In this document: positions 1 through 39,238 of the stretch, piece by piece | Layout of the letters: every line of letters starts with the position of its first letter | Numbering within the stretch: position 1 is the stretch's first letter | NCBI GenBank assembly: GCA_021776435.1 | Contig: JAJFFW010000114.1 | Location: 1 to 39,238, forward strand | From: Parvularculaceae bacterium | Lineage (GTDB): Bacteria; Pseudomonadota; Alphaproteobacteria; Caulobacterales; Parvularculaceae | DNA: 39,238 nt | Reading direction: 5' to 3' | Notes under the pieces: generated by a model | Told to the model about the DNA's origin: nothing | What the model saw: only the letters and a program-made list of their open reading frames with translations | Database searches by the model: none | Program-made: the position numbers and the translations under genes

Positions 1-34
1 TGAATCCTGAGCCGTCCCGGCCCACAATAACCCC

Positions 35-829
35 ATGGATGAAGCGCAAAGAGAACGCTATGCCCGCCATATCCTCTTGAGGGAAGTTGGCGGCCAGGGC
101 CAGCAGAAACTGCTCGCGAGCCGCGTGCTGGTTGTCGGCGCCGGCGGGCTCGGCGCGCCGCTGATCATCTATCTCGCCGCCGCCGGGGTCGGAACCATCG
201 GCGTCGCCGACGACGACGAAGTGGCGCTTTCGAACCTGCAACGTCAGATTATTCACCGCACGGAGGATATCGGCCGCGCCAAGACGGCGAGCGCCAAGGA
301 CGCCGCTGCGCGCCTCAACCCGGATGTCGAGATCGTCGAGCACAGGCTGAGGATCGATGCGTCAAACGCCGCCGCGATCATCGCCGGATATGACCTCGTC
401 GTCGAAGGGGTCGACAATTTCGAAACGCGCTTTGTGCTGAACCGCACCTGTATGCAGGCGGGCAAACCATTTGTGTCCGCCGCCATCGGACGATTTGAAG
501 GCCAGCTCGCGACCTTTAAACCCTATGAGCGGCCCGGCGTTCTGCCCTGCTATCGTTGCTTCGTACGCGAGGCGCCGCCGCGCGATACGCAAGTCAATTG
601 CGCCGAGGAAGGCGTCCTTGGCGCTGTCTCAGGGGTCATGGGGACGCTTGCGGCAATGGAAGTGCTGAAGGAAATTCTCTCGCTCGGCGACAGTCTCGCC
701 GGACATATTCTTCTTTATGACGGGTTACGCACAGCCCTTCGCAGTGTGAAACTGCCGGCCGATCCGCAATGCCCGGATTGCTCTGTGATTTATGCTACGG
801 ACAAGAACCCTCATGCAGATGCTTCGTAA
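35..829 (+). CDS. moeB: ThiF/MoeB-type adenylyltransferase
   Basis: This is an E1-like enzyme of the ThiF/MoeB/HesA family, 264 aa. It probably adenylates the C-terminal glycine of the small subunit of molybdopterin synthase (MoaD) in molybdenum cofactor synthesis. The nucleotide-binding loop GAGGLG is at residues 35-40, followed by the family's NLQRQ segment at 67-71. Two zinc-type cysteine pairs are visible, CYRC at 172-175 and CPDC at 246-249, and Cys189 sits in the loop that carries the family's conserved cysteine. There is no C-terminal rhodanese domain, so it resembles bacterial MoeB rather than MoeB-rhodanese fusions. No moa genes are adjacent, so ThiF (thiamine) remains an alternative. 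Its 3' end overlaps the next gene. The start ATG has no strong Shine-Dalgarno. Confidence 0.88.
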   Translation: MDEAQRERYARHILLREVGGQGQQKLLASRVLVVGAGGLGAPLIIYLAAAGVGTIGVADDDEVALSNLQRQIIHRTEDIGRAKTASAKDAAARLNPDVEIVEHRLRIDASNAAAIIAGYDLVVEGVDNFETRFVLNRTCMQAGKPFVSAAIGRFEGQLATFKPYERPGVLPCYRCFVREAPPRDTQVNCAEEGVLGAVSGVMGTLAAMEVLKEILSLGDSLAGHILLYDGLRTALRSVKLPADPQCPDCSVIYATDKNPHADAS

Positions 830-1436
830 CAGTCTCGTTGTCGTTATTATGTTAGCCGCCCTTTCGCTGGCCGCCTGCGCCTCTTTGATTGCACCGAGCG
901 TAAAAACTGGTCAAGCCGCACTGCGCGCTGGTGACTACGTTCTCGATCATGATCACGCCGCGCTGGTTTTCAAAATCGACCATATGGGATTTTCGCAATT
1001 TATCGGCCGGTTTGAGCGCTTTGAGGCGGCGCTTGACTTCGACGACGCGGACGCTGCATCCGCACGCCTTGAAGCGGCAATCGACATAACATCGCTCGAT
1101 ATCGCCAATGACAAATTCGCGGCAACGCTGATGGGGCCCAACTGGTTTCATGTCGATGCTTATCCAAAGGCGGTCTTTCGCTCGACCAATATCGAAATCA
1201 CCGGCGAGAATACCGGCCGGATCCTGGGCGAGCTCACCCTGCACGGCGTCACAAGACCGGTCAGACTGGACGTCACCTTTAATGGCGGCGCTCGTGACAT
1301 CTTACGCGGGGGATACGTTATCGGGTTTTCCGCAGTCGGATCATTTGACAGAAAGGACTTTGGAATCGACAGATTTTCTGGAGTGGTTGGAGATATGGTC
1401 AAAATTGAGATCGAAGCCGAGTTCCTGCGCCGCTAG
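813..1436 (+). CDS. YceI-family lipoprotein
   Basis: A 207 aa exported protein of the YceI family, a lipocalin-like beta-barrel that in known members binds isoprenoid-type lipids. An N-terminal hydrophobic stretch ends in the lipobox LAAC, so it is predicted to be a lipoprotein. The rest matches YceI: the segment around AALVFKIDHMGFS, the variant D-x-x-S-L-D repeat, and a C-terminal LTLHGVTRPV segment. The frame is open further upstream (792), but the ATG at 813 (or 819) puts the charged N-region directly before the hydrophobic core and limits the overlap with moeB to about 17 bp, so I chose 813. It is probably cotranscribed with moeB. The ligand is unknown. Confidence 0.87.
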   Translation: MQMLRNSLVVVIMLAALSLAACASLIAPSVKTGQAALRAGDYVLDHDHAALVFKIDHMGFSQFIGRFERFEAALDFDDADAASARLEAAIDITSLDIANDKFAATLMGPNWFHVDAYPKAVFRSTNIEITGENTGRILGELTLHGVTRPVRLDVTFNGGARDILRGGYVIGFSAVGSFDRKDFGIDRFSGVVGDMVKIEIEAEFLRR

Positions 1437-1441
1437 CTCAA

Positions 1442-1900
1442 TTAATCCAAGATCATCACAACGACGCTGCCATGGTCAACCGTGATCTTCACATCATCAA
1501 ATTTTGGACGCTGCAAGCGAGGCCGGAAACCGTTCGAAAATGCGACCGGCTCAGTAGGGCGTCCAAGTGCGCTACGGTTAAGCTTGCCGTCCTGATTCAC
1601 ATCTAAATAAACGATAAACGCATACGCGCCCGGCTCTAACGCACGCAATGGCAGAACCGCGACGCCGGCTTCGTCAAACCGCGACCAGTATCTCGCCGCC
1701 GCCCGTTCGAGAAAGCCGTCTTCCCGGTCATAAACAACGAGCCGCACCAAGCCGCCGGGCACGTCAAATTCCGACTGCACGGCCAGCACAACACTTTCAG
1801 GGTCGGCATATTTTGAGAAAACTTCAGGTAAGGCAGCGTTATCGGCGCTTACAGCCCCCGCGCCGAGCAGAAACAAAATGAATGCGAGCCCAAAACGCAC
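1442..1900 (-). CDS. DUF2141 exported protein
   Basis: A 152 aa secreted protein with a signal peptide (residues 1-19, cleavage after AVSA). It matches the DUF2141 family: a beta-sandwich-like core with VRLVVYDREDGFL, then AYAFIVYLDVNQDGKLN and EPVAFSNGFRP. The D-x-N-x-D-G-K-L segment resembles a calcium-binding loop, but no calcium role is established for the family as far as I know. It lies tail to tail with the YceI gene, only 5 bp apart, so the two transcripts converge without room for a separate terminator. Function unknown. Confidence 0.82.
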   Translation of the reverse strand: MRFGLAFILFLLGAGAVSADNAALPEVFSKYADPESVVLAVQSEFDVPGGLVRLVVYDREDGFLERAAARYWSRFDEAGVAVLPLRALEPGAYAFIVYLDVNQDGKLNRSALGRPTEPVAFSNGFRPRLQRPKFDDVKITVDHGSVVVMILD

Positions 1901-2021
1901 GGCCCGGTTCCCCTTACAAAAGACAGCAACAACAATGATTTACGGTCATGGTTCTAACATCATGATGGTTAAAAACGATTCAACTTAAATGTTACTGTGT
2001 GACAATATTCGTGACGCCCTG

Positions 2022-2639
2022 TCACACAGATGCAACGCCGCTCGTCATGTAACCCGCGAATTTAGGAGCCCCACGGGCATAATGAGCTTGTACTCGATCA
2101 ATCTCGAAACCGGCTTCACGAATGAGAGAGGCGGGATCGCGATTTAAATGGCAGCCTCCTGCGAGCTTGCCCCAGATTCCATTGAGCCGGTTTTGCCAGC
2201 GCTCAACGTCAGGGTCTGGGGCGCGACCGTGCTCGAGAAAAATCAGCCGTCCGCCAGGCTTCAATACGCGGCGCATGCCGATAAGAGCCGTTTTTACGTC
2301 TGGGATCGTACACAATGCGTATGTGACGAGAACCGTGTCTACTGACCTTGCCTCCAGTGGAATTTCTTCTCCGGGCAAATCGAGATACTCGACCGGGAAC
2401 GGCAACCTCTTCATCCGCGGCTCCGCACGTTTGCGCATTGCGGCCGAAGGCTCCAGAGCAAAGAGGTGTTCGATTTTCTCAACATCGTAAAAGGGCGCAT
2501 TGCGGCCGGACCCGAACCCGACCTCCAGGACGCGACCAGAGGCGACCGGAACTATCTTCGCACGCTCACGCCGTATCACCCTTTGACCGCAGGCAAAATC
2601 AACAAGGGCCGGCTCAACATGGTTCGCGTAAATACCCAT
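2022..2639 (-). CDS. class I SAM-dependent methyltransferase
   Basis: A 205 aa soluble methyltransferase. Motif I is VLEVGFGSGRN at residues 37-47, followed by an acidic residue after strand 2 (FALEPS) and the motif III-type segment VLKPGGRLIFLEHGRA in the second half. The overall look (FDxxA-like N-terminus, LEHGR) is close to the METTL7/UbiE-like group that includes phospholipid and small-molecule methyltransferases. The substrate cannot be read from sequence. It is monocistronic by position: DUF2141 is downstream on the same strand, separated by 121 bp, and the next gene upstream is 47 bp away on the same strand. Confidence 0.85.
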   Translation of the reverse strand: MGIYANHVEPALVDFACGQRVIRRERAKIVPVASGRVLEVGFGSGRNAPFYDVEKIEHLFALEPSAAMRKRAEPRMKRLPFPVEYLDLPGEEIPLEARSVDTVLVTYALCTIPDVKTALIGMRRVLKPGGRLIFLEHGRAPDPDVERWQNRLNGIWGKLAGGCHLNRDPASLIREAGFEIDRVQAHYARGAPKFAGYMTSGVASV

Positions 2640-2686
2640 TACAGTTTATTTCTTCATTGACTGGCGAGACCAACCTTATCTCGCAG

Positions 2687-3673
2687 TTACAAAATTCCTG
2701 AAATGACGCGGTCGGGCGGCTTATGGCCATCGGCGAACATCTTGATGTTGATGATCACACATTCGCCCATCTCAAGTCGACTTTCTACGGTTGCGGAAGC
2801 CATGTGCGGCAACAAAACCACATTTGGCGCCGCCATCAGTTTTGGGTTGGCGCTCGGCTCATTTTCGAAAACATCGAGACCAGCCCCCGCGAGGCGACCT
2901 GCCGCAATGAGGTCCGCAAGCGCATCTTCGTCAATAAGTTCACCGCGGGAAATATTCACGACATAAGCGTGCGGTTGAAGGAGCTCCAGTCTGCGACGTG
3001 ATAACAAATGATACGTTGCCGGGGTGTGCGGACAATTGACGGACACGATGTCAGTGTGCGCAAGCATCTGATCCAGGCTCTCCCAATAGGTCGCCTCAAG
3101 CTCTTCTTCCACATGCGGATTAATTGAGGCGCGGTTATGATAATGGATAGATAGCCCAAAAGCGCGAGCCCGGAGCGCCACCGCCTGCCCAACCCGCCCC
3201 AGCCCAATAATTCCGAGCTTTTTCCCGCGTACGCGACGACCAAGCATCCATGTCGGAGACCATCCCTGGAAGGCGCCCATTTCAAGCGCCCGCACCCCTT
3301 CGACGAGGCGGCGGGGCACGGCAAGAATAAGCGCCATCGCCATATCGGCGGCGTCCTCAGCGAGGACAGATGGCGTGTTGGTGACAATGATGTCTTTCGC
3401 CCTCGCTGCCGCCAGATCAATATGATCGACGCCAGCGCCGAAATTCGCCACCAGCTTCAACCGGTCACCTGCTTGGGCGAAAAATACGGCGTCCAACTGA
3501 TCGCCGAGCGTAGAAGCAAGAACATCCGCCTCACGGGCGCGCGCAATTAAAGCCCCCCGATCAAGAAGGACATCGTCAGGATTGAAGATGACATCGAACA
3601 AATCCGCCAATCGCGCTTCAACAGCGTCTGGCAACTTGCGCGTCACAGCAATCTTTAGGCGCTTTGCATTCAT
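2687..3673 (-). CDS. D-2-hydroxyacid dehydrogenase (glyoxylate/hydroxypyruvate reductase type)
   Basis: A 328 aa NAD(P)-dependent enzyme of the D-2-hydroxyacid dehydrogenase family. The Rossmann motif GLGRVG is at residues 157-162. The catalytic triad of the family is complete: Arg243 in NISRGELID, Glu272 in DVFENEP, and His290 in LLPHMASAT. The length suits glyoxylate/hydroxypyruvate reductases rather than long SerA enzymes, since no ACT domain is present. The frame extends to 3730, but the ATG at 3673 has a good GAAAGG ribosome binding site about 8 bases upstream and gives the canonical N-terminus, so 3673 is preferred. A CtrA-like box lies upstream, between this gene and the divergent SH3 gene. 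The exact substrate is inferred only at subfamily level. Confidence 0.9.
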   Translation of the reverse strand: MNAKRLKIAVTRKLPDAVEARLADLFDVIFNPDDVLLDRGALIARAREADVLASTLGDQLDAVFFAQAGDRLKLVANFGAGVDHIDLAAARAKDIIVTNTPSVLAEDAADMAMALILAVPRRLVEGVRALEMGAFQGWSPTWMLGRRVRGKKLGIIGLGRVGQAVALRARAFGLSIHYHNRASINPHVEEELEATYWESLDQMLAHTDIVSVNCPHTPATYHLLSRRRLELLQPHAYVVNISRGELIDEDALADLIAAGRLAGAGLDVFENEPSANPKLMAAPNVVLLPHMASATVESRLEMGECVIINIKMFADGHKPPDRVISGIL

Positions 3674-3722
3674 CAGAACCGACCTTTCGCTGACCTGAGA
3701 CCGGTTGGAATCGGAAGGGAAG

Positions 3723-3738
3723 TTAACCACACATTAAC
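3723..3738. promoter_or_regulatory. CtrA-type binding box
   Basis: The sequence TTAACCACACATTAAC is an exact match to the TTAA-N7-TTAA consensus bound by the cell-cycle regulator CtrA in alphaproteobacteria, including the trailing C. It lies in the 126 bp divergent region between the hydroxyacid dehydrogenase (start 3673) and the SH3-domain gene (start 3800). The motif match is direct; binding is inferred. Confidence 0.5.
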
Positions 3739-3799
3739 GCCTTATCGCCTTAATAGGGATTTGTTAATCTTCATTGGCCCTTAACTTCGAGTTTGAGAC

Positions 3800-4372
3800 A
3801 TGCGGTGCGGTCTCGTCCCACTTACTTGCGCTATGATCGCGATTATGACAGCGCCCGCTTTGCCTGCGCAATCTGGCGACGGGCAACAGCAATTCATGAC
3901 GGTAAAACCAGAAGAAAGGCTTGTAAGGACGGACACGCCATCCGGCTTCCCAGTGCCGCGCTTTGTCTCCCTGAAAGAGAAGAAAACATACTGTCGACGT
4001 GGTCCGGCGTTCGAACAGCCAATCCGTTTCACCTATCTGCGAAAAGCGCTGCCTCTGCTGGTTATTGCCGAAACAAGAGATCATTGGCGCAAAATCCGCG
4101 ATTCTGCAGGTGAGGAATGCTGGGTTCATAAGACCAAGCTCTCAGGCGAACGAACAGTTCTGATTTCCGAAGAAGGGCTGATACTGCGGGCTAAACCGTC
4201 TGAAGACGCTACGGCGCGTGCGCGCCTGGCATCTGGCGTCATTGCGCAACTAGAGGCTGTATCTGGAAACTGGCGGCGAATAGACGCAGGTGGCGGAATT
4301 CGCGGCTGGGCGAACGTCCAGGGGCTGTGGGGAACCGAGTTGTTCGCCACTGAAACAGCACCACGCGATTGA
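3800..4372 (+). CDS. exported SH3-domain protein
   Basis: A 190 aa protein with a signal peptide (hydrophobic core about residues 5-22, cleavage near ALPA). Two bacterial SH3-like repeats follow. The first covers about 40-110, with the pattern CRRGPAFEQPIRFTYLRKALPLLVI, W-R-K-I, and CWVHKTKLSG. The second covers about 115-180, with LILRAKPSEDATARARL, NWRRIDAGG and RGWANVQGLWG. Such proteins are usually periplasmic and often bind peptidoglycan, but the ligand here is unknown. It is divergent from the hydroxyacid dehydrogenase, with a CtrA-like box between them, which would fit envelope or cell-cycle regulation. No catalytic domain is present. Confidence 0.82.
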   Translation: MRCGLVPLTCAMIAIMTAPALPAQSGDGQQQFMTVKPEERLVRTDTPSGFPVPRFVSLKEKKTYCRRGPAFEQPIRFTYLRKALPLLVIAETRDHWRKIRDSAGEECWVHKTKLSGERTVLISEEGLILRAKPSEDATARARLASGVIAQLEAVSGNWRRIDAGGGIRGWANVQGLWGTELFATETAPRD

Positions 4373-4460
4373 CCCTGCGCGCAGGCCCGATTAACCAATC
4401 AAAAGGTCACAATTCAGCCATACAGCGTCTCATAATCATTTAAAGGCCACAGAACCGCTA

Positions 4461-4985
4461 ATGACACAAAAACCAACCTTCACCCGCGAAGAACTCTTGC
4501 AATGCGGTTATCATGGTCTTCGCGGCAACGGCTCCGCACAACTGCCTGTGCCTCCCATGTTGATGTTTGACCGCGTCACTCATATCTCAAGCGAAGGCGG
4601 TTCATTTGATAAGGGTAAAATCGTCGCCGAACTCGATATCCATCCAGATATCTGGTTCTTTGAGTGCCATTTTCCGGGAGACCCGGTGATGCCAGGCTGC
4701 CTCGGCCTCGACGCGCTTTGGCAACTGGTCGGATTTTACCTCACCTGGTTGGGTTTGCCGGGCAAGGGGCGCGCGCTCGGTGCGAAAGAGATAAAATTCT
4801 CCGGCATGGTGGTGCCCACCGCCAAGCTTGTACGGTATGAAATTGACATCCGGCGCGTCATGAAAGGGAAGCTAATTCTTGGAATTGCCAATGGCGCGAT
4901 GTTTGTTGACGAACGCAAAATATACGAAGCTAACGAACTTCGCGTAGGTCTATTTTCCGAAGCGCAGTTGAAGGTGGGCATCTGA
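4461..4985 (+). CDS. fabA: 3-hydroxydecanoyl-[ACP] dehydratase/isomerase
   Basis: A 174 aa FabA, the bifunctional dehydratase/isomerase that introduces the cis double bond at C10 in bacterial unsaturated fatty acid synthesis. The active-site region [23 protein letters not shown] is intact, with His70 and Asp84 at the same numbers as in the E. coli enzyme, and the length is close to the usual 172 aa. It is followed 56 bp later by fabB on the same strand, as in other bacteria that use the FabA-FabB route. No irr or fur-like gene precedes it here, unlike the rhizobial arrangement that I recall. Confidence is high. Confidence 0.97.
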
Positions 4986-5041
4986 GTGCACAAATCAGAA
5001 CTGCTGTCGGGCGACGGCGGTAAAATAGAATGGATAGATGA

Positions 5042-6262
5042 ATGCGGCGAGTAGTGATTACGGGTCTTGGGATCGTATCTTCAATTGGAGAAAACACTCA
5101 GGAAGTCACCGATAGCCTGCGCGAGGGCCGGTCTGGCATCTCCCGCGCGGAAGAATTTGTTGAACACGGCTTCCGCAGTCAGGTTTTTGGTAGGCCATCC
5201 GTTGATGTTGAGCAGGTTCTGGACAGGCGCACGCGGCGGTTTATGGGCGAGGGCTCCGCGTGGAATTATATCGCAATGCAGGAAGCGATTGCTGATTCGG
5301 GCCTTGTTGAAGACGAAATCAGTCATCCGAGGACCGGCATCATTATGGGTTCCGGCGGTCCATCGACGCGCGCCATCGTAGAGGCGGCGGACAAAACACG
5401 AGCAAGCGGCAGCACAAAAAAGATCGGCCCCACCGCAGTCCCCAAAGCCATGTCATCGACAAATTCGGCGACATTGGCTGTGCCGTTTAAAATACTCGGT
5501 ATTAATTATTCAATTTCTTCAGCTTGCTCCACATCCCTGCATTGCATCGGCGCTGCTTGCGAACAGATTCAATGGGGCAAGCAGGATGTCATGTTCGCTG
5601 GGGGCGGAGAAGAACTCGACTGGACTCTTTCAAACCTCTTCGACGCGATGGGCGCCATGTCGAGCAACTTTAACGACACCCCATCAGTCGCGAGCAGAGC
5701 CTACGACAAAAACCGCGACGGCTTCGTGATCGCCGGTGGAGCGGGCGTCGTTGTTCTCGAAGAGTATGAGCGCGCCAAGGCTCGTGGTGCGCAAATCTAT
5801 GGTGAAATCGTTGGTTATTTCGCCAATTCGGACGGTTATGACATGGTGCAGCTCTCTGGCGAAGGCGCTGTGCGCTGCATGCGAGAAGCAATTGAAACCG
5901 TTCGTCAGCCTATTGATTATATCAATCCGCATGGCACTTCAACGCCGATTGGCGACCAGAAAGAAACGGACGCTATACGAGAAGTCTTTGGTTCCGAGAT
6001 TCCACCCTTTTCATCGACGAAATCACTGACAGGCCACTCGCTGGGCGCGGTCGGCGCCCAAGAACTGATCTATTGCCTATTGATGATGAAACACCGCTTC
6101 CTTGCCGCATCTGCACATATCGAGGAGATCGATCCGGCATTCGCTGATTTACCCATCATCCGTGAACGCATTGACAATGCAAAAATCGACTGCTTCCTCA
6201 CAAACAGCTTTGGCTTTGGCGGCACCAACGGCTCTCTCGTCGTTGCACGGCAAGAAGAGTAA
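5042..6262 (+). CDS. fabB: 3-oxoacyl-[ACP] synthase I
   Basis: A 406 aa beta-ketoacyl-ACP synthase I, partner of FabA in elongating cis-unsaturated acyl chains. The catalytic Cys162 is in [10 protein letters not shown], His297 in NPHGTSTP, Lys327 in STKSLTGH and His332 in [11 protein letters not shown]. The length equals that of E. coli FabB. The pairing with fabA upstream separates it from FabF. About 480 bp, containing a small membrane ORF, separate it from fabI. Start ATG at 5042 gives the standard [10 protein letters not shown]-terminus. Confidence 0.97.
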
Positions 6263-6512
6263 GACTGAAGGCAACCCATCGGACCAGCTTCTCGGCATGG
6301 GTGGAATTTTATTGATTTTGCAATCTGATGGTAAAAGTCACTGGAAGGCGATGGCTGAAGGCGCCTGGGCACTGGACTTCCCGATCACTGGGCTTGATGC
6401 TAAAGCGGGACAGAATTTTGATGTCTAATATCTGGACATCGTGGTTTCATCGCTGATAACCAACGACCAAATGAAAGCGTTTATTATCGGCGTTTAAGAA
6501 CCGTCTCAAAAC

Positions 6513-6713
6513 ATGAGTGACATGGCGTCAAGTAGTTTCATCTCGATCATCTTTGTAGGAGCCCTGGTGGCGACTGCCGGAACCTGGTGGTTCCACTATA
6601 TTTTAAAATCGAGCATCGCAAAAATGTCAAACACAAAGCGCTTGGGAATTTACGCGCTTATATGGGTTGCCTATTTTATACCCATGACCATTCTCGCCGA
6701 GCGCGCCACATAG
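6513..6713 (+). CDS. small two-helix membrane protein (hypothetical)
   Basis: A 66 aa ORF in the fabB-fabI gap. It has two hydrophobic segments (about residues 8-27 and 43-60) joined by a short basic loop, WWFHYILKSSIAKMSNTKR, so a helical hairpin in the inner membrane is likely. Same strand as the fab genes and 31 bp before fabI, so cotranscription is plausible. There is no strong Shine-Dalgarno; an in-frame ATG at 6522 is an alternative start. I do not recognise a family. The hydrophobic pattern with sensible loop charge supports a real gene more than a random ORF. Confidence 0.55.
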   Translation: MSDMASSSFISIIFVGALVATAGTWWFHYILKSSIAKMSNTKRLGIYALIWVAYFIPMTILAERAT

Positions 6714-6744
6714 CGCCCCAACACATCATAGAAAGAGCACGATC

Positions 6745-7566
6745 ATGAGTGATGAAATCGGTTTTCCAACGGGCGACCTGATGAAGGGAAAACGCGGCCT
6801 TATCATGGGCGTCGCGAACAAGAATTCCATTGCATGGCGTATTGCCGAGCAACTGCACGCGCAGGGTGCTGAGTTAGCCTTCACTTATGTTAATGAATCG
6901 ATGGAGCGGCGCGTGCGACCGCTTGCCGAAAGCGTCGGCGCCGAAATTATTATGCCATGCGACGTAACATCTGATGACTCCATGGACAGCGTCTTCAACG
7001 CCGTCGCTGAGAAGTGGAGCGAGATGGATTTTCTAGTGCATTCAATTGCGTTCACCGACAAAGTCGCTCTTGAAGGCTCTTTCGTCGAAAATACGACGCG
7101 AGAGAATTTCAAGATGACAATGGACATCTCGACATTCTCTTTTGTTGATGCGGCGAACCGCGCGGCAAAATTGATGCCGAATGGCGGATCAATGATCACG
7201 CTCACCTATCTGGGCTCCGAGCGCACCATCCCGAATTATAATGTGATGGGTGTCGCCAAGGCCGCACTCGAAGCATCTATGCGTTATATTGCACGCGACC
7301 TCGGCCCCAAGGGCATTCGCGTCAATGCGATTTCAGCAGGGCCAATCAAAACACTTGCGGCCGCCGGAATTTCTTCAGGTCGGCACATGTTCTCGTTCAA
7401 CCGAAAAGCAAGCCCTATGCGCGATGACACCGACCCAAAAGGTGTCGCGGGCGCGGCGCTGTATCTACTTTCCGGCCTCGGCGCCTCGTGCACAGGGGAA
7501 ACCCATCATGTCGATGGCGGTTTCCATATCGTCGGGATGCCTGATGAATCGGCGGTGATTGATTAG
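6745..7566 (+). CDS. fabI: enoyl-[ACP] reductase (NADH)
   Basis: A 273 aa FabI, the last enzyme of the fatty acid elongation cycle, a short-chain dehydrogenase fold. The cofactor region GLIMGVANKNSIAW and the substrate/catalytic block YLGSERTIPNYNVMGVAK are intact: Tyr155 and Tyr165 correspond to E. coli Tyr146 and Tyr156, and Lys172 to Lys163. It ends a fabA-fabB-fabI module, so all three genes of the unsaturated chain route sit together. Being a FabI-type enzyme, triclosan sensitivity would be expected from family knowledge. A GAAAGAGC ribosome binding site precedes the start. Confidence 0.96.
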   Translation: MSDEIGFPTGDLMKGKRGLIMGVANKNSIAWRIAEQLHAQGAELAFTYVNESMERRVRPLAESVGAEIIMPCDVTSDDSMDSVFNAVAEKWSEMDFLVHSIAFTDKVALEGSFVENTTRENFKMTMDISTFSFVDAANRAAKLMPNGGSMITLTYLGSERTIPNYNVMGVAKAALEASMRYIARDLGPKGIRVNAISAGPIKTLAAAGISSGRHMFSFNRKASPMRDDTDPKGVAGAALYLLSGLGASCTGETHHVDGGFHIVGMPDESAVID

Positions 7567-7576
7567 GCGGAAAGAT

Positions 7577-8017
7577 ATGTCGAGCGGGCATAATTCAGCG
7601 GAGTCGATTATTAGAGCGCTCGACCTGAAACCCCATCCGGAAGGCGGTTGGTACGCTGAAACCTGGCGCGCGAAAACCGTTGAAGGCGAGCGCCCCTCAG
7701 GTACGGCGATTTATTACCTTCTAAAGGAAGGAGAGCAATCGCGCTGGCATCGGATTGATGCAGCAGAGATATGGCACTTTTATGCGGGCGCACCGCTTCT
7801 GCTCACAATTAGTGAAGAACCGAACAAAGCATCGAACATCCACCTCGGCGCTGATATCGATGCTGGTGAGCGTCCCCAGATGATTGTCCCACCGAACGCC
7901 TGGCAGGCAGCGCGCGCTCTTGGTGAGTGGTCTCTGGTCGGATGCACCGTTTCACCTGGCTTTGACTTCGCACGGTTCGAAATGGCGCCACCCGGCTGGA
8001 CGCCAGGCGCGGGATAG
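7577..8017 (+). CDS. DUF985 cupin protein
   Basis: A 146 aa protein of the DUF985 / Cupin_5 family (Yml079w-like). Typical features are LKPHPEGGWYAETWR near the N-terminus, GTAIYYLLKEGEQSRWHRIDAAEIWHFYAG in the middle, and VPPNAWQAA followed by GCTVSPGFDF at the end. It is a single beta-barrel with putative ligand-binding histidines (HRI, WHFY). The function of the family is not settled. The frame also opens at 7559, overlapping fabI, but the ATG at 7577 has a GGCGGAAAG site just upstream, so it is preferred. It probably closes the fab transcript, though a functional link to fatty acids is not implied by sequence. Confidence 0.85.
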   Translation: MSSGHNSAESIIRALDLKPHPEGGWYAETWRAKTVEGERPSGTAIYYLLKEGEQSRWHRIDAAEIWHFYAGAPLLLTISEEPNKASNIHLGADIDAGERPQMIVPPNAWQAARALGEWSLVGCTVSPGFDFARFEMAPPGWTPGAG

Positions 8018-8043
8018 CACCAATCGTCGCTAATCCTGATCTG

Positions 8044-8220
8044 AGCGAGCCGCTCGCTTTCCTTCTCCCCACCGGGGAGAAGGTGGCCCGAAGGGCCGGA
8101 TGAGGGGGAAGAGAAGTTAGTGAAACTTTCTAACTCACCTTCCCCTCACCCGGAATTTGCTCCTTAATTGTCCGCTTTCGCGGATGGAGCAAATTCCGAC
8201 CTCTCCCCGAAGGGGAGAGG
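8044..8220. repeat. mosaic of intergenic palindromes
   Basis: Four inverted repeats sit in one 180 bp stretch. AGCGAG/CTCGCT is at 8044-8058. CCTTCTCCCC/GGGGAGAAGG is at about 8060-8083, followed by GGCCC-GAA-GGGCC. GGAATTTGCTCC is at 8153-8164 with its perfect complement at 8186-8197. CCTCTCCCC-GAA-GGGGAGAGG is at 8200-8220. This is the look of repeated extragenic palindromes in alphaproteobacteria. The first hairpin could also terminate the fab/cupin transcript. Nothing else is seen between 8018 and the broken gene at 8252. Confidence 0.75.
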
Positions 8221-8251
8221 TGAAGTTCCGTGTGCGCTGCATGAGACAGGG

Positions 8252-8787
8252 CTAATGCAGGCTGGTATACGCTTTTGCGACTCCAGCATTTATAGCAATA
8301 GAAATTATTTCCTCTTGATCTTCTGCGCCGAAAGCTCGCTTAGGCAACCACCTCGACCCATAGGGGCGTTGTTCTAACAAATATCCGGGCCGGCGTTCTC
8401 GGAACGCCTTGATTTGCGACCATGGCAATTCTACTCGATTGCCTGCAGCATCCTCCAAATGGATTCCGACTTCATTGACTTCCCACATCATTTCCTTTTG
8501 CTCGCGCGACAACCGAATATAAAAAACAAATTCATGATGACACCGAAAGCTTGTATACTTGCAGGGATAATAATGGCTAATACAATAACGAGTAAAATTT
8601 CCGTCGATCCAACTGCGCCATCCAACAGGCCCGGGCCTAAAATCACGGCGGCAAACACTGCCACTGTTGCAACAGAATAAACCAAATTTTGAATTGGTTT
8701 CGAAAATGTCCAATACAGCTGATCAATCAGCGTTATCGTTGTAGCCCCTTTTATCGTTTCATCTCTATTCCCATATGCTCCGCCCAT
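8252..8787 (-). pseudogene. YcxB-like membrane protein, frameshifted
   Basis: Two overlapping frames together give one sensible protein. The first part starts at 8787 and carries two transmembrane segments (about residues 36-56 and 63-83) after an N-terminal LYWTFSKPIQN. The second frame supplies a YcxB-like C-terminal domain: IHLEDAAGNRVELPWSQIKAF followed by WLPKRAF. The switch falls in a run of six T on the minus strand (8522-8527 region). Seven T would join the frames as LFFYIRLSREQ. It could be a real pseudogene, a homopolymer sequencing error, or slippage on the T run. Membership in YcxB rests on the W-x-x-I and PKRAF pattern only. Function unknown. Confidence 0.65.
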
Positions 8788-8795
8788 ATCATTTA

Positions 8796-10337
8796 TTACT
8801 CCCCGCCAATAAACTGGCGGACATCCATTGCCAATTTCTCAACTGAAGCAGGGTGTAAATACATCATATGCCCCGCCGGATAATGGGTGATCGTCAGGCG
8901 AGAGCGATCAAAACTAGGCTGAGCCAGTGTCATTTCTGTACTGAAGAACGGCGTCGCCATGTCGTAGTACCCATTGGCGGAGAGAACGCGCAGGTCCTTG
9001 TTCTGACGCATCGCGCGCTCAATCCATGGCGCCACATTGACGTAGGAATTATCGCCGCCGCCCTCGTCCGCATCCCAGTTCCAGGCCCGAACACCACCAA
9101 GCGTGACATAACGTTCAGAAATTTCGACACCAAGGTTGCGGCTGAAATAATCCATCATCGCCGCTGTATAAGCGCCGTCAATGCCGTATCCGGATGGATC
9201 GCCTTCCGGATATTCAGCAACACCATCAGGGTTGTCACCTTTAAAGCGACCATCAAAGCGGCCTACCGTCAGTCCCTGATCGCGTAGTAATTCGCGCATA
9301 TAGCGGCGCAACATTACCCGTAAATTCGACCGCAGCAGATAATTCGCATCGAGCCCAATAAACGCCCCGAGTCGTTCGGCCACCGCTTGGCGAGATTCAG
9401 GCGACAACATCTGGCCTTTTAACAGCGCCGGCATGTATTCATCCGTTGCAAACAGTCGCGCATCGGCAAGAAAGCCGTCGAAGTCATTATTCCACTGCGT
9501 GCGATCAACCTTGCCGTGATACCAGGCCACCGCTGCATAGCTCGGCATCAGCCCCACATACCCGACATCATTCCCTGGATCGGTTGCGTCGAGACCGAAA
9601 TTTAAAACCGAAGAAATGAGTACGATCCCATTCATAGCGATGTCGTTCCAACCGCCTTCCAGTGCGTTAATCAACGCCCCACTGCGCGTCGTGCCATAGC
9701 TTTCACCGATCAGATATTTTGGCGAGTTCCAACGCTTGTGCTCAACGAGCCAGCGGCGAATGAACTCACGCACCGAACTGGCGTCTTCTTTGACCCCCCA
9801 GAACTCATCCGTTTTTGCTTCGCCCAGCGTCTTGCTCCATCCGGTGCCGACCGGGTCGATAAAAACGAGGTCCGCAACATTAAGAATGGAGTGCGCATTG
9901 GATTCAATGTCATAAGGCGCCGCCCCGTCGTCACCGGGTTCGGAAGGCAGCATCACGCGCTGAGGCCCGAATATTCCCATATGCAGCCAGAGCGATGCAG
10001 AACCCGGTCCGCCGTTAAAAATAAAAGCAACCGGCCTTGTGCGCGGATCTTGAAACCCATCCGCTATATAAGAAGTCGAAAATATTGACGCCGTCGGCTC
10101 CCCTTTGTCATCTTTGATGAAGGTTTCGCCGGCAATCACTTTGTAGCGAACCGTTGCGCCTTCCAGTTGAATCCGGCTTGTGGATTCATAGATGCGTGGT
10201 TCCGGCTCCTTTTTCTTGTCACAACCCGCCTGCGAACTCTTCGCGTCGCAAGGTTTTTCTTTGCCCTCTTCTTGCGCTTTGGCGCAGGCAGTGAGCATCG
10301 CTATGCCCATAAGGGCTGCGAGTATCATACGGGTCAT
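8796..10337 (-). CDS. S10 family serine carboxypeptidase, lipoprotein
   Basis: A 513 aa exported peptidase of the S10 serine carboxypeptidase family (alpha/beta hydrolase fold). A signal peptide ends in the lipobox LTAC (Cys18), so it is probably lipid-anchored. The oxyanion-hole segment FNGGPGSAS, the nucleophile in GESYGTTR (Ser213), the acid in NGYYDMATPF and the histidine in YPAGHMMYLHP are all present. After the lipobox a short cysteine/lysine-rich linker (PCDAKSSQAGCDKKK) precedes the domain. The frame opens at 10343, but the ATG at 10337 has the better-spaced AAGGA site. The next gene upstream on the same strand encodes another exported hydrolase (DUF885), suggesting a peptide-scavenging pair. 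Confidence 0.92.
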   Translation of the reverse strand: MTRMILAALMGIAMLTACAKAQEEGKEKPCDAKSSQAGCDKKKEPEPRIYESTSRIQLEGATVRYKVIAGETFIKDDKGEPTASIFSTSYIADGFQDPRTRPVAFIFNGGPGSASLWLHMGIFGPQRVMLPSEPGDDGAAPYDIESNAHSILNVADLVFIDPVGTGWSKTLGEAKTDEFWGVKEDASSVREFIRRWLVEHKRWNSPKYLIGESYGTTRSGALINALEGGWNDIAMNGIVLISSVLNFGLDATDPGNDVGYVGLMPSYAAVAWYHGKVDRTQWNNDFDGFLADARLFATDEYMPALLKGQMLSPESRQAVAERLGAFIGLDANYLLRSNLRVMLRRYMRELLRDQGLTVGRFDGRFKGDNPDGVAEYPEGDPSGYGIDGAYTAAMMDYFSRNLGVEISERYVTLGGVRAWNWDADEGGGDNSYVNVAPWIERAMRQNKDLRVLSANGYYDMATPFFSTEMTLAQPSFDRSRLTITHYPAGHMMYLHPASVEKLAMDVRQFIGGE

Positions 10338-10421
10338 AACCATTTCCTTTTATCACATGAAGAAGTGAAACTCCGCAGAACGCAAACAGTGGAACATCAC
10401 CCCTTAATTACGTGCATGCAT

Positions 10422-12326
10422 TCAGGCATTTTTTTTCGAATCTATCCACCGGTAAATCTTGGCTTCCAGCACGGGGAGCGGCATTGACCCGGTCAAGAGA
10501 ACCTCATCATGGAAGGCGCGAATATCGAAATCAGCACCCAGCTCCGCTTCGGCTATTGCGCGTAGTTCACCGATTTTCAACATGCCAAGCTTGTAGGACG
10601 TCGCCTGTCCAGGCCACACAGAATACCGTTCGACTTCTCGTGTAAGAGAGGCGCGCGTATCACCGGTTGTCGCGACCATATAATCGATGGCGTCCTCACG
10701 GGTCCATTGCTTTGCGTGCAGTCCAGAATCGACGACCAAGCGCGCCGCGCGAAAAAGCTCCGACTGTAGACGGGCGAGATCACCCCAAGGGTCATTTTCA
10801 TACATCCCCATCTCCGCCGCGACCTTTTCCGCATAAAGCGCCCAGCCTTCGGAAAATTCCGAATACCCCATCATATTGCGTATGAGTGGTAAATCATCGA
10901 TGGCGCGCTGAAGTGAAATCTGAAAATGATGTCCCGGCGCCGCTTCATGATAGGTGAGCGTTTTAAGCGAATGTTTTGGCCAGTCGGCGGTATCTTTAAG
11001 GTTGATCCAGTATATTCCAGGGCGCGACCCATCAAGCGAGGGCCCGGTGTAATAACCCCCCGGCGCAGTGTCTTGCTCGTAAACCGGGATGCGGCGCACT
11101 TCAACGCCCTGTGACGGGACAGCGCCGAACCATTGGTCAGCGCGCGACATAATTTCAGCCACCTGACCATTTAACCCTGCGAGCAGTGCATCACGACCTT
11201 CATCTGTATTCGGATAACGCATATCAGAGCGCTGGCCGACAGACTCAAACCGTTCGGCGACGGTGCCTTCCGTCAACCCCTGGGCGCGCAAGATCGCATC
11301 CATCTCAGTTGTAATGCGCGCAGCTTCCGTCATTCCGAGTTGGTGGATTTCATCCCCGGTCATCCCGCCTGCGCCATATGAATTCAACGCAAGCTGATAA
11401 AATTCAACACCCACATCACCGAGACGCCACACACCAGCATCCCGTCCGGCCTGGTCCACCGCTCCCTCAAGAGCCGCCCCGAGACGGGCATAAGCTGGAT
11501 AGACCACAGTCTCGACAAGTGTTGCCGCGCGTGCGGCGTATTGGATGCGCTCTTCATCGCTAAGGTCTTCGACTGACTGCATCTTAGAAACGAGGGTTGT
11601 AGCCAATGAATTGTCTGCCGGCGCAAGTGAAGTGAAGCCTTTGATTGAGCCCGCAGCGCCCTCTAACGCAAAATAAGGCGGAACAATGCCCAGCGCTGCG
11701 TCCGCGCCGATCATCTCGATCACCTCATCAAAAACTCTGCCAAATTGTTCGAGGCGAGAGAGATAATCTTCGATGTTCTGTTTTGACTGAACTGGGTGCT
11801 GCGTCTGAAGAAGCCGCGGCAAGAACAGGTGCGGTCCGGAAAGCTGAGTAATTATGTAGGGCGAGCCCGACCCCCATGAGGTGGCGCCGCCAAACTCGAA
11901 CTGATTACGCTGAGCACCCATTTCGTATGCGTTGCGCAACACGTCATAGGTGATCGCCGCTGTGCCCGATAATTCTCTGCGGTCGAAATGTTTCAGCTCT
12001 TGTAGGAACTGCTCGTTCATGGACCTTGAGCGTTGATTAGCCTCAAAGCCGTAACCGCCAAGCCGGGCGTTATAATCTTGGCCTGCGATCTCTTCCGACA
12101 CGCCGAGCGACGTTGCAAATTCGGGTGATTCTTTGAGAGCGATCGACGCATGGCGATCGGTCATCTCCAGGAAGTCCGCTGACGGGTCGGCTTTAACTGC
12201 TGGGGCAACAGCTTCCACTTGAGTCTGGCTGGACTCCGGGGCCTCAACGCTCTCGCTACATCCAGCAAGCAAAGTAAATGCAGCGGTCACAGCCGCGAAA
12301 ACCCTAATATTAGCGATCAGTTGCAT
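10422..12326 (-). CDS. DUF885 family lipoprotein (putative metallohydrolase)
   Basis: A 634 aa exported protein of the DUF885 family. The signal peptide ends in the lipobox LLAGC, followed by a low-complexity linker rich in Glu, Ser and Ala. The diagnostic block LTYHEAAPGHHFQISLQRA lies about residue 460. Its H-E-x-x-x-x-H-H pattern looks like a metal-binding site, and family members are regarded as putative carboxypeptidases/metallohydrolases. A conserved C-terminal region PGQATSYKLGMLKIGELR is present. It is 84 bp upstream of the S10 peptidase on the same strand, so the two could be cotranscribed and work on extracellular peptides. Substrate unknown. Confidence 0.9.
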   Translation of the reverse strand: MQLIANIRVFAAVTAAFTLLAGCSESVEAPESSQTQVEAVAPAVKADPSADFLEMTDRHASIALKESPEFATSLGVSEEIAGQDYNARLGGYGFEANQRSRSMNEQFLQELKHFDRRELSGTAAITYDVLRNAYEMGAQRNQFEFGGATSWGSGSPYIITQLSGPHLFLPRLLQTQHPVQSKQNIEDYLSRLEQFGRVFDEVIEMIGADAALGIVPPYFALEGAAGSIKGFTSLAPADNSLATTLVSKMQSVEDLSDEERIQYAARAATLVETVVYPAYARLGAALEGAVDQAGRDAGVWRLGDVGVEFYQLALNSYGAGGMTGDEIHQLGMTEAARITTEMDAILRAQGLTEGTVAERFESVGQRSDMRYPNTDEGRDALLAGLNGQVAEIMSRADQWFGAVPSQGVEVRRIPVYEQDTAPGGYYTGPSLDGSRPGIYWINLKDTADWPKHSLKTLTYHEAAPGHHFQISLQRAIDDLPLIRNMMGYSEFSEGWALYAEKVAAEMGMYENDPWGDLARLQSELFRAARLVVDSGLHAKQWTREDAIDYMVATTGDTRASLTREVERYSVWPGQATSYKLGMLKIGELRAIAEAELGADFDIRAFHDEVLLTGSMPLPVLEAKIYRWIDSKKNA

Positions 12327-12507
12327 GATTTTCCCCTCCCAAGATCAATGAGTCGTATGGTTAATTTAGACTGTTGCCGGCCCAAGGCCGAGTCACAACC
12401 TCCCTGATGACGTCTCTTAGGGTAAAGAAATTTGAACCTGTGGCTTCCAAGCCCCCTTTTTAGCCAGGATTTTTCTCCCAGCCTTCAGACAATTCGATTG
12501 CAATAGG

Positions 12508-12540
12508 CCCAAATGGAATGAGTTTTCCATTTGGGGTTTT
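12508..12540. terminator. hairpin downstream of rhlE
   Basis: CCCAAATGGAA at 12508-12518 pairs perfectly with TTCCATTTGGG at 12525-12535 around a six-base loop. It lies just past the rhlE stop. The T run (GGTTTTG) is on the plus-strand side, whereas rhlE is read on the minus strand, so it would stop rhlE transcription only as an imperfect intrinsic terminator. It may instead block 3' exonucleases. Confidence 0.45.
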
Positions 12541-12572
12541 GTTACAAAATAGCACGCACAGCAGGCGAAAAC

Positions 12573-13871
12573 CTATCGGCTTCGACCGATACGCCTTTTA
12601 CCGGGGCGCTTGCCTGTCGTATTCGCTGGCCGTTCGCCATTTGCCGGTCTGCGTTGGCCGCGCTTTTTATGGGCGCCGTTTGGCGATCTGACTTTCGCAG
12701 GAGGCAACTTCAAGGAATTTATCTTCGCCGCCTCAGCAATGAAATTTTCAGGCAGTTTTCTGATCTGCATCTTCATGCGGGTCAGTTTCTCAATATCACG
12801 CAAGCAAGATCGCTCATCATTGGCGACAAAGGAATGCGCGAGCCCTGCAGCGCCCGCACGGGCCGTGCGCCCGATTCGGTGAACATATTGTTCCGGGACA
12901 TTTGGAATCTCGAAGTTGATGACGTGGCTTACACCCTCAACATCAATTCCGCGCGCTGCGATGTCGGTCGCAACCAAAACCCGGTATTGGCCTCTTCGAA
13001 AGGACTCTAAGGCCCGTTCCCGTTGCGGTTGGCTCTTATTGCCGTGGATCGCCGCTGCTTCAATTCCTGCGGCCGTCAGGTGACGCACGACTTTATCGGC
13101 GCCGTGCTTGGTGCGTGTGAACACTAGCGCGCGTTCCACAGACTCATCGCGCAACGTCATCGTCAACAGCGCCTGTTTTTCTGCCTGGTTCACGAAGGTC
13201 ACCTGCTGTTCTACGCGCTCCACCGTCGTTGAGGCTGGAGCGACAGCAACCTGCGCCGGGTCAGTCAGATACCGGGAAGCCAGTTCGGCGATCGCCTTTG
13301 GCAGCGTCGCAGAGAAGAAAAGCGTCTGACGTTTCCTTGGCAGCATTGGAACGATCTGACGGAGGGCGTGGATGAAACCAAGGTCGAGCATTTGATCGGC
13401 CTCATCGAGGACCAACACCTCGACATGCGCCAACGTGATAGCACGTCGATCAATCAGGTCGATCAGTCTCCCCGGAGTCGCAACCAACACGTCAACACCG
13501 CGCTCCATCTGGCGCGTTTGTCTATTAATCGGCACCCCGCCGAAGACAGTCGCAACCGACAGTTTCATGAAACGCCCATAGGCGCGAAACGATGTTGCGA
13601 TCTGCCCGGCCAGCTCACGGGTCGGCGCAAGCACCAATACGCGAGCGCTGCGCCGTTGTGGATCCTGCGCTTTACGGCCAAGGCCATCGAGGATTGGCAG
13701 TGCAAACGCCGCCGTTTTTCCGGTGCCGGTTTGCGCGATGCCAAACAGGTCGCGCTTTGCCAGAACATGAGGGATCGCCTGACACTGGATCGGTGTCGGT
13801 GTGGTGTAACCCTCAGATTCCAATGCCTTTATGATTGGCGCCGAGAGGTTGAGATTTGAAAATTCAGTCAC
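12573..13871 (-). CDS. rhlE: DEAD-box ATP-dependent RNA helicase RhlE
   Basis: A 432 aa DEAD-box helicase acting in ribosome assembly or RNA decay. Motifs in order: Q motif TPTPIQ (24-29), motif I AQTGTGKT (46-53), PTRELA, GG, TPGRL, DEAD (137-140), SAT (in FFSATLP), then in the second RecA domain FTRTKHGAD, ATDIAARGID and HRIGRTAR. A basic C-terminal tail (KKRGQRR, GKRPGKRR) follows, as in RhlE proteins. The frame is open to 13928, but RhlE proteins start MTEFSxLxLS. That sequence begins here at a GTG codon at 13871, so I chose it. It is a single-gene unit. Confidence 0.93.
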   Translation of the reverse strand: MTEFSNLNLSAPIIKALESEGYTTPTPIQCQAIPHVLAKRDLFGIAQTGTGKTAAFALPILDGLGRKAQDPQRRSARVLVLAPTRELAGQIATSFRAYGRFMKLSVATVFGGVPINRQTRQMERGVDVLVATPGRLIDLIDRRAITLAHVEVLVLDEADQMLDLGFIHALRQIVPMLPRKRQTLFFSATLPKAIAELASRYLTDPAQVAVAPASTTVERVEQQVTFVNQAEKQALLTMTLRDESVERALVFTRTKHGADKVVRHLTAAGIEAAAIHGNKSQPQRERALESFRRGQYRVLVATDIAARGIDVEGVSHVINFEIPNVPEQYVHRIGRTARAGAAGLAHSFVANDERSCLRDIEKLTRMKMQIRKLPENFIAEAAKINSLKLPPAKVRSPNGAHKKRGQRRPANGERPANTTGKRPGKRRIGRSR

Positions 13872-14221
13872 AAAATACTTTCTTATGCGGGGACGCACGC
13901 GACACAGGTCGCCAAAAACTGGCGACATCGCGAGGTCAATGAAACGACCCGCGTGAATCAGGGCGTAGAGGAAAAAGAAGTGTCCGAAGGGAAGAGCTCA
14001 AGTGCGGCGGTTACGCCACGCGTGTTTCACGCTGCCCGCCCATGCACTCATCAATGAGCGCAGACGACGCCGTGCGTATGGGGCCAAAGCAATAGAAAGT
14101 CAATTCGAATGTTGCACCGCAGCACCATGGCCCCCGCCATCGGATACCGGCCGACGACGAACCATATCATCACTTGCCCGACCATAATTCTCGGCGACTT
14201 AAAACACATTGGTAATTAGAC
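13872..14221. other. non-coding gap upstream of sdpR
   Basis: About 350 bp without a convincing gene. It holds the promoter side of rhlE (minus) and leads into the sdpR promoter (plus). Small open frames are present, but none has a good ribosome binding site or protein-like composition. I see no RNA gene or clear repeat here. Confidence 0.5.
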
Positions 14222-14250
14222 TTGACTCTAATTAGATAGATATCTAAATA
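14222..14250 (+). promoter_or_regulatory. sdpR promoter with inverted-repeat operator
   Basis: A -35 TTGACT at 14222-14227 and a -10 TAAATA at 14245-14250 are 17 bp apart. The spacer holds TTAGAT (14232-14237) and its complement ATCTAA (14242-14247) four bases apart, plus the palindrome TAGATATCTA at 14237-14246. This is the size and place of an ArsR-family autorepression operator. The expected start of transcription is about at the GTG codon at 14257, so the message may be leaderless. Confidence 0.6.
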
Positions 14251-14256
14251 GAATTT

Positions 14257-14577
14257 GTGAAAATAAATCAGGTTTTGAAAGCTCTGTCCCACCCTATTCG
14301 CCGCGATATCATTTCGCGTTTGCGAGAAGGGCCGATGAACGCTGGTGATCTGGCGGCCCATTACGATGTATCTAAACCAACAATGTCCACACATTTTGCG
14401 GCGCTCAAAGATGCAGATCTGATCGCCGCCAAGCGAGAAGGCGTTAGTATTTATTATCAGTTGAATGCCACCGTAGCGGAAGAAGCGATGACGGCGGTGA
14501 TGGAAATGCTTGATGTCGGCAAGGCGCCGGAAAGCGCTAATGCATCTATTACGCCGCATAAGGAGCTTTCAACATGA
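14257..14577 (+). CDS. sdpR: SdpR-type ArsR-family autorepressor
   Basis: A 106 aa winged-helix repressor of the ArsR superfamily. The core VLKALSHPIRRDIISRLREGPMNAG, the recognition segment YDVSKPTMSTHFAAL and the wing KREGVSIYYQL are typical. There are no cysteines at all, so it is not a metal sensor of the ArsR/SmtB kind. That, and the SdpI-family gene overlapping it by 4 bp (ATGA), point to the SdpR group, which represses its own operon. Start is GTG with no visible Shine-Dalgarno, and a promoter ends immediately upstream, so translation may be leaderless. The B. subtilis mechanism (SdpI titrating SdpR at the membrane) is known there and only inferred here. Confidence 0.85.
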   Translation: MKINQVLKALSHPIRRDIISRLREGPMNAGDLAAHYDVSKPTMSTHFAALKDADLIAAKREGVSIYYQLNATVAEEAMTAVMEMLDVGKAPESANASITPHKELST

Positions 14578-15257
14578 AAAAGATATTCATTATTGCTGCG
14601 GGCATACTGGTGGTCACTGTTTTGCTGGGGCTCTGGATGCAAATGGCTGGCGCAAGCATCGATACCGTTCCCGCAAAAAAAATGGCTGGAAAGCTGGGTC
14701 TCCCGCAAATCTTTTGGCCCTTTGCTTTGCCAGGCTTCGGCGCGATTGTGATGCTTGCCTCGGGGCTCTCGAAATATGAAACTATTTTGCAAAAACTGAA
14801 CTCAAATGACCTGGGGAAATCAGATTTCATAATCGGTTTGAGTTTATTGTTTGGGCCAGTACTGGCTTTCATCATGCAGGGCGGTATGGCGCTCTATGTT
14901 TTTGGCCTCGTCGATAAGGGCGATTTGATGAAAGCCAGTGTCGGCCTTGGATTGATTTTTTTCCTGGCGATGGGAAATTATATCGGCACGACGCAGCGCG
15001 GCAGCCCCGCCGGCTTGCGCACGCCCTGGTCGGCACACAATGACCGCATCTGGTTTAAGACACAGCGCTTTTTGGGACGCGGTCTGGTTTTGCTCTCGCT
15101 AAGCGGCATAACAATGTTGTTTTTCGATGATCCGATGGGGGTCATGTGGAAATTTTTCGCCGCGCTGGTTTCCCTAAAAGTACTCGCCGTCAGTTATTCT
15201 TATTTCCTATGGCGAAACGAAAAACGCCAACCAGACCTGATTCCGAAATCTAACTAG
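14574..15257 (+). CDS. sdpI: SdpI-family membrane protein
   Basis: A 227 aa polytopic membrane protein with about six hydrophobic segments (roughly 5-24, 44-63, 86-110, 120-138, 168-184, 190-212). The SdpI signature GNYIGTTQRGSPAGLRTPW with AHNDRIWFKTQRFLGR follows in residues 134-169. In B. subtilis SdpI gives immunity to the SdpC killing factor and is a signal receptor. In Gram-negative bacteria the role is not established. The start overlaps the sdpR stop (ATGA), so translational coupling is likely. No SdpC homologue is seen in the window. Confidence 0.85.
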   Translation: MKKIFIIAAGILVVTVLLGLWMQMAGASIDTVPAKKMAGKLGLPQIFWPFALPGFGAIVMLASGLSKYETILQKLNSNDLGKSDFIIGLSLLFGPVLAFIMQGGMALYVFGLVDKGDLMKASVGLGLIFFLAMGNYIGTTQRGSPAGLRTPWSAHNDRIWFKTQRFLGRGLVLLSLSGITMLFFDDPMGVMWKFFAALVSLKVLAVSYSYFLWRNEKRQPDLIPKSN

Positions 15258-15276
15258 ATTCGAAGGAGAATTTGAA

Positions 15277-15402
15277 ATGCCCTTGGCGGTCAACACTCGA
15301 ACTATGCCTAAAATCGGTCTGATACCCGGCGCTATCATTACACAGATTGTCTGTGACACCGAGGCTAATTCCGTAAATGCCAAAGCAAAAACATACAGAT
15401 AG
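15277..15402 (+). CDS. 41-residue small ORF in the sdp operon (hypothetical)
   Basis: A short ORF missed by length cut-offs: 41 codons beginning MPLAVNTRTMPKIGLIP and ending AKTYR. It has the best ribosome binding site in the region (AAGGAGAA, eight bases before the ATG). It fits exactly between sdpI (stop 15257) and the next membrane gene (start 15412). It has one moderately hydrophobic stretch (IGLIPGAIITQIV) and one cysteine. It is either a real small protein or a leader/relic; I do not recognise it. Confidence 0.45.
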   Translation: MPLAVNTRTMPKIGLIPGAIITQIVCDTEANSVNAKAKTYR

Positions 15403-15411
15403 GTTAGCTCA

Positions 15412-15999
15412 ATGAATAACTGGATTAAAATGCGAATTGAAAAGGCCGGCTGGTTACGGTTTCTGGCGTGGCTCGCCATTGATGTTGGCTATTCCGTATG
15501 GGCTTTTTTGCTGCCCGGCCCCTGGACGCGTATTGGGAATGCCATGGGCGCAGAGATGGGCGAAGTCCCAGCGATACCGGAAACGCAATTTGGGTTTACG
15601 GCCGATCAACCAGCCCTCGCCTTCGGTCAACTCGGTGAAGCCACGAATGATTATATTCTCTTTCAACTCGTCGATGTTCCATACGCTATTATCAGCACAA
15701 TGATGGTGAGCGCGGCTATCGCGATAGGGCTAAAGCGTTTTAATCTCGGCGCGTCTGCGTGGCGGTTTATTCTCCTGGCGCCGCTGATCTATCTGGCGGC
15801 GGAGATCGTCGAAGACCCTCTCCTCGCTGCGATGGCTGGCGGTTACCTGCCCATGGAGGGTGTCATTGGTACGATCCAACAAGCCGCCACCACGGTTAAA
15901 ACCAGCGCAGATGGGATAGCATCTCTTGCCGCGGCCATTTCACTGCTGGCGACCGCAGGCGCCGCGCTCAGCAAACCTTTTCGCAAAAAATCGGCATGA
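15412..15999 (+). CDS. four-helix membrane protein (hypothetical)
   Basis: A 195 aa membrane protein with hydrophobic segments at about 14-34, 88-106, 116-136 and 168-188. A 50-residue loop between the first two holds GPWTRIGNAMGAEMGEVPAIPET, and the C-terminus is basic (KPFRKKSA). Same strand and close spacing to sdpR-sdpI suggest one operon. I do not recognise a family. By context it may serve with SdpI in the envelope, but this is only inferred. Confidence 0.7.
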   Translation: MNNWIKMRIEKAGWLRFLAWLAIDVGYSVWAFLLPGPWTRIGNAMGAEMGEVPAIPETQFGFTADQPALAFGQLGEATNDYILFQLVDVPYAIISTMMVSAAIAIGLKRFNLGASAWRFILLAPLIYLAAEIVEDPLLAAMAGGYLPMEGVIGTIQQAATTVKTSADGIASLAAAISLLATAGAALSKPFRKKSA

Positions 16000-16014
16000 A
16001 AGGCGGCATGCAAA

Positions 16015-16143
16015 ATGACCAACAAACACCCCCGAAAAATCAGCCTTTTCATCGTCATCGTGATTGCCGCCGTCGCCCTGACCCAAAGCGGACAACATGG
16101 CCAAATTAGCGGTTATATCGCCAATCTATTTGATGAGCGGTGA
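16015..16143 (+). CDS. 42-residue single-helix small protein (hypothetical)
   Basis: A short ORF starting 15 bp after the preceding stop: MTNKHPRKISLFIVIVIAA, then VALTQSGQHGQISGYIANLFDER. A basic N-terminus followed by a hydrophobic stretch of about 15 residues indicates a single membrane segment or signal-anchor. AAAGGCGG lies about seven bases ahead of the ATG. The strong terminator at 16162 follows 19 bp after the stop, which makes this the natural last gene of the sdp operon. No family recognised. Confidence 0.45.
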   Translation: MTNKHPRKISLFIVIVIAAVALTQSGQHGQISGYIANLFDER

Positions 16144-16161
16144 TGCGATGCGCAATAAAAA

Positions 16162-16185
16162 CGGGCCCCGAAGGGGCCCGCTTTT
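16162..16185. terminator. bidirectional intrinsic terminator between sdp operon and pnp
   Basis: CGGGCCCC (16162-16169) and GGGGCCCG (16173-16180) form an 8 bp stem with a GAA loop. CTTTT follows on the plus strand and TTTTTATT on the minus strand, so it can end both the sdp operon and pnp, which converge on it. Confidence 0.9.
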
Positions 16186-16210
16186 AAGTTTGTTATACGG
16201 AAAAGAAAGA

Positions 16211-18337
16211 TCAATCTTCAGATTTTTCCCTGACGATTTCCTTACCCGTCGCCTGGTCGACGATTTTCATCGACAGACGAACCTTGCCGCGGTCGTCAAA
16301 GCCAAGCAGCTTCACGAAGATTTCGTCGCCTTCTTTAACAACATCGGTGACTTTCTCCGGCCGTCCATCATTGAGTTGAGAGATGTGCACAAGACCATCG
16401 CGCGGCCCGAAGAAATTCACAAACGCCCCGAAGTCCATCGTCTTGACAACTTTGCCTTTGTAGATCTCTCCAACTTCCGGCTCCGCGACGATTGAATGGA
16501 TCCACTTATGAGCGGCATCGATTGCCGCCTTATCACTAGACGCAATCTTGATAAGGCCTTCATCGTCGATATTAATTTTCGCGCCGGTCTCTTCCACAAT
16601 CTGGCGGATGATCTTGCCGCCAGAACCAATGACTTCACGAATCTTGTCTTTAGCTATCTGCATCGTCTCAATCCGCGGCGCATAATCGCCGAGATCATCA
16701 CGAGCGTGATCAAGGGCTTTGCTCATCTCATCGAGAATGTGCATGCGCCCATCCTTTGCCTGATCAAGCGCAATCTTCATGATGTCTTCTGTGATGCCCG
16801 CGATCTTGATGTCCATCTGCAATGACGTGACGCCTTGATCCGTACCCGCGACTTTGAAGTCCATGTCGCCAAGGTGGTCTTCGTCGCCAAGGATATCCGA
16901 AAGAACCGCGAAGCGCTCGCCTTCAAGGATCAGCCCCATGGCGATCCCGGCGACCGGACGTTTCACAGGCACGCCAGCATCCATCAACGCCAGTGATGAA
17001 CCACACACCGTCGCCATCGACGACGAGCCGTTAGATTCGGTTATCTCTGAAACCAGGCGAATGACGTAAGGAAATTCTTCCTGACTAGGAATAACCGCCT
17101 TCATAGCGCGCCAGGCCAGTTTCCCGTGGCCAATCTCACGACGCCCGGTAAAGCCCATGCGACCGACTTCCCCGACCGAATAAGGGGGGAAGTTGTAATG
17201 CAGCATGAACGTTTCTTTATAGGTGCCCGCGAGTGCGTCAATAAACTGTTCGTCATCGCCTGTGCCAAGCGTTGCGACAACCAGCGCTTGGGTTTCGCCA
17301 CGTGTAAACAGTGACGACCCGTGTGTGCGCGGCAGAACGCCAGCCTCGGCGACGATAGGACGAACTGTTTTGGTATCGCGCCCGTCAATGCGCTCGCCGG
17401 TGTCGAGAATGCCACCCCGAACGATGTCGGATTCAATCGCCTTGAAAAGTCCGGCGACAACGCTTTTGTCGAGAGCGTTTTCATCCTCTTCCGAACACAG
17501 CGCTTCCAGCACTTTATTCTTTGCTTCGCCTAGCTTTTCCTGACGAACTTGTTTTACGCGCTCTTTATAGGCGGCGACAACGTCAGATTCGACCAGGTCG
17601 CGGACTTTACCGGCGTGCTCAGAATGATCTGCAGCTGCGAATTCCCACGGCTCCTTGGCGCTTTCTTCGGCGAAATCGATAATGAAGTTGATGGCGTCTT
17701 TCGCCGCCTTATGGCCAAAAACGACTGCGCCTAGCATGACGTCTTCCGAAAGTTCTTTCGCTTCGGATTCAACCATCATCACAGCATCCGCCGTGCCCAC
17801 CATAACCAGATCGAGTGCAGTTTCCGACATTTCATCGATTTGCGGGTTCAATGCATATTCGCCATTAATGTAACCAACGCGGGCGGCGCCGATCGGACCC
17901 AAGAAGGGAATGCCGGAAATCGTAAGCGCCGCTGATACGGCAATCAGCGCGACCATATCCGGATCATTTTCCATGTCATGCGAGAGAACCTGGGCGACAA
18001 CCAGAACTTCGTTTTTAAACCCTTTAGCGAAAAGCGGACGGATCGGCCGGTCAATAAGGCGCGACGTCAGTGTCTCTTTTTCGGTAGGACGGGCTTCACG
18101 TTTGAAATAACCGCCTGGCACCCGGCCGGCGGCATAATAACGTTCCTGGTAATGAACGGTCAGCGGGAAGAAATCGAAATTGGGGTTGGCCGTCTTGGCG
18201 CCAACGACAGTAGCGAGAACGGATGTTTCGCCATAGGTCGCGAGCACAGCGCCGTCTGCCTGACGCGCAACACGCCCGGTTTCGAGCGTCAATGTGCGCC
18301 CGCCCCATTCCATCGATTTTTTGGTGATATTAAACAT
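16211..18337 (-). CDS. pnp: polynucleotide phosphorylase
   Basis: A 708 aa PNPase, the phosphorolytic 3'-5' exonuclease of the RNA degradosome. The two RNase PH domains are complete: the first begins [22 protein letters not shown] with the [21 protein letters not shown] block, and the second carries [17 protein letters not shown] and the active-site [12 protein letters not shown]-like segment (read here as [14 protein letters not shown]). The KH domain ([15 protein letters not shown]) and the S1 domain ([33 protein letters not shown]) close the protein. Length is normal. It ends the backbone cluster and converges on a strong terminator. Unlike the usual rpsO-pnp pair, it is separated from rpsO by a dehydrogenase gene. 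Confidence 0.98.
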
Positions 18338-18431
18338 GTTTATCTCTTCTCTTTTTCATAAAGCGCCGTACGCGGATCGTTCGGCGCGCGGGGTATGTAA
18401 CCGCTATTGGAGAGGTTAGCGCCAGCACCCC

Positions 18432-18571
18432 ATCCTTCGCGACGCGCCGTCCGCATTCGGTCGAATGCGACTGCCGCTCCTCAGGATGAGAAACTGCTTT
18501 TCCCGATATCTTCCAACCCTCATCCTGAGGAGGCTTTTTCGATCTTGATCGAAAAAGCCGTCGCGAAGGAT
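18432..18571. repeat. nested palindromic intergenic element upstream of pnp
   Basis: ATCCTTCGCGACG (18432-18444) has its exact complement at 18559-18571. Inside lie CTCCTCAGGATGAG (18477-18490) with its complement at 18519-18532, GCATTCG-GT-CGAATGC, and TTTTTCGATC-TT-GATCGAAAAA. The whole element folds into a branched structure in the 294 bp gap between the dehydrogenase and pnp. It resembles repeated alphaproteobacterial mosaic elements and would be part of any rpsO-pnp read-through RNA. Confidence 0.75.
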
Positions 18572-18631
18572 CGGCAAAAAAGCACTGTCCTGTAAAACAA
18601 TAAGCGACCCGGTTGGGCCGCAAAACTTCTC

Positions 18632-19393
18632 CTATCTCGGTTGCATTCTGATGGCGCCGTCAATTCGTATGACGGCGCCGTTAATCATTGTGTTGCGGCA
18701 TATTTCGACCGCAAGGGACGCGTATTCTTCTGGTTTGCCGAGACGCTTTGGAAAAGGAACCATAGCGGCAAGGGCGTCTTGAACTTTCTGTTCCATGCCC
18801 GCCATCATCGGTGTCCAGAATATTCCCGGCGCAATCGTATTCACACGCACGCCCATATTCATGAGGTCGCGGGCGATCGGCAGTGTCATAGCGGCGACGC
18901 CGCCCTTGGACGCGGCATAGGCCGCCTGGCCGATCTGACCCTCGAAGGCCGCGACAGAGGCGGTGTTGATGACAACGCCGCGCTCACCGTCTTCGAGGGG
19001 CTCGAGGGTTTCCATCGCTTCCGTCACAAGACGGATGCAATTAAACGAGCCAGCCAGATTGATGTCGAGCACCTTCTTGAAGCTCTCCAGCCGGTGGGGA
19101 CCCTTTTTGCCGATTGTTTTCTCGCCAATCGCGATACCTGCGCAATTGACCAGAATGCGGGGCGCGCCAATCGCAGCAATTGTTTTTTCAACACCGGCTT
19201 TGACGCTCGCCTCGCCGGAGACATCAACGGTGCAAAAAACGCCGCCGAGTTCCGCCGCAAGCGCCTCGCCTTTATCCGCGTTGAGGTCCCAGAGCGCAAC
19301 CTTGACGCCTTGCTCGTGCAGCGCGCGCGCAGTTGCCGCGCCCAAGCCCGATGCACCGCCGGTGATGACCGCACTGGCTCCTGAAAATTTCAT
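18632..19393 (-). CDS. short-chain dehydrogenase (3-hydroxyacyl-CoA dehydrogenase type II-like)
   Basis: A 253 aa classical short-chain dehydrogenase. The cofactor motif TGGASGLG is at 11-18, NCAG at 83-86, catalytic Ser146 in NTASVAAFEGQIGQ, and Tyr159-x3-Lys163. Asp36 after the second strand (ALWDLN) favours NAD. The segment EGQIGQAAYAASKGGVAAMTLPIARDL and the end GAVIRIDGAIRMQPR are characteristic of the HSD17B10-like 3-hydroxy-2-methylbutyryl/3-hydroxyacyl-CoA dehydrogenases. That substrate class is inferred from similarity. It interrupts the usual rpsO-pnp pair, 22 bp after rpsO, so it is likely transcribed with rpsO. Confidence 0.9.
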   Translation of the reverse strand: MKFSGASAVITGGASGLGAATARALHEQGVKVALWDLNADKGEALAAELGGVFCTVDVSGEASVKAGVEKTIAAIGAPRILVNCAGIAIGEKTIGKKGPHRLESFKKVLDINLAGSFNCIRLVTEAMETLEPLEDGERGVVINTASVAAFEGQIGQAAYAASKGGVAAMTLPIARDLMNMGVRVNTIAPGIFWTPMMAGMEQKVQDALAAMVPFPKRLGKPEEYASLAVEICRNTMINGAVIRIDGAIRMQPR

Positions 19394-19415
19394 AGCGTTC
19401 TCCTTGCTCGGCGCT

Positions 19416-19685
19416 CTAGCGGCGCAGGCCGAGTTCCGCGATCAGCTTTTTGTAACGAAGTTCGTCATGGCGCTTCACGTAATCGAGAAGGCGGCGACGC
19501 AAAGAGACCATTTTCAACAGCCCGCGGCGCGAGTGATTGTCTTTCTTGTGGTCCTTGAAGTGCTCGGTGAGGTTGGTGATGCGCTCCGACAGGATCGCAA
19601 TCTGAACGTCCGGTGAGCCCGTATCGCCTTCTTTTTGCGCAAATTTCTTGATGAGTTCGGCCTTACGGCCAACCGTAATCGACAT
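19416..19685 (-). CDS. rpsO: 30S ribosomal protein S15
   Basis: An 89 aa S15, exactly the normal length. It carries the invariant segments [33 protein letters not shown] and [16 protein letters not shown]. The frame is open far upstream to 19934, but that extension is proline-rich and non-homologous. The ATG at 19685 has GGAG close upstream and gives the canonical start [13 protein letters not shown] promoter and a stem-loop lie in its leader (separate entries), consistent with autogenous control by S15, which is known for several S15 leaders. Confidence 0.98.
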
Positions 19686-19698
19686 AATACTTCTCCGC

Positions 19699-19733
19699 GG
19701 CGTCCCTGAATATGGCGGCCCCGCCGGGACGCC
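19699..19733 (-). promoter_or_regulatory. rpsO leader stem-loop, candidate S15 autoregulatory element
   Basis: GGCGTCCC (19699-19706) and GGGACGCC (19726-19733) pair perfectly, enclosing a second GC hairpin (GGCGG-CC-CCGCC, 19714-19725). The structure ends two bases from the GGAG ribosome binding site of rpsO, the place where S15-binding leader structures act in other bacteria. The pairing is direct; S15 binding is inferred. Confidence 0.5.
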
Positions 19734-19761
19734 GTCCAGCAGGGTCGAAGAATTTGTGGGG

Positions 19762-19790
19762 CTTATGGGGGAAAAGGGGAAAGAAGGCAA
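19762..19790 (-). promoter_or_regulatory. rpsO promoter
   Basis: Read on the minus strand, TTGCCT (19785-19790) and CATAAG (19762-19767) are 17 bp apart. This predicts a start near 19755 and a leader of about 70 bases containing the stem-loop ahead of rpsO. It would free rpsO from read-through of the mer operon just upstream. Confidence 0.45.
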
Positions 19791-19893
19791 GGGTTGCCCA
19801 ACAGCCTTTTGCGCCGCGCCCGCTCCCCTCGCGCGGTCGCAGCGCGGCGTCTCGTCGCCGGGGGTTGTCCCGATTGGGCCGCGTGTCTGCACT

Positions 19894-21321
19894 TTATCCC
19901 GCGCAGCACGAAAGTTTGGAAACGTCCTTTCCAAAACCCTGGGCCGCCAATTTCAAGCCTTCAACGGTCGTTAGATAGGGAAATATCGTCTCGCCCAGCT
20001 CCTTGGCGGTCATTCCAAATTTGATGGCGAGAGCGGCGGTCTGAATGCTGTCCGCGCCTTCCGGCGCCAGAATATGCGCGCCCAATAGCCGGTCGCTCGC
20101 TTCATCGGCCACAAGTTTTATCAACCCGCGCGTATCGCGGGCGGCGAGCGCGCGGGGAACATGCTCCAGTCCCAGGAACGATGTCTTGACCTCATAACCG
20201 GCGGCTGCCGCCGCCGCCTCCGTCAACCCAACAGAGGCGACCTGTGGATCGGTGAAAACCACGGATGGCATTGCGCTGTTGTCATAGGAATGGTTGTTGC
20301 TGTTAAGAGCGTTTTTCGCTGCGAGTTTCGCTCCGTAAGCGGCCATATAAACAAACATATCCGAACCCGTCACATCGCCGGCGGCGTAGATGCTCGCGTT
20401 TGTGGACTGCATATGCTGATTGACTTTGACGCCGCCGTTTCTCAACATCTCAACGCCCAGATCCTCCAGACCCAGTTTTGCGGTGTTCGGTTTGCGGCCG
20501 GTTGCAACGAGAAGCTTTTCAGCCTCTATGTTTTGCTCGCCATCCTTGCTCTTGCAATAAAGTTTAACGCGGGCGCCCGACTGCTCGATCTTTTGATATC
20601 CGACCCCGGCGCAGACCGTAATGCCTTCGCCCTCAAGGGCGCTTTGCAGGGCCTTACTGATCTCCGGCTCCATATCCGGCAACAGTCGGCTCCGGCAACA
20701 AATCGTCACCTTCACGCCGGCGCGCGCGAACATCTGGCCAAGTTCGCACCCGATCACGCCGCCGCCAATAACCAGCAGTGATTGGGGTGCGGCGTCGAGA
20801 TCAAGCGCCTCGGTGCTGTTTAAATGGGAAACGTTTTCAATACCCGGTATTGGCGGGACAGATGACGACGAACCGGTCGCGATGATCGTTTTACCGGCCT
20901 TGATGTCAGCCCCTCCGACGATAACAACGCCGCCGTCCTTAAGGCGGGCCTTGCCTTCCAGATAGGCGACGTTGTTATATTCAGGCAGCAGATCAATATA
21001 TTTCTTTTGCCGAAGCGTGGAAACAAGGTCATCTTTATCAGCGATCACTTTGCTCCAATCCGTGATATGCGCTTCGCCGACAACGCCTTGAAAACGCTTA
21101 GCAGCACGCGCCCCATGCAGCGCTTCAGCCATACGGATCATGGTTTTCGACGGCACGCAGCCGACATTGACGCATGTGCCGCCAATCGTCCCATGACTAA
21201 TTAGAGCAACCTGCGCGCCCTGTTCCGCCGCCGTGATGGCGGCGGAAAACCCGGCGGAGCCGGCGCCGATCACAGCCAGATCGTAAGCGCCTGATTTGTT
21301 GGGCGGACAGCAGTCAGACAT
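19894..21321 (-). CDS. merA: mercuric reductase
   Basis: A 475 aa MerA, the cytosolic FAD-dependent enzyme that reduces Hg(II) to volatile Hg(0) with NADPH. The FAD motif GAGSAG is near residue 19. The redox pair is Cys50/Cys55 in [13 protein letters not shown], the second dinucleotide motif is [12 protein letters not shown], and the C-terminal vicinal pair Cys472-Cys473 (LSCCAG) is the metal-binding pair that separates MerA from lipoamide or glutathione reductases. The N-terminal HMA metal-binding domain found in many MerAs is absent; only Cys4-Cys5 remain there. It is the last gene of merT-merP-merA. A 156 bp gap with a small hairpin (CAGCC/GGCTG) separates it from merP. Confidence 0.95.
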
Positions 21322-21477
21322 TTCGGTTTTCCTTTATTCGGATCGCATCGTGCGAACCGCGCAACAAATACGCTCAATCTTTCACGCATATGACAGAGCT
21401 GGGCGCGGGAAACTGCAAATCACCCCCTCACCAGCCTCACACGGCTGATGTCGATTGCCAGACCTCGCCGATGACAA

Positions 21478-21816
21478 TTAGGCGTCGGTCACGCTTGCCG
21501 GGTACCCGGCATTCGTCGACGCTTCAGTGATTTGGTCAACCGTCGCTGTTGACGGGTCATAAACGACCGTCGCCGTTTTGGCGTCGAAATCGACATCAAC
21601 CGAGCGGACGCCTTCTACTTTTTCCATCGCTTTTTTCACCGTAATAGGGCACATTGCGCATGTCATATTGGCGATGGCGAATGTTTGTGTGCGTTCTTTG
21701 ACGCTCTCTTCCGTTGCAGAGGCCGTCGCATTGCTCGAAGAAGCCATGCTGGCTACCGCGACGCCAGCAATCGCCAGCGCGGCGACGGTGGTAAACATAA
21801 TCAGTGGTCGTTTCAT
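21478..21816 (-). CDS. merP: MerP-type periplasmic mercury-binding protein
   Basis: A 112 aa exported protein with a signal peptide (1-22) and one heavy-metal-associated domain. The metal site is MTCAMCPITVKKAM with Cys53 and Cys56, the MerP form of the HMA motif, followed by VEGVRSVDVDFDAKTATVVYD. It would pass Hg(II) from the periplasm to MerT. A 20-residue Ser/Ala/Thr-rich linker precedes the domain, making it longer than the usual 91 aa. It is 15 bp downstream of merT. Confidence 0.93.
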   Translation of the reverse strand: MKRPLIMFTTVAALAIAGVAVASMASSSNATASATEESVKERTQTFAIANMTCAMCPITVKKAMEKVEGVRSVDVDFDAKTATVVYDPSTATVDQITEASTNAGYPASVTDA

Positions 21817-21831
21817 TTTACGTCTCCATTC

Positions 21832-22233
21832 CTAATAAAACCAGGGCGCCCAAAAATCGATTGTTGCGGCGAGTGCAACGAGCGCTGTCGCGCCCCATAA
21901 TACGACTTGGGTGATCAAGCTTGATTGCGGGCGCGCGCAATAAGACCCCTCTTCACAGGCAGGTTTTTTTCGAAAGTAGACCTGCCAAAAGCCAAGCCCG
22001 AGGAAGATCAGCGTTATGGTGATGAAATACGGTTTATAAGGCTCAAGCGCAGTTAAATTACCAATCCATGCGCCGGATACGCCCAAGCTGACCAGAATAA
22101 GCGGGCCTATGCAGCAGCTCGACGCGAGGACCGCGCCGACGACGCCGCCTGTCGCCAGCCATTTTTTTCCTTGCGGGGCAGGCGCTTGTTCATCCATTCG
22201 CATTCTTTGGTTTCCGCCTTCGCTATCACTCAT
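21832..22233 (-). CDS. merT: mercuric transport protein MerT
   Basis: An inner-membrane mercury importer with three hydrophobic segments. The first carries the vicinal cysteines in VLASSCCIGPLILVSLGVSGAWIGNL, and a second pair CEEGSYC lies in the cytosolic loop. The frame is open to an ATG at 22266, but that codon lies inside the -10 element of the mer promoter and so cannot be used. Starts at 22233, 22203 or 22197 remain; none has a strong ribosome binding site. 22197 gives the length closest to classic MerT (116 aa), while 22233 gives 133 aa. It is first in merT-merP-merA and divergent from merR. Confidence 0.92.
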   Translation of the reverse strand: MSDSEGGNQRMRMDEQAPAPQGKKWLATGGVVGAVLASSCCIGPLILVSLGVSGAWIGNLTALEPYKPYFITITLIFLGLGFWQVYFRKKPACEEGSYCARPQSSLITQVVLWGATALVALAATIDFWAPWFY

Positions 22234-22264
22234 ACCGAATCTGTCTCGACGATCGCATTTCTCC

Positions 22265-22295
22265 ATGATAGGGTCTGTAGCAACTACAGGATCAA
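22265..22295 (-). promoter_or_regulatory. mer promoter with MerR operator
   Basis: On the minus strand TTGATC (22290-22295) and TATCAT (22265-22270) are separated by 19 bp, the over-long spacer typical of MerR-activated promoters. The spacer contains the dyad CTGTAG-TTG-CTACAG. It drives merT-merP-merA; divergent merR starts 10 bp beyond the -35. MerR would repress without Hg(II) and untwist the DNA to activate with it, as known for the Tn501/Tn21 system. Confidence 0.88.
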
Positions 22296-22304
22296 GGAGT
22301 TTTT

Positions 22305-22727
22305 TTGACTGTCACCTTCACGGTTTCGAGAGAGGTTATTCGGCGCGGCGAGCTTGCAAAGCGATCCGGGTGCAATATTGAAACGATCAGATATTACGAG
22401 AAAATCGGTCTTTTACCGCCACCGGCGCGAAATGAAGGCGGGCACCGTCTATACTCCGAAAAGGACCAGGTGCGTCTGAGATTCCTGATGCGCTGCCGAG
22501 AGCTGGGTTTTTCTATCGATGAATTGCGCAGCCTTCTGTCTCTGGTGGATAGCGGCGCATATTCCTGCGGTGAAATCCATGCGCTGACAATGGATCACCT
22601 AACAAGCATCCGCCAAAAAATTACCGATTTAAAAAAGCTTGAGCGGACGTTGAAGACAATCTCCGCCGATTGCGAAGACGGTACGACGCCGGAGTGTCCA
22701 ATTATCGACACTCTTTTGGAACCATGA
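22305..22727 (+). CDS. merR: MerR family mercury-responsive regulator
   Basis: A 140 aa MerR-type regulator. The winged helix has RRGELAKRSGCNIETIRYYEKIGLLPPP and HRLYSEKDQVRLRFLMRCRELGFSIDELRSLL. The metal-binding cysteines are all present: Cys88 (YSCGE), Cys123 and Cys131 (CEDGTTPEC). The last two are seven residues apart, one fewer than in Tn501 MerR. The start codon is TTG at 22305 with AAGGAG five bases before it; no ATG is available nearby. It is divergent from merT across a 19 bp-spacer promoter, the standard mer arrangement. Confidence 0.92.
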   Translation: MTVTFTVSREVIRRGELAKRSGCNIETIRYYEKIGLLPPPARNEGGHRLYSEKDQVRLRFLMRCRELGFSIDELRSLLSLVDSGAYSCGEIHALTMDHLTSIRQKITDLKKLERTLKTISADCEDGTTPECPIIDTLLEP

Positions 22728-22780
22728 TTTTCGGCAATCTTAATGCCGGACACTTCCGTCCGACAAAAGACGTTGCCCGG

Positions 22781-22823
22781 CCTACAAATTAAACACTCTG
22801 GTAGGTTTCAGCTTTAGTCCGAC
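22781..22823. repeat. displaced copy of the truB 3' end (direct repeat, copy A)
   Basis: A 43 bp segment identical at 37 positions to 24498-24540. Read on the minus strand it encodes GLKLKPTRVFNL and a TAG stop, almost the same as the true end of TruB (GLKLKPVRVFNL). The stop codon of the LuxR-type gene falls inside it in another frame. It is best explained as an att-like footprint 1717 bp from the functional truB end. Confidence 0.8.
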
Positions 22824-23554
22824 TGATTGACCGAAGCATCGACAATATCGGCTGCGAAGAATTCATGCGTCTGCAGACCAGTGATGATCGCATGCAGCTT
22901 GTTTCTGACCCTCAACTTACGTTTTGCGTTCTCGATATGGGCGTGAACGGTATTCGGGCTGATACTAAACAGTCGCCCGGTGTCTTTTTCGGTGTATCCT
23001 TGGCCAGCGGCAATCAGGCATTCCCGTTCCCGACGCGTCAAGATGTTACCTTTCTTTTTGACCGTTGTTGCGGGCGATGCTTGATGCGGGTCCAGTTTCT
23101 CAAGGCAATAAGAATAAATGAGACTCAGTTCGACTGACGACAAAGCCCTCTTCACTCCGGTTACTGAAGTGGCAATCAAGGTTCCCTCAGCGCCTCGAAA
23201 CGGAAGAAAATATGCGAAATCAACACCTTCCGTTCGAAGCGCTTCAAAATAGGCGTTGACATCATAGTCATCCGATGTCGCGAATTCATAATCGAAGAGA
23301 TTGAAGGGTGCGTGTTGATGTCGCGCGATGATCGGCGCTGGATGTTTGTTTTTTTCCACAAGCCGGTCGCATAATACATTGATCGGGTGGGAAGGTCTCG
23401 GTTGACAATCGCCGTGCTTTTGCTGAGCGCCGTTTTCGTTTTCGAAAACGATGCAGCCGTGATCCAGTTTGCTCTTAGTGAAAATCCTTCCGATTTTCTG
23501 TGCAAACGTTTCCACTTCCAGAGAGGATGACCCCATTACGATATTCGTCCTCAT
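22814..23554 (-). CDS. LuxR-type transcriptional regulator
   Basis: A 246 aa regulator with a C-terminal LuxR/GerE helix-turn-helix (about 167-230): LTRRERECLIAAGQGYTEKDTGRLFSISPNTVHAHIENAKRKL. The N-terminal half may be an autoinducer-binding-like domain (segment YFEALRTEGVDFAYFLPFRGAEG), but the usual Trp/Tyr/Asp ligand residues are not clear, and no LuxI gene is seen. The last codons (QSD) and stop lie within the duplicated truB end, so the C-terminus was shaped by the insertion. The start at 23554 or the ATG at 23536 are both possible. It is divergent from the 131 aa gene across 357 bp. Confidence 0.8.
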   Translation of the reverse strand: MRTNIVMGSSSLEVETFAQKIGRIFTKSKLDHGCIVFENENGAQQKHGDCQPRPSHPINVLCDRLVEKNKHPAPIIARHQHAPFNLFDYEFATSDDYDVNAYFEALRTEGVDFAYFLPFRGAEGTLIATSVTGVKRALSSVELSLIYSYCLEKLDPHQASPATTVKKKGNILTRRERECLIAAGQGYTEKDTGRLFSISPNTVHAHIENAKRKLRVRNKLHAIITGLQTHEFFAADIVDASVNQSD

Positions 23555-23911
23555 TCAAGTGTTTGGCTGCTTCCAAGCCAATTAGTCACTCGTAGTTTTC
23601 ATTAATTCCCACACCGCGAATTCAACCTGGCACGCGCTGTTGATCGAGGTTTAGTGACAGTGTGAGACGATAGCTCTTCTTATTATAATTCAATCACACA
23701 AAATACCTTCGGTTCAACCTGGAGTTAGAGCTTTTTCCCAAAGAAAAATCACTAGCCGAATCTGGTTATTCTGCCATGAAAATCAATCAATCAATCATTT
23801 CCAATTAGTTGATAAAGGGGATTGGGCTCTCGTCAAAATTGAGCCCTACTGATCAATCAATAATTCGGAAGTCAAACTCACCAAAAAAGCAATCAATCCC
23901 TGGAGAGATCA
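23555..23911. promoter_or_regulatory. AT-rich divergent control region with ATCA repeats
   Basis: This 357 bp gap lies between the divergent LuxR-type and 131 aa genes. It holds AATC repeated four times at 23781-23796, further ATCAATCAA units at about 23851 and 23890, and a TATAAT at 23684-23689. The stem-loop GGGCTC (23824-23829) / GAGCCC (23841-23846) sits ahead of the plus-strand gene. I see no ORF of note. The repeats could be binding sites for the adjacent regulator. Confidence 0.45.
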
Positions 23912-24307
23912 ATGCAAACAAACAAAGAAAAATTGCTTCAAATTGATTTGGATCAAGATTACCATGAAAATCACAATTTCGTCAACAAGAATTTCACATC
24001 CAGCGAAACCGTTTCTGTCTCTGATTTGTGCACAGACGCCGGAGCCCTTCTTTCTTCAATGACAGATCCTGCATACGTTCCCCACGTCACTGATCTGGAC
24101 TGCACGCCCGATATGGATGAAATTTGGGGGGAAATAGAGAAATGTACGCGTACGCTCGCGCGGGCGCCTTCGGTTTCCTTCGCCGATATTGTTGGGAAAA
24201 TCCATATCTGGCGTCATGTCGCGCCGGACGAGGAAGGCGACGAATCCACGATCGACGAAATATTGCTTACGTCGATCATGCTCGATGTCGAGCGCCTGAT
24301 TGGCTAA
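23912..24307 (+). CDS. 131-residue acidic protein (hypothetical)
   Basis: A strongly acidic soluble protein without signal peptide or membrane segment. The first 45 residues are Asn/Asp/Glu-rich and low complexity (QIDLDQDYHENHNFVNKNF); the second half looks folded and helical (DEIWGEIEKCTRTLARAPSVSF, STIDEILLTSIMLDVERLIG). Three cysteines. The ribosome binding site GGAGAG lies six bases before the ATG, which makes it a credible gene. It is divergent from the LuxR-type regulator and is the only other cargo of the repeat-bounded segment, so it may be the regulator's target. No family recognised. Confidence 0.7.
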   Translation: MQTNKEKLLQIDLDQDYHENHNFVNKNFTSSETVSVSDLCTDAGALLSSMTDPAYVPHVTDLDCTPDMDEIWGEIEKCTRTLARAPSVSFADIVGKIHIWRHVAPDEEGDESTIDEILLTSIMLDVERLIG

Positions 24308-24497
24308 GGGCGAGTGCTTTAGGCGCCTGACCTGACATGATATGATATGAATACATATGCAGATGCTGAACGAATCCGTCACAACGCAAAAAACGGAAAT
24401 CATTGGGCCAGCCGCATCACCGTTGACCCGGGACAGTCCGCCATCTGGGAATTCAATTAGTCTCTTTTGTCAGATGCGCATACGCCCCTATGCTCCC

Positions 24498-24540
24498 CCT
24501 ACAAATTAAACACCCTGACCGGTTTCAACTTTAGTCCGTC
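24498..24540. repeat. functional truB 3' end (direct repeat, copy B)
   Basis: The last 14 codons of truB with its TAG stop, matched at 37 of 43 positions by the copy at 22781-22823. The identity ends at the same base on both sides, as expected of a recombination site. Confidence 0.8.
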
Positions 24541-25428
24541 TAGCTCGCAAATCGCTACTGGATCGCCGTGGAGCGATGCGAGAACCGCGTCAATGTTTCC
24601 GACTGCGCCGCCGCGCAGACCCTTCGCCGCCGCCGGTGAGATGATCGCCTCCTGGCCGCGCCGAAGCCTGGCCGCTTCCGGTCCTGAGATGCTTGTCTGA
24701 GGCATGTTCGCGAGCGCTGCATCGATCGAGAGAAGCACGCCGTCACGCGCCTCGGGCGTTTCCAGCGCTTCAAGACCGGCAATAGTGACGCCGTCCTCGG
24801 CGCAAAAGTGCCCGACGCGAAGCCGCCGCAACGCACAGACATGGCCTTCCGTGCCCAAGGCACGAGCCATGTCGCGCACCAGCGCCCGCACATAGGCGCC
24901 CTTGCCTGTCACCGCCTCGAACACCGCCGTGTCATCGTCAGGGCGTTCCACCAACTGCAGTTCCTTGATATGAATCAGCCGCGGCGGCAGGTCGACCGTC
25001 TCGCCGGCGCGGGCAATGTCATAGGCCCGCTCGCCGCCGATCTTGATGGCCGAAAACTGTGGTGGGATCTGTTCTATTTCGCCGGTGAAATGACCGAGCA
25101 CGGCTTCGATCGCTTCGCGCGAAGGGCGCTTGTCCGAGCGCGCAATCACTTCACCCTCGCTATCATCGGTTGTCGTCGCTTCGCCCCAATGCACGGTAAA
25201 ATGGTAAAGTTTCTCGGCATCCATCACGAAAGGGACAGTCTTTGTCGCCTCACCGAGGGCAATCGGCAGAACGCCTGTGGCCAATGGATCGAGCGTTCCC
25301 GCATGGCCGGCTTTTTGCGCCTGAAATAACCATTTCACTTTCGAAACAGCTTCCGTAGATCCAAAGTCATAAGCCTTATCGAGGATCAGCCAGCCCGAGA
25401 CGGGCCGCCCCTTTTTTTGTCTTCCCAT
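24499..25428 (-). CDS. truB: tRNA pseudouridine(55) synthase
   Basis: A 309 aa TruB, which makes pseudouridine 55 in the T-loop of tRNAs. The catalytic Asp47 is in GHAGTLDPLATGVLP, and the start GWLILDKAYDFGSTEAV is typical. The segment TGKGAYVRALVRDMARALGT and the C-terminal extension agree with the family. It lies 134 bp downstream of rbfA as in other bacteria, but rpsO, its usual next neighbour, is 4.8 kb away. The last 43 bp are duplicated at 22781. Confidence 0.96.
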   Translation of the reverse strand: MGRQKKGRPVSGWLILDKAYDFGSTEAVSKVKWLFQAQKAGHAGTLDPLATGVLPIALGEATKTVPFVMDAEKLYHFTVHWGEATTTDDSEGEVIARSDKRPSREAIEAVLGHFTGEIEQIPPQFSAIKIGGERAYDIARAGETVDLPPRLIHIKELQLVERPDDDTAVFEAVTGKGAYVRALVRDMARALGTEGHVCALRRLRVGHFCAEDGVTIAGLEALETPEARDGVLLSIDAALANMPQTSISGPEAARLRRGQEAIISPAAAKGLRGGAVGNIDAVLASLHGDPVAICELDGLKLKPVRVFNL

Positions 25429-25562
25429 GGGTCGCCTATGTTTTGTTCAGCCGCGCCCGGTTCGGACGGTAACGGCCGGAAATGAGTATCTGCGGCGGTT
25501 TTGAAGCAGAGACCGCACGGCTCCGTCAACTGGATTTCAAAAAGTTTGAGCCGAAGGCGAGG

Positions 25563-25967
25563 CTATTCACCCTCGCTACGGTCGAGATCACGCGCAACTT
25601 CCTCGCGCGCGAGGAGCGCGTCAATCTTGCGCGCCTCTGCGAAACTTTCATCACCACGAAAGAGAAGCGCCGGTGTAAACTTCATTTCGATCTGACGCCC
25701 CAGCAGGCCGCGCAAAAAAGGCGCCGCCTTGTTCAACGCGGCAATCACTTCAGCCTCATTGACGCCGCCCAGCGGCGTGCAAAAGACCGACGCCTGACGC
25801 AGATCCGGTGACGGGCGAACCTCGCTCACCGTGATTGAGACGCCTGTCAGCACAGGTTCGCGCAAAGACTCACGCTGAAAAATATCCACCAAGGCATGCC
25901 GGATAACCTCGCCGGCGCGCAATTGGCGCTGGGAGGGACCTCTGGCGTGTGAGCGACGTTTTGGCAT
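25563..25967 (-). CDS. rbfA: ribosome-binding factor A
   Basis: A 134 aa RbfA, a small KH-like protein that helps mature the 30S subunit and 16S rRNA 5' end. It has the family features: SQRQLRAGEVIRHALVDIFQRE at the N-terminus, VSITVSEVRPSPDLRQASVFCTPLG in the middle, and LRGLLGRQIEMKFTPALLFRGDESF near the end. The length is normal. It lies between truB and infB in the expected order, with a broken PRAI-like gene inserted between it and infB. Confidence 0.94.
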   Translation of the reverse strand: MPKRRSHARGPSQRQLRAGEVIRHALVDIFQRESLREPVLTGVSITVSEVRPSPDLRQASVFCTPLGGVNEAEVIAALNKAAPFLRGLLGRQIEMKFTPALLFRGDESFAEARKIDALLAREEVARDLDRSEGE

Positions 25968-25976
25968 TTGCGTTAC

Positions 25977-26657
25977 TTAAGGCAGGAAAACAGGTTTTGA
26001 AAGCCCGAGTATGGCGCTGAAAGCGTGAAGCTTATCATGATTCAAGACATCACCCGCTTCCCGGTCGCGCAAGCCTGAGCAGACATCGACACCAAAAGGG
26101 CGAACGGTTCGCACACGCGACAATCACCATCTCGGGATTCAGTCCGCCCGCAAGAAACACAGGTTTATCGACAATTTCAACGATCTTTTGACTGATTGAC
26201 CAATCATGCACATCGCCTGTTCCGCCAAGGGTTCGTTCGTGCGCGCTCGGTTTGCCAGAGTCAAGCAGGATGCAATCAACCGCCTCTCCCGCTCGACGCG
26301 CGATATCGATTGCGTGGTCATCCTCCACATGCACAACCTGAATCAAGCGCAAGCCCGGATGCGAACGGCGCAGAACTTTATAGGCGCCGGGCACAGAGCA
26401 TCAACAATTTGCACTGTATTGACTTGTGTGTACTCCACATGATCAGCAATCGCGTCGCCATCGGTATGACTGGTCAATAACACTGTCCAGATTTTGTTAC
26501 TGTGGAGACGATGTACGTGCGCCGCTATGTCTTTGATCGCATGATCGGAAATCGGCCCCGGCCCGTTTGGCATGGCCCCGACAAGACCAACAGCAAGAGC
26601 GCCCGCAGCAATTGCCGCATCCGCTTCGTTCGTTGACTGCATACAGCAGACTTTCAT
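25977..26657 (-). pseudogene. PRAI-like (TrpF paralogue), two frameshifts
   Basis: Three frames in succession give a full phosphoribosylanthranilate isomerase-like barrel. The first, from ATG 26657, has MKVCCMQSTNEADAAIAAGAL to VNTVQIVDAL. The second has PGAYKVLRRSHPGLRLIQVVHV, VDCILLDSGKP and VFLAGGLNPE. The third has VRPFGVDVCSGLRDREAGDV and ends at 25977. The first break (about 26395) looks like a 2-base CT duplication; the second is near 26108. The start MKVCC (not KICG) marks a PRAI paralogue rather than classical TrpF. It is decayed, or the sequence has indel errors. It interrupts rbfA-infB. Confidence 0.75.
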
Positions 26658-26793
26658 GCGTGGGTTGATTGTTGTTAACATAAAGAGATCAACCAAAAGC
26701 AGCCGTTAAGCAGCAACGCACTTCTCTTCGTGCGAAAAAGATTTATCAGCTTACTTCTTACTCCGAGCAACAGATCCGCACAGATACGGCGTG

Positions 26794-29379
26794 TTACAGC
26801 GTCCGCTCGATTGTCTCAACTGAAAAGCACTCAATGACGTCACCGGCTTTGAGGTCTTCGTAATTGGCGAAGCTCATGCCGCATTCCTGACCGACAGGCA
26901 CATCGTTGACGTCTTCTTTAAAGCGCTTGAGTTGTGAAAGCTCGCCTTCATGGATAACCGTATCGTCACGGATGAGTCGCACTTTGGCGCCGCGTCGCAC
27001 TTGACCTTCCGTAACGCGGCAACCAGCGACCTTGCCAAGTTTCGTAATGTTGAAAACTTCGAGAATTTCAGCGTTGCCGAGGAAAGTCTCGCGCAATTCC
27101 GGTTCAAGCATGCCGGAAAGCACACCCTTGATGTCATCGATCAGGTGGTAAATCACTGAATAATAGCGAATTTCAACATTATTGCGCTCAGCTTCATCGC
27201 GCGCTTGTTTATTGGCGCGCACGTTAAATCCGATCACCGGAGCCGCACTGGCGGCAGCGAGAATGACGTCAGATTCCGAAATACCGCCCACGCCCGTATG
27301 CAGAATACGAACACGCACTTCGTCCGTGCTCAGCCTATCGAGCGAGCTAACAATTGCTTCAACCGACCCCTGCACATCACCTTTGATGACGATGGGTAAT
27401 TCCTTGATCTCAGCATCCTGAAGCTGCGTCATCATCTGTTCAAGCGAAGTGCCGGACGATTTGGCAACCGCTTTCTCGCGGCGTTTACGCAAACGGAATT
27501 CGGCGATTTCGCGCGCCCGGGATTCAGAATCGACGACGACAAATTGGTCGCCGGGTTCCGGCGCCCCGTTAAGACCCAGAACTTCCACCGGGAAGGCCGG
27601 GCCCGCTTCAGTGACCTTCTGGCCTTTATAATCGGTTAGCGCACGCACCTTGCCCCACTCGCCGCCGACGACCAATATGTCTCCGCGTTTAAGGTTGCCC
27701 CGCTGAACGAGGAAGGTCGCCACCGGACCGCGACCCTTATCAAGCCTGGACTCCACGACGGAACCTTCAGCAAGACGATTTGGATTGGCCTTGAGCTCGA
27801 GAAGCTCAGATTGCAGGATAATCGCCTCCAGCAATGCATCCAGATTGGTTTTCTTAAGGGCCGAAACCTCAACATCTTGCACATCACCCCCCAGAGATTC
27901 GACTTGAATCTCATGTTGGAGAAGATCCGTACGCACTTTGTTTGGATCAGCGTTGGGTTTGTCGCATTTATTGATCGCGACAATGATTGGCACACCAGCA
28001 GCCTTGGCATGGCTGATCGCCTCAACGGTCTGCGGCATGATCGAATCGTCAGCGGCAACAACAAGAATGACAATGTCAGTCACCTCTGCACCCCGGGCGC
28101 GCATTTGCGTAAACGCTGCGTGGCCGGGAGTATCGAGGAATGTGACTTTCCGATCGTCGCCAAGATCAACCTGATAGGCGCCGATATGCTGCGTGATGCC
28201 GCCAGCTTCTCCAGCGACCACATCGGTTTGTCGAAGAGCGTCCAGCAGTGATGTCTTACCGTGATCAACATGACCCATAATGGTGACCACCGGTGGGCGC
28301 GGCGACATGTCGTCGTCACTGTCGATTCCGTCGAAAAGACCCTCTTCAATGTCAGCTTCAGCAACGCGTTTAACGGTATGGCCTAAATCTCCAACCACCA
28401 GTTCGGCTGTATCTGCGTCAAGGATTGTATTGGCGTTCACCATCTGACCTTCTTTCATCAGCTCCCTGATGAGGTCGACGGCGCGCATAGACATGCGTTG
28501 AGCAAGTTCTTGAACTGTGATCGTTTCGGGTATGATCACTTCGCGAACAATCTTTTGCTGTTCACCCGACTGACGGGCTTGTTTATCGCGTTCGCGAGCA
28601 CGACGGACGGACGCCAACGACCGCTGGCGTTCATCGTCATCAAGCGCATTGACAACGGTTAGCTTGCCAGTGCGTCGGCGTGGTTCGTCCTTCGATTTCG
28701 TTTCCCGCCGATCCGTTTCCGTTTTGCGCCGTGTCTTCAAGCGACCGCCCAGTGACGCAAGCGGATTGTCAGCGTCCGGCTGAGCAACCGGATCGGAAGG
28801 TGTAACATTCACGCGCGGCTCGGATTTAAACGCTCCATGACTTTTCTTGAGCTCTTCTTGTGCGAGGGCAACGCTGGCTTCTTCTTCTGCGCGCTGACGA
28901 GTTTCAATTGAATCCGCGCGTTGTTTTTCTTCTTCGGCCAAGCGCTTTCGCTCAACCTCAAGACGGGCGCGCTCTTCGGCTTCACGTGCGTCGCGGTCTT
29001 CGCGCTCGGCTTCTTCGCGTTTGCGGCGGACTTCACCATCCTTACGGGCCTGGGTGAGCGCTGCAACACGGGCATGCTTTTCGTCCTCGGAAAGCGTGCG
29101 CAGAACGGCGCCTTGCTTTTTCTCATCCGCGACAGAAGCGCTCTCGGTTACCGGGGCGCCTGCTAATTTAGGCGCTTGTTGCTTTTCCGTATTTTCAGGC
29201 GCCGTGGTGGCGGCATCACCGGCTTTTTTCACTCCGAGGATACGGCGACGCTTTGTTTCCACAACCACCGTTTTTGTGCGGCCGTGCGAAAAGCTTTGCT
29301 TCACAGCACCCTTATCCGTTCGACGAAGAGTCAGCGGTTTGCGGCCTGATTTCGGTTTCGTTTCGACTTCGTCGTTCAT
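26794..29379 (-). CDS. infB: translation initiation factor IF-2
   Basis: An 861 aa IF-2, the GTPase that places initiator tRNA on the ribosome. A charged N-terminal part with a long helix rich in Arg/Glu/Ala ([20 protein letters not shown] and following) precedes the conserved IF-2 N-domain ([21 protein letters not shown]). The G domain carries GHVDHGKTS (about 367), DTPGHAAF and NKCD; domains II to IV follow to the C-terminus. The frame opens at 29412, but the ATG at 29379 has GGAG seven bases upstream and starts MNDEVETKP as expected. It lies in order after ylxR. Confidence 0.97.
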
Positions 29380-29483
29380 CCGATCTCCGTTCGCGCCGCA
29401 ACAGCGACGCACACTCTCATATCAGCCCACTATAGGCCATTTGCGAAAGCCGTCATGGACATACAGCCCAAAACGGTCGGGGT

Positions 29484-30146
29484 CTACAGCGACCCCTTGT
29501 TATTCCCGGCCGGTGTTGCAGTGAACACCGGCCTAAACCCATCAAGCCGACGCGCCTCGCGTAAAAAGCGCTCCGCCGCCGCTCCTTTTTTTAACGCCGC
29601 ATGCACGACATCGTCGCGTCCCAATGCGGAAGACAAGTCATATCCATCAAACGCTCGTACGATAACCGCCTGGCCCGCAAGCTTGGCGAGCTTTGAAAAC
29701 CCGTCTTCAGCCCCATCGGCCGCCGAAACGTAAACCGCCGGATGACCTTCCTTGAGCAAAGCGCGAACCTGATCGAAACCGACCGCCACATCACCCGTTC
29801 TCCGAGCCAACCCCAACGCCGCGAGAGCCTTCTTCTCAAGGCCAGCCTCAACCGTACCAACCAAATCGGGCGGCGTCTTGACTGCACACTTGAATGCGCG
29901 CGCAAAAAGCCCCTTTGAAGAGACAACCTCAATCGCTTGACGCGATGCCGTTACCCAAGCGCCACGGCCAGGCAGCTTCGTATTCAAATCAGCAATAACG
30001 CTTCCATCCGGCGCCAACACGAACCGCACAAAAAGATCAGGTGGTCCGCAAACGCCTGTGGCGATGCAGGTCCGCGCACGGCTTTTGCCACGCGCAACGG
30101 CGCCGTCAGACTCGCTCTTCAGTCGTCGCCTCCTCTTCCGATTCAT
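29484..30146 (-). CDS. ylxR: YlxR-L7Ae RNA-binding protein
   Basis: A 220 aa protein joining a YlxR (DUF448) domain (RTCIATGVCGPPDLFVRFVLAPDG and LPGRGAWV) to a C-terminal L7Ae-like domain (ALAALGLARRTGDVAVGFDQVRALL onward). This fused form lies between nusA and infB in alphaproteobacteria. RNA binding is known for the family; the precise role is unsettled. The N-terminus is very basic ([14 protein letters not shown]). It overlaps the 3' end of nusA by about 41 bp if translation begins at ATG 30146; a start nearer the nusA stop would be non-ATG. Confidence 0.88.
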   Translation of the reverse strand: MNRKRRRRLKSESDGAVARGKSRARTCIATGVCGPPDLFVRFVLAPDGSVIADLNTKLPGRGAWVTASRQAIEVVSSKGLFARAFKCAVKTPPDLVGTVEAGLEKKALAALGLARRTGDVAVGFDQVRALLKEGHPAVYVSAADGAEDGFSKLAKLAGQAVIVRAFDGYDLSSALGRDDVVHAALKKGAAAERFLREARRLDGFRPVFTATPAGNNKGSL

Positions 30147-31722
30147 CTTCGGCTTCCGCCGCCGCAAGCTCTTCTTCTGTCACCCAGCCAGCCGCAACAC
30201 GAGCGCGCATGATCAGACTCTCAACGTCTTCAGCAATGATTTTGAATGGCTCAAGAAAACCGTCGTAATGGGTTTTCTCGCCATCCACCCGCTCGGTCCA
30301 ACCGTTGAGATCATCTGTTGCGCAGCCAGCGAGATCCTCGATTGTTTTGATTTCATTCTCGCCAAGAGCAACGATCATCTTGAGATCAAGACCCTCCATT
30401 TCGACGAGCGCATCATCGACGCCCAGTTCTTTACGACGCGCGTCCAGTTTTTTCGTTTCTTCCTCAAGAAAGTCACGGCCACGGGCCTGAAGCTCCGCTC
30501 CGACCTCTTCGTCGATTCCGTCAATGTCCATAAGCTCTTCGAGAGCAACAAAAGCGATCTCTTCAATGGACGTAAAGCCTTCCGACACCAAAAGCCCCGC
30601 CATCATGTCATCGACATCCAGACCGATCATGAAGAGATCGGTACGCAGTCGGAATTCATCCTGGCGTTTGGCGGACTCTTCAATTTCGGTCATGATGTCA
30701 ATCTCGAAACCTGTAAGCTGCGAAGCAAGACGCACATTCTGGCCGCGTCGACCGATGGCCAGAGACAACTGCTCATCGGGCACCACAACCTCGATACGTT
30801 CAGAATCTTCGTCTAGAACAACCTTGGAGACTTCGGCAGGCGCCAGGGCATTAACAACAAAAGTAGCGGAATCAGGCGACCACGGAACGATATCAATTTT
30901 CTCTCCGGCCAACTCGTTAACAACAGCCTGCACACGCGAACCACGCATACCGACGCATGCGCCAACTGGGTCGATAGAGTTATCGTTTGACATGACACCG
31001 ATTTTGGCGCGGCTGCCCGGATCACGCGCCACAGCCTTAATCTCGATCACGCCATCATAAACTTCCGGCACTTCCTGCTCGAAAAGTTTTGCCATGAATT
31101 GCGGATGCGAGCGGGAAAGAAAAATTTGAGGTCCACGAGGCTCACTGCGCACTTCCATAATATAAGCGCGCACACGATCGCCGTTACGGTAGGGTTCACG
31201 CGGCAATTGCTGATCGCGGCGAATGATGGCTTCAGCTTTTCCGAGATCAACAATCACATGCCCATATTCAACACGCTTGACGATGCCGTTGACAATCTCA
31301 CCAACACGATCTTTATAATCTGCATACTGCCTGTCACGCTCCGCTTCCCGTACTTTCTGGGTGATGACCTGCTTGGCGGCCATAGCAGCAACACGTCCGA
31401 AATCGATTGGCGGCAGCGGCTCCGACATGAAGTCGCCGACACTGGCTTCAGGATTGCGGCGGGAGGCTTCTTTGATGGTGATTTCGGCAGAATCGTTCTC
31501 GATTTCTTCCACAACCTCAAGGAGCCGCCATAACCGTGTCTCACCGGTTTTGGGATTGATTTCGGCTTTGATATTTGTCTCATGACCGTAACGCGAGCGT
31601 GCAGCGCGAGCGAGCGCGTCCTCCATCGCGGCGATGACGAGCGATTTGTCGATCGACTTTTCGCGCGCAACCGCATCCGCAATCTGGATGAGCTCAAGCC
31701 TGTTTGCACTAACCGCGTTCAT
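30106..31722 (-). CDS. nusA: transcription termination/antitermination factor NusA
   Basis: A 538 aa NusA, which binds RNA polymerase and governs pausing, termination and antitermination. The N-terminal domain (1-130) is followed by S1 ([25 protein letters not shown]), KH1 ([29 protein letters not shown]) and KH2 ([26 protein letters not shown]). The C-terminal acidic repeats end in a very acidic tail ([12 protein letters not shown]). The start overlaps the rimP stop by 4 bp (ATGA), so the two are translationally coupled. Length and order are normal. Confidence 0.98.
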
Positions 31723-32261
31723 TGATGGTCTCCATTTGCCGTCTCCTCAATTTGCGACTCTGTTTTCGCCGCTTTTAAACTTTCTTTGAGCAATTCATCG
31801 GTGAGAATGAGCTTTGCATTTGCAACCCATTCGAACGGAAACAGGGCCGTTTCCGCCTCACCCTCAATATCAAATGCAATCTTGCCGTTATCGACACCGG
31901 CGATGACACCTTTAAAGCGTTTCTTGCCTTCGATCAGCCGATCGAGTTCTAACTTGGCGTCAAAACCCTGCCATTCTTCAAAGTCACTCAGCCGTGTCAG
32001 CGGCCGGTCGATTCCCGGCGACGAAACTTCTAACGTATAGGCGCCCATAATCGGGTCCGCTTCTTCGAGAATCGGCGAGAGCGCGCGCGATAGCGTTGCA
32101 CAATCCTCCGCCGACATTGATCGATCAGGTTTCTCGGCCATCACTTGGATCGTTTGGCTGCGGGAGCCTGTCAGCCTGACGCGCACAAGGTCGAACCCTT
32201 CGGCTTCAACAGCCGGTGCGATAATCGCCAGTATTTGCGCTTCGAGCGGGGTGGATGGCAT
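31719..32261 (-). CDS. rimP: ribosome maturation factor RimP
   Basis: A 180 aa RimP, needed for 30S subunit maturation. The N-terminal domain has IIAPAVEAEGFDLVRVRL and the segment AEDCATLSRALSPILEEADPIMGAYTLEVSSPGIDRPL, the family's strongest block; a C-terminal Sm-like domain follows (FKGVIAGVDNGKIAFDIEGE). It is the first gene of the rimP-nusA-ylxR-infB cluster. A strong promoter and then a terminator-like hairpin lie in its leader (separate entries), pointing to attenuation. Confidence 0.96.
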   Translation of the reverse strand: MPSTPLEAQILAIIAPAVEAEGFDLVRVRLTGSRSQTIQVMAEKPDRSMSAEDCATLSRALSPILEEADPIMGAYTLEVSSPGIDRPLTRLSDFEEWQGFDAKLELDRLIEGKKRFKGVIAGVDNGKIAFDIEGEAETALFPFEWVANAKLILTDELLKESLKAAKTESQIEETANGDHQ

Positions 32262-32287
32262 CTCGCGTGTCTGCCTCTTTCGGTAAC

Positions 32288-32316
32288 AAAAAAGCGGGCC
32301 CCGCGGGGCCCGCTTT
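32288..32316 (-). terminator. terminator-like hairpin inside the rimP leader
   Basis: GCGGGCCCCGCGGGGCCCGC (32294-32313) is a perfect palindrome followed on the minus strand by TTTTTT. It lies between the rimP promoter (32342-32370) and the rimP start (32261), with no room for another promoter after it, so rimP mRNA must pass it. It probably attenuates the operon. Confidence 0.8.
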
Positions 32317-32341
32317 CGAACTTTCGATAGCGTTTGACCGC

Positions 32342-32370
32342 TATATACGCCGCCGAAACCACTTTGTCAC
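32342..32370 (-). promoter_or_regulatory. rimP-nusA-infB operon promoter
   Basis: On the minus strand GTGACA (32365-32370) and TATATA (32342-32347) are 17 bp apart, near the housekeeping consensus of alphaproteobacteria. The predicted start near 32335 gives a leader of about 75 bases holding the hairpin. Confidence 0.65.
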
Positions 32371-32533
32371 GCCCTGCGCACAAACGAAATTGACTTAGTT
32401 TGAAAATTGAGGGGCAGGTTTTGATCGACAAGGCCGTTGGCCGCCCATGCGACCCATGCGCCGGATTGGCCCTTTTCAGCCAGCGCGCTTCCTTAGTGCA
32501 ATACCTTGCTAGCACCGAATACTTGCCGCTGCC

Positions 32534-33163
32534 TCAATAAATCGGTTGATCTTTAGTCTCTACAAACTCAGCTAACTCGAGAAAGTATCGGCCCAAATCC
32601 CAGTATGGTCCCGACTGCGGGGTCCATCTATGAACAACGCAATATGTGCTCGTGTCCCGTCGCTCGAAAATCCATTGCGCTCCATCAAACCCAGCAGACT
32701 CATCGGGAGGTTCGTCGCAGATATTGATCGCGTCAAACAGTGATTGAATTCTCTCAATCTGTGGCTTGTATAAGTCTTTTTCTTCTACCTTGACCAGTTT
32801 CCCCGCATCATACCCCCCGGCACCATCCGCCAGCTTGAAAGTTAGGGTTGCCGTATTCTCCCGCGTAAGCTCAACCTTAATGGCTACCGGATTGTGGAAA
32901 GTGCGTAGCCATACAAATCGAAAATAGATTTCTTCGGCACCGCCGTCCATTTCAAATAAAGACCGCTCTTGCAGGGCAGCGAGGTGGTTCGAATACCAAC
33001 CGCGATAGTCTTTACCATCAAAAAAGACGTCATCAATTGTCTCATCAAATGTCGTATCCGGAAAGTATCTTGACGGCGATCCTACTATTGCTTCCGACCG
33101 CGGAGTAGCCGCACAGGAAGCCGTCATCAAGGCTAGGGCTATAAGAATGGATGTCTTATTCAT
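32534..33163 (-). CDS. hypothetical lipoprotein
   Basis: A 209 aa protein with a signal peptide ending in a lipobox-like TASC (Cys17) after MNKTSILIALALM. The mature part is beta-rich and acidic, with no recognised motif; VWLRTFHNPVAIKVELTREN and DAINICDEPPDESAGFDGAQWIFE are its most structured-looking parts. The ATG at 33163 has GGGCGGGG just ahead and is preferred to the upstream codon at 33178. It lies downstream of the MacB-like genes on the same strand, with 240 bp between, so it may be separate. No family recognised. Confidence 0.7.
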   Translation of the reverse strand: MNKTSILIALALMTASCAATPRSEAIVGSPSRYFPDTTFDETIDDVFFDGKDYRGWYSNHLAALQERSLFEMDGGAEEIYFRFVWLRTFHNPVAIKVELTRENTATLTFKLADGAGGYDAGKLVKVEEKDLYKPQIERIQSLFDAINICDEPPDESAGFDGAQWIFERRDTSTYCVVHRWTPQSGPYWDLGRYFLELAEFVETKDQPIY

Positions 33164-33403
33164 AGATACCCCGCCCACTTTGCATTGCGAGTAAGCGATT
33201 GCCGATGCCTACAATAGTAGATAACATTTAACCGACTCTGTCACAATTCGCGCCATTCGGAATAAAGTTCCAAGCGTCCACCTTCGGCGATGAATCACCG
33301 GTCCCGGCCGCCATGACCAGTGGCGCGAACGCACTCATGAGCGACCGGTCGATTTTCAAACTGAGCCGTTACCGCGCAAACAGCGGCGGCCCGTTTCCCT
33401 GTA

Positions 33404-34636
33404 TTATTCATAGCGCAGCGCCTCAATAGGGTTGAGGGCGGCGGCGCGGCGGGCTGGAAAATACCCGAAAAAGACACCAACCCCCGCCGAAGCCGCTATG
33501 GCGATTACGGCGAGGCTCGCGTCAATCAATACATCAAAATCCCCGAATTTCCCGGCAAGAATGGCGCCGACCAGCCCGAGAGAGAGCCCGATCAACCCGC
33601 CCAAAAGACACAAGATCACCGCCTCGACCAGAAACTGGACCAGCACGTCGCGCTTGCGCGCGCCGACCGCCATCCTCAGGCCAATCTCGCGGGTGCGCTC
33701 TGTCACTGAAACAAGCATGATATTCATGATGCCTATCCCCCCAACAATCAGAGAGACCGCTGCGGTCGCAGCCAACAGGAAGCTGAAAGCGTTCGCCGTC
33801 TCATTCCGCGCCCGGATAAATTCTGCGACATTAAAAATTCTAAAATTATCCGGCTGACCCGGCCGGACATGGCGCTGCACACGAATAACTTCAACCAGGT
33901 CCTCTTCTGCGCGAACAAGATCATACCCTTTCGCAAACAGAACACGAATGGCGTCAAGCTGATCCGGCACGGTCGCGTCTCGACCGGCAAGACGCGCACG
34001 CACCGCCCCCGCTGGCGAGACGATCAGATCGTCTTCATCGCGCCCGAATTGATTTTGTCCCTTCGTCGCAAGTACGCCAATGACCTCAAAAGGCACGTTA
34101 TTAATCCGAATCTGCGATCCAATCGGAGAACCGCCGCCGAAAACCTCTCTCACGATGGTCTGGCCGACGACCGCAAATCGCGTCCCTGAGGCTGCTTCGC
34201 GAACGGAAAAGAACCGCCCTTCGGCCACCGGCCAATTGCGCACGACCGGAAACCCGGCATGCACGCCGCGAATGTCGGTTGGCCAGTCTGCGCCATTGGC
34301 GACCGCCGTCGCTGAGACGCGAATTTCGCCTGTCGCGTCCACCACGCCGGAAACTTTCTGCTGTATCGCAACCAGATCACGCTCCGAAAGCGGTGACGCG
34401 GAATTTGCGCCGCTTGAGCGACCGCCAAACCGGGACGCCCCCGGCGCGACTGAAAGCATGGATGAGCCGAGATTGGCAATTTGCTCTTCAACGTTCTTTC
34501 TGGTGCCCGCACCAATAGCAGACATGACAATGACCGAAGCAACACCGATGATGATGCCTAATGTTGTCAGTATACTCCGCAATGCATTCTGCCTGAGCGC
34601 TGACAAAGCGGCGGCAAGGCTGTCAAGAAACGACAT
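33404..34636 (-). CDS. MacB-type ABC transporter permease
   Basis: A 410 aa permease of the MacB/LolE-like type VII ABC transporter family, without fused ATPase. One transmembrane helix at the start (about 20-45, LTTLGIIIGVASVIVMSAIG) is followed by a large periplasmic domain, then three C-terminal helices (around 285-310, 335-365 and 370-395). FtsX-type features are ERTREIGLRMAVGARKRDVLVQF and the end YFPARRAAALNPIEALRYE. The start at 34636 has GGAG seven bases upstream. It overlaps the ATPase gene by 14 bp, so expression is coupled. It would export peptides, lipids or antibiotics with the adaptor protein. Confidence 0.93.
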   Translation of the reverse strand: MSFLDSLAAALSALRQNALRSILTTLGIIIGVASVIVMSAIGAGTRKNVEEQIANLGSSMLSVAPGASRFGGRSSGANSASPLSERDLVAIQQKVSGVVDATGEIRVSATAVANGADWPTDIRGVHAGFPVVRNWPVAEGRFFSVREAASGTRFAVVGQTIVREVFGGGSPIGSQIRINNVPFEVIGVLATKGQNQFGRDEDDLIVSPAGAVRARLAGRDATVPDQLDAIRVLFAKGYDLVRAEEDLVEVIRVQRHVRPGQPDNFRIFNVAEFIRARNETANAFSFLLAATAAVSLIVGGIGIMNIMLVSVTERTREIGLRMAVGARKRDVLVQFLVEAVILCLLGGLIGLSLGLVGAILAGKFGDFDVLIDASLAVIAIAASAGVGVFFGYFPARRAAALNPIEALRYE

Positions 34637-35378
34637 GAAGTTTCTCCGTTCGCCGTTGGTCTTCGACAATCCGCCCATCGCGGAGTCGAATTACGCGATC
34701 TGTCCAGTCTGCAATCTCATTTTCATGCGTCACGATAATGACTGTCACGCCTTGGTCGTTGAGTTCGGTGAAGAGTTTCATAATGTCACGGGAAGTTTCT
34801 GAATCAAGAGCACCGGTTGGCTCGTCCGCGAGTAGAATCATAGGTTGGTTCACCAGCGCCCGAGCTATCGCGACGCGCTGCTGCTGACCGCCGGAAAGTT
34901 GCGAAGGGTGATGGCTCATGCGATCCCCAAGCCCCACACGCTGAAGCTGCTTTACAGCAGCCTCGGTCATATCCTCTGGCCGGTTTCGTGCGTAGATGAT
35001 CGGCAGCTTCACATTCTCAAGCGCCGATGTGCGCTTAAGAAGGTTAAACTGCTGAAAGACAAAACCGATGGTTCGATTCCGCAGGTCAGCAAGATCGTCC
35101 GGCGCCATCTCACCAATCGACTCTCCCCCAATTTCGAGGACGCCTTTGCTTGGCCGGTCCAGCGCCCCTAACAAATTCATCAATGTTGACTTGCCTGAAC
35201 CTGACGCTCCCATAATGGAAAGGAATTCACCGCTGGCAATATCAAAAGATACGCCGTCGAGAGCGTGAATCTCTTCTGCGCCAGTTCGGTAAAATTTCGC
35301 GACATTTCGTACGCAGACCAAAGGAGATCCGCTATCACGCGGTAATTTTAATGCTTTAACCCCCGCGTCGCCCGTCAT
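34623..35378 (-). CDS. MacB/LolD-type ABC transporter ATPase
   Basis: A 251 aa ATPase subunit. Walker A GASGSGKST is at 57-65, the signature LSGGQQQR about 158-165, and Walker B with DEPTGALD about 184. FVFQQFNLLKRTSALENV and ALVNQPMILLADEPT mark the LolD/MacB subgroup. Its start overlaps the adaptor's stop by 4 bp (ATGA) and its end overlaps the permease, so the three genes form one translationally coupled unit. The N-terminal 18 residues are a non-conserved extension. Confidence 0.95.
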   Translation of the reverse strand: MTGDAGVKALKLPRDSGSPLVCVRNVAKFYRTGAEEIHALDGVSFDIASGEFLSIMGASGSGKSTLMNLLGALDRPSKGVLEIGGESIGEMAPDDLADLRNRTIGFVFQQFNLLKRTSALENVKLPIIYARNRPEDMTEAAVKQLQRVGLGDRMSHHPSQLSGGQQQRVAIARALVNQPMILLADEPTGALDSETSRDIMKLFTELNDQGVTVIIVTHENEIADWTDRVIRLRDGRIVEDQRRTEKLHVVS

Positions 35379-36829
35379 GAAGCCGGCCTGTTTTCACTAA
35401 CGATTACCGCTTCACCCGCGACAAGGTCACCACCGACGATCTCTGTATGCGTATTGTCTGTTAAGCCGAGCCTGACGCGGCGCTGTTCAGCTTTACCCTC
35501 GTCAGTTAATACCCAAACAGTTCCGGTTCGCACATTCGAACGCTGCAAGGTTTGATATTGTTCCCACTGGACGTCGGTGAGCACACTTTTGAATATGGAT
35601 TCCATGCGCTTGCGCCGGTCTCCAGTGTTGTTTGCTTGCCCTCGGGACTGTCCGCCCGCAAAAAGTTCGCGCATTCTCGTTTGTAATTGAGCGCTTTGCT
35701 CACTGGAAAGGCCAAGGGTCTTTGCGAGTTCATCAAGCTGCCCGCCGCCGCCTCGTCCACCACGCCCACCCCCGCCAGCCGCCGCTGACGCCTCAGCGCC
35801 CGCTGGCCTGAACCGGATTGAGGCGTTCGGCGCACGCAACGTTTCCTCACGGGCGCCCGTAACGATTTCTACGGTCGCCGTCATACCAGGGTAGAGAATT
35901 TTGTTGGGATTCTTAGCATGAATGATAACCGTGTAAGTGACGACATTTTGGAGTTCTGTGGGCGACAGTCGGACAGTTTCCACGCGCCCCAAAAACTTAC
36001 GATCCGGGTAAGCATCAACTGAAAATGTGACACGATTATCTTTTTTCACTGAACCGATGTCGGCTTCATTAACGTCAGCCTCGATTTGAATGAGAGAAAG
36101 ATCCTGCGCTATCTCAAACAATACTGGCGCCTGTAGGCTCGCAGCAACTGTCTGACCAACGTCAACGCTCCGTAAAATAACTACGCCATTAATCGGTGAG
36201 CGGATCTCTGTTCTCTCAAAGTCGACTTCCGCCTGTTTTAAAGCAGCCTCTCTTTGCTTTACCAGCGCCGCCGCATTGACGGTCTGAGCGCGGGCGGCTT
36301 TTATATCGGCTTCAGCCGCCTGAAATTGCGCGCGCGCAGCATCAAGTTCGATTGCAGCGACACCACCCTCAGGGCCTAACCCCGTGAGCCTGTCGAGATC
36401 GCTCTTACGTTGGGCATGCAGAGCCCTGGCTCGGTCCACTTCTGCTTTTCGCACGTCTAAAGTCGCTGAAGCGACATCACGCTCAGCCCGCGCAGCCTCC
36501 ACCCTGGTGCGAAAAGTTTGAGGATCAATCCGAGCGATTAACTCACCGGCGGTGACCTCGGAGTTAAAGTCCGCAAACAACTCCTCCACCCTGCCCGACA
36601 ACTCAGAACCAACCTGGACCGTCACCAGCGGCCGCACTGATCCACTCGTCGCAACGCTCTGAGTAACCGGCCCGCTATCGACCACTGCGGTCTCATAAGC
36701 TGAAATCGTTCCTGCGCCCGAAGCGCCGTTTCGCGATAACAAAACGAAAACCAGGATGAGAATGACCACCGCTGCTGCGGCTAACCGCCAAGGGTGTCCT
36801 AAAAATCGTTCCTTTAAAGAAGTTGCCAT
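35375..36829 (-). CDS. MacA-like membrane-fusion protein with embedded helical insert
   Basis: A 484 aa periplasmic adaptor of the HlyD/MacA family: an N-terminal membrane anchor (about 18-38), a lipoyl-like domain (GSELSGRVEELFADFNSEV), a long alpha-hairpin coiled coil (about 90-190), then the second half-lipoyl and beta-barrel (RSPINGVVILRSVDVGQTV). Around residues 345-428 the last domain is interrupted by a Gly/Arg-rich linker and a helical segment: LAKTLGLSSEQSAQLQTRM and LTDVQWEQYQTLQ. This resembles the LTxxQ motif of Spy/CpxP-type proteins and is not standard MacA. No outer membrane channel gene is adjacent. The start at 36829 is preferred to the codon at 36859. Confidence 0.9.
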   Translation of the reverse strand: MATSLKERFLGHPWRLAAAAVVILILVFVLLSRNGASGAGTISAYETAVVDSGPVTQSVATSGSVRPLVTVQVGSELSGRVEELFADFNSEVTAGELIARIDPQTFRTRVEAARAERDVASATLDVRKAEVDRARALHAQRKSDLDRLTGLGPEGGVAAIELDAARAQFQAAEADIKAARAQTVNAAALVKQREAALKQAEVDFERTEIRSPINGVVILRSVDVGQTVAASLQAPVLFEIAQDLSLIQIEADVNEADIGSVKKDNRVTFSVDAYPDRKFLGRVETVRLSPTELQNVVTYTVIIHAKNPNKILYPGMTATVEIVTGAREETLRAPNASIRFRPAGAEASAAAGGGGRGGRGGGGQLDELAKTLGLSSEQSAQLQTRMRELFAGGQSRGQANNTGDRRKRMESIFKSVLTDVQWEQYQTLQRSNVRTGTVWVLTDEGKAEQRRVRLGLTDNTHTEIVGGDLVAGEAVIVSENRPAS

Positions 36830-37047
36830 ACCGTATTTACGCCGCCTGATTGTACCCAATCTATCCCTGGATATAACGCGCGGATGCTAACTTTCCGTCG
36901 ATTTATAAGGTAGATAGCACTTGCTGGTCCAGTCAGCGCTCAATCGCATAGGGAACCGGTGGCTGATTAGCCTCGCCCGGCGGGGTTTTTAAGCCACTCT
37001 CCCGGCCGCGCGCACTCGGAACTACGCCCTGGGAGCGAACAGCAGCT

Positions 37048-38331
37048 TCAGCTCTCCGCCCGTTGAAAGTGGGCATCGAGAAATTCCAAAAAAGCGGGCC
37101 AATCTTCTTTCGTAACGCCGTGGGTGCCGGGCCGGATCCAATAGGTGATATCCGCTTCCGGTTTGAAACTTTTCAAGTCTTCTTGGTCGAGCCCACTGCT
37201 CCCATACAGCTCCCAGACCGGATCGGCGCCCATCGCGGCGCGGAAGGCGCCATTGGGGTCAGACCACACATCACGCCGCGAATTCCCCAGGAAAATAGGC
37301 CGTGGCGCAATCAACGCTAACAATTGGTGTTGATCGACAGGCATTTCTTCCGCCCTGCCAGCGTAACGCGCGTACCGGGGCGCAAACCAGTGAGGAAAAC
37401 TTTCTGTAATTTTGCCTATGCTTTCACCTTTTTTCTTGCGGTTAAGTGAGGCGCCTCCTGTGCCCGACTGATGCGCGATGACACCGTCAATGCGCGCATC
37501 ATACGCCGCAGCGACCAAAGCTGATTTTCCGTATCGGGAATGCCCATAGGTAATCAAAGCGTCAGCGTCGATATTGGGATCTTTTTCGAGTACATCGACC
37601 ATACGCGAAAACCCCCATGCCCAAGCGCCGATTGCACCCCAACGCTGGTCTGGGGTTTTCTCGCCTGCGCCGAGCGCAGCCAGCGCCGCTAACCCTTCGG
37701 CCTGGCGATCAGGAACAAACTCGCCGGGGAAAATCGTCGCCACGCCATAACCGCGCTTGAGTATCATCTTCAACGGAGGGGTCGAGATGTATCGCCCGAA
37801 CACATATGAAAAAACACCGCTCATCACCCCATCCGTGCACGATGCGGCGCGGTCGGGCCGCGTCACCGCGGGATGCGGGATAGTGTCCCAACGCGGGCAA
37901 AAGGTTTCCAAAAGGATGACGGGCGCAGGTGAGTCAGAATGCGCAGGCAGGATGACATCCATATAAAAAGCGTCAGTCCTGTGGCTCACGCCATCAAATT
38001 CGACGATCGCCTGGAGCTTGTATTCTTCAAGCCGCCCCGCGCCGCCAAATGCCGCCTCGTCGAGAATGCGATGGTAGATAACGTCCACTGACGAAGCGTC
38101 TGGAAAATCACCGTAAAGATGGGCCTCAAAGGCAGCGCGCAAAGCAGGCGCGCGTTGGGACTCCCAATCTTCGACGGTGTCAACGGGGCCCGCGCCCTCA
38201 AAATCTTCTAGCACACCCGGTGAGGCCTCAATCCCATGCGGCCGAAGATCCGCCCAAGCAAGCGTCAATTGTACACATCCCGTCAAGGACAGAACGATAA
38301 ACGAAAGACCAATGACCTGCCATAATCTCAT
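37048..38331 (-). CDS. CE15-like alpha/beta-hydrolase lipoprotein
   Basis: A 427 aa exported esterase resembling the glucuronoyl esterase (CE15) and acetyl-xylan-esterase-like group. The lipobox SLTGC follows a good signal sequence. The nucleophile Ser265 is in TYGHSRYGKSALVAAA, followed by HQSGTGGASLNRKK and by PVDQHQLLALIAPRPIFLGNS, both close to CE15 sequence. The catalytic His is near 404 (RPGTHGVT). The acid residue is not certain. The frame opens at 38382, but the ATG at 38331 has AAGGGG six bases upstream. It would act on plant or algal polysaccharide esters, though this is inference. Confidence 0.85.
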   Translation of the reverse strand: MRLWQVIGLSFIVLSLTGCVQLTLAWADLRPHGIEASPGVLEDFEGAGPVDTVEDWESQRAPALRAAFEAHLYGDFPDASSVDVIYHRILDEAAFGGAGRLEEYKLQAIVEFDGVSHRTDAFYMDVILPAHSDSPAPVILLETFCPRWDTIPHPAVTRPDRAASCTDGVMSGVFSYVFGRYISTPPLKMILKRGYGVATIFPGEFVPDRQAEGLAALAALGAGEKTPDQRWGAIGAWAWGFSRMVDVLEKDPNIDADALITYGHSRYGKSALVAAAYDARIDGVIAHQSGTGGASLNRKKKGESIGKITESFPHWFAPRYARYAGRAEEMPVDQHQLLALIAPRPIFLGNSRRDVWSDPNGAFRAAMGADPVWELYGSSGLDQEDLKSFKPEADITYWIRPGTHGVTKEDWPAFLEFLDAHFQRAES

Positions 38332-38405
38332 GGAAGTCCCCTTGTTAAAAAGACTCTTGCCCAAAGCGGTCGCCGTTCTCAAGTCACATATCGGTCAGTC
38401 GTCAC

Positions 38406-39092
38406 TCATGCGCGACGAAAGACAAGATAGACCGGCGCGCGCCCCTCGTGTAGGGCCTTTGCTTCATATCTGGTTTGCGGCCAATCTGCTGGTCGCACAC
38501 GCCAGTCATCTGCTTTTTCTGCGGTCCAATCGAATTCAACCGCTTGACGTGCAAACATCATCGTCCAGCGGGCATAGTCGGCAATATCGGTTGCAATTCG
38601 CAGCTCTGAACCTGATTTTAGCACCCGCGCAGCTTCCCTAAAGAACCAAGGGCTAATCATGCGTCGTTTGTGATGTCTTTTTTTTGGCCAGGGATCTGGG
38701 TGGAGAACGAATAGACGCCCAATCGATCTCGCGGGCAAAGCCTCAATCAGCGGTCGCACATCGCCATGGTGAATGCGTATATTGTTTAAATTTTCATCTT
38801 CAATCCGGGTAAGGAGCTTAGAAACGCCATTAACAAAGGACTCCGCACCGATCATCCCGATAGTGGGGTGGCGCCCAGCTTGCCAGGCGAGGTGCTCGCC
38901 CCCGCCAAAGCCAACTTCAAACCAGATATCCTCCGCCTGAGGAAAGAGTGTAGCTGGGTCAATCAAGCCCTCCACGGCGTCAGGGACCGAAATTTTCGGC
39001 AACCCCTCCTGCATCAGTCGCGCCTGTCGCGGCCTCAGCGGTTTGTCTTGAAGGCGACCATATAATCGCGGGATATAAGCAGATCTTATCAT
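38406..39092 (-). CDS. trmB: tRNA (guanine-N7)-methyltransferase
   Basis: A 228 aa TrmB, which methylates G46 of tRNA. The SAM site EVGFGGGEHLAWQA and the family signature HPDPWPKKRHHKRR are intact, with AESFVNGVSKLL and SGSELRIATDIADYARWTM also typical. The start ATG at 39092 gives the usual basic N-terminus; the frame opens upstream at 39128. In many alphaproteobacteria trmB directly precedes rimP; here about 6.1 kb lies between them. Confidence 0.94.
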   Translation of the reverse strand: MIRSAYIPRLYGRLQDKPLRPRQARLMQEGLPKISVPDAVEGLIDPATLFPQAEDIWFEVGFGGGEHLAWQAGRHPTIGMIGAESFVNGVSKLLTRIEDENLNNIRIHHGDVRPLIEALPARSIGRLFVLHPDPWPKKRHHKRRMISPWFFREAARVLKSGSELRIATDIADYARWTMMFARQAVEFDWTAEKADDWRVRPADWPQTRYEAKALHEGRAPVYLVFRRA

Positions 39093-39163
39093 GGAGGGAG
39101 CCTTACAGACCGCCGACGCCCTCCTCAAGCCTTAGGTCACCGACTCATAAACCCGGAACTCGT

Positions 39164-39193
39164 GTCATCCCGGACCCCGGATCAAGTCCGAGG
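39164..39193. repeat. alphaproteobacterial palindromic repeat (partial)
   Basis: GTCATCCCGGACCCCGGATC followed by AAGTCCGAGG: the pair CGGAC/GTCCG (39171-39190) with the GTCATCCCGGA head is a common dispersed intergenic repeat of alphaproteobacteria. The copy is at the window edge. Confidence 0.6.
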
Positions 39194-39238
39194 CAGGCTG
39201 TTACAACCGTCCGAATTCCGCAGGCATTCGGCCAATGG

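Follow-up and report, generated by a model that had tools for sequence, protein, structure and literature searches.

Genomic islands in the 3' ends of tRNA or housekeeping genes keep the gene end whole and carry a displaced copy of it at their far end, and with them a fixed attachment core and an integrase are expected, neither of which was found at the truB gene of the Parvularculaceae bacterium described here. In integrase-free hotspots variable cargo lies between fixed core genes, part of these hotspots being without mobility genes, and recombination in the flanks has been proposed in the consulted part of that work (PMC5635113). The interval between truB and rpsO is like these hotspots in its varied cargo between two fixed core genes; as far as that part of the source goes, it is unlike them in that they are defined within species and our comparison runs across the species of a family, in its displaced core-gene tails, and in that flank recombination is here putative. 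Homology-facilitated illegitimate recombination, in which one end of the DNA joins by homology and the other illegitimately, is known, according to the consulted parts of PMC3240628 and PMC2884548, from laboratory assays, whereas at truB it is suggested by scars, and its homologous end is putative. For Vibrio T6SS arrays the consulted part of PMC5361080 proposes that a new module comes in next to a conserved anchor and pushes the older 3' part further back; the shifted parts there are immunity genes thought to be selected, whereas the truB tail looks like a functionless scar.

In the openly licensed literature, searched mostly by title, we found no paper on a truB-rpsO hotspot or on truB as an integrase attB site; in PMC2447356 rpsO and truB are only two of several marker genes around the DR region of Mycobacterium. 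Integrase-free core-gene hotspots and homology-facilitated illegitimate recombination are already known, and what is special here is unusually clear scars. In such hotspots without mobile elements the entry of single genes is usually invisible; unequal truB tails, states with and without an insert, and joints at short homology record single events, and the homology-anchored model of gene gain becomes testable on sequences. Rather than a new mobile element, the case appears to be a good fossil record of everyday gene gain, and it warns that a short gene-end repeat beside cargo does not by itself prove a site-specific element.

The window, which is the whole analysed stretch of 39,238 nucleotides (contig JAJFFW010000114.1, assembly GCA_021776435.1), reads on the minus strand as truB, the 131-aa gene and the LuxR-type gene (divergent), a truB-tail relic, a mer operon, rpsO and an SDR gene, and contains no tRNA genes.

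Table 1. Features of the truB-rpsO region of the window, with the evidence for each.
Feature	Position	Strand	Evidence
truB (309 aa, intact), with the live repeat copy at its 3' end	24499..25428	-	Pfam TruB_N 2e-50, TruB_C_2 2.7e-10
Live truB 3' end, reference repeat copy	24498..24540	-	repeat finder and direct comparison
131-aa protein, function unassigned, divergent partner of the LuxR-type gene	23912..24307	+	no Pfam or NCBIfam match
LuxR-type regulator, its stop the TAA inside the relic	22814..23554	-	Pfam GerE 2.9e-12
truB-tail relic, 43 nt (truB nt 888-930)	22781..22823	-	repeat finder; profile score 38.3 (background max 4.9)
MerR-family regulator of the mer operon	22305..22727	+	Pfam MerR_1 6.3e-20
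merT	21832..22266	-	Pfam MerT 1.9e-33; NCBIfam model below cut-off
merP-like metal-binding protein	21478..21816	-	Pfam HMA 2.9e-16; NCBIfam MerP 2.7e-22, below cut-off
merA, mercury(II) reductase	19894..21321	-	NCBIfam TIGR02053 7.8e-168, 559 bits against a cut-off of 454
Native rpsO leader, bounding the variable interval on the right	19686..19770	-	conserved in 33 loci; covarying hairpin and long-range helix
rpsO (ribosomal protein S15), right-hand core gene	19416..19685	-	same-orientation downstream of truB in 33/45 family loci

The first-pass annotation had described a 43-bp repeat of the truB end, and it is borne out: the two copies are identical at 37 of 43 positions, far above both the next-best match to the 43-nt truB end within the window (23/43) and the chance level, which did not exceed 26/43 in 200 runs of a first-order Markov null of the truB-rpsO interval on one strand. 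By the repeat finder it extends to 51 nt at 82%, with a spacing of 1717. Read on the minus strand, the relic gives V-GLKLKPTRVFNL-stop and the live truB end D-GLKLKPVRVFNL-stop, in agreement with the view that it encodes the C-terminal codons of truB with their stop, and the TAA of the LuxR-type gene is, as had also been stated, the TAA of the relic (GGACTAAAG). A dispersed repeat unrelated to truB, which had been named as the alternative, finds no place in these data: the 19-nt repeat core, with up to 2 mismatches, occurs at two places only in the genome of the bacterium (2.96 Mb in 142 contigs, 98.6% complete), and a search for a third copy near rpsO found none. The truB gene itself is matched in 98 of the 100 genomes searched, this one included. 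Scattered gapped similarity to truB is also seen in the DNA just before the relic, and we do not count it as relic because homologues support LuxR coding there. A truB-like match inside merA (E 7e-4) and another, weak one in locus L155 (E 2.7e-4, with one query) were taken as chance.

The stretch from the relic to the live end of truB appears to be an insert. Its GC content is 0.470, against a mean of 0.541 (sd 0.023) over 376 windows of 1674 bp, the lowest of which (0.464, starting at 22401) overlaps it. Of the 62 family genomes, 7 have homologues of the LuxR-type gene at E 1e-10 and 14 have matches to the 131-aa protein (the best relative at 6.3e-14), which is also matched in 2 of 385 genomes of a class-wide sample; the genome of the bacterium is included in all three counts. 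The divergent pair of a LuxR-type and a 131-aa-like gene was seen in six more family genomes (G009:C65, G033:C3, G015:C19, G031:C127, G042:C24, G059:C250). There truB lies away from it, about 24 kb off on the same contig in G015, about 197 kb off on the same contig in G033 and on other contigs in G009, G042 and G059; in G031 truB was not found. Since the pair is present elsewhere in the family, it would be logical to regard it as a family gene module that was placed at truB in this genome. It was not seen beside truB in the 62 family genomes except in this one, so the alternative that relatives carry it at truB without any repeat found no example. We read the segment as inserted because of its low GC, of the pair occurring elsewhere in the family, and of two relatives, discussed below, of which one lacks an insert with a tail and the other has it. 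The earlier proposal of an integrated segment is therefore supported as to the insertion, and is not supported as to a site-specific element that uses the truB 3' end as its attachment site. Neither of the two segment proteins is a recombinase by Pfam, as had been noted before. In a C-terminal alignment the LuxR-type protein extends about 5-9 residues beyond the C-terminal ends of its homologues, its final residues and stop deriving from the joint and the relic. Among plasmids, 11 records match the LuxR-type gene and none covers 80% of it.

The space between the relic and rpsO is filled by a mer operon (merR-like, merT, merP-like and merA genes) absent from the first-pass annotation. Its regulator matches the NCBIfam models CadR-PbrR (6.1e-36) and MerR (7.7e-36), both under their cut-offs. 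The mer DNA is matched by 4011 plasmid records, 3988 of them at 60-80%, and these do not indicate its route of arrival. On the right the variable interval ends at the rpsO leader, whose conservation across the 33 family loci is strong. An S15 leader of alphaproteobacteria has already been described (consulted part of PMC4137082), and ours is probably the same element. In the 33 family loci 98.7% of 462 cells of the alignment are paired, changes on both sides are found in 3 of 14 pairs, and versions with the pairing slid reach at most 60%. Against Rfam there was no match at the gathering score and below it a chance match only. In the stretch 19677-19770 of the minus strand the hairpin loop GGCGTC is predicted to pair with GACGCC just 5' of GGAG.

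According to our comparison of 62 family genomes, which include named Parvularculaceae and Marinicaulis, the family has a hotspot of gene gain at the truB-rpsO junction. Forty-five loci were kept, after dropping those with the same last 300 nt of truB, with truB identity below 58% or with a truB match ending before residue 300; L152, L156 and L158-L162 are among the 45, have another gene order and stand outside the 33 readable loci. The gap between truB and rpsO (median 1208 bp, range 107-5183) exceeds 300 bp in 26 of these 33, the filled intervals holding 0.3-5.2 kb of changing cargo, and the other seven are near-empty junctions of 107-180 bp. The neighbouring rpsO-SDR gap is above 300 bp in none of the 33 and never above 264 bp, so that turnover is high between two fixed core genes and the next junction is stable, despite a gap of more than 300 bp between rbfA and truB in 9 of 27 family loci. 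These rbfA-truB gaps indicate that truB is variable on its other side too, though less often. In 57 more distant loci (L056-L112) both genes were read in 50, and the truB-rpsO gap is 22-33 bp in 45 of them; the remaining five gaps are 97, 100, 191, 320 and 2443 bp. L156 has the pnp-SDR-rpsO block turned around with respect to truB, so that pnp, SDR and rpsO come after truB but on the other strand.

The cargo falls into 58 protein clusters across the 45 loci, seven of these loci with other gene order, and includes an NHL-repeat lipoprotein-like protein, a PEP-CTERM protein, carbonic anhydrase, CAAX proteases, a TetR regulator, alpha-amylase, a hybrid histidine kinase, a Fic protein, sulfotransferases and a mechanosensitive channel. 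One member each of 46 of the 58 clusters, with ORFs of at least 100 aa, was scanned with Pfam, and among these 46 there is no integrase, resolvase or transposase; the scan leaves aside c1, c25 and c41-c50, of which c25 (a 108-aa ORF of L148) sits in a truB-rpsO interval, and among short ORFs it covers only one, of 61 aa. Tyrosine-recombinase genes are present in 61 of the 62 family genomes, and five phage-integrase-family genes in the genome of the bacterium itself, and among the places listed for the family, where many contigs are short, none shares a contig with truB at a distance of 150 kb or less. The larger island with an integrase at truB that had been proposed as a thing to look for was not found either. 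The pre-insertion state of this particular segment was not seen, since no same-genus genome appeared among the relatives searched, and for the same reason its own joint cannot be read.

Displaced truB tails were found in three relatives as well, L040 (Marinicaulis flavus), L043 and L045, and only one of the four tails belongs to the genus of our bacterium. A profile of 44 truB ends, 39 nt wide, was run over 104,156 interval bases of the 45 loci on both strands and scored 50.1 in L043, 38.3 in the window and 29.3 in L040, the background maximum being 4.9 over 816,292 positions in the flanks of the same loci. With so short a profile the three tails first looked alike, and longer alignments changed the reading: they start in truB at nt 888 in the window, at about 811-838 in L040 and at about 773-780 in L043, with lengths of 43 nt, about 85-120 and about 150-166, respectively, and about 13 nt in L045. 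Among the 26 filled intervals that could be followed as far as rpsO, 3 have a tail (the window, L040 and L045, the joint of the last being common to L048); L043 also carries one, in an interval not read through to rpsO. Most gains at truB-rpsO left no tail.

Two relatives, judged by their alignment, show the locus with and without such an insert and its tail: L044 has truB and then c7, L043 has truB, c3, a truB tail and then c7. The L043 tail matches the end of truB in L044, and the DNA behind it, once an additional 110 bp or so are passed, matches the DNA downstream of truB there: positions 814-886 of L043 correspond to -55 to 17 of L044 (85%) and 996-3187 to 10-2138 (84%). The truB-c3 junction of L043 corresponds to that of L055 (88% over 815 nt). 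Going by L043, L044 and L055 alone, either side of the L043 tail could be the newcomer. In L045 the sequence GTTTAATCTCTAA and the DNA following it match the L055 truB-c3 junction, about 13 nt from the stop. As both parents are represented, the joints of L045 and L043 can be read: in L045 GTTTAAT occurs both at the end of a 61-aa gene and in the truB tail, and in L043 an imperfect stretch of about 12 nt is common to the DNA upstream of c3 and to truB. Illegitimate joints at short homology are thus found in two relatives, although the L045 joint, taken in reverse, could be a deletion that yielded the truB-c3 junction of L055 and L043.

We propose, and consider it likely, that a gene gain anchored by homology in truB was closed by illegitimate joining, the old tail being left as a scar. 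A 1.67-kb segment with the LuxR-type and 131-aa genes would have been gained between truB and the mer operon, from incoming DNA in which the gene pair stood behind a truB end; this DNA would have anchored by homologous recombination within truB and been joined at its far end, illegitimately, to the resident chromosome in the last codons of truB. The incoming end would keep truB whole, the resident last 43 nt would be displaced as the relic, and the LuxR-type gene, its own stop lost, would now terminate on the relic stop, all of which would amount to homology-facilitated illegitimate recombination in a core-gene hotspot of the integrase-free kind. We infer the anchor in truB and the direction of displacement, the presence of the mer operon before the segment, from its position, and delivery as linear DNA, through a gene transfer agent or natural transformation. 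Short linear DNA would be a plausible carrier: of the 62 family genomes 58 have ComEC and 48 the gene-transfer-agent protein GTA_TIM, and this one has both, together with DprA.

It is the uneven tail lengths together with the short-homology joints that point to illegitimate joining, as a recombinase would leave one fixed edge, though decay of longer repeats or the action of several integrases could also make tails uneven. Sliding identities gave no clear donor tract in truB for the L043 group, represented by one genome per species, and the truB end of L043 is closest to that of L048, not of c3-carrying L055. The direction of displacement is ambiguous, given the two readings of the L045 joint and of the L043 tail. 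It also speaks against our proposal that most gains show no tail, and that an anchor on either side would predict copies of the rpsO leader as well: all four tails are truB-side, and a search for leader copies within an interval found none, the matches being the leader itself at the contig ends of L043 and L153.

An attachment site in truB was our own first hypothesis, dropped once the tails of L043, L040 and L045 proved to begin elsewhere. The 43 bp would then be the duplicated site of a small non-autonomous element, moved by a tyrosine recombinase acting in trans. Such a length is usual for an attachment core, the repeat lies at the stop side of a whole truB, the five phage-integrase-family genes could supply the enzyme, and the truB site has been used repeatedly in the family; yet the tail starts vary between genomes, joints of two relatives show short homology, the scanned cargo and the listed places within 150 kb on the truB contig hold no recombinase, and the LuxR stop falls inside the supposed site. 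Of the marks of a genomic island, the flanking direct repeat and the whole gene end are here, and neither an integrase in or beside the segment, among the cargo scanned and the places listed, nor a fixed start base was seen; we consider this account quite unlikely. Highly improbable in our view is that the 3' end of truB was duplicated locally in tandem and genes were captured later between the copies: direct repeats of any length would be expected from it, but the tails have no duplicated flanking gene next to them, the interposed DNA is here of low GC, and the two sides of the L043 tail match different relatives.

The same L043 flanks count against a double homologous recombination, at truB and at rpsO, that would have swapped whole intervals and brought the relic ready-made from a donor. 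It accords with the integrase-free hotspots in the consulted part of PMC5635113 and with the absence of tails from most filled intervals, but leaves the first formation of a tail unexplained, and we regard it as unlikely. Our homology-anchored proposal may be extended, as a doubtful idea, to truB as a standing integrase-free loading dock, where fragments from gene transfer agents or transformation, anchored in truB, would always add genes directly beside it, older cargo would move toward rpsO and the tails would keep a tally of past loads; if true, the cargo would have a polar order like that of an integron, with no integrase involved.

Some smaller observations touch the same region. Right after the truB tail of L043 a stretch of about 110 bp (L043:11811-11919), absent from L044 and with CTAGAGCA and TGCTCTAG ends seen by eye, is perhaps a small mobile repeat. 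The 61-aa protein (L048:8998-9183, starting MAHHKRKGPKSTRAGCLLCKPQ) has no Pfam or NCBIfam match; its gene directly follows truB in L010, L031 and L048, stands further along in others (L043, L044, L045) and looks broken in L044. In L043 and L055 c3 ends 11 nt inside truB, as the LuxR-type gene here ends in the relic. The truB tail TGTTTAAT offers stops on both strands and in more than a single frame, and cuts there may for this reason be tolerable.
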